Positions 1 to 43,522 of a stretch of 43,522 nt of DNA are shown here, piece by piece. Below the pieces are notes generated by a model that ran no database searches, was not told where the DNA came from, and saw only the letters and a list, made by a program, of their open reading frames with translations. How positions within the stretch are numbered: the first letter of the stretch is position 1; every line of letters starts with the position of its first letter. The translations under genes were made by a program, and so were the position numbers. Source of the DNA: Lachnospiraceae bacterium (GTDB lineage Bacteria; Bacillota; Clostridia; Lachnospirales; Lachnospiraceae); assembly GCA_017620155.1 (NCBI GenBank), contig JAFZQY010000075.1, positions 1-43,522 on the forward strand, in the 5' to 3' direction.

Positions 1-1
1 C

Positions 2-181
2 AAATGCATGCGCATAGTTTATGAAAACATCTGGTTCGCGCTCGGAGTCAAACTGATCTGCCTGATCCTCGGCGCCATGGGAATCGCAAACATGTGGCTT
101 GCCATTTTTGCCGATGTTGGTGTTATGATAATAGCAGTACTAAATGCCATCAGGGCATACAGGGGGAAATATGAACGATAA
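2..181 (+). CDS. Heavy-metal P-type ATPase, C-terminal end (partial)
   Basis: This is the last 59 residues of a P1B-type (CadA/ZntA-like) metal-exporting ATPase; the rest lies before the window. The visible part has the typical C-terminal signature: a Tyr-Glu-Asn start to the penultimate helix (ENIWFALGVK), a Leu/Ile/Gly-rich membrane segment, then MWLAIFADVGV and AVLNAIRA, followed by a short basic tail and stop at 179-181. These last two membrane helices help form the transport path for Zn2+, Cd2+ or Pb2+ in the family. The stop codon lies inside the start of the following ArsR gene (11-base overlap), so the two are co-transcribed and probably translationally coupled. The metal cannot be read from this fragment, but the neighbouring sensor points to zinc or cadmium. 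Confidence 0.9.
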   Translation, partial: KCMRIVYENIWFALGVKLICLILGAMGIANMWLAIFADVGVMIIAVLNAIRAYRGKYER

Positions 182-464
182 TCTTAAAACCACCGATGAA
201 CTGGCCGAACTGTTCAAGGTCTTCGGAGATTCCACGAGGCTTCGCGTCTTAAGCGTACTTATCGACGGTGAACTGTGCGTGCAGGATATCGCGGACAGCC
301 TGGATATGACTCAGTCAGCCATATCTCATCAGCTGAAGATATTAAAAAACTCCCATCTGGTCAAGAGCCGCAGGGAGGGTAAGCAGATAATGTATGCCCT
401 TGACGATGACCATGTAAGAACGATCATCGCCATGGGCATGGAACATATCGAAGAAGCGCACTAA
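171..464 (+). CDS. ArsR/SmtB-family metal-sensing repressor (zinc-type alpha5 site)
   Basis: A 97-residue winged-helix repressor of the ArsR/SmtB family that releases DNA when it binds metal. I place the start at the ATG at 171 because AGGGGG lies 5 bases upstream; the same frame stays open back to 144 but has no ribosome site there. The core FGDSTRLRVL and the recognition helix region TQSAISHQLKIL are clear. Near the C-terminus the pattern D-x-H-x10-H-x2-E matches the alpha5 zinc site of SmtB/CzrA. ELCVQD at alpha3 keeps only one cysteine, so a CadC-type thiolate site is unlikely. It follows and overlaps the P-type ATPase gene, so it probably represses that operon from its last position. It is convergent with rho across 6 bases with no obvious terminator. 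Confidence 0.92.
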   Translation: MNDNLKTTDELAELFKVFGDSTRLRVLSVLIDGELCVQDIADSLDMTQSAISHQLKILKNSHLVKSRREGKQIMYALDDDHVRTIIAMGMEHIEEAH

Positions 465-470
465 GGCTTC

Positions 471-1892
471 TTAAAATATTCTTCTTTTAATGACCATCTG
501 AACAAACTCGGAGTTGGAGCGTGTCTTGGAGAACAGATCGAGGATCTGGTCCGCTGCCTCTTCGGGTTTGAGTGCGTTAAAGGCCTTGCGGATGATATTG
601 ATCGCTTCTATCTCTTCACCGGAAAGCAGAAGGTCCTCTCTTCTGGTGCTGGACTTGGGCAGATCGATCGCAGGGAAAACGCGTCTTTCGGAAAGTTTCC
701 TGTCGAGTACCATTTCCATGTTACCGGTACCCTTGAATTCCTCGTAAACAACATCGTCCATCTTGGATCCGGTCTCAACAAGCGCCGTTGCAAGGATCGT
801 CAGGCTTCCGCCCTCGCGCATGTTACGGGCTGCGCCGAAAAATCTCTTGGGCATATGAAGAGCAGCAGGATCGAGACCACCTGAAAGAGTACGTCCGGAA
901 GGAGAAACCGTCAGGTTATATGCTCTTGCAAGTCTGGTAATGGAATCAAGCAGGATCATTACGTCCTTGCCGTGCTCAACGAGACGGCGCGCTCTTTCTA
1001 TTACCATCTCGGAAACTCTCTTATGATGTTCGGGAAGCTCATCGAATGTGGAATAGATGACCTCCACGTTTCTTCCGGCGATAGCTTCCTTGATATCCGT
1101 TACTTCCTCGGGACGCTCATCGATGAGCAGGATGATGAGATGGATATCGGGATTGTTATGCTTAACGCTCTTGGCCACTTCCTTAAGGAGCGTAGTCTTA
1201 CCTGCCTTCGGAGGCGATACGATCATACCACGCTGGCCTTTTCCGACGGGACAGATCAGATCCATGATCCTCATCGAAGATGCAACTCCGGGATATTCAA
1301 GTTTGATACGCTCATCAGGGAAAACGGGAGTCAGATCCTCGAAGTTTGGACGTTTCATCGCAACCTCGGGAGCCAGTCCGTTGATCGACTTAAGATAAAG
1401 AAGTGCCGAGAATTTCTCGTTGCCGGTCTTGGCCTTGGTATGGCCCTCTAATATATCACCGGTCTTTAAACCAAATCTTCTGATCTGTGCGGGTGCCACA
1501 TACACATCGTTTTCACCCGGCAGATAATTCTCACATCTGATGAAGCCGAAGCCGTCGGGCATGACCTCTAAGATTCCGTGTGCTTTCACACCGCCCTGCG
1601 CTTCGGGACTTGACGGATCGAACTCTTCGGATGCTCCTTCGGCAGACTCTGTGCGGGCGGTTTCCTCTTTTTCCGCAGGAGCCGGCTGAGGCTGTGGCTG
1701 AGGCGGCGCAGTCTTGATCCCTACGGAATCAGGACGCGTATCTTCGGACAGATCAGCCTCGGCATGATCTTTTTCAAGCATCAGTTCAATGATGTCTTCT
1801 TTCTTGGCACCTGTCGGAAGTTTGATCTCCCTGGTCTTAGCCAGCGCCTTCAAGTCAGTAAGCTTCAGTGACTCGTATTGTTCTCTGGTCAT
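471..1892 (-). CDS. rho: Transcription termination factor Rho
   Basis: Hexameric RNA-dependent ATPase that releases RNA polymerase from transcripts, 473 residues. An N-terminal Rho_N helical domain (about 1-42) is followed by an acidic, Pro/Gln/Glu-rich insert (about 43-100, including [10 protein letters not shown]), then the cold-shock-like RNA-binding fold (about 103-170, with DGFGFIR) and the RecA-like motor. The P-loop SPPKAGKTT is at 226-234 and the Walker B/catalytic region contains [19 protein letters not shown] precedes the ATG. Low-complexity inserts between Rho_N and the RNA-binding fold are known in other Gram-positive Rho proteins. The gene stands alone, separated from ysxC by 272 bases. 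Rho may matter here because several gene ends in the window lack a hairpin with a U-tract. Confidence 0.98.
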
Positions 1893-2164
1893 TAAAATCC
1901 TCCCCTATACAACAAACTACATTTATTCCTGCCATAACCCTGCGGTTTGCATCCTATATTGCCCATAAGATCATGGCCTATATAATCTTTGTCAAAAAAA
2001 CACTATTACAAAAAAACTATTTCAAAAAACTGGGATAAGCGAATGACGATCAGTCATAACGCATAAGAATGGTGTACTCACACGTACATGAATTCCGATT
2101 CCATTTTTGATTATATAACAAGATTTAGAAAATACAACAATTTTTTAATTGTTCGGATGAACAA
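1893..2164. other. AT-rich intergenic region between rho and ysxC
   Basis: This 272-base gap should hold the end of the tig-ysxC operon and the promoter of rho, both on the minus strand. A consensus TTGACA on the minus strand is at 1995-1990, inside A/T tracts, but I see no convincing -10 box at 17 bases from it, so I do not call the promoter. No credible small gene was seen. Confidence 0.5.
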
Positions 2165-2165
2165 T
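2136..2165 (-). terminator. Two overlapping hairpins at the end of ysxC
   Basis: Two perfect inverted repeats share one arm. ATTGTTC (2148-2154) pairs with GAACAAT (2159-2165) around a 4-base loop and touches the ysxC stop codon. AACAATT (2136-2142) pairs with AATTGTT (2147-2153) around TTTT. The two hairpins exclude each other. Transcribed from ysxC, the second is followed by GTATTTTC rather than a strong U-tract, so termination is plausible but weak. Confidence 0.4.
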
Positions 2166-2749
2166 CAATAAACCAGTGACTCAATATACTCCACGATCTC
2201 GTCCCTGCCCTGCTTTGAGATCGCAGAGAACGGAAACAGCAGCGCCTCCTCGGGCATGCCGAGAGTCTTACGGATCATGGATATCTGCTTGGAGAGCTGA
2301 CTGCGCTTGATCTTGTCGGCCTTGGTCGCGATGATAACGGGTTCGTATCCGCGGGATCGCACCCAGTCATACATGAGCTTATCGTTCTCCGAAGGCTCAT
2401 GTCTGATATCGATCAAGAGGAACACGCTCTTTAAGACTTCCGACTGATACAGATAGTCTTCTATCATCTTGCCCCATTCGGCCACGAGCTGCTTGCCCGC
2501 TTTGGCATAGCCGTAACCGGGCAGATCCACGAGATAGAACTCATCGTTGATATTGTAATAGTTGATAGTCTGGGTCTTGCCGGGTGACGCCGAAGTCCTG
2601 GCATAGGACTTACGGTTCATGATCGCGTTTATGAGCGATGACTTGCCGACATTACTTTTACCTGCAAAAGCCACCTCGGGCTTGGTCTTATGCGGGAGCT
2701 TACTCGTGACTCCGACAACTGTCTCCAGATTGACGCTTTTGATTATCAT
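2165..2749 (-). CDS. ysxC: Ribosome biogenesis GTPase YsxC/EngB
   Basis: A 194-residue TRAFAC GTPase of the YihA/EngB/YsxC family, needed for late assembly of the large ribosomal subunit. G1 is GKSNVGKSS (30-38), G3 is DLPGYG (75-80), and G4 is TKAD (142-145). Its length is normal for the family. Its ATG overlaps the lon stop codon in an ATGA arrangement, and the only ribosome-site candidate is a weak GGTG, so translation is probably coupled to lon. It is the last gene of the tig-clpP-clpX-lon-ysxC operon, an order seen in many Firmicutes. The gene end carries a hairpin pair over the stop codon. Confidence 0.97.
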
Positions 2750-5115
2750 TCTTTTTTCACCAATGCGTATTTCAGGACTTCATCCATTGAGGTGACTGTT
2801 CTGATCTTCAGTCCTCCGGTGATCTCCTCGCCTATCTCCTCGAGATCCTTCTCGTTCTCTCTGGGGATGAGTACCTGTGTTATGCCTGCCTGGCCTGCTG
2901 CCAGGAGTTTCTCTTTGAGTCCGCCGATCGGAAGCACGCGGCCGCGAAGCGTAACCTCGCCGGTCATGGCCAGTCCGCCGTGCACGGGGATCTTCGCAAG
3001 TGCGGAAAGCATGGCTGTCGCCATCGTGATACCGGCTGAAGGTCCGTCCTTGGGTACTGCTCCCTCGGGGATGTGGATGTGTATGTCATTTTTCTGGAAG
3101 ATCTTGGGTTCCAGGCCATATTCCGATGCTACGGACCTGACGTATCCGAGGCCCGCACGCGCGGATTCCTTCATGACATCGCCCATCTGTCCGGTGAGTA
3201 CCACTTCGCCTCTTCCGGGCATGACATTAACTTCAATCTCCAGCGTATCTCCGCCGACGCTGGTCCATGCAAGGCCTCTTACTATGCCGACCTGAGCCTT
3301 CTTCTCAGCCATGTCGCGCGTATATTTGACCTTGCCCAGGTAATCTTTTAAGTTGGAAGCGGTCACCTTGATCAGCTTTTCTTCCTTGCCATCCTCCCTG
3401 CGGCTTAAGATCTCGCGGGCAGCCTTGCGGCAAAGCTCACCTATCTTCCTCTCAAGGCCTCTCACGCCGGCCTCTCTGGTATAACCGTCTATCATCTTGC
3501 GAAGAGCGGAATCGGTGATCGCGAGCTGTTCGCGCGTCAAGCCGTTTTTCTCATAGGTCTTCGGTATCAGATGCTCTTTTGCGATATGGAACTTCTCGTT
3601 GGCGGTGTAGGAATTGACCTCAATGATCTCCATGCGGTCAAGGAGCGGTCTCGGGATATCCGCCGCATTGTTGGCCGTACAGATGAACATCACCTCGGAT
3701 AAGTCCACGGGGAGCTCGATATAGTGATCGTTGAAATGAACGTTCTGCTCGGAATCAAGGACCTCGAGCAGTGCGGCCGAGGTATCGCCCTTGTAATCGG
3801 AGCTGACCTTGTCTATCTCATCGAGAAGCATCAGAGGATTCTTGACTCCCGCGTTCTTAAGTCCCGTAGCTATGCGGCCGGGCAGGGCACCGACATATGT
3901 ACGCCTGTGGCCTCTGATCTCGGCTTCATCGCGAACGCCGCCTAAGCTTATGCGGATATATTTCTTATCCAGCGCTTCAGCCACGCTTTTGGCTATGGAA
4001 GTCTTACCCGTTCCGGGAGGGCCCACCAGACATATGATGGGGCTCTGTCCGTGGTCGTTTAAGACTTTGACGGCAAGGAATTCAAGAATGCGCTCCTTGA
4101 CCTTTTCCAGGCCGTAATGATCGCGGTCCAAGATCTTTTCCGCCAGATGGATATCAGCCCTGTCGGTCGAAACCTTATCCCAGGGCATCTCCAAAAGCGT
4201 CTCTATATAGCCTCTCTCCACGGCGATCTCGGAATTAAATCCTGCCATCTTGCGGAGACGGTTGATCTCTTTGGTGATCTTTTCCTTGATCTCGTCCGAT
4301 GCTTCAAGCGCATCGCACGCTTCCTGCATCTGATCGATCTCGGCTTTTTCATCGTTTACTCCGAGTTTTTCCTCGATGGTGCGCATCTGCTCCCTGAGGA
4401 TATACTCCTGCTGGTTCTTATCGACTCTCTCTTTTACGTCCTTGGCCAGATCCATCCTGATCTTAGCCACGGAGATCTCGTTCTTAAGAAGGCGCGAAAG
4501 CTCAGAATAACGCTCTTTTAAGTCAACTGCTTCGAGTATGGTCTGCTTCGCCGTGTACTGGATCGGCAGATTGATCGAGATCTGGTCTAGGAGCTTACCT
4601 AAGTCGGATGCCTCGTTGATATGGCCTTCAAGGCTCTTACCCACCTTGGGGAAAAGCTTCACATACTCGCTGAAAATGTCTCCGATCTCCCTGACCATGG
4701 CGATCTCTGTCTCCATGGACATGCCGGCTCTCTCATCTTCCGTGGTAACCTCGCGGATATGGGCGCTTAAGTATCCGTCCGTCTCCTCGATGCTCCGAAG
4801 ATATGCTCTTTTCCGGCCTTCTGCAAGAACGCGGATCACGCCGCCGGGCATCTTGAGGAGCTGGTTTACCTTGATGATGCATCCTACCGTATAGAGATCT
4901 TCAAGCGCAGGCTCATCCTTGTCCGCATCGCGCTGGGCGACCACGAAGAAAATGCTCTCATTCATCATCGCCTTTTCCACCGCCGCAATGGATTTGGGGC
5001 GGTTTAAGTCAAAGTGGATGATCATATCGGGCAGGATAGTAAGACCCCGCAGCGGTACTGCGGGGATTGTCTTGTCATCATCGTGCGAGTTTCTGTTAAG
5101 GAGATTCTCAAACAT
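2746..5115 (-). CDS. lon: ATP-dependent protease Lon
   Basis: A 789-residue cytoplasmic AAA+ serine protease that degrades damaged and regulatory proteins. The order is an N-terminal substrate-binding LON domain (about 15-210), a helical/coiled region (210-300), the AAA+ module with Walker A GPPGTGKT (365-372) and Walker B LMLLDEID, and the C-terminal protease domain. The catalytic dyad is Ser693 in DGPSAG and Lys736 in GGLKEK. Length and motifs are those of a typical bacterial LonA. It starts one base after the clpX stop codon and overlaps ysxC by 4 bases. No CtsR or CIRCE operator was seen in front of the operon. Confidence 0.98.
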
Positions 5116-5116
5116 C

Positions 5117-6361
5117 TTATGCTACTCCGGTTCTGTAGATGATCTTCGGTTCTTCCTTCTTTTCTATTGCTTCGGCCGTCATGATGCATTCGGAGATGTT
5201 GTCATCCGACGGTATCTGATACATGATGTCCATCATCGCATTTTCCATGATGGAACGAAGTCCGCGGGCGCCGGTCTTTTTCTCAAAAGCCTGATGAGCG
5301 ATGAGCTCAATGGCTTCATCCGTGAACGTGAGTTTGACCTCATCCATGTCGAAGAGCTTCTTGTACTGCTTAACAAGAGCGTTCTTGGGTTCGGTCAGGA
5401 TCTGCTTTAATGCATCCTCATCAAGTCCTTCGAGAGTAACAGTGATCGGCACACGGCCGATGAACTCGGGGATAAGTCCGAACTTGATCAGATCCTGTGT
5501 GGATACCTCTTTAAGCAGAGAATCCGCTTCCTTGGTATTCTTGGCTGTAAGCTCGCCGCCGAATCCGATGGAGCTGCGGTCAAGTCTTGCTTCGATGATC
5601 TTGTCGAGGCCGTCAAATGCACCTCCGCAGATAAAGAGGATGTTGGATGTATTGATCTGGATCAGTTCCTGGTGGGGATGCTTACGTCCGCCCTGAGGGG
5701 GAACCGATGCGTCCGTGCCCTCGATTATCTTAAGAAGCGCCTGCTGAACGCCCTCACCGGATACGTCTCTGGTGATGGAAACGTTTTCGGACTTCTTGGT
5801 GATCTTATCGACTTCGTCTATGTAGATGATACCCAGTTCTGCTCTGGATATATCATAATCCGCTGCCTGAATGAGCTTTAAGAGGATATTCTCGACATCC
5901 TCGCCCACATATCCGGCCTCGGTAAGCGTTGTTGCATCCGCTATCGCAAAAGGAACGCCGATGATCTTGGCAAGAGTCTGGGCAAGATATGTTTTTCCGG
6001 AACCTGTAGGCCCAAGCATCATGATGTTGGACTTCTGGAGCTCAACACCGTCGTTTGAATCCTTTTTGCTGGACAGCACTCTCTTATAGTGGTTATATAC
6101 GGCAACCGACAGAACCTTCTTGGCCTCATCCTGTCCGATAACGTACTCATCCAGGAACTTCTTGATCTGAACGGGCTTTAACAGTTCGATGTCAAATTCG
6201 CCGCGTATCGCTTCCTCTTCGTCGTCCTCAAGATCATCCATGATGTCGACGCATATCTCAACGCACTCGTCGCAGATATACACACCGGAGGGGCCGGCTA
6301 TGAGCTTGCGCACCTCATCCTGGGACTTGCCGCAAAAGGAGCATTTTACCTTTTCACTCAT
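5117..6361 (-). CDS. clpX: ClpX, ATPase subunit of the ClpXP protease
   Basis: A 414-residue AAA+ unfoldase that selects substrates and threads them into ClpP. The N-terminal C4 zinc-binding domain has Cys7, Cys10, Cys30 and Cys33. Walker A GPTGSGKT is at 117-124 and Walker [10 protein letters not shown] follows. The IGF loop (SSIGFGGEL) that docks on ClpP is intact, as is the C-terminal small domain ([13 protein letters not shown]). Its ATG overlaps the clpP stop codon (ATGA), so ClpP and ClpX are made in a coupled manner. It is a full-length, unremarkable member of the family. Confidence 0.98.
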
Positions 6362-6999
6362 TTCTTCTTTTTATCCTTATTCTGTGATTCGGCCATCTCG
6401 GCACGATTGGTGATCACCTGATCGATCAGGCCGTACTCCTTGGCCTCATCAGCGCTCATCCAGTTATCACGCTCTGTATCATCGGCAACCTGCTCAAAAG
6501 GCTTGCCTGTATTCTCTGACAGGATCCTGTTCAGTTTTTCCTTGGTACGCAGGATATGCTTGGCAGCGATCTCGATCTCGGTTGCCTGCCCCTGCGATCC
6601 GCCGCTGGGCTGATGGATCATGATCTCGGCATTCTTAAGCGCCATGCGCTTGCCCTTGGCACCGCCGGCCAGAAGGAATGCGCCCATGCTGGCTGCCATA
6701 CCTATACATATGGTTGATACGTCGCACTTGATGTACTGCATGGTATCGTAAATTGCCATACCGGCTGTTACGGAACCGCCGGGGCTGTTGATATACAGAT
6801 GGATATCCTTCTCGGGATCCTGAGCTTCCAGGAAAAGCAGCTGGGCTACTACAAGGCTTGCAGTAGTATCATTCACCTCGTCTCCGAGGAAAACGATGCG
6901 GTCTTCCAGCAGTCTGGAATAGATATCATATGAGCGCTCTCCTCTGGAGGTCTGCTCTACGACATAAGGCACCAGAGCCATCTTAGTCTTGTCTTCCAT
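6358..6999 (-). CDS. clpP: ClpP, proteolytic subunit of the Clp protease
   Basis: A 213-residue tetradecameric serine peptidase. The catalytic triad is Ser104 (GMAASMG), His129 (MIHQPSGG) and Asp178 (TERD). The ORF starts at the ATG at 6999 behind AGGAGGG. The first residues, before [10 protein letters not shown], are likely removed as a short propeptide. The C-terminus ends in a Lys-rich tail (KDKKKK), longer than in many homologues. It lies 24 bases after tig and overlaps clpX by 4 bases. No CtsR-type repeat is visible before it, so expression probably comes from the tig promoter. Confidence 0.98.
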
Positions 7000-7023
7000 T
7001 AAAAATGCCCTCCTGTGTTGGAT

Positions 7024-8310
7024 TTATTTCTCTTTGGCATTGTCGGCAAGGAACTTGGCGGCTGCACGAACCTTCAAGTCATCCTTGATCATCTTCTCTA
7101 CTTCTTCGGTCATATCCTTGCGGATCTCTTCAACATCACGGCCGTATGCCTCAGCCATGGTCTTAAGTTCTTCATCATACTCGGCATCAGATGCTTCAAG
7201 CTTCTCAGCCTCAGCTACTGCCTCGAGAACGAGTCTTGTACGGATACGGGTCTCGGCCTGAGGCTCAACCTGATCCATCATCTGCTGCTTGGTAGCACCC
7301 GTAAACTTGCTGTACTGCTCAAAGGACATGCCCTGATACATGAGCTGCTGAGCGAACTCGTCGATCATGCGCTCTTTCTGAGCCTCGAGCATGGGACCGG
7401 GAATCTCGATCTCGGCGTTCTCAACTGCTGCTGCGATGGCAGCTTCCTCTTTTGCATCCTGTGCCTCTTTCTTCTTGCGCTCTTCAAGCTCGCCTTTAAG
7501 AAATGCCTTGTACTCGTCAAGAGTCTCGAACTCGGATACCTCGGATGCGAACTCATCATCAAGCTCGGGAAGCTCCTCTGTCTTGATCTCGTTTACCATG
7601 CACTTAAACACTGCTTCCTTGCCAGCAAGGTCTTCTGCGTGATAATCCTCGGGGAAAGTAACATTTACTTCGCACTCTTCACCGATCTTCGCGCCGATCA
7701 GCTGATCCTCGAATCCGGGGATGAATGTGCCGCTGCCGATCTTTAAGGAATGATCGGAGCCCTTGCCGCCTTCAAAAGCCACGCCGTCAACGAATCCTTC
7801 AAAGTCAAGGAGAACGGTATCGCCGTCTTCTACGGCACGGTCCGTAACTTCAATAGTGCGGGCGTTTTTATTGCGCTCTTTCTCAAGAGCATCGGCAACG
7901 TCCTCATCGGTAACCTCAACATTTACCTTATCTATAGTAACGCCCTTGTACTCGCCGAGCTTAACCGGGGGCTTAAGAGCAACGCTTGCGGTATAGATGA
8001 AGGGCTTGCCCTTTTCGATCTGAACGATATCTACGGTAGGGGTGGAAACGATCTCTTCGCCCGACTCGCGGCATGCATCCTCGATGGTCTCTCTGATCAG
8101 GATATCGCTTGCCTGATCGTAGAAGATCGCGGGGCCGTACATCTTCTCGATAACCTGGCGGGAAACCTTACCCTTACGGAAGCCGGGAACACTGATCATG
8201 CCCTTCTGCTTCTGATACGCCTTATTGATGGCATCCTCAAGCTTCTCTGCCTCTACCTCTATGGTCAGCAGCGCCATGCTGCCTTCCTGCTTTTCAACCT
8301 TTACACTCAT
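7024..8310 (-). CDS. tig: Trigger factor, ribosome-associated chaperone
   Basis: A 428-residue chaperone that binds the ribosomal exit tunnel and nascent chains. The N-terminal ribosome-binding domain contains GFRKGKVSRQ, close to the family signature loop (GFRxGKxP). It is followed by the FKBP-like peptidyl-prolyl isomerase domain (about 160-245, with DFEGFVDGVAFEGG) and the helical C-terminal chaperone domain rich in Glu/Lys/Ala. The ATG at 8310 has GGAGG upstream. It is the first gene of the operon, about 69 bases downstream of the predicted start of transcription. Confidence 0.98.
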   Translation of the reverse strand: MSVKVEKQEGSMALLTIEVEAEKLEDAINKAYQKQKGMISVPGFRKGKVSRQVIEKMYGPAIFYDQASDILIRETIEDACRESGEEIVSTPTVDIVQIEKGKPFIYTASVALKPPVKLGEYKGVTIDKVNVEVTDEDVADALEKERNKNARTIEVTDRAVEDGDTVLLDFEGFVDGVAFEGGKGSDHSLKIGSGTFIPGFEDQLIGAKIGEECEVNVTFPEDYHAEDLAGKEAVFKCMVNEIKTEELPELDDEFASEVSEFETLDEYKAFLKGELEERKKKEAQDAKEEAAIAAAVENAEIEIPGPMLEAQKERMIDEFAQQLMYQGMSFEQYSKFTGATKQQMMDQVEPQAETRIRTRLVLEAVAEAEKLEASDAEYDEELKTMAEAYGRDVEEIRKDMTEEVEKMIKDDLKVRAAAKFLADNAKEK

Positions 8311-8385
8311 GTGTGAAAACCTCCTGGTTTAATAGTCATTTCATCAAATGAACACTGTCTCCGCTAAGACCGCGGGCAATAAAGC

Positions 8386-8415
8386 ATTATAACATAGAGA
8401 AAACACTATATACAA
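8386..8415 (-). promoter_or_regulatory. Extended -10 promoter of the tig-clpP-clpX-lon-ysxC operon
   Basis: On the minus strand a -35 box TTGTAT (8415-8410) is followed after 18 bases by a perfect TATAAT (8391-8386) preceded by TGT, an extended -10. Transcription would start near 8379, giving a 5' leader of about 69 bases. This is a sigma-A type housekeeping promoter; no heat-shock operator overlaps it. Confidence 0.75.
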
Positions 8416-8425
8416 GACATCTTTA

Positions 8426-8442
8426 CTAAACCGCCGGTTTAG
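8426..8442. promoter_or_regulatory. Inverted repeat in the tig/CYTH divergent promoter region
   Basis: CTAAACC (8426-8432) and GGTTTAG (8436-8442) form a perfect 7-base inverted repeat with a 3-base centre. It lies 10 bases upstream of the tig -35 box and 30 bases before the CYTH gene. A possible CYTH promoter (TTTACT at 8423-8428, 18-base spacer, TATGGT at 8447-8452) would have the repeat between its boxes, which suits an operator. The protein that binds it is unknown. Confidence 0.4.
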
Positions 8443-8472
8443 ATGTATGGTTATGTCAGGTAGGAGAAGATC

Positions 8473-8979
8473 ATGGAAATAGAACGCAAATATACAATAA
8501 AAGAGCTGCCCGCCGATTTGGATGGGTTGAAAAAGAAAAAGATCGTACAGGCATACCTGTGCCGCGAACCCGTCGTGCGCATCCGCAGATCGGATGATAA
8601 GTACTATATGACCTATAAGGGACAGGGGCTTGTCGAACGCGAAGAATATAATCTCCCTTTAACAAAAGAGGCCTTTGAACACCTTCTTCCGAAAGCCGAC
8701 GGAAATGTGATCTCAAAGACCCGATATCTGATACCGCTGGAAAATCCGCGGTTTAAAGAAGGATACGTGCCTTCTGCAGATCTGAAACTTTGCATCGAAC
8801 TGGATGTATTCGATGACCCGCTTTCTCCGCTCGTAATAGCCGAGGTTGAGTTCCCCGACAGGGAAAGCGCCGATGCTTACATCCCGGAAGATTGGTTTAT
8901 CGAGGATGTGTCGGAGGATCCGAAATACCACAATGTGAATATGATATATCAGGGTCAAAAGGTACAAAATCCGAATTAA
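8473..8979 (+). CDS. CYTH-domain protein (triphosphate tunnel metalloenzyme family)
   Basis: A 168-residue single-domain protein. The N-terminal ExExK motif of the CYTH fold is present as Glu2-Ile-Glu4-Arg-Lys6. Alternating charged strands follow, as expected for an eight-stranded tunnel binding triphosphate and a divalent metal (RIRRSDDKYYMTYKG, KTRYLIPL, LCIELDVF, AEVEFPD). Family members hydrolyse inorganic tripolyphosphate or nucleoside triphosphates, or are thiamine triphosphatases or class IV adenylate cyclases; the sequence alone does not settle which. GGTAGGAG precedes the ATG. It stands alone, divergent from tig and convergent with the TPR-DUF4037 gene. A hairpin spans its stop codon. 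Confidence 0.88.
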   Translation: MEIERKYTIKELPADLDGLKKKKIVQAYLCREPVVRIRRSDDKYYMTYKGQGLVEREEYNLPLTKEAFEHLLPKADGNVISKTRYLIPLENPRFKEGYVPSADLKLCIELDVFDDPLSPLVIAEVEFPDRESADAYIPEDWFIEDVSEDPKYHNVNMIYQGQKVQNPN

Positions 8980-9001
8980 GCTTGCTTAAATGAGGATTTT
9001 G
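8965..9001. terminator. Long hairpin spanning the CYTH stop codon
   Basis: CAAAATCC (8965-8972) pairs with GGATTTTG (8994-9001), and inside it TTAAGC (8976-8981) pairs with GCTTAA (8984-8989). The structure includes the TAA stop at 8977-8979. It sits between two convergent genes and could end transcripts from both sides, though neither side has a strong U-tract. Confidence 0.45.
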
Positions 9002-9044
9002 ACCTTGGGACCCGCCGAAACATGAGGAAGGAGCGATTCGTATA

Positions 9045-11504
9045 TCATAACAGGCTGGATTCAGCATCCTCCAGCGACTTATATCCATACAGAAGTGCGG
9101 TGTTCTCCATCGTCAGATGAGCCAGGTTCTGTCCGGACTGTGCGAGCCGTACTATGAATCCGCCGTACATCTTGAGCATCTCATCCGAATATGTCATCAG
9201 TTCTCCGCGAAGGTATGTCTCATATGAGGTATCAAACGGCGTATCTTCGGAAGTATGTATTGTTCTGGCATTTCCCGCCATCTTCGGGTATTCTGCCGCA
9301 AAATCCTCCATCCAGCCGACCTGGACGGATACGATTTCCTCGATGATCGCCCGCTTTTCATCCGAAACCGGCGGAAGTTTATCTTTGATCTCAGCGTAGC
9401 GTTCCGGAGCGGTTGATTCCTCCATCCTTCCGTATTTTTCCATGATCGGGTTCCAGCCGGCAGCCATGTTGGCCTCAAAATCGGCGGCATACTGAAGAAG
9501 CATATCCTCATCCCAGGTCAGATACTGGGACGATCTCATTATGTTAAAGGTGCCCCAGTTATCCTGACAGTCTGCCCGTCCGCCTTCATTTATGACCTTG
9601 TCGAAGGCTTCCCATTCATCCTTTACGATGCGCTTGACCAGATCTTCTTTGGTCTCATTTATCTGCATGATCACATCCTCCATATATAATGCGCTCCTGC
9701 GGATCAGTCCTCGCTGCACCATCCCGTTCTGCAGGTACAGTGACAGATTGCCTATCGCCTCGACGATCGGACGCATGGCCGCATCAGTCGGCTCTTTTAT
9801 GGGAGTAAGCTTATCCAGAGCAAAAATGCTGTCTATATAGCGGTATACTTCGGAAGCGCTGTATCCGCCCGGCTCGTCTGCATGCACAGCAGTCAGCGCT
9901 TTAAGCCCATGGAAAAGCCATTTATCGTGAGGAGCGTATTTTTTCTCCAGGATATATGCGATGCGGGCAGCGCACTTCATGCCCTCGGCAAGCAGCATGG
10001 AAGCCGAGACATTGTCTGCGCGACGTTTCTGTCTTAAGTAGTTGTACTGGGCATTCTGTGAAAAAAGCGCGATGTTCTGCACGAGCATCCTGCGCCACAG
10101 TTCCTCCGGATAGTATTCTGTGAGTTTCTTGCGGATCGAAGTCACTTCTCCGGCCGGATCATCCCAGACTTCGCCGTTTACGACCGCGGCAAGGGAATAT
10201 TCGGGAATAGAGAGATACAGGTTGCAGATTTCCTCAGCGGAATAAGGGGCATCTGTCGCCTCTCCTGATAAGATACCGGCTGTTCTTAACTGATAATCTG
10301 TGAGCTGAGTTCCGATCAGTCCCGAGTAGTAATCCCGGGTGCTGAAGACACCCCGCCGCCCCTTGCTCATCGAATCGGTATCCGGCTTAAAACCGCGAAA
10401 TTCCGGTGTCTTTTCGGCAAGTGCCACCAGATCGGACTGCAGTTTTTGACCGAACCGGTCATAATCACTCTTGTTATTTATAAGTAAAATAACACCCGGT
10501 CCCCAATCGTGATCCCGGGACTCCGTATCATCCCATCCGTACGCATCGGAACCTTCTCCGAACAATCCGGCAGTCACTTTTCCTTTCAGTTCGGGGTACT
10601 CTTTTTCGATGAAAGGCTTAACGATCTCCTCATAATATGCCCTGCATATATTCAGTCCCTTCACGGATCCCGATGACCCAAGTCTTGCACAGGCTGACTC
10701 ATATCCTTCCTTTGCCCGATAATAAAACTCAACATGCCCGAGATTTCTGTCAACTGCCTGCATGGACTGAAGATAATAGTCAGCTGCCTTAACATCATTG
10801 CCCTGCAGGGCATACAGATCACCTAGACCCATGAGGGCCGCCCCCAGATGGGCTCCGTTTTCGTTTCTTTCGATGAAGATATCGACCGCGCGATGCAGAT
10901 GTTCGGCGATGCCGTCGAATATATCAGGATGCGCTTCTTTTATTGTGGGATCTGTACGCAACGCACCGAGAAGACTGTTGCCGAGATTCGCATGAGTCAC
11001 AGCCAGTTCAAAACGTTTGTCGGGATAAAGCAGTACGGTCTCCATAGCCTTATTCAGGCAATCTATGGCCTCAGGGAACATTTCGGCCTCCTGATAGGAC
11101 AGGGACATGTTGTTGTAGAGATTGGCGAAATCAAAGGCTTCGTCCGTCAGGATCTGCCTGTAGAGCCGCTCTGTGTCGCTGTAATACTCGAGAGATTCGG
11201 GAATCCGTCCCGCTGCCCGCAGAGCGTTTGCAAGATTGAGTTCGGTAGTAGCGTAGGCGTGGGAGTCTTTTTCACCTGCATTCTCAATGATCATCAGGGC
11301 CTTCTCGCCATACATGATCGAGCGGTCGTAGTCGCAGGTCTCGCGATAGAAACCGACCATCTCGTTCAATATCTGTACGACAGCGTTGTCGTCGCTCTCC
11401 TCGATGGCGACTTTCAGCGCCCCCTCAAGATATGGTTCAACCTCGGGTATCCTGTTCTGTTCAAAAAGCAGGTCCAAACCTGCCCGGAAATCCTGTATAT
11501 TCAT
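9045..11504 (-). CDS. TPR - DUF4037 - DUF4125 protein
   Basis: An 819-residue cytoplasmic protein of unknown function. Residues 1-270 are tetratricopeptide-like helices (for example LYNNMSLSYQEAEMFPEAID and ALMGLGDLYALQGN). A DUF4037 domain follows, recognisable by GEGSDAYGWDD (316-326) and RDHDWGPG (330-337). The G-S-D and D-x-D pattern resembles the active site of nucleotidyltransferase-fold proteins. The last 207 residues (from about 613) match my recollection of DUF4125: CQDNWGTFNIMRSSQY, RMEESTAPE, HTSEDTPFDTSYETYLRGEL and a final YGYKSLEDAE. TGAGGC precedes the ATG. It is the last gene of the methionine-related run, 20 bases after the HAD phosphatase gene. I infer a possible nucleotide or small-molecule transferase scaffolded by TPRs; no reaction is established. 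Confidence 0.8.
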   Translation of the reverse strand: MNIQDFRAGLDLLFEQNRIPEVEPYLEGALKVAIEESDDNAVVQILNEMVGFYRETCDYDRSIMYGEKALMIIENAGEKDSHAYATTELNLANALRAAGRIPESLEYYSDTERLYRQILTDEAFDFANLYNNMSLSYQEAEMFPEAIDCLNKAMETVLLYPDKRFELAVTHANLGNSLLGALRTDPTIKEAHPDIFDGIAEHLHRAVDIFIERNENGAHLGAALMGLGDLYALQGNDVKAADYYLQSMQAVDRNLGHVEFYYRAKEGYESACARLGSSGSVKGLNICRAYYEEIVKPFIEKEYPELKGKVTAGLFGEGSDAYGWDDTESRDHDWGPGVILLINNKSDYDRFGQKLQSDLVALAEKTPEFRGFKPDTDSMSKGRRGVFSTRDYYSGLIGTQLTDYQLRTAGILSGEATDAPYSAEEICNLYLSIPEYSLAAVVNGEVWDDPAGEVTSIRKKLTEYYPEELWRRMLVQNIALFSQNAQYNYLRQKRRADNVSASMLLAEGMKCAARIAYILEKKYAPHDKWLFHGLKALTAVHADEPGGYSASEVYRYIDSIFALDKLTPIKEPTDAAMRPIVEAIGNLSLYLQNGMVQRGLIRRSALYMEDVIMQINETKEDLVKRIVKDEWEAFDKVINEGGRADCQDNWGTFNIMRSSQYLTWDEDMLLQYAADFEANMAAGWNPIMEKYGRMEESTAPERYAEIKDKLPPVSDEKRAIIEEIVSVQVGWMEDFAAEYPKMAGNARTIHTSEDTPFDTSYETYLRGELMTYSDEMLKMYGGFIVRLAQSGQNLAHLTMENTALLYGYKSLEDAESSLL

Positions 11505-11524
11505 GCTGTTGCCTCATTATATTT

Positions 11525-12373
11525 CTATAAATACGGTATCATGTCCGCTACGGAATCGAAGATCATGTCGGGCTTAACATCCGATGTCTCCACATCGGCC
11601 ATCGTTGCCTCGCCGCTTAGGACCAGGATACCGCACATGCCGTTACGCACGCCTGCTGCCACATCGGTATAGAGCCTGTCTCCGACCATGGCGGCCTGCG
11701 AGCGCTCATAACCGGTACGCCTGAGCATATGTTCCATAATGTCGCCGTTTGGCTTACCTATGATGCGGTCGGGGCGCCTGAATGACGAAGCCTCTATGAA
11801 TGCATGTATTGAGCCGGCATCCGGTATGAATCCGGTCTCCGTAGGGCAGTTAAAATCAGGATGTGTCGATACATACGGAAGTCCCGCGCGAACCAGATCG
11901 CATACCACACACATCTTCAGATAGTCGAGAGAAGTATCGAAGCCTACGACAACCATCCCTGCTACGCCCTCTTTTATCGCGGATTCTATATTTCCGTCCG
12001 CAGCATATCTGCTCTCAAGCTCCTCATTTACAAGATTTATACCCGCATCAGCAAACTGTTTTTTCAGAAGGTCATTACCCAACAGGTACACGCTTTTGCC
12101 CGGGAATTCACGCTGGAGTACTTCGATCGTGGCATCTCCGGAAGTGATTATCTTCTCCCTGCCGACATCTAAGCCCATCTTCGCGAGCTTATCGATATAA
12201 CTCAGGGGATCCTTGGACGAATTGTTTGTAAGAAAAACATACTCGCGGCCGCTTCTTTCCACGGCATCGAGAAAATCGCGTGCACCGTCTATCCACTGCG
12301 TACCGAGATATACGGTCCCGTCCATATCAAGCGCAAACAGCTTTATTTGGTCGATTTTTTCCTGTATGTCCAT
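11525..12373 (-). CDS. HAD-superfamily IIA (NagD-like) phosphatase
   Basis: A 282-residue HAD hydrolase with a type IIA cap. The nucleophile motif is DMDGT at 16-20 (Asp16 attacked by phosphate, Asp18 acid/base), motif II is LTNNSS, and motif IV is GDRLYTDVAAG. The cap between motifs II and III, of about 100 residues or more, is typical of NagD/AraL/PNPase-like enzymes that dephosphorylate sugar phosphates, nucleotides or glycolysis by-products. The true substrate cannot be read from the sequence. GAGG lies 7 bases before the ATG. It follows metH by 26 bases and precedes the TPR-DUF4037 gene by 20, so it is probably co-transcribed with them. Confidence 0.93.
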   Translation of the reverse strand: MDIQEKIDQIKLFALDMDGTVYLGTQWIDGARDFLDAVERSGREYVFLTNNSSKDPLSYIDKLAKMGLDVGREKIITSGDATIEVLQREFPGKSVYLLGNDLLKKQFADAGINLVNEELESRYAADGNIESAIKEGVAGMVVVGFDTSLDYLKMCVVCDLVRAGLPYVSTHPDFNCPTETGFIPDAGSIHAFIEASSFRRPDRIIGKPNGDIMEHMLRRTGYERSQAAMVGDRLYTDVAAGVRNGMCGILVLSGEATMADVETSDVKPDMIFDSVADMIPYL

Positions 12374-12399
12374 CTCAGTCCTCTGAAATCTCTGTCATA

Positions 12400-14892
12400 T
12401 TATGACGGCGTCACCACATCCATCGCGTATCTGACCGTAGCCATCGCATCTTTTGCATAGAAATCTGCGCCTATCGCATCGGCATATTCCTGGGTGAGCA
12501 CGGCTCCGCCGACCACAGTCTTAACATCAGGCAGTTGCTCCTTAAGGAGCTTGATCGTCTCCTCCATGGCGGGAACTGTCGTGGTCATGAGGGCTGAGAG
12601 ACCGACGATCGGAGCGCCGGTGCGCTTAGCTTCCTCTACAACTGCCTCGGGAGGAACATCTTTTCCGAGGTCATAAACCTCGAACCCGTAATTTTCCATG
12701 ATCAGCTTGACTATGTTCTTGCCGATGTCATGTATGTCGCCGTGAACGGTCGCGATCACGAACTTGCCCCTGGAAACCTGTTCGCCGGGGTGAGATAGCA
12801 TATCCGCTTTGATCACCTCGAATGCCGACTGCGAGGCCTCGGCGCTCATAAGAAGCTGGGGTAGATACATCTTCTTGGCTTCAAATCCCTGTCCTACCGT
12901 ATCAAGTGCGGGGATTATCTCTTCGTTTACTATATCGAGGCTCGCGCGGCCTCCGGCTATAAGATCACGGATGATATTTGCAGCCTGCTCTTTCAGCCCC
13001 TTGATGATGGCGCGTTTTAGGGGGGATTCCTGACCGTCAGCACCCCCTGATGCCTGGCCGGATGATGCGTCTGCACCCGCTTTTCCCTGTTCCGCTCCGC
13101 CCTGTCCTGCTGATCCGGCTCCGCCTGCAGGAGAACCTGCGGCGGGCACGTAACTGTCCGCAAAACCTATATAATCCATGCAGTTCTCATCCAGATCGTG
13201 GAGAGCCCTGTATGTGAAGTAAACCTTCATCATCTCCTGAGAGTGGGGATTCATGATCGCCGCACTTAAGCCCTCTTCGAGTGCAAGCGCAAAGAATGTG
13301 GAAGTCACGAGTTCTCTGGCCGGCAGTCCGAACGAGATGTTGGAAACGCCGAGAGATGTATGACAGCCAAGTTCGTGACGGATTACATGCAGGGACTGTA
13401 GCGTAGCCAGAGCGGCTTTTGTGTCTGCGCTTATCGTCATGGCCAGTGTATCGAAGAGCAGGTCTTTTTTGCCAATGCCGTATTTGGCGGCTTCATTAAT
13501 GATATTTCGTGCTATCTCAACACGCTTTTCCGCGGATTCCGGTATTCCGTCCTCATCCAGGGTAAGCGCTACGACCAGCCCGCCGTACTTTGCGACCAGC
13601 GGAAAAATAACATCCATTACTTCCCGTTTTCCGTTGACCGAGTTGATCAATGCCTTGCCGTTATAGTGCCTGAGAGCCGCTTCCATGGCCACCGGATCGG
13701 TAGTATCTATCTGAAGAGGCAGGTCTATGATGGCCTGCAATTCACAGGTCACGCGGTCTAAGAGTTTCGGCTCATCTATCTCGGGAAGCCCCACATTCAC
13801 ATCAAGAACATGCGCACCCGCATCCTGCTGCCTGAGGCCTTCACCGAGGATATAGTCGATGTCTTCGTCTCTGAGCGCCTGTTTGAAGCGCTTCTTGCCT
13901 GTAGGATTGATCCTTTCTCCTATGAGAATCGGAGAATCCTTGAATTCCACGGCATGCGTATATGACGAGATGAATGTGATCTCCTTGTCCTTAAGAGGAG
14001 AAGCGGCCACATATTCAGCCATCTTCGGAGCAGTCACATTCACTGTGGCTCGGATATAATCAGGGGTGGTTCCGCAGCATCCGCCGAGTCCGCGGACGCC
14101 CATCTGAGCAAATTCATCCATCAGAGAAGCAAATTCATCGGGAAGAACATCATACACAGTCTCTCCGTCAACGGATCTGGGAAGACCCGCATTGGGCTTT
14201 AAAATCACCGGGACGGATGCATATTTTACATATTCCTCGACTACGCCTTTAAGCTGCTTGGGTCCGAGCGAGCAGTTGGCGCCTATCGCGTCAGCATGCA
14301 TGCCCTCGAGCATTGCGATCATGGCAGCGGGAGAAGCCCCGGTCATGAGCTTTCCGTCCTCTCCGTAAGCATTGGTCACGAAAACAGGCAGGTCGGAGTT
14401 CTCTTTTGCGGCAAGGAGAGCAGCCTTGGTATCATAGCTGTCGTTCATCGTCTCGATGAAGATCAGGTCAACCCCATACTCCGCGCCTATCTTCACGGTC
14501 TTCGCATATACTTCGACCGCCTCATCAAAAGGCATGTCTCCGTAAGGCGCGAGCAGTCTGCCCATGGGACCGATGTCTAAGGCGATGAACTTCTCCTGGG
14601 TTCCCGTGGAATTATCTCTGGCTGCACATGCTACATCTATCGCGCCATGAATGATGGATGTGAGCTCTTCATCGTCGAATTTCAGGCAGTTCGCACCGAA
14701 TGTGTTCGTATAGATCACATTGCTGCCCGCATCATAATAGGACTTCTGGAGCTCGGTGATCACTTCCGGATGCGATATATTCCATCTCTCGGGAAGTTCG
14801 CCGGGCTTTAGGCCGCGCTTTTGCAGAAGCGTGCCCATTCCGCCGTCTAAGTACAATATGTGGTCTTTTATGTATTCGCGTATATCTGACAT
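12400..14892 (-). CDS. metH: Cobalamin-dependent methionine synthase lacking the reactivation domain
   Basis: An 830-residue enzyme that moves a methyl group from 5-methyltetrahydrofolate through cobalamin to homocysteine. The homocysteine domain (1-290) has the zinc ligands Cys207 (GANCSLGP) and Cys272-Cys273 (GGCCGTT). The pterin/folate domain follows (about 310-565, with GERINPTGKKRF). A B12 cap (about 625-705) and B12-binding domain come last, with Asp719-Ile-His721-Asp-Ile-Gly724, where His721 is the lower axial ligand. The usual C-terminal SAM-binding reactivation domain is absent but is encoded by the gene just upstream. A Gly/Ala/Ser/Gln-rich linker (about 584-622) replaces the usual short hinge between folate and B12 modules. 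GGAG precedes the ATG. Confidence 0.96.
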   Translation of the reverse strand: MSDIREYIKDHILYLDGGMGTLLQKRGLKPGELPERWNISHPEVITELQKSYYDAGSNVIYTNTFGANCLKFDDEELTSIIHGAIDVACAARDNSTGTQEKFIALDIGPMGRLLAPYGDMPFDEAVEVYAKTVKIGAEYGVDLIFIETMNDSYDTKAALLAAKENSDLPVFVTNAYGEDGKLMTGASPAAMIAMLEGMHADAIGANCSLGPKQLKGVVEEYVKYASVPVILKPNAGLPRSVDGETVYDVLPDEFASLMDEFAQMGVRGLGGCCGTTPDYIRATVNVTAPKMAEYVAASPLKDKEITFISSYTHAVEFKDSPILIGERINPTGKKRFKQALRDEDIDYILGEGLRQQDAGAHVLDVNVGLPEIDEPKLLDRVTCELQAIIDLPLQIDTTDPVAMEAALRHYNGKALINSVNGKREVMDVIFPLVAKYGGLVVALTLDEDGIPESAEKRVEIARNIINEAAKYGIGKKDLLFDTLAMTISADTKAALATLQSLHVIRHELGCHTSLGVSNISFGLPARELVTSTFFALALEEGLSAAIMNPHSQEMMKVYFTYRALHDLDENCMDYIGFADSYVPAAGSPAGGAGSAGQGGAEQGKAGADASSGQASGGADGQESPLKRAIIKGLKEQAANIIRDLIAGGRASLDIVNEEIIPALDTVGQGFEAKKMYLPQLLMSAEASQSAFEVIKADMLSHPGEQVSRGKFVIATVHGDIHDIGKNIVKLIMENYGFEVYDLGKDVPPEAVVEEAKRTGAPIVGLSALMTTTVPAMEETIKLLKEQLPDVKTVVGGAVLTQEYADAIGADFYAKDAMATVRYAMDVVTPS

Positions 14893-14949
14893 ATCTTCTC
14901 CATTATTGTGTGATCGATCAGAAAGATTAATGGTTTTCCCGGAAATCCA

Positions 14950-15666
14950 TTATCCCGGCTGATCGGGAGTCATCCCTATAATCGCCGTCACTGACTTGGA
15001 CGGGCTCATGAGCAGGCTCTCGTTTAAGTTGATCCCGATCAGGTGCGCGCAGTCAAGCAGTGTCATGAATTCGCGCTGCACTGTAAGCGGCAGGTCGCCG
15101 TATCCGGGCGAAAAGCGCGGTCTAAGGCGCAAACGCGGGCTCTGCTCAGTGCCGTCAGCAGCCACAGAGTCATCAGCAGCCCCATATTCGGCCTCAACCT
15201 CAGAGTTAAACAGGTCGCAGAGTGCTTCAACGCGCTCAGCGCCCAAAGCCTGCATGATCAGCGCCTTGGAAGGCGAGATGCGGTTATACTTCGCGATCAG
15301 TCTGTCTATACCTACGCCGATGGTAGCCGCAAACATCACGGCCTCGGTGCATTCCCTGATATTGTGGGCCAGGTTCTTGGATCCATGCGTATCAAACGGA
15401 AGGACCGGCATATCTTGGTCCCAGGTCACGTCCGTATGGCGGTAGCAGACCTTGTATGTGATCAGCGGAAGCACCTCTTTCACGCATTCGTCGATCAGAG
15501 CATCCACTGCCGAAATATCGGAATCCTCGGATACCGCCAGTGGTACGGGCGAACGGGATGTCATCATCCCGCCGTATCGCATGACCTCGGATCGGTTGAT
15601 CTCGGATAGCGCGGGATAATCCGCAGGATCATAGGTTTTTACCAGAATAGGGCCTAAGTTACTCAT
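14950..15666 (-). CDS. Stand-alone methionine synthase activation-domain protein
   Basis: A 238-residue protein corresponding to the SAM-binding reactivation domain that is fused to MetH in Escherichia coli. The diagnostic stretch RLRPRFSPGYGDLPL near residue 180 corresponds to the conserved R-x-R-P-x-x-G-Y motif that binds SAM, and a helix around RISPSKALIMQALGAERVEAL precedes it. In the family this domain reductively methylates cob(II)alamin that has lost its methyl group. Its gene lies between metF and metH, so split domain and enzyme are made together. AAGGAAG sits unusually close to the ATG. A short acidic insert (about 160-176) precedes the motif. Confidence 0.9.
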   Translation of the reverse strand: MSNLGPILVKTYDPADYPALSEINRSEVMRYGGMMTSRSPVPLAVSEDSDISAVDALIDECVKEVLPLITYKVCYRHTDVTWDQDMPVLPFDTHGSKNLAHNIRECTEAVMFAATIGVGIDRLIAKYNRISPSKALIMQALGAERVEALCDLFNSEVEAEYGAADDSVAADGTEQSPRLRLRPRFSPGYGDLPLTVQREFMTLLDCAHLIGINLNESLLMSPSKSVTAIIGMTPDQPG

Positions 15667-15685
15667 CTTCCTTCAAAAACTCTTA

Positions 15686-16579
15686 TCATCTTCCCTCAAA
15701 GTTCTTGCCAAGAATATCTGACAGATTCTGCATGATTCCGGCAGCAACTTCAGGCTTGTTCATCGAGTAGACATGTACGTTGGTGATGCCGTTGGCATAC
15801 AGATCAATGATCTGGTCTGTGGCATAGATGATCCCGGCCTGCGTCATGGCCTCGGGATCCGAGCCGAACTTGTCAACAAGGCTCTTAAATCTGTGCGGCA
15901 TGAACGAACCGGAGAGTTTGATCGCTCTCTCTACCTGATTGGCCTTGGTTATCGGCATGATTCCGGGTAATACGGGCACATGGATCCCGGCTTCCCTGAT
16001 CTTATACATGAAGTTAAGGAAAAGAGAATTATCGAAGATCATCTGAGTAGTCAGGAAATCCACTCCGCACTCGACCTTCTCTCTTAAGTGGTCGATATCC
16101 TCCCACTGGGTAGCACTCTCGGGATGAACCTCGGGATAACAGGCTGCTCCTATGCAGAAATCGGCCCCCGATGCCTTAATGTCCTTAATCAGCTCATAGG
16201 CATATCTGTAATCCCACTTGCTGCGGTCCGTATTCTCAAGTTCGGGAGTAAGGTCTCCGCGAAGAGCCATGACATTCTTAATGCCCGCTTCCTGCATCTG
16301 TGCTATGCGTTCCTTCACCGTTTCCCTGTCGGAAGATACACAGGTAAGGTGCGCAAGCATCGGAATATCAAATCTATCTTTAATATTCTTTGCAATATCC
16401 AGCGTATATTTGCTGGTTCCTCCGCCTGCACCGTATGTAACGCTCATAAAAGCAGGCCTGAGTTTCGCGATCTCCTCCGTCGCAACTCTCACGCTCTCAT
16501 ACGAACTCTCCTTCTTCGGCGGGAATACCTCAAACGAGAGTGAGAGTTTATCCTGCTTGATTATGTCTATTATCTTCAT
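15686..16579 (-). CDS. metF: 5,10-methylenetetrahydrofolate reductase
   Basis: A 297-residue FAD-dependent TIM-barrel enzyme making 5-methyltetrahydrofolate, the methyl donor for MetH. The N-terminal SFEVFPPKKE holds the catalytic Glu18. THLTCV, ALRGDL and GAACYPEVHPES are family motifs around folate and flavin. The length is that of the short bacterial MetF without a C-terminal regulatory domain. AAGGAGAG precedes the ATG. It lies 34 bases after the ECF-T gene and 19 bases before the MetH activation protein, so transporter and methyl-cycle genes appear to share one transcript. Confidence 0.97.
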   Translation of the reverse strand: MKIIDIIKQDKLSLSFEVFPPKKESSYESVRVATEEIAKLRPAFMSVTYGAGGGTSKYTLDIAKNIKDRFDIPMLAHLTCVSSDRETVKERIAQMQEAGIKNVMALRGDLTPELENTDRSKWDYRYAYELIKDIKASGADFCIGAACYPEVHPESATQWEDIDHLREKVECGVDFLTTQMIFDNSLFLNFMYKIREAGIHVPVLPGIMPITKANQVERAIKLSGSFMPHRFKSLVDKFGSDPEAMTQAGIIYATDQIIDLYANGITNVHVYSMNKPEVAAGIMQNLSDILGKNFEGR

Positions 16580-16613
16580 AATTTCTCTCCTTATATGGCC
16601 GTTTCCGGGCCTA

Positions 16614-17441
16614 TCATATAAACGGGTTCCAGAACCGCGATCCGTCCGCGAATGTGATCACCAGCGCCGCTACCATGAACACCACCGATACCACGATAGT
16701 TATATAATCATTGCGCTTCAGCGGTCTGGCCATATACCAGGTTCTCTTTTTGTTCTTGCCGAAGCTCCGTAATTCCATAGCAGTCGATATTGTTTCAATC
16801 CTGTCCATGCTCGTGAACACGAGCGGGAAGATGATCGCCGTGGATGCTTTGATCCTGTCGAACAGTTTGCCCTTCTCGCTCATCTCTATGCCGCGTGCCA
16901 TCTGGGCATTCCTGATCTTGTGGAAATCGCCCTGGATATCGGGTATGTAGCGAAGCGCCAGTGCCACGGCATATCCCGCATTATATCCGATGCCCACACG
17001 GTTCATGGAAGCCGCAAACTCGGAAGGATTGGTCGTCACGATGAAAATGAATATGCTCGGCACGACCGTAAAGTACTTGAGTATGATGTTGAACTCATAA
17101 AAGAGCTGCTCGGCCCGGAGTGCATAATGCCCACTTCCCAACAAAACAGTCTCTGTGCCGTATATCTTCACGCCCTCAGCGGGGCTGAAAAGGTAAATCG
17201 CGATTATATTAATCGACAAGAAGAACAGAATTATCTTGAATACGCCCCCGACCTGGCTCCATGAAGTCTTGCTGATCTTGAAGATGATCAGGCTCAAGAC
17301 CAGCATGATGAGCAGGATCCTCGTGTCATATGTCATCATGCTTGTTACGGACCAGCAGATGAAAAAGATGAGCTTGGACAGTCCGCAGAGTCTGTCGATC
17401 CAGGTATCCTTCTGTTCATAGGCAAGCAGCTTACGTCCCAT
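16614..17441 (-). CDS. ECF transporter transmembrane (T) component
   Basis: A 275-residue CbiQ/EcfT-type integral membrane protein that couples the ATPases to the substrate-binding S component. I start it at the ATG at 17441, where AGGAGG lies 8 bases upstream; the frame stays open to 17504 without a ribosome site. Several hydrophobic helices occupy 18-165. The two coupling motifs are visible as Ala182-Arg183-Gly184 (MARGIEM) and AMELRSFG (221-228). One more helix lies near the C-terminus (about 246-265). It overlaps the end of the ATPase gene by 11 bases, indicating coupled synthesis. Confidence 0.92.
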   Translation of the reverse strand: MGRKLLAYEQKDTWIDRLCGLSKLIFFICWSVTSMMTYDTRILLIMLVLSLIIFKISKTSWSQVGGVFKIILFFLSINIIAIYLFSPAEGVKIYGTETVLLGSGHYALRAEQLFYEFNIILKYFTVVPSIFIFIVTTNPSEFAASMNRVGIGYNAGYAVALALRYIPDIQGDFHKIRNAQMARGIEMSEKGKLFDRIKASTAIIFPLVFTSMDRIETISTAMELRSFGKNKKRTWYMARPLKRNDYITIVVSVVFMVAALVITFADGSRFWNPFI

Positions 17442-19155
17442 CCGCGGCCTCCTTTCTGTGACTCCTCTCGTAATTGATGAAGGCTTCGGTAAATCCGTCG
17501 GCATCTTCTATGCCGCAGGCGTGTGCCAGATCATACAGAGAAGTCCTCTTCAGATATGCCTTGTCGGCGATCTCATCATTGGTCAGGATCGCAGCCGGAG
17601 TACTGTCGGCGAGCAGATGCCCGTCAGCTATTACGACAGCCCGGTCGGTATATTCAAGCATCAGATGCATATCATGCGTTATCATGATCAGTGTCGTGCC
17701 GGATTTCTCATTGATACTCTTAACGAATTCCATGATCTCGGTGTAATGCCTGTAATCCTGGCCTGCCGTAGGCTCATCGAGGATCATGATCTCGGGTTCC
17801 ATGATCAGGATCGCTGCTATGGTCACCCTCTTCTTCTGTCCGAAACTGAGTGCCGAGATCGGCCAGTTGCGGAACGGATAAAGCCCGCAGATCTTCAGGA
17901 CCTTGTTAACCCGCTCTTTTATCTCATCTTCGGGGACTCCGCGGACCTGCAGTCCCAGAGCAACCTCATCATATATCATGCTCTTGGAGATCATCTGGTT
18001 CGGGTTCTGCATCACCAGACCGATGTGCTCTCCGCGCTCTTTTACGGAAAGAGGTGATATATCTTCGCCGCCCAAGCGTATCTCGCCGGAAACGGGCTTG
18101 ATGAAGCCGCAGATCAGGTTGGAGAGGGTGGTCTTACCTGCGCCGTTCTTGCCGACGATCGCGAGCATCTCTCCGCGCCTTACGGAGAAAGATACATCTT
18201 CGAGTACATTTCTCCCTTCATCATAGGCAAAAGTAAGGTTCTTTACGCTTAAGACCTCATCTCCGGATATTTCCCTGCGGCGGGCAGGCTGCTTATGGTA
18301 CCATTCTCTGACCGTACCGGCATAATCCGCGGTATGAAGCGTATCTATCTGCCCCGCTTCGTCTTCAGGGCGTATAGAGATTCCGGTAGATTTAAGAGCC
18401 GATACATACAGAGGCTCCCTGACCCCGGCGCGTATCAGCGTATCAGTACTCATCAGCTCGTCGGGAGTCATGTCGGCGGCTATGCGTCCGTCATCTACGA
18501 GGATTATGCGGTCGGCATCCCTGTATAGCGCATCCTCAAGCCTGTGCTCGATGATAACGATGGTCTTATCTGTCTTTTTCTGGATCTCATCTATCAGCGC
18601 TATGGCTCTTTTTCCGGTTGCGGGGTCCAGATTGGCGAGCGGCTCGTCAAAAAGCAGTATATCCACATCCCTTACCATAACACCCGCCATTGAAACACGC
18701 TGCTTCTGGCCTCCTGAGAGCTCGCCCGGCTTGGAAGTAAGCAGTTTGTCCACCTCCACGATCCCGGCTATCTCATCAACCTTCTTAAACATCTCATCCT
18801 GCGGAGTGCAGTCATTTTCCAGCGCAAAAGCGATATCTTCCGCAACGGTCAGCCCTATGAACTGGCCGTCGGTATCCTGAAGCACCGTACCGACTATGCA
18901 GGATAAGTCAAAAAGCGAAGTCTCGGTGATGCTCTTTCCCTTGATGCGTACCTCGCCCTGAATCTCGCCTGTGTAGATATGAGGAATCAGACCGTTGATA
19001 CAGTTGGAAAGAGTGGATTTGCCCGATCCGGACGGGCCGACTATCAATATCTTCTCTCCTTCACGGATCTGAAGGTCGATATTGTGGAGTGTCGGCTCTA
19101 CCTGTGTGCGATACTTAAATGTAAAATTAACAAATTCAATGATTGGTTCTTTCAT
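17431..19155 (-). CDS. ECF transporter ATPase, two fused ABC domains
   Basis: A 574-residue protein with two ABC ATPase halves, corresponding to EcfA plus EcfA' (YkoD-like). The first half has Walker A GPSGSGKST (40-48), signature LSGGQ (146-150) and Walker B ILLFDEP. The second has Walker A GKNGAGKTT (335-343), a variant signature LSFGQKKRV (436-444) and MILDEPTAG. A linker of about 60 residues (240-300) joins them. It has no strong Shine-Dalgarno sequence (CGGGCTG just before the ATG), and a hairpin separates it from the S-component gene upstream. This suggests lower output than the S component. It overlaps the T gene by 11 bases. Confidence 0.94.
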   Translation of the reverse strand: MKEPIIEFVNFTFKYRTQVEPTLHNIDLQIREGEKILIVGPSGSGKSTLSNCINGLIPHIYTGEIQGEVRIKGKSITETSLFDLSCIVGTVLQDTDGQFIGLTVAEDIAFALENDCTPQDEMFKKVDEIAGIVEVDKLLTSKPGELSGGQKQRVSMAGVMVRDVDILLFDEPLANLDPATGKRAIALIDEIQKKTDKTIVIIEHRLEDALYRDADRIILVDDGRIAADMTPDELMSTDTLIRAGVREPLYVSALKSTGISIRPEDEAGQIDTLHTADYAGTVREWYHKQPARRREISGDEVLSVKNLTFAYDEGRNVLEDVSFSVRRGEMLAIVGKNGAGKTTLSNLICGFIKPVSGEIRLGGEDISPLSVKERGEHIGLVMQNPNQMISKSMIYDEVALGLQVRGVPEDEIKERVNKVLKICGLYPFRNWPISALSFGQKKRVTIAAILIMEPEIMILDEPTAGQDYRHYTEIMEFVKSINEKSGTTLIMITHDMHLMLEYTDRAVVIADGHLLADSTPAAILTNDEIADKAYLKRTSLYDLAHACGIEDADGFTEAFINYERSHRKEAADGT

Positions 19156-19192
19156 CAGCCCGATAATTCAAGTAAACTAAGTAATACATAAA

Positions 19193-19234
19193 ATCCTCCC
19201 GTCTCTCCCAACTTCAGGGAGTGTCCGGGAGGAT
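19193..19234 (-). terminator. Strong GC-rich hairpin between ECF S and ATPase genes
   Basis: A 9-base stem ATCCTCCCG (19193-19201) with CGGGAGGAT (19226-19234) encloses a second stem CTCCC (19205-19209) with GGGAG (19217-19221). On the minus-strand transcript it is followed by UUUUAUGUAUUA, a modest U-tract. It is probably a partial terminator or an mRNA-stabilising end for the S-component message that lets some transcription continue into the ATPase gene. Confidence 0.7.
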
Positions 19235-19287
19235 CCTTAAGTCTGTATGGATGATCTTGGAGCCTGTTGCTCTAAAATCTATACTGT

Positions 19288-19875
19288 TTATTCTTCTTTC
19301 TTATCTTCCGGTACCGGATCATCTTCCTTAACCAGGCTCGATGACTTCGTAGCGATCTTGGAATATGCAAAAGCAAGAAGAGTACCGAGGATTGCTATGA
19401 TGATGGCATTGCAGATAAATGCTACAGCGCCCTGGCCGAATACCTTGTTTGCAGGCTCTGCGTAGATCAGTATGTCAAGAACGGGTGCACATACGATCCA
19501 TGCGATCGCATTGGCAACTACCTGAATGATGTTGAACAGAGCTATCTGTTTTCCGCCGAAACCGCCGTCACGGATCAGATATTTCTTGGAGAACAGGCCG
19601 ACAACTACGCCGAATACGGCATCGGGAATAACCCAGCTCCACCAGATGCTTCCGTAGAAGAACGCATCACCGAGTGCATGTCCGAGAAGTCCTACTATTC
19701 CGCCAACAACGGGACCATACACAGCAGACAGAAAAGCGAGCAGAGCGGCTCTGACCTGAAGTGCGGTGTTAGGAACGATTAAAACGGGGATCTGAGCCTC
19801 CGTGAGAACTACGAAAAGCGCAGTTCCGATACCTGCCGCAACAACCTGCTGGATCGTAAATTTGTTGTTTTTCAT
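19288..19875 (-). CDS. ECF transporter S component, UPF0397-like
   Basis: A 195-residue membrane protein that should be the substrate-binding S component of the adjacent ECF transporter. The start MKNNKFTIQQVVAAGIGTALFVV, then GPVVGGIVGLLGHALGDA and WWSWVIPDAVFGVVVGLFS, match my memory of the UPF0397 family. About five to six hydrophobic helices fill 12-175, and the tail is charged and acidic (KEDDPVPEDKKEE). AGGAGGG precedes the ATG. Its substrate is not known from sequence; the following ATPase, T component, metF and metH genes suggest a methionine-pathway metabolite or cofactor. No SAM, B12 or folate riboswitch is visible in its roughly 100-base leader. Confidence 0.85.
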   Translation of the reverse strand: MKNNKFTIQQVVAAGIGTALFVVLTEAQIPVLIVPNTALQVRAALLAFLSAVYGPVVGGIVGLLGHALGDAFFYGSIWWSWVIPDAVFGVVVGLFSKKYLIRDGGFGGKQIALFNIIQVVANAIAWIVCAPVLDILIYAEPANKVFGQGAVAFICNAIIIAILGTLLAFAYSKIATKSSSLVKEDDPVPEDKKEE

Positions 19876-19973
19876 GTTTTTCCCTCCTGAAAACAGTTGG
19901 ATTCTGCTTTGACGATCATAAAAACCGACATAAATATAATAACATACATACTGTAAAAAGAAAACGAAAGGGA

Positions 19974-22163
19974 TTATTGAAGATTCAGCGAAAAATCGTC
20001 AAAAGTAGCCCACGCGAGGGCGTTGCACTTAACCCGCGCGCCTATCGTCACGGTATCGTCCGCACCTACTTCTATGCCCTCTATCCGTGGATTCTTCCAA
20101 TTGACCCATCCGTCGAGAGTCACGGGATCCGATGTATACTCGGTATCTCCCGCTTTTACATAGAGCTCTATAGTCGAAGAAGCATCAAAATCTCCGCCCT
20201 GCATGAAGGCTTCCGCGCGGTATTTTCCGGCCTGTCCGGGAGTGATCTCCTGCTCAATCGTAAAGTCCATATCCGACTTGCTCCAGAAATGAAGAGCAAC
20301 CTCACCGGTGTGGGCGTCGGATGCTTTTTTCTGGTAATCTACGGGTGCATTTCCTGCGTTATCGGTGATGACCCAGGCTAAGTGGTCCTCTTCTTCAAAA
20401 GAAGGATCGGCGACCAGATTCACATTCGCCACATTTACAAGTGCTTCAACATAAAGCGTTCCGTCATCGTTTAACTTAATGTCAGAAGGATCGCCGGCCA
20501 CACCGCTGCCTGCAAGTTCCACGCTTCCGGGCACAGTATACTCTCCGACTTCGTCCGTATCTATCGCAGCCACTGCATCCTCATCCCATGTGACCTTCAT
20601 GCCGGAGGTGCACTCGGGATCTGCCCAGACGCAGTCTATGGTTTCCGGAAGAGAAACCTCTCCGCCGGGATTTATGTTAACCTCTATGGTCTCTTCATAC
20701 CACAGGATATCGTTTACCTCGCCCTCGGCTCCGCAGTAGATATATTTGAATACATCAAGCGAAGGAAGCGCTTTTCCATCAAAATCAAAGAATGCCTGAT
20801 TCTCCCAGGAGCAGCCGCCGTAATAGATTCCGGCGTCGTCGGGATCATAGTCGGAAGCATAGCTTGACGCCCATCCGGAGCCCTTTTCCTCCCAGACGGT
20901 TGATGCGGTCCCCGATTCAGGCTTAACGGGAAGCCACGCGCCTTCCCAGTAGAATACGCCCAGGGCCCCCGCTTCATCAGCGGCCGCGCACACATCGCGA
21001 ACGAGTTTCGCCTGCCCCTGCACGCTCACGGGATAACCTTCCACGGCGTCAGGACCCGATACGGAATTGCCCGAGCCGTCTCCGTCATCACCGGTGTACA
21101 TGTAGGCTGTCTCCATGATGCAGGTCTTCACATTATAGGTATCAGATATGTATTTCAGGACATTGACCATATTGGTCATTGTGCTGTGCCAGTAGGGATA
21201 ATAGGATATTCCGAACACATCGTACTCGACTTTGTATTTGGCGAGTTTCTCGGCTATGCCCTTCATCCATTCGGAGTCGTCTACGGATGTAAAGTGGACC
21301 ACCGTCAGGATGTCGGTGCCGAATTCATCGGATATATCGTTCACGGCTCTTATGCCGTTCTTGAAAAGCTCGGCCATGTCTCCGAAAGCGGTCTCACCGG
21401 CCACTCCGTGGTTGGTCTCGTTACCTACCTGAACCATGGTCACGCGTGCCCCGGCATTTATGATCGTGCGGAGACTATCGCAGGTATAATCATAGAGAGC
21501 CTGCTTCTTGTCAGTCAGGTTCATGCCCTCCCAGGCTTTGGGGCACATCTGCTTATTGGGATCGGCCCAGAAATCGGAATAATGGAAGTCCACGCAGGTA
21601 TTCATGCCATATGCAGCTGCTCTTGCGCCAAGCGCAGCAGCAGTCTCAGCAGTGCAGTTTCCTCCGCCGTAACCGCGTCCTTCGGAATCAAAAGGATCTA
21701 CCCAGACCCTCACGCGGATGCAGTTTATTCCGGCATCTGCGAGCAATTTGAACAGGTCAGCCTCGTTTCCTTCGGCGTCATAATACTTAACTCCGCTATC
21801 TTCCTCAACAAGCAGGCTGGAGATATCCATTCCGCGGATGAAATCATCGGAAAGCCCGTCAATCTTCTGAACATATATCGGAGCCTGCGCTTTTTCTGTA
21901 GGTAATTCAGGGAAGTATGTCTGTTCCACAACAGTTCGTCCGGATCCGCCCGGAGCAGCACCGGAATCCGAAGTTCCTGCATCGGAGCCGGCTGTCCCTG
22001 AATCTGCGCCGTTTTCCGCCGTCAGGCCACCGGTCGCAGTCCCCGAACCGGTACCTGCCGCCCCCTGGTCCGAACTCCCGCAACCGGCTAACATCGCCAC
22101 ACACAGCCCTAGCGCCAGCACACACGCCGATATCCGCCTGACAAGCACCTTTTTCCTGATCAT
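19974..22163 (-). CDS. Secreted GH53 endo-beta-1,4-galactanase lipoprotein
   Basis: A 729-residue exported enzyme cleaving beta-1,4-galactan side chains of pectin. A lipoprotein signal peptide ends at the lipobox Leu-Ala-Gly-Cys28, followed by a Gly/Ser/Ala/Thr-rich tether (29-77). The GH53 catalytic domain (about 105-475) starts with FIRGMDISSL. The acid/base is Glu249 (QVGNE) and the nucleophile is Glu351 (CIMETAYMY). A Big_4-like Ig domain follows (about 487-550, DILWYEETIEV), then a C-terminal beta-sandwich (about 580-729, VADPSFEEEDHLAWVI) resembling a galactan-binding CBM61. The ATG overlaps the aldo/keto reductase stop codon (ATGA). It would be anchored to the outer face of the membrane. 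Confidence 0.94.
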   Translation of the reverse strand: MIRKKVLVRRISACVLALGLCVAMLAGCGSSDQGAAGTGSGTATGGLTAENGADSGTAGSDAGTSDSGAAPGGSGRTVVEQTYFPELPTEKAQAPIYVQKIDGLSDDFIRGMDISSLLVEEDSGVKYYDAEGNEADLFKLLADAGINCIRVRVWVDPFDSEGRGYGGGNCTAETAAALGARAAAYGMNTCVDFHYSDFWADPNKQMCPKAWEGMNLTDKKQALYDYTCDSLRTIINAGARVTMVQVGNETNHGVAGETAFGDMAELFKNGIRAVNDISDEFGTDILTVVHFTSVDDSEWMKGIAEKLAKYKVEYDVFGISYYPYWHSTMTNMVNVLKYISDTYNVKTCIMETAYMYTGDDGDGSGNSVSGPDAVEGYPVSVQGQAKLVRDVCAAADEAGALGVFYWEGAWLPVKPESGTASTVWEEKGSGWASSYASDYDPDDAGIYYGGCSWENQAFFDFDGKALPSLDVFKYIYCGAEGEVNDILWYEETIEVNINPGGEVSLPETIDCVWADPECTSGMKVTWDEDAVAAIDTDEVGEYTVPGSVELAGSGVAGDPSDIKLNDDGTLYVEALVNVANVNLVADPSFEEEDHLAWVITDNAGNAPVDYQKKASDAHTGEVALHFWSKSDMDFTIEQEITPGQAGKYRAEAFMQGGDFDASSTIELYVKAGDTEYTSDPVTLDGWVNWKNPRIEGIEVGADDTVTIGARVKCNALAWATFDDFSLNLQ

Positions 22164-23191
22164 ACGATCACCTCTCCGGCAAGCACTTTCTTGTAATCTT
22201 CATAATTTCTCTTAAGCAGAGCCGGTGTATCAAGCTCATACGGACACTTGGACTTACAGGACCCGCACTCTATGCAGCTTTCTATCTTTCGCATTTCCGC
22301 CTGCCAGTTCTCAGACAGCCAGTTCTTGGAAGGAGCACGGCGAAGAAGCAGACTGGTCCTTGCGCAGTTATTGATCTGGATGCCCATCGGACAGGGCATG
22401 CAATATCCGCACCCGCGGCAGAATTCGCCGTCAAGCTGCGCTTTATCGGCTTCTATACGCCCCCTCATCTCATCATCCAGTTCGGGAGCATCGTCCATGT
22501 AAGAAAGCCACTCTTCAAGCTCGCTCATATGCTGGATGCCCCAGATCGGAAGCACATTTTCATAGGGAGTCATAGCCGCAAAAGCCATCCTTGAATCATT
22601 GATCAGGCCGCCGGCCAGCGCTTTCATCGCGATGAATCCCATGTTGTGATCGGCGCACCTCTTGGTCAGCGCGATCTCACGTTCTCCGGACAGGTAACTG
22701 AAAGGAAACTGAAGTGTCTCATAAAGTCCGGAATCCACGGCTTCCTCGGCCACACCGATCTTGTGAGCCGTGATGCCTATGTGCCTTACCATGCCCTGAC
22801 GCTTGAAATCCTCCATGAGTTCATACATCCCGGTACCGTCGTCCGGCTTAAAAACCTGCCCTGCGCAGTGAAACTGGTATATATCCACATGATCGGTCTT
22901 TAAGTTCTTAAGAGATGTTTCCATATGCTGCTTCATCTCTTCGGTATTTTTCGCCCCGGTCTTGGTCGCGATGAAGATCTTATCCCGCACGTCAGACAGT
23001 GCGTAGCCTATCTTTTCCTCGCTGTCAGAGTACGCTCGCGCCGTATCGAAAAAGGTCATGCCGCCTTCGTACGCTTTCCTTAAGATCGCAGCAGCGGTCT
23101 CAAGATCGTCTCTCTGAATGGGAAGTGCGCCGAACGCATTCTGAGGAGTTGTAATGCCGGTGGAGCCCAGAGTTATCTGTTTTACTTTCAT
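22160..23191 (-). CDS. Aldo/keto reductase with C-terminal [4Fe-4S] ferredoxin domain
   Basis: A 343-residue oxidoreductase. The start is set at the ATG at 23191, with AGGAGG 7 bases upstream and overlapping the glf stop codon; a longer frame to 23209 has no ribosome site. The AKR barrel carries the usual tetrad: Asp49, Tyr54, Lys77 and His108 (FFDTARAYSDSEEKIG, ATKTG, YQFHCAG). The C-terminal part holds two Cys clusters, CRGCGYCMPCPMG and CIECGSCKSKCPYE, suited to iron-sulfur binding. Such AKR-ferredoxin fusions are common in anaerobes, and their substrates are mostly unknown. It sits between glf and the galactanase gene, so a sugar substrate is possible but unproven. Confidence 0.93.
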   Translation of the reverse strand: MKVKQITLGSTGITTPQNAFGALPIQRDDLETAAAILRKAYEGGMTFFDTARAYSDSEEKIGYALSDVRDKIFIATKTGAKNTEEMKQHMETSLKNLKTDHVDIYQFHCAGQVFKPDDGTGMYELMEDFKRQGMVRHIGITAHKIGVAEEAVDSGLYETLQFPFSYLSGEREIALTKRCADHNMGFIAMKALAGGLINDSRMAFAAMTPYENVLPIWGIQHMSELEEWLSYMDDAPELDDEMRGRIEADKAQLDGEFCRGCGYCMPCPMGIQINNCARTSLLLRRAPSKNWLSENWQAEMRKIESCIECGSCKSKCPYELDTPALLKRNYEDYKKVLAGEVIV

Positions 23192-24345
23192 TTCAATACC
23201 TCCTGACAATATTCAAGTGCTCTTGAAATCACCGTGTCCATATCATAATATCTGTACTCTCCAAGCCGGCCTCCGATATGTACTTTGGTGTCCGAATCAG
23301 CCTTTTCGCGGTATTTTGCATACAGGGCCGAGTTCTTCTCATCGTTGACGGGATAGTAGGATTCCTCTCCCGGTTCCCATTTATGGCTGTATTCGCGGCT
23401 GATGATCGTGACGGGTATCTCGCGCCCGGCCTCATCCAGCCCGAACTCGAACCATTTGTGTTCTATTATCCTGGTAAAAGGCGTATCCGCATCGGTGTAG
23501 TTGACCACTGCGTTACCCTGGAAATTAGGCTTATCAAGTTTCTCCGTATCAAATCTGACGGATCTGTACTCAAGCGTACCAAGCTCATATCCGTAAAAAG
23601 CATCGATCGGCCCGGTGTAGATCACTTTTTCCGCAATTTCGTTAAGCGATGCGCGGTTAGCGGGATCGAGGTAATCAGTACTTAGCCTGACCTCAATCCC
23701 TTCCAGAAGATTTTCGAAAATCTGTGTATATCCGCCCGTAGGGATACCCTGAAAAAGTGCGTTGAAGTAGTTGTTGTCGTAGGTCAGCCTGACGGGCAGC
23801 CTGCGTATGATAAATGCAGGAAGTTCAGTACAGGGACGCCCCCACTGCTTCATCGTGTAGTCTTTGATCAGTTTTTCGTAGATATCCGTTCCGACCAGGG
23901 AAATAGCCTGTTCTTCGAGATTCTCAGGCTCAAATTCCGATACCGGGACGCCCTTCTTAGCGGCAGCCTGCTCAATGTATTCGCGCTTCTGCTCATCTAT
24001 GCGCTCGCGGGCTTCATCGGGCGTGATGACTCCCCACATGCGGTTGAATGTGTACATATTGAAGGGAAGGGAATACATCTCGCCGTGATAATTGGCCACG
24101 GGCGAGTTGGTATACCTGTTGAAGGTTGCGAATTGGTTTACATAATCCCATACCATTTTATCATTTGTATGGAAAATATGCGCTCCGTACTTATGGACAT
24201 TAATGCCGTCCGTACGCTCGGTATAGGCATTTCCGCCGATATGGGATCTCTTATCGACTACGAGCACAGATTTGCCTGCTTTATGAAGTTCGTGGGCGCA
24301 TACGGCGCCGTAGAATCCGGCACCGACTATCAGATAATCGTACAT
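23188..24345 (-). CDS. glf: UDP-galactopyranose mutase
   Basis: A 385-residue flavoenzyme converting UDP-galactopyranose to UDP-galactofuranose for cell-surface polymers. The N-terminal dinucleotide fold GAGFYGAVCAHELHKAGKSV binds FAD. HIGGNAYTE and HKYGAHIFHTN are the family motifs around the flavin and active site, and MKQWGRPCTELP and RLPVRLTYDNNYF are further conserved blocks. Length is normal. GAGG precedes the ATG, 7 bases after holA. It implies galactofuranose in a surface polysaccharide, although no glycosyltransferase genes are nearby. Confidence 0.97.
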   Translation of the reverse strand: MYDYLIVGAGFYGAVCAHELHKAGKSVLVVDKRSHIGGNAYTERTDGINVHKYGAHIFHTNDKMVWDYVNQFATFNRYTNSPVANYHGEMYSLPFNMYTFNRMWGVITPDEARERIDEQKREYIEQAAAKKGVPVSEFEPENLEEQAISLVGTDIYEKLIKDYTMKQWGRPCTELPAFIIRRLPVRLTYDNNYFNALFQGIPTGGYTQIFENLLEGIEVRLSTDYLDPANRASLNEIAEKVIYTGPIDAFYGYELGTLEYRSVRFDTEKLDKPNFQGNAVVNYTDADTPFTRIIEHKWFEFGLDEAGREIPVTIISREYSHKWEPGEESYYPVNDEKNSALYAKYREKADSDTKVHIGGRLGEYRYYDMDTVISRALEYCQEVLK

Positions 24346-24352
24346 TTTGTCC

Positions 24353-25393
24353 TCATTTCCGGCTTCCGGTCAGCCTTACCATCAAAGTATCGAGAGAGAT
24401 CTGGTCGCTCATACGGCCGGTCTTTACGGCCATGTCCGCATCAGCACAGAGATTTACCGCATTTTTCAGCTCATTAAGCGAATAGCCGCCGGTCTGTCTC
24501 TTGTATTTTTTCATCGTGAATTCGGGCTTTCCGACTTTCTTGCAGATCACTCCATCAGCCTGCCCGCGCATCTCCAGATCCTTGATCTTAAGAAGAGTAT
24601 CGAAATGCCTCGTGATCAGAACCAGGATCTTGATAGGAGCTTCTTTGAGGCCTATCAGATCATAATAGAGCGCCAGCGCATGTTCCCTGTTCCCCAGGGC
24701 TATAGAATCGCACATGTCGAAGACACGGTCTTCCAGTCTGCGTGTGCATATCGCATCTATGTCATCATGGCTGACAGAGCCCTTTTCCAGGCAATATGCG
24801 GAAAGTTTCTCGCATTCGTTGGAAAGCGCGAGCATATCCGTGCCGGCCACGCTCACCATATATGCGGCATCATTTGAAGATATCGGTGTTCCGAGCTTTT
24901 TAAGCCGCGAAGTGAGCCATATGGCGATAGTCTGCTCGGTCTGTTCCGGGAATTCGGATATGAGCCCGCATTTGGCCACGGTCTTATACAGTTTCAGACG
25001 CTTGTCTGCCTTTTTTTCACAAAAAACGATGCTGGTGGACTCACATACTCCCCGGTCGATGTATTCGTCGATCTCAGGGCAGCTGTCCACAAACCAGTCC
25101 GTGTCCTCGACCAGGATCACGCGGCGCTCAGCCATAAAGGGAAGCGTCTCTGCCAGGTCTATGATCCGCTCGGGATCGGTGTCGTGACCAATGAAGCGGT
25201 CAAAAGCAAGCGAGCCCTTAACGGCGCCCATGGCTTCGCACAGGCTGTCGCGAAACTGCAGGCGTAAATAGTCCTCAGCCCCGTACAGAAGATGTACCGG
25301 GCTGAAAGTCTTGTCTTGTATAACCTTATTGAGGATCTTTATGTCTTTTTGGGGATCTTCTTTTTTTCTGCCGTAAAAAGCGCCGTCACTCAC
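24353..25393 (-). CDS. holA: DNA polymerase III subunit delta
   Basis: A 346-residue clamp-loader subunit that opens the beta sliding clamp. It begins with GTG at 25393, which overlaps the TGA of the GGDEF-Nudix gene (GTGA). Family features are HLLYGAEDYLRLQFRD near residue 38, MAERRVILVED, the helical middle region ending in CEKLSAYCLEKGSVSHDDIDA, and the C-terminal collar helices (KYKRQTGGYSLNELKNAVNL). The sequence is near the usual length of about 340 residues. The position between a signalling gene and a sugar gene is unexpected for a replication gene. Confidence 0.94.
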   Translation of the reverse strand: MSDGAFYGRKKEDPQKDIKILNKVIQDKTFSPVHLLYGAEDYLRLQFRDSLCEAMGAVKGSLAFDRFIGHDTDPERIIDLAETLPFMAERRVILVEDTDWFVDSCPEIDEYIDRGVCESTSIVFCEKKADKRLKLYKTVAKCGLISEFPEQTEQTIAIWLTSRLKKLGTPISSNDAAYMVSVAGTDMLALSNECEKLSAYCLEKGSVSHDDIDAICTRRLEDRVFDMCDSIALGNREHALALYYDLIGLKEAPIKILVLITRHFDTLLKIKDLEMRGQADGVICKKVGKPEFTMKKYKRQTGGYSLNELKNAVNLCADADMAVKTGRMSDQISLDTLMVRLTGSRK

Positions 25394-27423
25394 GTATTAA
25401 AAACCTCTTTGATGCTGTCATAGTGGAGGAAGACTCCGTCCGCGCCGAGTTCCGCGATATCAGATGCCTTTGCGAGCATGTAGCCGTCAGCCTCTTCACG
25501 CTGTATCTGAACCTGATCGTCATCAAAGTCCATCACGAAGCGGTATACATCCACGAAATAATTATCGCCCTCTTCCGGGTTGTCGCGCTTATATGAGAAC
25601 ATGTATCCGCCCTCAGCGCCGCTTACATCAAGTCCGGTCTCCTCACGGATCTCTCTTACGACGGCGTCATAGGATTTCTCGCCTGCCATCGCAGCGCCTC
25701 CCGATACCTCCCACCATCCGGGAGCCCAGGACTTGCTCATCACGCGCCTGGTGACCAGGAATTCGCCCGTCGGCTTCATCACGACACCGAGAACGGTCAG
25801 GTGATAGTCGCCTTCCTTCATCGTGAAGTCGTTTCTCTTCATCGTGCGTCCGGTAGGTTCCTTGTTCGCATCGTATATATCCCAGAGTTCGTCGGCCTTC
25901 TCAGCCTTATTCTCCTCTACATCATCGGTGCCAGGCACCGTTTCAACCTCTTCCGTGGTGCCAGGCACCGTCTCGGCTGCCGGCTCCGCAGAAGCGTTTG
26001 CCGCCACTTTAGCCTCTTTAGCTGCAGCGAGTTCGGCTGCATTCACTGCCGGAGCCAGATCCGCTGCATCGGGCACCTCGCCCATATACGAGATCACGCG
26101 GTTTCTTCCGCTCTCCTTGGCGAAATATAACAGTTCGTCGGCTGCGGTGATCTCCGCATCGGCGCTTCTTTCAGGATCACCCTCGACTATGCCGTAACTC
26201 ATCGTGAAACGGATCGTCTGCGCCCCGAATTCTACGCTTGATGCACGGATCTCGCGAAGAATGTTCCACATATGCTCCTTCGCCTCTTCGAGTTTCATAT
26301 CTTCTATTATGAACAGGAATTCCTCGCCGCCCCATCTGATCGCCGTGCCTTTGCCGGCCATCCGGTCGCTCAGTATCCTTGCGACCTCCTTGAGCACGGC
26401 ATCACCTGCATCATGGCCGTATGTATCGTTGACCTTTTTGAAAAAGTCGATATCGCCCATCGCTATGCAGTAGGTCTGTCCGTATTTATCGGCCGCGCGC
26501 CTGATCTGCTCGATCTTCTGGTTTCCGCTACGCCTGTTATTTAAATTCGTGAGCGGGTCTTTTTCCACTAATTTCTTAAGGGCGCCCCGCACGAAAAGTG
26601 CGCAACGGCCCATATCTCCGACCTCATCCTCACGGTTTAGTACGCTCTGATCAAGATTACCGTCCAGCCGTCCGCTGGCCATCGATCCCATGAAATCCTT
26701 GAGCTTATCCAAATGCTCCACGAGCTTCGATGTGTAACCCGTCATCCAAAGAGCCGCGAACAGGCCTGCTATGACGATGATCGCACCGTATACGGCCGAC
26801 AGCCTGTATACATACCCAAGCGTCTCACTGAAGGGCCGTCCGACACCTATCATGCCGATGCATGTCCCGTCGGATGTGAAGATCGGCGTATACTGCACGC
26901 AGTATCTGACCTTCTCTATCGTCACATCATTGAAAAAGCACTCTTTTCCGCCGATCAGGACCTCCGAAGAGATCTTGTTGTTGGCTATCGTACCCGTCAC
27001 GGGCTTCCCGCTGCTGTCATTTATCGTGGAGATCATGCGGGTATCATAGAAGAAAAGCGAGATCTCGGTGCCGGTCTCTCTGGCCACATGCTCAACGAAC
27101 GATGTGTCCTCTGAGATCACCTCGTCGCCTTTCTTAAGATATGCGCGTTCCTGGGCCTCATCGATCAGCAGGTTATATTCGCCGGGATACATGTCATCAA
27201 AGTAGGTAAGTATCATCATCGACACATGCGTAAGATCCCCCTGCATCTCCTTCTGGAGAGCGCGCGTATATATGGCGATGCTCGCACACAAAAAGACGAT
27301 CCCGAGTACGATTATCGTAAGGATTGTCCTTAACAGAAACGCCTTTTTCAGGCCGCCCTCGCCTTTGAGCTCTACTTCGTCGATTGTGGTCGGCATTACG
27401 GTCGATCTGGGTTTTTCTTTCAT
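25390..27423 (-). CDS. Membrane diguanylate cyclase fused to a Nudix hydrolase
   Basis: A 677-residue protein with an unusual architecture. One membrane helix (about 27-50), an outside sensor region of the Cache type (55-205), a second helix (206-228), and a HAMP linker (229-282) lead to a GGDEF domain (285-447). That domain has an intact GGEEF (365-369) and GDIDFFKKVNDTYGH, so it should make c-di-GMP; the RxxD feedback site is missing. An Ala/Glu-rich linker with two VPGT units follows. Residues 511-677 are a Nudix domain with a perfect box: Gly576-x5-Glu582-x7-Arg-Glu-Ile-Arg-Glu-Glu-Thr-Gly-Leu598. The WDIYDANKEPTGR and GDYHLTV parts resemble IDI/YfcD-like Nudix proteins. GGAGG precedes the ATG. 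Confidence 0.95.
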   Translation of the reverse strand: MKEKPRSTVMPTTIDEVELKGEGGLKKAFLLRTILTIIVLGIVFLCASIAIYTRALQKEMQGDLTHVSMMILTYFDDMYPGEYNLLIDEAQERAYLKKGDEVISEDTSFVEHVARETGTEISLFFYDTRMISTINDSSGKPVTGTIANNKISSEVLIGGKECFFNDVTIEKVRYCVQYTPIFTSDGTCIGMIGVGRPFSETLGYVYRLSAVYGAIIVIAGLFAALWMTGYTSKLVEHLDKLKDFMGSMASGRLDGNLDQSVLNREDEVGDMGRCALFVRGALKKLVEKDPLTNLNNRRSGNQKIEQIRRAADKYGQTYCIAMGDIDFFKKVNDTYGHDAGDAVLKEVARILSDRMAGKGTAIRWGGEEFLFIIEDMKLEEAKEHMWNILREIRASSVEFGAQTIRFTMSYGIVEGDPERSADAEITAADELLYFAKESGRNRVISYMGEVPDAADLAPAVNAAELAAAKEAKVAANASAEPAAETVPGTTEEVETVPGTDDVEENKAEKADELWDIYDANKEPTGRTMKRNDFTMKEGDYHLTVLGVVMKPTGEFLVTRRVMSKSWAPGWWEVSGGAAMAGEKSYDAVVREIREETGLDVSGAEGGYMFSYKRDNPEEGDNYFVDVYRFVMDFDDDQVQIQREEADGYMLAKASDIAELGADGVFLHYDSIKEVFNT
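25926..25971. repeat. Two palindromic repeats, 30-base period, in the GGDEF-Nudix linker
   Basis: The 13-base palindrome GGTGCC-A-GGCACC occurs at 25927-25939 and again at 25957-25969, exactly 30 bases apart. Read on the coding strand it gives Val-Pro-Gly-Thr twice, 10 residues apart (486-489 and 496-499). I noticed no other copy in the window. It may be a simple in-frame duplication or an inserted repeat element. Confidence 0.8.
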
Positions 27424-27452
27424 AGTCTGCCTCCGATGTGCATATATATACT

Positions 27453-27485
27453 ATGATACCACTATCAGGGTATCTGTGGTATACT
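27453..27485. promoter_or_regulatory. Divergent extended -10 promoters built on one inverted repeat
   Basis: ATACCAC (27456-27462) and GTGGTAT (27476-27482) are a perfect inverted repeat. Rightwards it yields TGG-TATACT (27477-27485) and leftwards TGG-TATCAT (27461-27453), each 5 of 6 to TATAAT with the extended TGn. The rightward start would fall at or beside the ATG at 27491; the leftward leader to the GGDEF-Nudix gene would be about 24 bases with GGAGG. No good -35 boxes are seen. A repressor bound here would control both genes. Confidence 0.5.
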
Positions 27486-27490
27486 TGTGC

Positions 27491-28033
27491 ATGGCTATGA
27501 AAAAACTAAAATCTCACTCACAATCACATAAACGCGTACTTGGCGTGGTCGGGGTTATCTGTATGCTTGCCCTGCTCTGCCAGGGCTGCACCGAAAAGAC
27601 CGTCCCGCTCGCATCGGCATTAAGCATGGATTCGGAAGGAAACACAGGCCTCGGCATCCACGCCGGCTCCACATACGATGAATGGGCCACCGCTTACGGT
27701 TCATACGAAGTGCAGGTTGCGGACGGCGAGAACTATGTCCCCTACACAGTCGATATTCCCGAAGAAAGAAAAGAAAATTCCGAGGATGCCGAACCTATCC
27801 CTCATGACGGCAGGTTCATGATCGCTGCCTTTTACATCGACGATGTACCCACCAGCGTGAAGGATATCGCTGCAGCAGAAGGCGTGAGCACCGAAGAACT
27901 GGCCGACCACCTTGCATCACCCGAATACCTGGCTGATCACACCGTGGTCTTCAGATACATGATATTCATAATACAGGACGATGTCGTAAACAATATCGCC
28001 TGTGATTATCTGGATTACAACGCAGAATTATAA
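27491..28033 (+). CDS. Small predicted lipoprotein of unknown function
   Basis: About 180 residues from the ATG at 27491; a second in-frame ATG is at 27497. A basic start (MKKLKSHSQSHKR), a hydrophobic stretch (VLGVVGVICMLALL) and Cys33 in LCQGC suggest a lipoprotein signal, although the lipobox is not classical. The mature part is acidic (PEERKENSEDAEPIPHD) and ends in a region with VVFRYMIFIIQDDVV. I recognise no family. There is no Shine-Dalgarno sequence, and a -10 box ends 5 bases before the ATG, so the mRNA may be leaderless. The frame is also open upstream to 27272, but that part is antisense to the GGDEF-Nudix gene and has no ribosome site. It precedes the GH13 gene by 48 bases. Confidence 0.72.
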   Translation: MAMKKLKSHSQSHKRVLGVVGVICMLALLCQGCTEKTVPLASALSMDSEGNTGLGIHAGSTYDEWATAYGSYEVQVADGENYVPYTVDIPEERKENSEDAEPIPHDGRFMIAAFYIDDVPTSVKDIAAAEGVSTEELADHLASPEYLADHTVVFRYMIFIIQDDVVNNIACDYLDYNAEL

Positions 28034-28081
28034 AAACATGGATAGAGTCCTATCTCATCCATGAAGACAGGAGGAACTATC

Positions 28082-29395
28082 ATGTGGGCATATGAAAGCG
28101 TATTCTATCAGATCTATCCGTTAGGCTTCTGCGGAGCCCCCTTTGAAAACGACGGCATCTGTGAGCACCGCATACTGAAGGTCCTTGACTGGATCCCTCA
28201 TATGAAAAAGCTCGGCATCAATGCCATCTACTTTTCCCCGATATTCGAATCCGATACCCACGGCTACAATACAAGAGACTATACGAAGCTCGATACCAGA
28301 CTCGGCACTAATGATGATTTCAAAAAAGTCTGCGACGCGCTTCACGCTGAAGGCATCCGCATAGTCTTAGACGGCGTGTTCAACCATGTCGGCCGCGGAT
28401 TTTGGGCATTTCAGGATGTCCTGAAAAACAGGGAAAACTCCCCCTACAGATGGTGGTTTGCCAATATCAGTTTCGAAGGCAATTCGAATTATAACGACGG
28501 CCTCTGGTACGAAGGCTGGGAAGGAAACTACGACCTGGTCAAGTTAAACCTCGGAAACGAAGATGTTGTGCAGCATATCTTCTCAGCCGTAAAAGGATGG
28601 GTAGATGAATTCGATATCGATGGCCTGCGGCTCGACGTGGCTTACTGCCTGCCCGACGAATTCTGCAGACGCCTGCGCGGCTACTGTGACACCCTCAAAG
28701 AGGATTTCTTCATCCTCGGTGAAGTGCTCCACGGCGAATACGGACGCATGCTCGAAGCCAAGAATATCCACTCCGTGACCAACTACCAGTGCTATAAAGG
28801 CCTGCACTCCGCCTTTAACTCAATGAACATGTTCGAGATCATCCACTCTCTCGCCCGTCTCTTTGGGCCCGAGGACTGGACGGTCGCACGCGGCAGACAC
28901 CTCTTAAGCTTCATCGACAATCACGATGTCTCCAGAGCCGCTTCTATAATCAATAATCCCGCGCATCTGCCGCTGACCTACGCCATGATCTACGGAATGC
29001 CGGGAATTCCGTGCGTATATTACGGAAGCGAGTGGGGAGAAAAAGCCGATAAGTCCCAGGGCGATCCCGCCCTGCGCGTAAGCTTCGATGCGCCTCAGTG
29101 GAATGAGCTCACCGATTTCATCGCGAAGCTCTCGGAAGAAAAAAAAGGATCCGAAGCCTTAAACTACGGTGGCTTCAGATCCGTTGTCCTTACCAATAAA
29201 CAGTGCATCTTCGAAAGAAAGTCGGAGAACGAGCGCGTTCTCGTAGCGATAAACGCCGATTCGGAAGCCTACACGGCTCACTTTGATGCGGGCTGCGGCC
29301 AGGCCGTCGACCTCATAACCGGCGAGACCCACGATTTCGGAGGCGGCTCGCTCATGGAGCCCTATTCAGCTCACTTCTGGAAATGTGAGCGATAG
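28082..29395 (+). CDS. GH13 alpha-amylase family enzyme (cytoplasmic)
   Basis: A 437-residue glycoside hydrolase acting on alpha-glucans or maltodextrins. The start is the ATG at 28082, with AGGAGG just upstream; a longer frame to 28061 is less likely. The four GH13 regions are DGVFNH (97-102), GLRLDVAY with nucleophile Asp185, GEVLH with acid/base Glu214, and FIDNHD with Asp282. No signal peptide is present, so it works inside the cell, like neopullulanase or cyclomaltodextrinase types. The C-terminal beta domain is short (about 365-437). It probably shares a transcript with the lipoprotein gene. The exact bond specificity cannot be assigned. Confidence 0.94.
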   Translation: MWAYESVFYQIYPLGFCGAPFENDGICEHRILKVLDWIPHMKKLGINAIYFSPIFESDTHGYNTRDYTKLDTRLGTNDDFKKVCDALHAEGIRIVLDGVFNHVGRGFWAFQDVLKNRENSPYRWWFANISFEGNSNYNDGLWYEGWEGNYDLVKLNLGNEDVVQHIFSAVKGWVDEFDIDGLRLDVAYCLPDEFCRRLRGYCDTLKEDFFILGEVLHGEYGRMLEAKNIHSVTNYQCYKGLHSAFNSMNMFEIIHSLARLFGPEDWTVARGRHLLSFIDNHDVSRAASIINNPAHLPLTYAMIYGMPGIPCVYYGSEWGEKADKSQGDPALRVSFDAPQWNELTDFIAKLSEEKKGSEALNYGGFRSVVLTNKQCIFERKSENERVLVAINADSEAYTAHFDAGCGQAVDLITGETHDFGGGSLMEPYSAHFWKCER

Positions 29396-29400
29396 TAAAG

Positions 29401-29422
29401 CGGGCGCGCATATGTGCGCCCG
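29401..29422. terminator. 22-base GC-rich palindrome between convergent genes
   Basis: Positions 29401-29411 and 29412-29422 are inverted copies with one mismatched position (CGGGCGCGCAT against ATGTGCGCCCG). It lies 5 bases after the GH13 stop and just before the end of the DUF6062-like gene, so it can serve as a two-way terminator. U-tracts on both sides are weak. Confidence 0.6.
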
Positions 29423-29425
29423 ATG

Positions 29426-30190
29426 TTACTTCGCCTGTTTGTATACGGGATCGGCGGGGTAACCGCCCTTGAGTTTCTGCATGCCGCGCTGGATCGCGTC
29501 CTTGGACGATTTCCAGTCGGCATCTTTGTTCCGATAGTCGAATTTCTCGACCATCCAGGCCACATCGTCGCTGATGCGGTCCATGTTCTCCTCCATGAGT
29601 TTGAACATCGCGGCGAAGAATTCTTTTTTCTCGGAATCCTTGAGGTGGAGTTCTGCGTATTCGCAGAGGTCTCCGAAATGAGTCAGGCAGAAGCCCTTGG
29701 ATGATAAGATGCGGTTACGGAAGTCCGAGTCCTTATCGTACATGGTCAGGAAAGTATCCAGATATCTGTCGTATTCGTTCGCGAAGTGGTTGCAGATATA
29801 GCAGCTCTTTTCCCTGCCCTCGATCCAGGCGCTGACCGAATTGGTCTTGCCGCTTCCGCCCCTCAATCTATCCTTTAAGGAGATCTTCGAAGGACCATAG
29901 GATGCAAACTCCTTCTTCATCTCGCCTATCGTGCGCATATAGTGGGTCTTCAGGATCCATGCGTTGCCCAGGGTGTTGCCGTAGTCAAACATCTTCTTAA
30001 AATGCGTGCGGCAAAAGCCCGCGCGGTCGGTCATGTCACGGATATCGGCCTCCATATATGAGCTGCCGGAGCCTAAGACGAAGTCCATCAGGTCCTGCTC
30101 GATATTTCGCTCGATATAGCAGAAAGGGCACTCATCATGCGCGTTCACGGCATCGTTTAACGGTATCGTATAGAGTTTTTCTTTTGACAT
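29426..30190 (-). CDS. DUF6062-like protein with two CxxC/CxTH modules
   Basis: A 254-residue cytoplasmic protein from the ATG at 30190, which has GGGGGG 5 to 6 bases upstream; an upstream ATG at 30211 lacks a ribosome site. It shows an internal duplication: Cys21-x2-Cys24 then Gly-Phe-Cys60-x2-His63, and Cys130-x2-Cys133 then Gly-Phe-Cys168-x2-His171, with nearly the same spacing (36 and 35 residues). Each set could hold one metal ion. I recall this pattern as family DUF6062, whose function is unknown, but the family name is from memory. It is a single gene, convergent with the GH13 gene and divergent from the TetR regulator. Confidence 0.8.
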   Translation of the reverse strand: MSKEKLYTIPLNDAVNAHDECPFCYIERNIEQDLMDFVLGSGSSYMEADIRDMTDRAGFCRTHFKKMFDYGNTLGNAWILKTHYMRTIGEMKKEFASYGPSKISLKDRLRGGSGKTNSVSAWIEGREKSCYICNHFANEYDRYLDTFLTMYDKDSDFRNRILSSKGFCLTHFGDLCEYAELHLKDSEKKEFFAAMFKLMEENMDRISDDVAWMVEKFDYRNKDADWKSSKDAIQRGMQKLKGGYPADPVYKQAK

Positions 30191-30236
30191 ATCGTCCCCC
30201 CAAGGCGGCATCAGGCGCCGTCATAATTTTTCCTAA

Positions 30237-30242
30237 ATTATA
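30237..30242 (-). promoter_or_regulatory. Probable -10 box of the DUF6062-like gene
   Basis: A perfect TATAAT on the minus strand (30242-30237) would start transcription near 30230, about 40 bases before the ATG at 30190. No convincing -35 box lies at 16-18 bases; TTGTGA is 20 bases away. Confidence 0.4.
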
Positions 30243-30346
30243 TGTTCAAAGATTGGTACTATTCACAAAATTTATTCTAATTGTACTCCTATAATAATAT
30301 CTCCACAACATATAGTATGCACCGAAAGCCTCGCCGAAATTGACTA

Positions 30347-30375
30347 TTGAAGCGCTTTTTTCGCTATGATATAGT
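30347..30375 (+). promoter_or_regulatory. Sigma-A type promoter of the TetR-LEA pair
   Basis: TTGAAG (30347-30352) is followed after exactly 17 bases by TATAGT (30370-30375). The predicted start of transcription, near 30382, coincides with the first base of an inverted repeat suited to a TetR-family operator. Confidence 0.65.
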
Positions 30376-30381
30376 TGAAAA

Positions 30382-30396
30382 TGACCGTTCGGGTCA
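30382..30396. promoter_or_regulatory. Operator-like inverted repeat at the TetR transcription start
   Basis: TGACC (30382-30386) and GGTCA (30392-30396) flank a 5-base centre, directly after the -10 box. Position and symmetry suit autorepression by the TetR protein encoded 26 bases downstream. Confidence 0.6.
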
Positions 30397-30421
30397 CTAT
30401 AAAAAACAAGGCGATTTTCTA

Positions 30422-31021
30422 ATGAACGAAAAGTTTTTTGATCTGAAAAAAGAGAAGCAGGACCGCATCATAAACGCAGCCCTGAAGGTATTCGCGGAGA
30501 ACGGATACCGCCACTGCTCAACCGATGATATCGTGCACGAAGCAGGCATCAGCAAGGGTCTTTTATTCCACTATTTCGGTTCCAAGATGAACCTCTATGA
30601 ATTCCTCTATGATTACTGTGTCAAGTTCCTGAGCATGGAGCTCAAGGGCAGTATCAGTTCGGATGAAAAAGACTATTTTAACATTATGCAGAATGCCGAG
30701 ACAGCCAAGAGAAATGTTCTTCGCAGCTACCCTCACATGCAGGCTTTCATCGACCGCAGCATGTCCGAGGATGATGAGGATGCGATAGACAACACCTCCA
30801 ACCTCAGGGAAGAGCTTCAGTCCATATACGACGGACTGCTCGGGCGGGTGGATTCATCCAGCTTCCGCAAGGAGGCCGATCCGGCTCAGGTGCACACGAT
30901 GCTTCAGGCTACGCTGAGCACCATCATGAGGGACCAGCTTCAATCGACCGCTTTCAATCCTGATCACTATTATGACGAAGGAATGAAATATATTAATATG
31001 CTCAGAAGCATATGTTATTAA
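30422..31021 (+). CDS. TetR-family transcriptional regulator
   Basis: A 199-residue regulator. The start is set at the ATG at 30422, after AAGG about a dozen bases upstream; the frame stays open to 30347, but that part overlaps the promoter. The N-terminal helix-turn-helix is typical: KKEKQDRIINAALKVFAENG then TDDIVHEAGISKGLLFHYFG (about 9-52). The rest is a helical ligand-binding and dimer domain with no recognised ligand. It has its own promoter and operator-like repeat and is followed after 30 bases by the LEA-like gene, which it most likely controls. TetR proteins usually repress until a small molecule binds. Confidence 0.93.
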   Translation: MNEKFFDLKKEKQDRIINAALKVFAENGYRHCSTDDIVHEAGISKGLLFHYFGSKMNLYEFLYDYCVKFLSMELKGSISSDEKDYFNIMQNAETAKRNVLRSYPHMQAFIDRSMSEDDEDAIDNTSNLREELQSIYDGLLGRVDSSSFRKEADPAQVHTMLQATLSTIMRDQLQSTAFNPDHYYDEGMKYINMLRSICY

Positions 31022-31051
31022 TCAACACTGATATATGAAAGGAGATCTATC

Positions 31052-31639
31052 ATGGCAAAAGGACTGGGAAAAGTAATCCTGACAAGCAGTATACTCGCAG
31101 GAGCTGCTTTGGGCTCATATATGTTCTTCAAGAAGGAAGGACTTATCGATGAGGAAAAGACACCTGCCGAAAACGCCATCAATATCCGTAACAGAGTGAC
31201 TGCGGATGCAGCAGAGTATTTTAACAGGGACCGTTCCTATGTAGATCTTAATGAGGACGGCACCGAGAAGGCTGCCGAGGTTTCACCGGATAACATAGTT
31301 AAGCACGCAGCAGACAGCATTACCGCCGCTAAGGATAAGGTTGTCGAGAGCGTTAAGAACGTGACCGGAAGCATGGCAGAAGGCCTGGAAAAGGCAGCCG
31401 AGAATACCGAGAAGGCTTTTGAAAAGGCAAAAGAAGCCGCAGCAGATGCTGTAGAAGATGTAGCTGAAGCCGCTGAAGAAAAAGCTGAGGAAATAAAAGA
31501 AGCAGCTGAGGAAAAAGCCGAGGAAGTTAAAGAAGCCGCAGAAGACTTCACACCCGGGATCCAAGCCGACAAAATAGCTGCCGACAGCAAAGCCATCGGC
31601 AGCAAAGTAAGCGAAGAATTCTTTAATGATGAGGCTTAA
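31052..31639 (+). CDS. Membrane-anchored LEA-like/YtxH-type helical protein
   Basis: A 195-residue protein with an N-terminal hydrophobic segment (about 6-26, LGKVILTSSILAGAALGSYM) followed by a highly charged, Ala/Glu/Lys-rich amphipathic part. Residues 140-161 hold two near-identical 11-residue units (AAEEKAEEIKE and AAEEKAEEVKE), the periodicity of group 3 LEA and apolipoprotein-like proteins. The N-terminal layout resembles YtxH general-stress proteins. Such proteins are linked to desiccation or membrane stress, but the role here is inferred. AAAGGAG precedes the ATG. It lies 30 bases after the TetR gene, as its probable target, and ends 8 bases before the DUF2225 gene, which is convergent. 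Confidence 0.8.
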   Translation: MAKGLGKVILTSSILAGAALGSYMFFKKEGLIDEEKTPAENAINIRNRVTADAAEYFNRDRSYVDLNEDGTEKAAEVSPDNIVKHAADSITAAKDKVVESVKNVTGSMAEGLEKAAENTEKAFEKAKEAAADAVEDVAEAAEEKAEEIKEAAEEKAEEVKEAAEDFTPGIQADKIAADSKAIGSKVSEEFFNDEA

Positions 31640-31647
31640 GCAGATCT

Positions 31648-32520
31648 TTATGCCCGTCCCTTTGCTTTAAGGATCGCATCTTTAAGATCCAGAGCCTTAT
31701 CCTTCATACGAGAAGATATATTTCTGTTAGTTAGCAGGCTGCCGACGAGTTTGGCAGCCTGATCGTATTTCTCGAAGTCTACTGACAAAGCTGCGATCAG
31801 ATAATCGAGAGTCATCTCATCCATGCCGCATATCGGTGGGGTTTCAGTAGCACGTGCCGAAACAAAGCCCTCGAGCGCACTTTCGAGGAAATCTCTCTCC
31901 ATCGTTTTGGTCCGCTCATACTCCTCTTTATAGTCAGCATCAGCCGGATCCAAGTTCTCCGCGCGGCTGCGAAGCGTCCATCCGGCTCTTAAGCAGATAT
32001 AGGCCTTTTCTGCAGGTTTTGCCTGCTTGACCATGGCATTGGCCAGAGCCATCTGATATCTTTCCAGCGCCTCATCATAAGAATACGTGTCTCCGGTGTA
32101 CTTTTTCGATACGAAGTTGACCGATATTCCTTCTTTGATCTTCTTGCGCTGGGTTTCGGTAATTCCCTGCCAGTATCTGGTGATCGCCGCGCATCCGCAT
32201 ATCGGACACATCACCACATCATATTTCAGTGGCTCGATATGCTCATATCTGGGTCTTAAATCCCTGTCGGTACCCACGAGTCTTGCCTTGCTCGCCTTAA
32301 CTGTCAGAGCCTTGAACTCCTTTTCGCAGACCGGGCAGGTATAGCTCTTTTCAAAAACATAATCCGATTCTTTTATTTCGGGAGCGGCCGGTTTAGCAGG
32401 AGCTTCAGGCACCTCTTCCGGTATCTCCTCTTCTTCTTTTTCTTTGGCCGGGGGCGCATAGAGATCCATGTCTTCCAGATTGCCAAGTCCCAGGCCGTTT
32501 AATCCTGACAATAACCCCAT
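31648..32520 (-). CDS. DUF2225 family protein
   Basis: A 290-residue cytoplasmic protein of unknown function. Two Cys pairs, CPVCEKEF and CPICGCAAI, resemble a zinc ribbon and are followed by a TPR-like helical region (ALERYQMALANAMVKQAKPAEKAYICLRAGWTLR). This arrangement is that of DUF2225 proteins in Firmicutes. The N-terminus is preceded by an acidic Glu/Pro/Ala-rich stretch (about 22-50). AGGAGAT precedes the ATG. It lies 17 bases after glnS on the same strand and is likely the last gene of the purine-glnS run. Confidence 0.87.
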   Translation of the reverse strand: MGLLSGLNGLGLGNLEDMDLYAPPAKEKEEEEIPEEVPEAPAKPAAPEIKESDYVFEKSYTCPVCEKEFKALTVKASKARLVGTDRDLRPRYEHIEPLKYDVVMCPICGCAAITRYWQGITETQRKKIKEGISVNFVSKKYTGDTYSYDEALERYQMALANAMVKQAKPAEKAYICLRAGWTLRSRAENLDPADADYKEEYERTKTMERDFLESALEGFVSARATETPPICGMDEMTLDYLIAALSVDFEKYDQAAKLVGSLLTNRNISSRMKDKALDLKDAILKAKGRA

Positions 32521-32537
32521 ATCAATATCTCCTGTTA

Positions 32538-34256
32538 TTAATCCTTCTTAGGCAAAACAAATGAGCTCTTGAGCGATACGATCCTGTTAAATACGGGAGC
32601 ACCCGGCTTGGAATCCTTGTAATCCACGGTGAAAAATCCCTGTCTTACGAACTGGAAGCTCTCATATGCTTTTGCATCCTTGAGCGAAGGCTCAACATAG
32701 CAGTTATCGAGAGTGGTCAGTGAATTGGGATTCAGGTTCAGACTTCCGTCCTCGTTGTATACGCCCTTCTCCTCATCGATGATGTTCTCATACAGGCGGA
32801 CCGTGCATTTAAGTGCCGTAGGGGCATTGACCCAGTGGATGGTTCCCTTGACTTTGCGTCCGTCGGGCGAGTTTCCGCCCCTTGACTCGGGATCGTATGT
32901 GCAGTGGATCACGGTCACATTGCCGTCAGCATCTTTTTCAAAAGAATTACAGGTCACGAAATACGCGTTCATCAGGCGTACTTCGTTGCCGGGGAACAGA
33001 CGGAAGTATTTCTTCGGAGGTTCCTCCATGAAATCTTCCCTGTCGATATACAGTTCGCGGCTGAAAGGCACCTTACGCATGCCGAGGCTCTCGTTCTCGA
33101 GGTTGTTCTGAACCTCAAGTTCCTCGGTCACGCCTTCGGGATAGTTGTCGATGATCAGCTTGACGGGATCAAGGACTGCCATCACACGGGGCCTCTTGGT
33201 CTTTAAGTCCTCACGGATGCAATACTCGAGCATCGAATACTCGGCGGAAGCATTGGCCTTGGATACGCCGCAGAGCTCCACGAACATCTGGATGGACTCG
33301 GGCGTAAAACCGCGGCGGCGAAGTGCCGCTATCGATACGAGCCTGGGATCATCCCAGCCGTCTACGATGCCGTCCTCAACGAGCTTCTTGATATATCTCT
33401 TACCCGTAACGACGTTGGTCAGATACATCTTGGCAAACTCGGTCTGCTTGGGTGCTTCGTTCGGGGCATTCTTGTATCCGGACTCAATCAGAACCCAGTC
33501 ATAAAGCGGTCTGTGGTCCTCGAACTCGAGAGTACATATCGAATTGGTGATACCCTCGATCGCATCCTCGATCGGATGAGCATAGTCATACATCGGATAG
33601 ATGCACCACTTGTCTCCGGTATTGTGGTGAGTCATGTGTGCAACGCGGTAGATGATCGGGTCGCGCATGTTGATATTGGCAGCGGCCATATCGATCTTCG
33701 CACGAAGAGTCTTCTCTCCGTCCGCATACTCTCCGTTCTTCATCTTCTCAAAAAGCTCGAGGTTCTCTTCTACGCTCCTGTTTCTCGAAGGATCGTCCTT
33801 GCCGGGCTCTGTAAGGGTACCTCTGTACTCCCTGATCTCGTCCGCGGTCAAGTCCGATACGTAAGCCTTGCCCTTTTTGATCAGGGTCACGGCACCTTCA
33901 TACATCTTGTCGAAGTAATCCGATGCAAAGAAAAGTCTGTCTTCAAAATCGGCTCCGAGCCACTGTACATCAGCCTTGATGGACTCAACGAACTCGGTCT
34001 TCTCCTTGGTGGGGTTCGTATCATCGAAACGAAGATTGAACTTCCCGCCGTATTCTTTGGCCAGGCCGTAGTTTAACAGTATGCTCTTCGCATGTCCTAT
34101 ATGAAGATAGCCGTTGGGTTCGGGCGGAAAACGCGTATTTACTGTATCGTATACGCCTTCCTTTAAGTCCTCATCTATCATTCGCTGTATGAAATTGCGC
34201 GAATCGGACTGCTCTTTTACCTCTTCGGTCATGTTCTCGGGATTGATCTCACTCAT
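32538..34256 (-). CDS. glnS: Glutaminyl-tRNA synthetase
   Basis: A 572-residue class I synthetase charging tRNA-Gln directly. The HIGH motif is HIGH at 52-55 ([16 protein letters not shown]). The insertion and acceptor-binding region ([21 protein letters not shown]), DWVLIESG, and the C-terminal beta-barrels (from about 345) are all present. The KMSKS position reads VVTGKR (282-287) instead of the usual VMSKR, a change in a catalytic loop; the following [18 protein letters not shown] keeps the family pattern. GGAGC precedes the ATG. The organism also has GatAB (at the right end of the window), so both routes exist, the latter perhaps for Asn-tRNA. Confidence 0.95.
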
Positions 34257-34278
34257 CTTGTTTTCGCTCCATTAATCA

Positions 34279-35457
34279 TCAATGATGGAAAAGCCTGATG
34301 CCGGTGAAGCACATCACCATGTCATACTTATCGGCTGTCTCGATCACATTATCATCCCTGACGGAACCGCCGGGCTGTGCTATATATTTTACCCCACTCT
34401 TGTGAGCTCTTTCAACATTATCGCCGAACGGGAAAAAGGCATCCGAGCCGAGCGTCACATCGGTCATGCCGTCGAGCCATGCGCGCTTTTCCTCGCGCGT
34501 GAAGACCTCGGGACGGACCTTGAAAGTCTTCTGCCATACATCGTCGCCGATAACATCCATGTACTCCTCGCCGATATAGAGATCTATCGCATTGTCCCTG
34601 TCGGCTCTTCCTATGGAATCAACGAACTGAAGTCCGAGGACCTGGGGCGACTGTCTCAAATACCAGTTGTCGGCCTTGCTGCCTGCCAGGCGCGTACAAT
34701 GGATCCTCGACTGCTGGCCTGCGCCTATGCCTATCGCCTGACCGTCCTTCACATAGCATACGGAATTGGACTGCGTATACTTAAGCGTGATCATCGCGAT
34801 CGCCATGTCGATGCGGGCCTGCTCCGTGATCTCTTTATTCTTCGTAACTATATTGGAGAAAAGTGCGTCGTCGATCTTAAGCTCGTTCCTGCCCTGCTCG
34901 AAGGTAACGCCGTAAACCTGCTTGCGCTCTATGGGCGCAGGCGTATAGTTCTCATCGATCTGAAGCACGCAGTAGTTACCTTTCTTCTTGGCAGAAAGGA
35001 TCTTCAGTGCCTCTTCATCATATCCGGGAGCGATCACGCCGTCTGAAACCTCGGGCTTAATAAGCATCGCGGTAGATGCATCGCATACATCGGACAGCGA
35101 AATGAAATCTCCGAATGAGCTCATGCGGTCAGCGCCTCTGGCTCTCGCATATGCACACGCGAGCGGACTAAGCTTAGCATCATCGGCTACCCAGTAGATC
35201 TTCTTTTCGACATCACTGAGGGGCTGGCCAACAGCAGCACCTGCGGGCGATACATGCTTAAAGCTCGTCGCTGCGGGAAGTCCGGTCGCGATCTTAAGTT
35301 CCTTAACCAGCTGGAATCCGTTCAGTGCATCAAGCAGGTTGATGTAGCCGGGTCTGCCGTTAAGCACGGTTATCGGAAGGTCAGAGCCGTCCTCCATGTA
35401 GACCCTCGAGGGCTTCTGATTCGGATTACAGCCGTATTTCAACTCTAATTCTTGCAT
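34279..35457 (-). CDS. Stand-alone AICAR formyltransferase (PurH C-terminal domain type)
   Basis: A 392-residue enzyme adding a formyl group from 10-formyltetrahydrofolate to AICAR, the next-to-last step of IMP synthesis. It corresponds to the C-terminal half of bifunctional PurH only. The catalytic Lys67-His68 pair lies in [11 protein letters not shown], and [22 protein letters not shown] and [14 protein letters not shown] are conserved blocks. The missing IMP cyclohydrolase half is supplied by the gene just upstream. AAGGAG precedes the ATG, 21 bases after that gene. Its genomic partner suggests a split purine route. Confidence 0.93.
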
Positions 35458-35478
35458 TTTAACTCCTTAAAAAATCAA

Positions 35479-36189
35479 TTATTTATGTCTGTTTACTATT
35501 CTGGTCTCGTAAGTCCCGTCGGCGATCTTGATATAGCGGACGAACAGCGATACCTTATTATCTTCGTTCAGGGCGCCCCACAGTTTCTCGGTGAGGGCGT
35601 CAATATCGTCAGAGATCTCTACGCGGACAGGCTCGCCTTCAAAACTCGGAAGCGGATCGCCGTCTCCGATGTATGTGTGGATGATGCGGCCTTCGCCTGC
35701 TATCGGGTTCTCGTATGCGTATGTGTATCTGTCGCACCCGGAAGCATCTCCGTTACTCTTAAGGATGGACATCGCATAGTTATAATTTCCGTCATTCACA
35801 TCGATCACGCCGGATATACGGGGTGTGTAATTCGGAGCATCGGGCTCGTACTCGCGCTCGCGAAGGCTCTGCTCGAATGTGAGGCCGTCAGCCAGTCCGT
35901 CGAAGACCGTATCTGTCTGGTCACCGTTGGTAACGATGGTGTATTTGCCGTACACGCGAACGGGTGCGTAGATGATGAGGCTGGGATCCGATAAGAGCGC
36001 GGGATCAAATGCCTCCGTACGTATTCCCATTCCGTCTTCTATGAAGATGCGGTTGCGGCTGTTGGTGCTTCTGCCCATGATAAAGTAAGCAGTTACTGCA
36101 TAGGCGCCGTCAGCACTTCTTCCGATCAGGATGCCGCGTCCGGGATAGGCGTTTGAGTTCAGATAGTCGAATACATTTGCTTTTTTCAT
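35479..36189 (-). CDS. purO: IMP cyclohydrolase, archaeal PurO type
   Basis: A 236-residue enzyme closing the ring of FAICAR to IMP. It resembles the PurO family first described in archaea: LNSNAYPGRGILIGRS near the N-terminus, SRNRIF, the DPSLIIYAPVR block, SGVIDV and a central THxYIGDG-like stretch (IIHTYIGDGDPLPSF). It takes the place of the N-terminal half of bacterial PurH. Its ATG overlaps the stop codon of the GGDEF-EAL gene in TAATG, with GAGGAG 12 bases upstream, so the two are translationally coupled. The AICAR formyltransferase follows after 21 bases. Confidence 0.9.
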   Translation of the reverse strand: MKKANVFDYLNSNAYPGRGILIGRSADGAYAVTAYFIMGRSTNSRNRIFIEDGMGIRTEAFDPALLSDPSLIIYAPVRVYGKYTIVTNGDQTDTVFDGLADGLTFEQSLREREYEPDAPNYTPRISGVIDVNDGNYNYAMSILKSNGDASGCDRYTYAYENPIAGEGRIIHTYIGDGDPLPSFEGEPVRVEISDDIDALTEKLWGALNEDNKVSLFVRYIKIADGTYETRIVNRHK

Positions 36190-38855
36190 TATAAGTATTT
36201 CTCCTCAAATAATTTCTGCGGAAGAGGTCTGTCGAAGTAGAAGCCCTGGACCATGCGCACATCCATGTCGGACAGCACATTAAACTGCTCCACGGTCTCG
36301 ATTCCCTCCACGCATATGCTCATGTCTATCATGCTGGCGAGCTGAGCTATATATCTTACGAATGCCTGTGAATATGCATCACGAGCCAGTTCGCGCACGA
36401 AGGACTGATCAACTTTGATCACATCGATGGGAAGCTCCCTGATGTGGTTGAGTGATGAATAGCCGGTACCGAAATCGTCCAGCGCGATCCTGCAGCCGAG
36501 TCCTTTGATGGCGGCAAGGACCTCTTTCATCTTGTTCATATCGTTGATGGCCAGGTTCTCGGTAACCTCCAGCGTCAGGTTGTGGGGATTGATGCCGGTA
36601 TCGTCCAGAGTAGTCTTTACGACCTGGACTATATCGGGCTGGATCAGCTGAACCACCGACAGATTGACATTTACTTTGTAATTCGGATGGCCGTGATCAT
36701 TCCAGTATTTACAGGTCTCACATGCTTTTCTTAAGACATGCGCACCGATCGGGATGATGAGCCCTAAGTATTCCGCAAAAGGAATGAAATCGGCCGGCGA
36801 CATGAATCCGAGTCCGGGCGAATCCCACCTGACGAGTGCCTCAGCGCCTACGCAGGGCGATCCGTCCATCCGGATATCCATGATGGGCTGATAATATACG
36901 AGGAATTCTTCATAGCCGTTCTTGCCGGCTTCCCTCATGTATTTTTCCATGTCGAGACGCTTGCTGGACTGGCTGTCCATATCGCTGTTGTATACAGCGA
37001 CCTTGTTCTTGCCGCCCTTCTTGGCCTCGTACATCGTGATGTCGGCTTTTTTGATCAGCTCCTGGATCTGAGTACCCTCCTCGGGGAAGGATACGACACC
37101 CATACTCATCGTACAGTAGTAATCGGCATCCTTGAGGAACCACGGTCTGTTGAATATCGCTTTGATATCCGTAACGATACGGTCAAGCTCGTGATATGAA
37201 TAAGGCGGAATGATGATGACGAACTCGTCGCCGCCCATTCGGTAGCAGGTCTCCTCCACGCCGGGTACGCGCGCGAAACTGTGCGCTATGGCCTGCAGGA
37301 GCACATCGCCGTACTGGTGTCCAAGTCCGTCGTTGATATGCTTGAAATCATCCAGGTCGAGATAGAGGATCGCGCCGTGCGTTCCGTCCGAAACGGCACT
37401 GTCCACGAACTTCGCCAGGTCTCTTTCGCAGCACATGCGGTTATAGAGTCCGGTCAGGAAGTCGGTATAAGCAAGCTGCTCTATCTTCTTCTGGTTTTTC
37501 TTTTTCTCGGTGATATCGAGGATTGCGCACATAAGTGAAGGGGACTGGCCCATCCATATAATGTGCGAATAGTAGAGTTCATAATATTCGTCGCGCTGGG
37601 GATTGTAGATCTCAATGCAGCCCGAATCGCTGCCCTCGGGGATCTGGGATTCAAAAATGCGCTCTAAGGGCCTATCCTCGGTCCTGTCATACTTCACCTC
37701 TGAAGTAAAGTTCGCGATCATGGTCTTGTTGGTGAACTGCAAAATTCCTGTCTTGATCTCGCGGACATAGATCGATGTTCCGACATTATCAAGAGAAGCG
37801 CGCACGCTCTCAAAAGAGCCTGCGATGTTGATCTCATATCTCCTGCGCTCGATGATGGATTCCAGGATCCTGGTCGCATCGGTTAAGAAGCCTATCTCAT
37901 CCACGGTCCAGTATCTGTCACTCGAGCTCTCATCATAGCAGGCGTACATATATGCAGGGCGGTCGGAGGACTTGATGGGAACGATGACCATGGCATTGAT
38001 GCCGAGAGCCTCCATTTCGTGAACCCATTCGGCGCTGATAACGCCGGAGCCCGTTGAAACGGCCTGAACTTTGGAACCTGCCAGGAAAGAATATCTGGGA
38101 AGATCCCGGCTCCTGTCAAACCTCGGAACCACGCCGGGAGCATACCACTCGGCCATGATATCCATCAGACCTTTGTCGTGGATGTTCGTGATATAGATAT
38201 GCGCGCTGCTCAAGCCTAAGTACTCGCCGACGATCTTAAGCGCGCTCACAGCGAGGGACTCAACTATCTCATCGCGGTCCATGAGCTGGACGATCGCTGT
38301 CATGACCTCGCTTCGTCTCAGGGCCTCGCTGAGTTCTGCTTCGGAATATTTGTTGCGGCGGTTCTGCGCCTCCGCATTTACGGCAGAAAGCCTGATGGTC
38401 GTCTGATACAGACAGGTCTCACGGATCAGATCCAGTGAATCCTGCAGTTTATCGTAAGTGATGACTCTGGAAAAACCTGTGACGGGCTCTTTTACATAAT
38501 TGGGGGAAGTCTCATAATCCGAGATGACTCCGATTACTACCCATGTAAGAAGCGACTGGCCGTTCACGCGTACCGTGGTAAGCCCGAACTTGACGTTCGG
38601 GATATCGGTGTCCTCGATGACCTGGTCTTCCAAGCTGCTCTGCGTAAGTCTGTAGAATATATCCGCAACCCTGTCGGGAGAAATGAACTCCATCAGGCGC
38701 TCGACTTCCGTCTTGGGTCCGCTGGCATCCGTTACCGGAACACCCGCAGAATCAAGACAGTAAGCATATAAGCCTACTGCCCTGGAGAAGCTGTCCTGGA
38801 GCTGTGCGATATATTCGATATCGATTATACTGTCTCTGCCTCTGTTGATCTGCAT
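36189..38855 (-). CDS. GGDEF-EAL c-di-GMP protein with N-terminal sensor domains
   Basis: An 888-residue cytoplasmic protein without membrane helices. The N-terminal part (about 1-150, LIR-type motifs such as IDIEYIAQLQDSFSRAVGL) resembles a PocR-like ligand domain; this is uncertain. A GAF-like domain (about 195-335) and a PAS-like domain (about 345-450) precede GGDEF with an intact GGDEF (541-545) and EAL with Glu672-Ala-Leu. The EAL domain keeps NVNLS, EVTEN, DDFGTGYS (793-800), VDQSF and VEGIETVEQ, so it should cut c-di-GMP. The RxxD inhibitory site is missing (GVEE). It lies between guaB and purO. No clear Shine-Dalgarno sequence precedes its ATG. Confidence 0.93.
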   Translation of the reverse strand: MQINRGRDSIIDIEYIAQLQDSFSRAVGLYAYCLDSAGVPVTDASGPKTEVERLMEFISPDRVADIFYRLTQSSLEDQVIEDTDIPNVKFGLTTVRVNGQSLLTWVVIGVISDYETSPNYVKEPVTGFSRVITYDKLQDSLDLIRETCLYQTTIRLSAVNAEAQNRRNKYSEAELSEALRRSEVMTAIVQLMDRDEIVESLAVSALKIVGEYLGLSSAHIYITNIHDKGLMDIMAEWYAPGVVPRFDRSRDLPRYSFLAGSKVQAVSTGSGVISAEWVHEMEALGINAMVIVPIKSSDRPAYMYACYDESSSDRYWTVDEIGFLTDATRILESIIERRRYEINIAGSFESVRASLDNVGTSIYVREIKTGILQFTNKTMIANFTSEVKYDRTEDRPLERIFESQIPEGSDSGCIEIYNPQRDEYYELYYSHIIWMGQSPSLMCAILDITEKKKNQKKIEQLAYTDFLTGLYNRMCCERDLAKFVDSAVSDGTHGAILYLDLDDFKHINDGLGHQYGDVLLQAIAHSFARVPGVEETCYRMGGDEFVIIIPPYSYHELDRIVTDIKAIFNRPWFLKDADYYCTMSMGVVSFPEEGTQIQELIKKADITMYEAKKGGKNKVAVYNSDMDSQSSKRLDMEKYMREAGKNGYEEFLVYYQPIMDIRMDGSPCVGAEALVRWDSPGLGFMSPADFIPFAEYLGLIIPIGAHVLRKACETCKYWNDHGHPNYKVNVNLSVVQLIQPDIVQVVKTTLDDTGINPHNLTLEVTENLAINDMNKMKEVLAAIKGLGCRIALDDFGTGYSSLNHIRELPIDVIKVDQSFVRELARDAYSQAFVRYIAQLASMIDMSICVEGIETVEQFNVLSDMDVRMVQGFYFDRPLPQKLFEEKYL

Positions 38856-38895
38856 AGTGATTAAGTCTAAAAAGTCTTTCTGAAATATAGCGGGA

Positions 38896-40359
<1,464 letters not shown>

Positions 40360-40412
40360 TTATTGAAAAAACTCCTGTATCCCCAACTGCATCTGTTCTG
40401 CTGATACTTTTC

Positions 40413-40913
40413 TTAATCTCTGAACGCTTTTCTGGGAGCCACGTTCATGATCGCGCGGACCATGTCCTCATTGGGCTCGAAGATCAGCACTTCGTTGCCT
40501 TCGTAATAAAGCGCGTATCTCGTGTCGGGCTGCTCGACGATCCCCGAGGAGCAGTCTCTGGGCTTAACTTCGCGCTTGCGGTAATCATCCAGATGATATG
40601 AATTCATGGGAGCCATGACCTCCATGCGGTCGATCTCGTAGGTCGCCACTCTTTTTCTGCGGCTCTGCCCCATGATCTTGTCTATGGTGATCTCTCTGTC
40701 GAGATAGAGATATTCGTACTCGATGAGAACCTGCTGAGAAACAAAATATGCTCCCACGCCGAATACGATTCCGAGGAGCATAGCTACAAAATAACCGAGT
40801 AATCCCAGGAAAACAAAAGCGACTGCGAGCATAATGAGCAGGATTTTCAAGAATTTCATAAGAGGTGAGGGCTTACGCGACACCAGACATTCTACATAAG
40901 TTTCGCTATTCAT
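40413..40913 (-). CDS. Small two-helix membrane protein, function unknown
   Basis: A 166-residue protein. The start is the ATG at 40913 behind AAAGG; the longer frame to 40934 has no ribosome site. Two hydrophobic helices (about 21-38 and 40-58; LLIMLAVAFVFLGLLGYFVA) are followed by a soluble beta-rich part with positively charged patches (GQSRRKRVATYEIDRM) resembling a PH-like domain. I recognise no named family with confidence; small proteins of this sort recur in Lachnospiraceae. It is upstream of guaB on the same strand with a 65-base gap. A hairpin (40932-40947) lies just before it. Confidence 0.75.
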   Translation of the reverse strand: MNSETYVECLVSRKPSPLMKFLKILLIMLAVAFVFLGLLGYFVAMLLGIVFGVGAYFVSQQVLIEYEYLYLDREITIDKIMGQSRRKRVATYEIDRMEVMAPMNSYHLDDYRKREVKPRDCSSGIVEQPDTRYALYYEGNEVLIFEPNEDMVRAIMNVAPRKAFRD

Positions 40914-40931
40914 AACTGACCTTTCACGCAT

Positions 40932-40947
40932 CATCCCGGACGGGATG
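40932..40947. other. Hairpin in the leader of the small membrane protein gene
   Basis: CATCCCG (40932-40938) and CGGGATG (40941-40947) form a perfect inverted repeat with a 2-base centre, about 18 bases upstream of the ATG at 40913. It lacks a U-tract, so a leader hairpin or operator is more likely than a terminator. Confidence 0.4.
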
Positions 40948-41070
40948 CTCGAATAGATATTTCAATATATTTTACACTATTTTGCCTATGTTTAGATAGT
41001 ATAAAATGGCTAAAATAATAAAATTTGAGTAAAATATACAAGGCCGGCGAAAACACTTGCGAATATAGTG

Positions 41071-41090
41071 GTAATATTGGACTATATTAC
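41071..41090. promoter_or_regulatory. Inverted repeat before the 41109 gene
   Basis: GTAATAT (41071-41077) and ATATTAC (41084-41090) flank 6 bases, about 18 bases before the ATG at 41109. TATATT in the right arm could be a -10 box, with TTGCGA 20 bases to the left as a poor -35. It may be an operator or a leader hairpin. Confidence 0.35.
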
Positions 41091-41108
41091 TGCTTTGGGA
41101 GAAAAAAC

Positions 41109-41918
41109 ATGACTACGATATGGGAAGAGACAAAAAAACAGGGCTCCAAGATGAAGGGACGCCCTTTAAGCGAAAAAATCGCGTATTTCTGGGAATACTA
41201 CAAGATCCACACACTGGTAGGGGCAACAGTGCTGATCCTCGTCATATCGCTCGTACACGCATGGGCGACTTCGAAGGACTACATCCTGAGCATCGTGATG
41301 GTAAACTCCATCGCGGCTCAGATAGATGATATAGACACCAACTGGATATCGGACTTAAACGAGCGCATCGAATATGACCCGAAAAAGTACGAGATATACT
41401 TAGATACGACGATGCTCTTAGGCCAGGGCAGCGAATCCGCCAACCAGGAATATGCCAATCTCCAGAAGCTGGCTGCCATGATCAGCGCACAGTCCATCGA
41501 CATATTCATCGCCGATACCGAAAGTTTCGAGCGGTATGCGCAGAATGAATATATGTACGACCTGCGAAATATCTATACCGAAGAAGAACTGCAAAAATAC
41601 AGCGACATCCTGTATTACACGGATGCCGCCACATTCTCTGATTACTCAAGCGATGTCGATCCGAATGCATATCCGGATCAGTCGGTCTATATAGTGGATC
41701 ATCACGATCCCGATTCGATGAAAGATCCCGTCCCGATAGGTTTCTTCGCTGACGACACAACCGTCGTCGGAAGTTCCGGTGCTTACGCATACCTGAATCC
41801 CGATGACATGTTCCAGGGCCATCCCAAGGAAGGTGTGATCGGTATCATGATCAATACGCCGAGACTTGATAATGCGAAGATCGGGATCGATTATCTTACA
41901 GGAAAAGATAAACCCTGA
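41109..41918 (+). CDS. Single-pass membrane protein of unknown function
   Basis: A 269-residue protein from the ATG at 41109, with GGGAG about 10 bases upstream; the frame is open to 41025 but has no ribosome site. The N-terminal cytoplasmic part is short and basic (QGSKMKGRPLSEKIAYFWEYYKIH). One membrane helix follows (about 36-54, TLVGATVLILVISLVHAW), and the remaining 210 residues lie outside. The outer part is acidic with many Tyr and Asp (YDPKKYEIYLDTTMLLG, DAATFSDYSSDVDPNAYPD). Its beginning is reminiscent of membrane-tethered periplasmic-binding-like proteins, but I recognise no family. It is a single gene, convergent with gatB across 9 bases. Confidence 0.8.
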   Translation: MTTIWEETKKQGSKMKGRPLSEKIAYFWEYYKIHTLVGATVLILVISLVHAWATSKDYILSIVMVNSIAAQIDDIDTNWISDLNERIEYDPKKYEIYLDTTMLLGQGSESANQEYANLQKLAAMISAQSIDIFIADTESFERYAQNEYMYDLRNIYTEEELQKYSDILYYTDAATFSDYSSDVDPNAYPDQSVYIVDHHDPDSMKDPVPIGFFADDTTVVGSSGAYAYLNPDDMFQGHPKEGVIGIMINTPRLDNAKIGIDYLTGKDKP

Positions 41919-41927
41919 TATTCTTAA

Positions 41928-43358
41928 CTACAGTAACTCCTTAAGGATCTTGTTTACGCTGCCGGGATCGCATTTGCCCTGCATCGCTTTCATGGTCTGT
42001 CCTACGAGGAATCCTATCGCCTTTTCCTTGCCCGCGCGGTAGTCGGCTACGGACTGGGGATTCTCGTCGATCACTTTCTGAATCGTCTCGCGAAGAGCGC
42101 CCTCATCATTCTGCATCGCAAGTCCGTGATCCTCAACGTACTTAACCGGATCGCAGTCGGACTTGAACATCTCCTCAAAGATTTCCTTTGCGACAGTAGA
42201 GTTAACGGTCTTCTTTTCCATAAGATCGATCAGAGATGCCAGGTTCTTAGGGCTGAACCGGATGTCCTCGGGGTCGAGGTCATTTTCCTTAAGGAGCCTC
42301 ATGGTCTCGACCATCAGCCAGTTGGAAACCTTCTTGGCGGGTGCGCCTTCAGATACGGTCTCCTCGAAAATGTCTGCCAGATGCTTGCTCTCAGTGATCA
42401 GGAGAATATCCTTATCCGGCAGACCGAATTCTTCTTTATATCTTGCGATCTTGGCCTCACGGAACTCGGGCTCGCGGGCTCTGATCTCATCAAGGAATTC
42501 ATCGGTGATGCTGATAGGCACGAGGTCGGGATCCGGGAAATAACGGTAGTCCTGAGCATCCTCTTTGCTTCTCATCGCGTAAGAACACTCCTTGTCGTCA
42601 TCCCATCTTCTGGTCTCCTGGATCACAGGCTGACCTGCTTCAAGAAGATCAATCTGTCTCTCGGTCTCGCCTGCGATCGCACGCGCGATGGCCTTGAATG
42701 AATTCAGGTTCTTCATCTCGGTACGGGTACCGAACTCTGTATCACCAACCTTGCGGACTGAAAGGTTTACATCCGCACGCATTGAGCCCTCCTGGAGCTT
42801 GCAGTCGCTCGCGCCCAGGTAAGAGATCGTCATGCGCAGTTTTTCCAGATAAGCGATGACCTCTTCTGCGGAACGCATGTCAGGTTCGGATACGATCTCG
42901 ATGAGCGGCACACCGGACCTGTTGTAATCGACAAGTGATGCATCCAGCCAGTCGTCGTGGATCAGTTTTCCCGCGTCCTCTTCCATATGGATCTCGTGAA
43001 TGCGGACCGCCTTCTTAACACCGCTCTCGGTCTCGATGTCCACATGGCCGTTACGGCAGATGGGGAGATAGAGCTGTGAGATCTGGTAGTTCTGCGGGTT
43101 ATCCGGATAAAAATAGTTCTTGCGATCGAACTTGCAGTATCTCGTGATATCACAGTTGGTCGCAAGGCCAACGGCACATGCATACTCGAGCACCTGCTTA
43201 TTCAGCACGGGCAGCGAGCCGGGCATGCCGGTACATACCGGACACGTATGCGTATTGGGTTCTCCTCCGAATTCGGTGGAGCAGCCGCAGAATATCTTGG
43301 TTTTGGTGGCCAGTTCGACGTGAACTTCAAGGCCTATGACGGTTTCGTAATCTGACAT
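41928..43358 (-). CDS. gatB: Asp-tRNA(Asn)/Glu-tRNA(Gln) amidotransferase subunit B
   Basis: A 476-residue subunit of GatCAB, which turns mischarged Asp-tRNA-Asn or Glu-tRNA-Gln into the amide form. The N-terminal kinase-like cradle has GLEVHVELATKTKIFCGC and the zinc-site cysteines (CGCSTEFGG, HTCPVCTG). EIVSEPDMRS and LQEGSMRADVN follow, and the C-terminal YqeY-like helical tail (from about 320) ends in GKCDPGSVNKILKELL. GatA ends 3 bases before the ATG. Only a weak GAGAAG serves as ribosome site, as expected for coupling to GatA. As glnS is also present, the complex here may mainly serve tRNA-Asn. Confidence 0.97.
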   Translation of the reverse strand: MSDYETVIGLEVHVELATKTKIFCGCSTEFGGEPNTHTCPVCTGMPGSLPVLNKQVLEYACAVGLATNCDITRYCKFDRKNYFYPDNPQNYQISQLYLPICRNGHVDIETESGVKKAVRIHEIHMEEDAGKLIHDDWLDASLVDYNRSGVPLIEIVSEPDMRSAEEVIAYLEKLRMTISYLGASDCKLQEGSMRADVNLSVRKVGDTEFGTRTEMKNLNSFKAIARAIAGETERQIDLLEAGQPVIQETRRWDDDKECSYAMRSKEDAQDYRYFPDPDLVPISITDEFLDEIRAREPEFREAKIARYKEEFGLPDKDILLITESKHLADIFEETVSEGAPAKKVSNWLMVETMRLLKENDLDPEDIRFSPKNLASLIDLMEKKTVNSTVAKEIFEEMFKSDCDPVKYVEDHGLAMQNDEGALRETIQKVIDENPQSVADYRAGKEKAIGFLVGQTMKAMQGKCDPGSVNKILKELL

Positions 43359-43360
43359 AT

Positions 43361-43522
43361 TTACTTCTCACTCTCGTATGTATATGCAGTTCTGAATAAC
43401 TTATCTTCGTTGAAGCAGTCGGCGAGCAGCTGAACTCCGATGGGAAGTCCGGCGCTGTCGGTTCCGCAGGGAACGCTGATACCGGGAAGTCCGGCCAGGT
43501 TCACGGATATGGTGTAGATATC
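43361..43522 (-). CDS. gatA: Amidotransferase subunit A, C-terminal end (partial)
   Basis: The last 53 residues of GatA, the glutaminase subunit of GatCAB; the gene continues beyond the window. The block [13 protein letters not shown] with [12 protein letters not shown] is the amidase-signature C-terminal motif around the active-site groove, and the chain ends in YTYESEK. The stop is TAA at 43363-43361, two bases before the gatB ATG. Together with gatB this shows the usual gatC-gatA-gatB order, with gatC outside. Confidence 0.93.

Follow-up and report, generated by a model that had tools for sequence, protein, structure and literature searches.

A predicted membrane diguanylate cyclase fused to a Nudix domain is conserved across one genus of Lachnospiraceae

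Results

The window analysed here, a stretch of 43,522 nucleotides from a Lachnospiraceae bacterium (assembly GCA_017620155.1, contig JAFZQY010000075.1), carries on its reverse strand a single frame of 677 codons that starts with ATG, has a GGAGG-like site 5' of the start codon and is followed on the same strand by holA, glf, an aldo/keto reductase gene and a GH53 galactanase gene (Table 1). Three Pfam families match the encoded protein, each above its cut-off: sCache_3_3 (E 7.6e-21), GGDEF (1.2e-37) and, over residues 540–649, NUDIX (7.4e-13).

Table 1 Coordinates of the fusion gene, its parts and its neighbours.
Feature	Residues	Position in window	Strand	Basis
sCache_3_3 / (HAMP-like) / GGDEF / linker / Nudix fusion	1–677	25390..27423	(-)	ORF and Pfam
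Membrane helix 1	28–55	27259..27342	(-)	Kyte-Doolittle hydropathy
sCache_3_3 sensor match, expected outside the membrane	102–201	26821..27120	(-)	Pfam
Membrane helix 2	205–231	26731..26811	(-)	Kyte-Doolittle hydropathy
HAMP-like region	232–287	26563..26730	(-)	Position; DEVG at 266–269
GGDEF domain	288–442	26098..26562	(-)	Pfam
GGEEF active-site motif, invariant in 7/7 orthologues	365–369	26317..26331	(-)	Alignment
Linker, Ala/Glu/Pro-rich, variable	444–513	25885..26094	(-)	Alignment, sequence
Nudix subfamily domain (WDIYD...KEVF)	514–675	25399..25884	(-)	Pfam; alignments
Complete Nudix box (GX5EX7REUXEEXGU)	576–598	25630..25698	(-)	Motif
holA, DNA polymerase III delta subunit, neighbour		24353..25393	(-)	TIGR01128, above cut-off
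glf, UDP-galactopyranose mutase, neighbour outside the system		23188..24345	(-)	TIGR00031

An earlier note on this DNA had described the frame as a two-helix membrane sensor followed by HAMP, an intact GGEEF motif, a flexible linker and a complete Nudix box. All of these elements were recovered in one frame, the two helices as hydropathy peaks with approximate limits, except for HAMP, since residues 206–290 taken alone matched no Pfam family at E ≤ 1. We therefore call the region between the second helix and the GGDEF domain HAMP-like, a provisional assignment based on its position and on the DEVG motif, which we take to be a sign of HAMP. Among three free-standing relatives tested, two gave weak HAMP hits, both below its cut-off (0.0054 and 0.046). 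Against solved structures, the sCache sensor gave a weak match to the chemoreceptor ligand-binding domain 8py0 (E 0.0088).

The GGDEF domain scored 129.6 bits (cut-off 23.8), and its closest solved chain by sequence is 7e6g (E 2.5e-31). The RxxD site of product inhibition, which we assume to lie where it does in PleD, is absent upstream of GGEEF, where residues 356–359 are AGKG; neither A356 nor G359 varies among the seven orthologues. Diguanylate cyclases that lack this site can still be active, and, judging from its motifs, the cyclase half of the protein should act as an ordinary sensor-controlled diguanylate cyclase. It would do so in a genome of 2.84 Mb which holds, above the cut-offs, 32 GGDEF, 12 EAL and 3 PilZ matches. 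Five genomes from the family encode similar whole-length cyclases as free-standing proteins, at 32–38% identity. Pfam confirmed sCache_3_3 and GGDEF in the three that we tested (L045–L047); these show no match to Nudix and stop within 86 residues of the GGDEF domain, whereas the fusion continues with the linker and a whole Nudix domain.

That Nudix domain scored 49.1 bits against the NUDIX family (cut-off 21.1). Its best matches by sequence among solved structures are type 1 isopentenyl diphosphate isomerases (IDI; 1ow2, E 1e-8, and 3hyq through a profile). The catalytic residues of IDI are a Cys and a His, and both are missing from the fusion, which reads VSGGAAMAGE where IDI has SVCGHPQLGE; furthermore, the fusion has a full REUXEEXG box at the place where IDI reads RRCRYELG. 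We rejected identity as an IDI, given the absence of the Cys of the VCGHP segment and a score of 40.6 bits against NCBIfam PRK03759, far below the cut-off of 127. Nudix hydrolases of the DR_0079/YfcD type have a similar domain with weak sequence likeness (1q27, E 0.0017; 2fkb, E 0.0026), and DR_0079 reportedly prefers cytosine nucleoside di- and triphosphates. The two differ in the box, which is complete in the fusion, whereas in DR_0079 Asn replaces the last Gly (PMC5389931).

The seven fused domains were aligned with the 74 copies, out of the best 80 named loci, that share no frame with GGDEF. Among the 81 rows 56 columns are invariant, and the Gly, Glu and Arg residues that define the Nudix box never vary. 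Where the 74 copies are conserved to 95% or more, nine columns carry another residue in at least one fused copy, but no fixed box position is among them; residue 533, for instance, is Trp in 72 of the 74 and Phe in all seven fused copies. Because the box is full, the motif is of the hydrolase rather than the isomerase type and there is no decay after fusion, we expect with fair confidence that the Nudix half works as a pyrophosphohydrolase. We found no measured activity for a member of this WDIYD-type subfamily. Its substrate might be a nucleoside di- or triphosphate, or an aberrant nucleotide, but this is a guess, because the closest solved relatives by sequence are isomerases.

The fusion is present at whole length and free of stop codons in all seven genomes of the genus that were searched. 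In a search of 61 genomes (its own and 60 relatives, with at most 19 candidates scored per genome), it was found in its own genome and in all six others of the genus, but in none of the remaining 54. The six are Lachnospiraceae bacterium XBB2008 and five metagenome-assembled genomes (MAGs), including some from goat rumen and from red deer and roe deer duodenum, and their orthologues are 64–92% identical to the window protein. Both enzyme domains are under purifying selection and the linker drifts, as judged from Nei-Gojobori dN/dS ratios (values of 0.000, arising from saturated dS or zero changes, were left out). Between the window and XBB2008 the ratio is 0.069 for sCache, 0.046 for GGDEF and 0.010 for Nudix; in the closer and less saturated pair L087/L088 it is 0.058 for the sensor, 0.036 for GGDEF and 0.056 for Nudix, against 0.586 for the linker. 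The linker also varies in length, from 50 to 96 residues across the seven orthologues, and a short PxSAxDxL-like motif, seen by eye, recurs in several of them.

Outside the genus, the subfamily is mostly free-standing. WDIYD-type relatives in Lachnospiraceae are 61–74% identical to the fused domain and share its Nudix box and its GDNYFVD region, but they lie mostly in frames of about 165–260 codons which lack sensor and GGDEF and have varied genome neighbours. In the family search the subfamily was found in 67 of 299 genomes (E ≤ 1e-45), with frames of 686 or 691 codons in two, the window's own genome and another of the genus (G003), and of at most 391 codons in the other 65. A sample of the class gave matches at E ≤ 1e-25 in 20 of 291 genomes, and a frame exceeded 345 codons in the window's genome alone; in both searches unfused status was judged from frame length. 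Named genomes offered 528 candidate stretches, of which 482 could be confirmed; among the best 80 of these loci six, all from this genus, have GGDEF in the same frame and 74 do not. With a model of the whole fusion, two of 398 genomes in a phylum sample matched at E ≤ 1e-60 (at most two candidates scored per genome), and the two parts were fused in the window's genome alone. Six longer frames from the family and class searches (G100, G132, G425, G584, G375 and G528) contained no GGDEF motif. Nor did four long frames inspected among the matches listed in a search with PF00293 over 119 genomes of the phylum. The rarity of the GGDEF fusion is thus established for the WDIYD-type subfamily only. 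In the other genome that matched in the phylum sample (G286, of the same family), the Nudix gene lies apart from a gene for a related cyclase, each on its own contig.

In a tree of the 81 Nudix domains the seven fused copies form one group (support 100/100, one label change); the tree shows that the fused state is one group and not which state came first, because the stem is long and the root was placed at the midpoint. A further Nudix from the subfamily was not found at E ≤ 1e-45 in two genomes of the genus (G000 and G003), and no second match covering the Nudix was found in any of the seven at E ≤ 1e-30 among at most 19 candidates scored per genome. The next Nudix in the window's own genome is more distant (E 3.9e-27).

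The same Nudix group has been joined to other proteins as well. At least three of the 74 copies without GGDEF (L100, L106 and L124) are fused, among them L124 to a glutamyl-tRNA reductase (GluTR) and L100 to a Fur-family regulator, and further partners, seen in the group itself or in its relatives, are HD_3/YfbR-like, MoaE, GNAT (on either side) and inorganic pyrophosphatase domains, the MoaE, GNAT and pyrophosphatase fusions coming from more distant members. At several other loci a gene that appears by eye to be GluTR-like or Fur-like lies just upstream of a separate Nudix gene. It seems that a self-contained Nudix enzyme has been joined several times to a gene beside it, usually the upstream one. 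The HD nucleotidase and pyrophosphatase partners would fit an enzyme with nucleotide substrates and with pyrophosphate or a nucleoside monophosphate among its products.

Discussion

Each half of this protein is of a known kind, and it is their pairing that is new. The earlier note knew of no characterised protein with GGDEF and Nudix, and our search of the open-access literature likewise found none described; nor did it find a direct role for a Nudix protein in c-di-GMP signalling.

We think it probable that the protein consists of two working enzymes which are loosely coupled, and that a once free housekeeping Nudix enzyme became the tail of a membrane diguanylate cyclase in the ancestor of the genus. 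The sCache sensor would read a ligand outside the cell, and its signal would pass through the membrane and the HAMP-like region to control a catalytically competent cyclase, below which the flexible linker would carry a second enzyme, the putative Nudix pyrophosphohydrolase. Elsewhere in Lachnospiraceae the subfamily is mostly a free-standing cytoplasmic enzyme. A single fusion event at the base of the genus would be the simplest course. The fused copy may then stand in for the free enzyme, as no close second copy was found. Coupling would amount to co-expression and membrane tethering, and the Nudix would not be a step in c-di-GMP turnover. Two observations weigh against so loose an arrangement: fixation throughout the genus could reflect real functional coupling, and the recurring linker motif would be needless in a pure tether.

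Closer coupling is the most likely of the alternatives, although we consider it unlikely. The Nudix would here tune output on the same polypeptide by acting on GTP, GDP, (p)ppGpp or some compound that binds or inhibits the cyclase. Fixation in all seven genomes and two conserved active sites under purifying selection speak for it. A review notes Nudix genes near H-NOX genes and suggests a possible role in c-di-GMP metabolism, while stating that no Nudix is known to act on c-di-GMP (PMC8738867); in Azospirillum a diguanylate cyclase gene is immediately followed by a Nudix gene (PMC8564387). Around the Nudix copies that are not fused to GGDEF we also found GGDEF/EAL-like frames, defined as matches to window proteins within their GGDEF or EAL domains, at 15 of the 74 loci and directly downstream in two (L100 and L128). 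They make up 17 of the 791 neighbouring frames, in a set where related loci were not thinned, and this is roughly background, because the window's own genome, the only one used for this comparison, holds 44 GGDEF and EAL matches in its 2.84 Mb. Moreover, the fixed positions of the Nudix box are unchanged between fused and unfused copies, and the unrelated fusion partners (GluTR, Fur, MoaE and GNAT among them), together with the varied neighbours, make a dedicated link to c-di-GMP less credible. A bolder form, in which the Nudix sets the output of its own cyclase by removing or sensing, while tethered at the membrane, a nucleotide such as GTP, GDP or (p)ppGpp and so ties c-di-GMP synthesis to the nucleotide state, seems to us somewhat less likely still.

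It is improbable that the Nudix only senses a ligand for the cyclase without catalysis, in the manner of the Nudix homology domains that merely bind a small molecule in some multidomain proteins, given that its box is complete and that the fused copies show no decay in an alignment with so many invariant columns.

The earlier note placed the gene at the head of an operon with glf and a galactanase and named UDP-sugars as a candidate substrate. The genes do share a strand in the window and in XBB2008, and GH53 stays nearby across the genus, but the note had passed over the next gene, holA, which lies directly downstream of the fusion in all seven genomes and overlaps it by four bases in six of them, including the window. 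Since glf is on the opposite strand in five of the seven and holA is the constant next gene, the argument from the operon fails. When neighbouring frames at the other 74 loci were compared with window proteins, there was one glf-like frame (L098) and no match to GH53. A UDP-sugar hydrolase working with these genes is thus a very doubtful reading. More generally, we rejected neighbours as a guide to the substrate, the context of the unfused gene being too varied; in this reading of neighbours no Nudix frame was picked at three of the 74 loci (L116, L144 and L164). We likewise rejected riboswitch control of the Nudix gene after searching the window and 19 of the 80 named loci, 20 sources in all, with Rfam, which gave six matches and none of the ykkC type; near the Nudix gene there were two TwoAYGGAY matches (L097) and a TPP aptamer (L113), with no common pattern.

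We give the least credence of all to an assembly or annotation artefact, or confinement to one genome, a concern of the earlier note dispelled by the same fusion in seven genomes, including XBB2008, whose record carries no MAG label, and to two proteins made from one frame by internal initiation, because the start-like codons with weak Shine-Dalgarno-like sequences in the linkers of five of the seven members share no common position and two members have none.

As a natural fusion fixed in a genus, this protein would allow the suggested role of Nudix proteins in c-di-GMP metabolism to be tested directly on a single polypeptide. Should the domains prove uncoupled, it would show clearly how a wandering housekeeping enzyme can be captured by the gene upstream of it, because the same Nudix group, in members or relatives, is fused to several unrelated proteins.

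Two traces may date from before the fusion. In the most divergent member (L092) one of the start-like codons is an ATG three codons ahead of WDIYD, where the free enzyme begins, a point in favour of internal initiation. The sequence Met-Glu-His that stands there directly before WDIYD resembles the Met-Glu-x-WDIYD start of the free enzyme, and we regard it as a likely relic of that former start. In addition, the DUF6062 and TetR-like genes near the fusion in the window also lie beside the unfused Nudix gene in L108 and L109 and beside the Nudix stretch in L144, in orientations that differ between loci, and are a possible relic of the locus as it was before the fusion.

Domain partners of the Nudix subfamily

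Outside the GGDEF fusion, members or relatives of the Nudix subfamily are joined to several other partners. In one protein a Nudix domain shares a chain with an HD_3/YfbR-like nucleotidase domain, which hints at nucleotide substrates, and in others the subfamily's domain follows glutamyl-tRNA reductase (Pfam-confirmed in L124; identified by eye in L106, where the start is cut off) or is combined with a Fur-family regulator. A GGDEF-motif ORF lies directly downstream of the Fur-Nudix fusion, and at three further loci (L131, L148 and L154) a separate Nudix gene has, by eye, a Fur-like ORF immediately 5′. Genes of tetrapyrrole type, also judged by eye, adjoin the reductase fusions.

Features of the Nudix loci and of the window
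Feature	Locus	Position	Strand
Glutamyl-tRNA reductase, C-terminal Nudix	L124	2616-4385	+
Glutamyl-tRNA reductase, C-terminal Nudix	L106	1-1053	+
Fur-family regulator and Nudix	L100	5545-6501	+
Nudix and HD_3/YfbR-like	L175	G100:C10:15500-19200	
TwoAYGGAY RNA match	L097	5667-5832	-
TwoAYGGAY RNA match	L097	6604-6769	+
Lipoprotein-like ORF (CQGC), divergent from fusion gene	window	27272-28033	+
GGDEF and EAL, 888-aa ORF	window	36189-38855	-

Linker and neighbouring features

Within the otherwise variable linker of the fusion, a short PxSAxDxL-like motif was recognised by eye only, in two copies each in the orthologues L087 and L088, in L089 and L090, and more weakly in the window protein (25885-26094).

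The divergent ORF, poorly conserved and with no Pfam match, adjoins the fusion in the window and four relatives; it was not found in L044, and in L041, at a contig edge, it could not be seen. The fusion gene and the 5′ portion of this ORF overlap, so the real start of the ORF probably lies further in.

The window also encodes a second c-di-GMP protein (GGDEF and EAL together), and a Nudix gene of L097 is flanked on both sides by TwoAYGGAY matches in opposite orientations.
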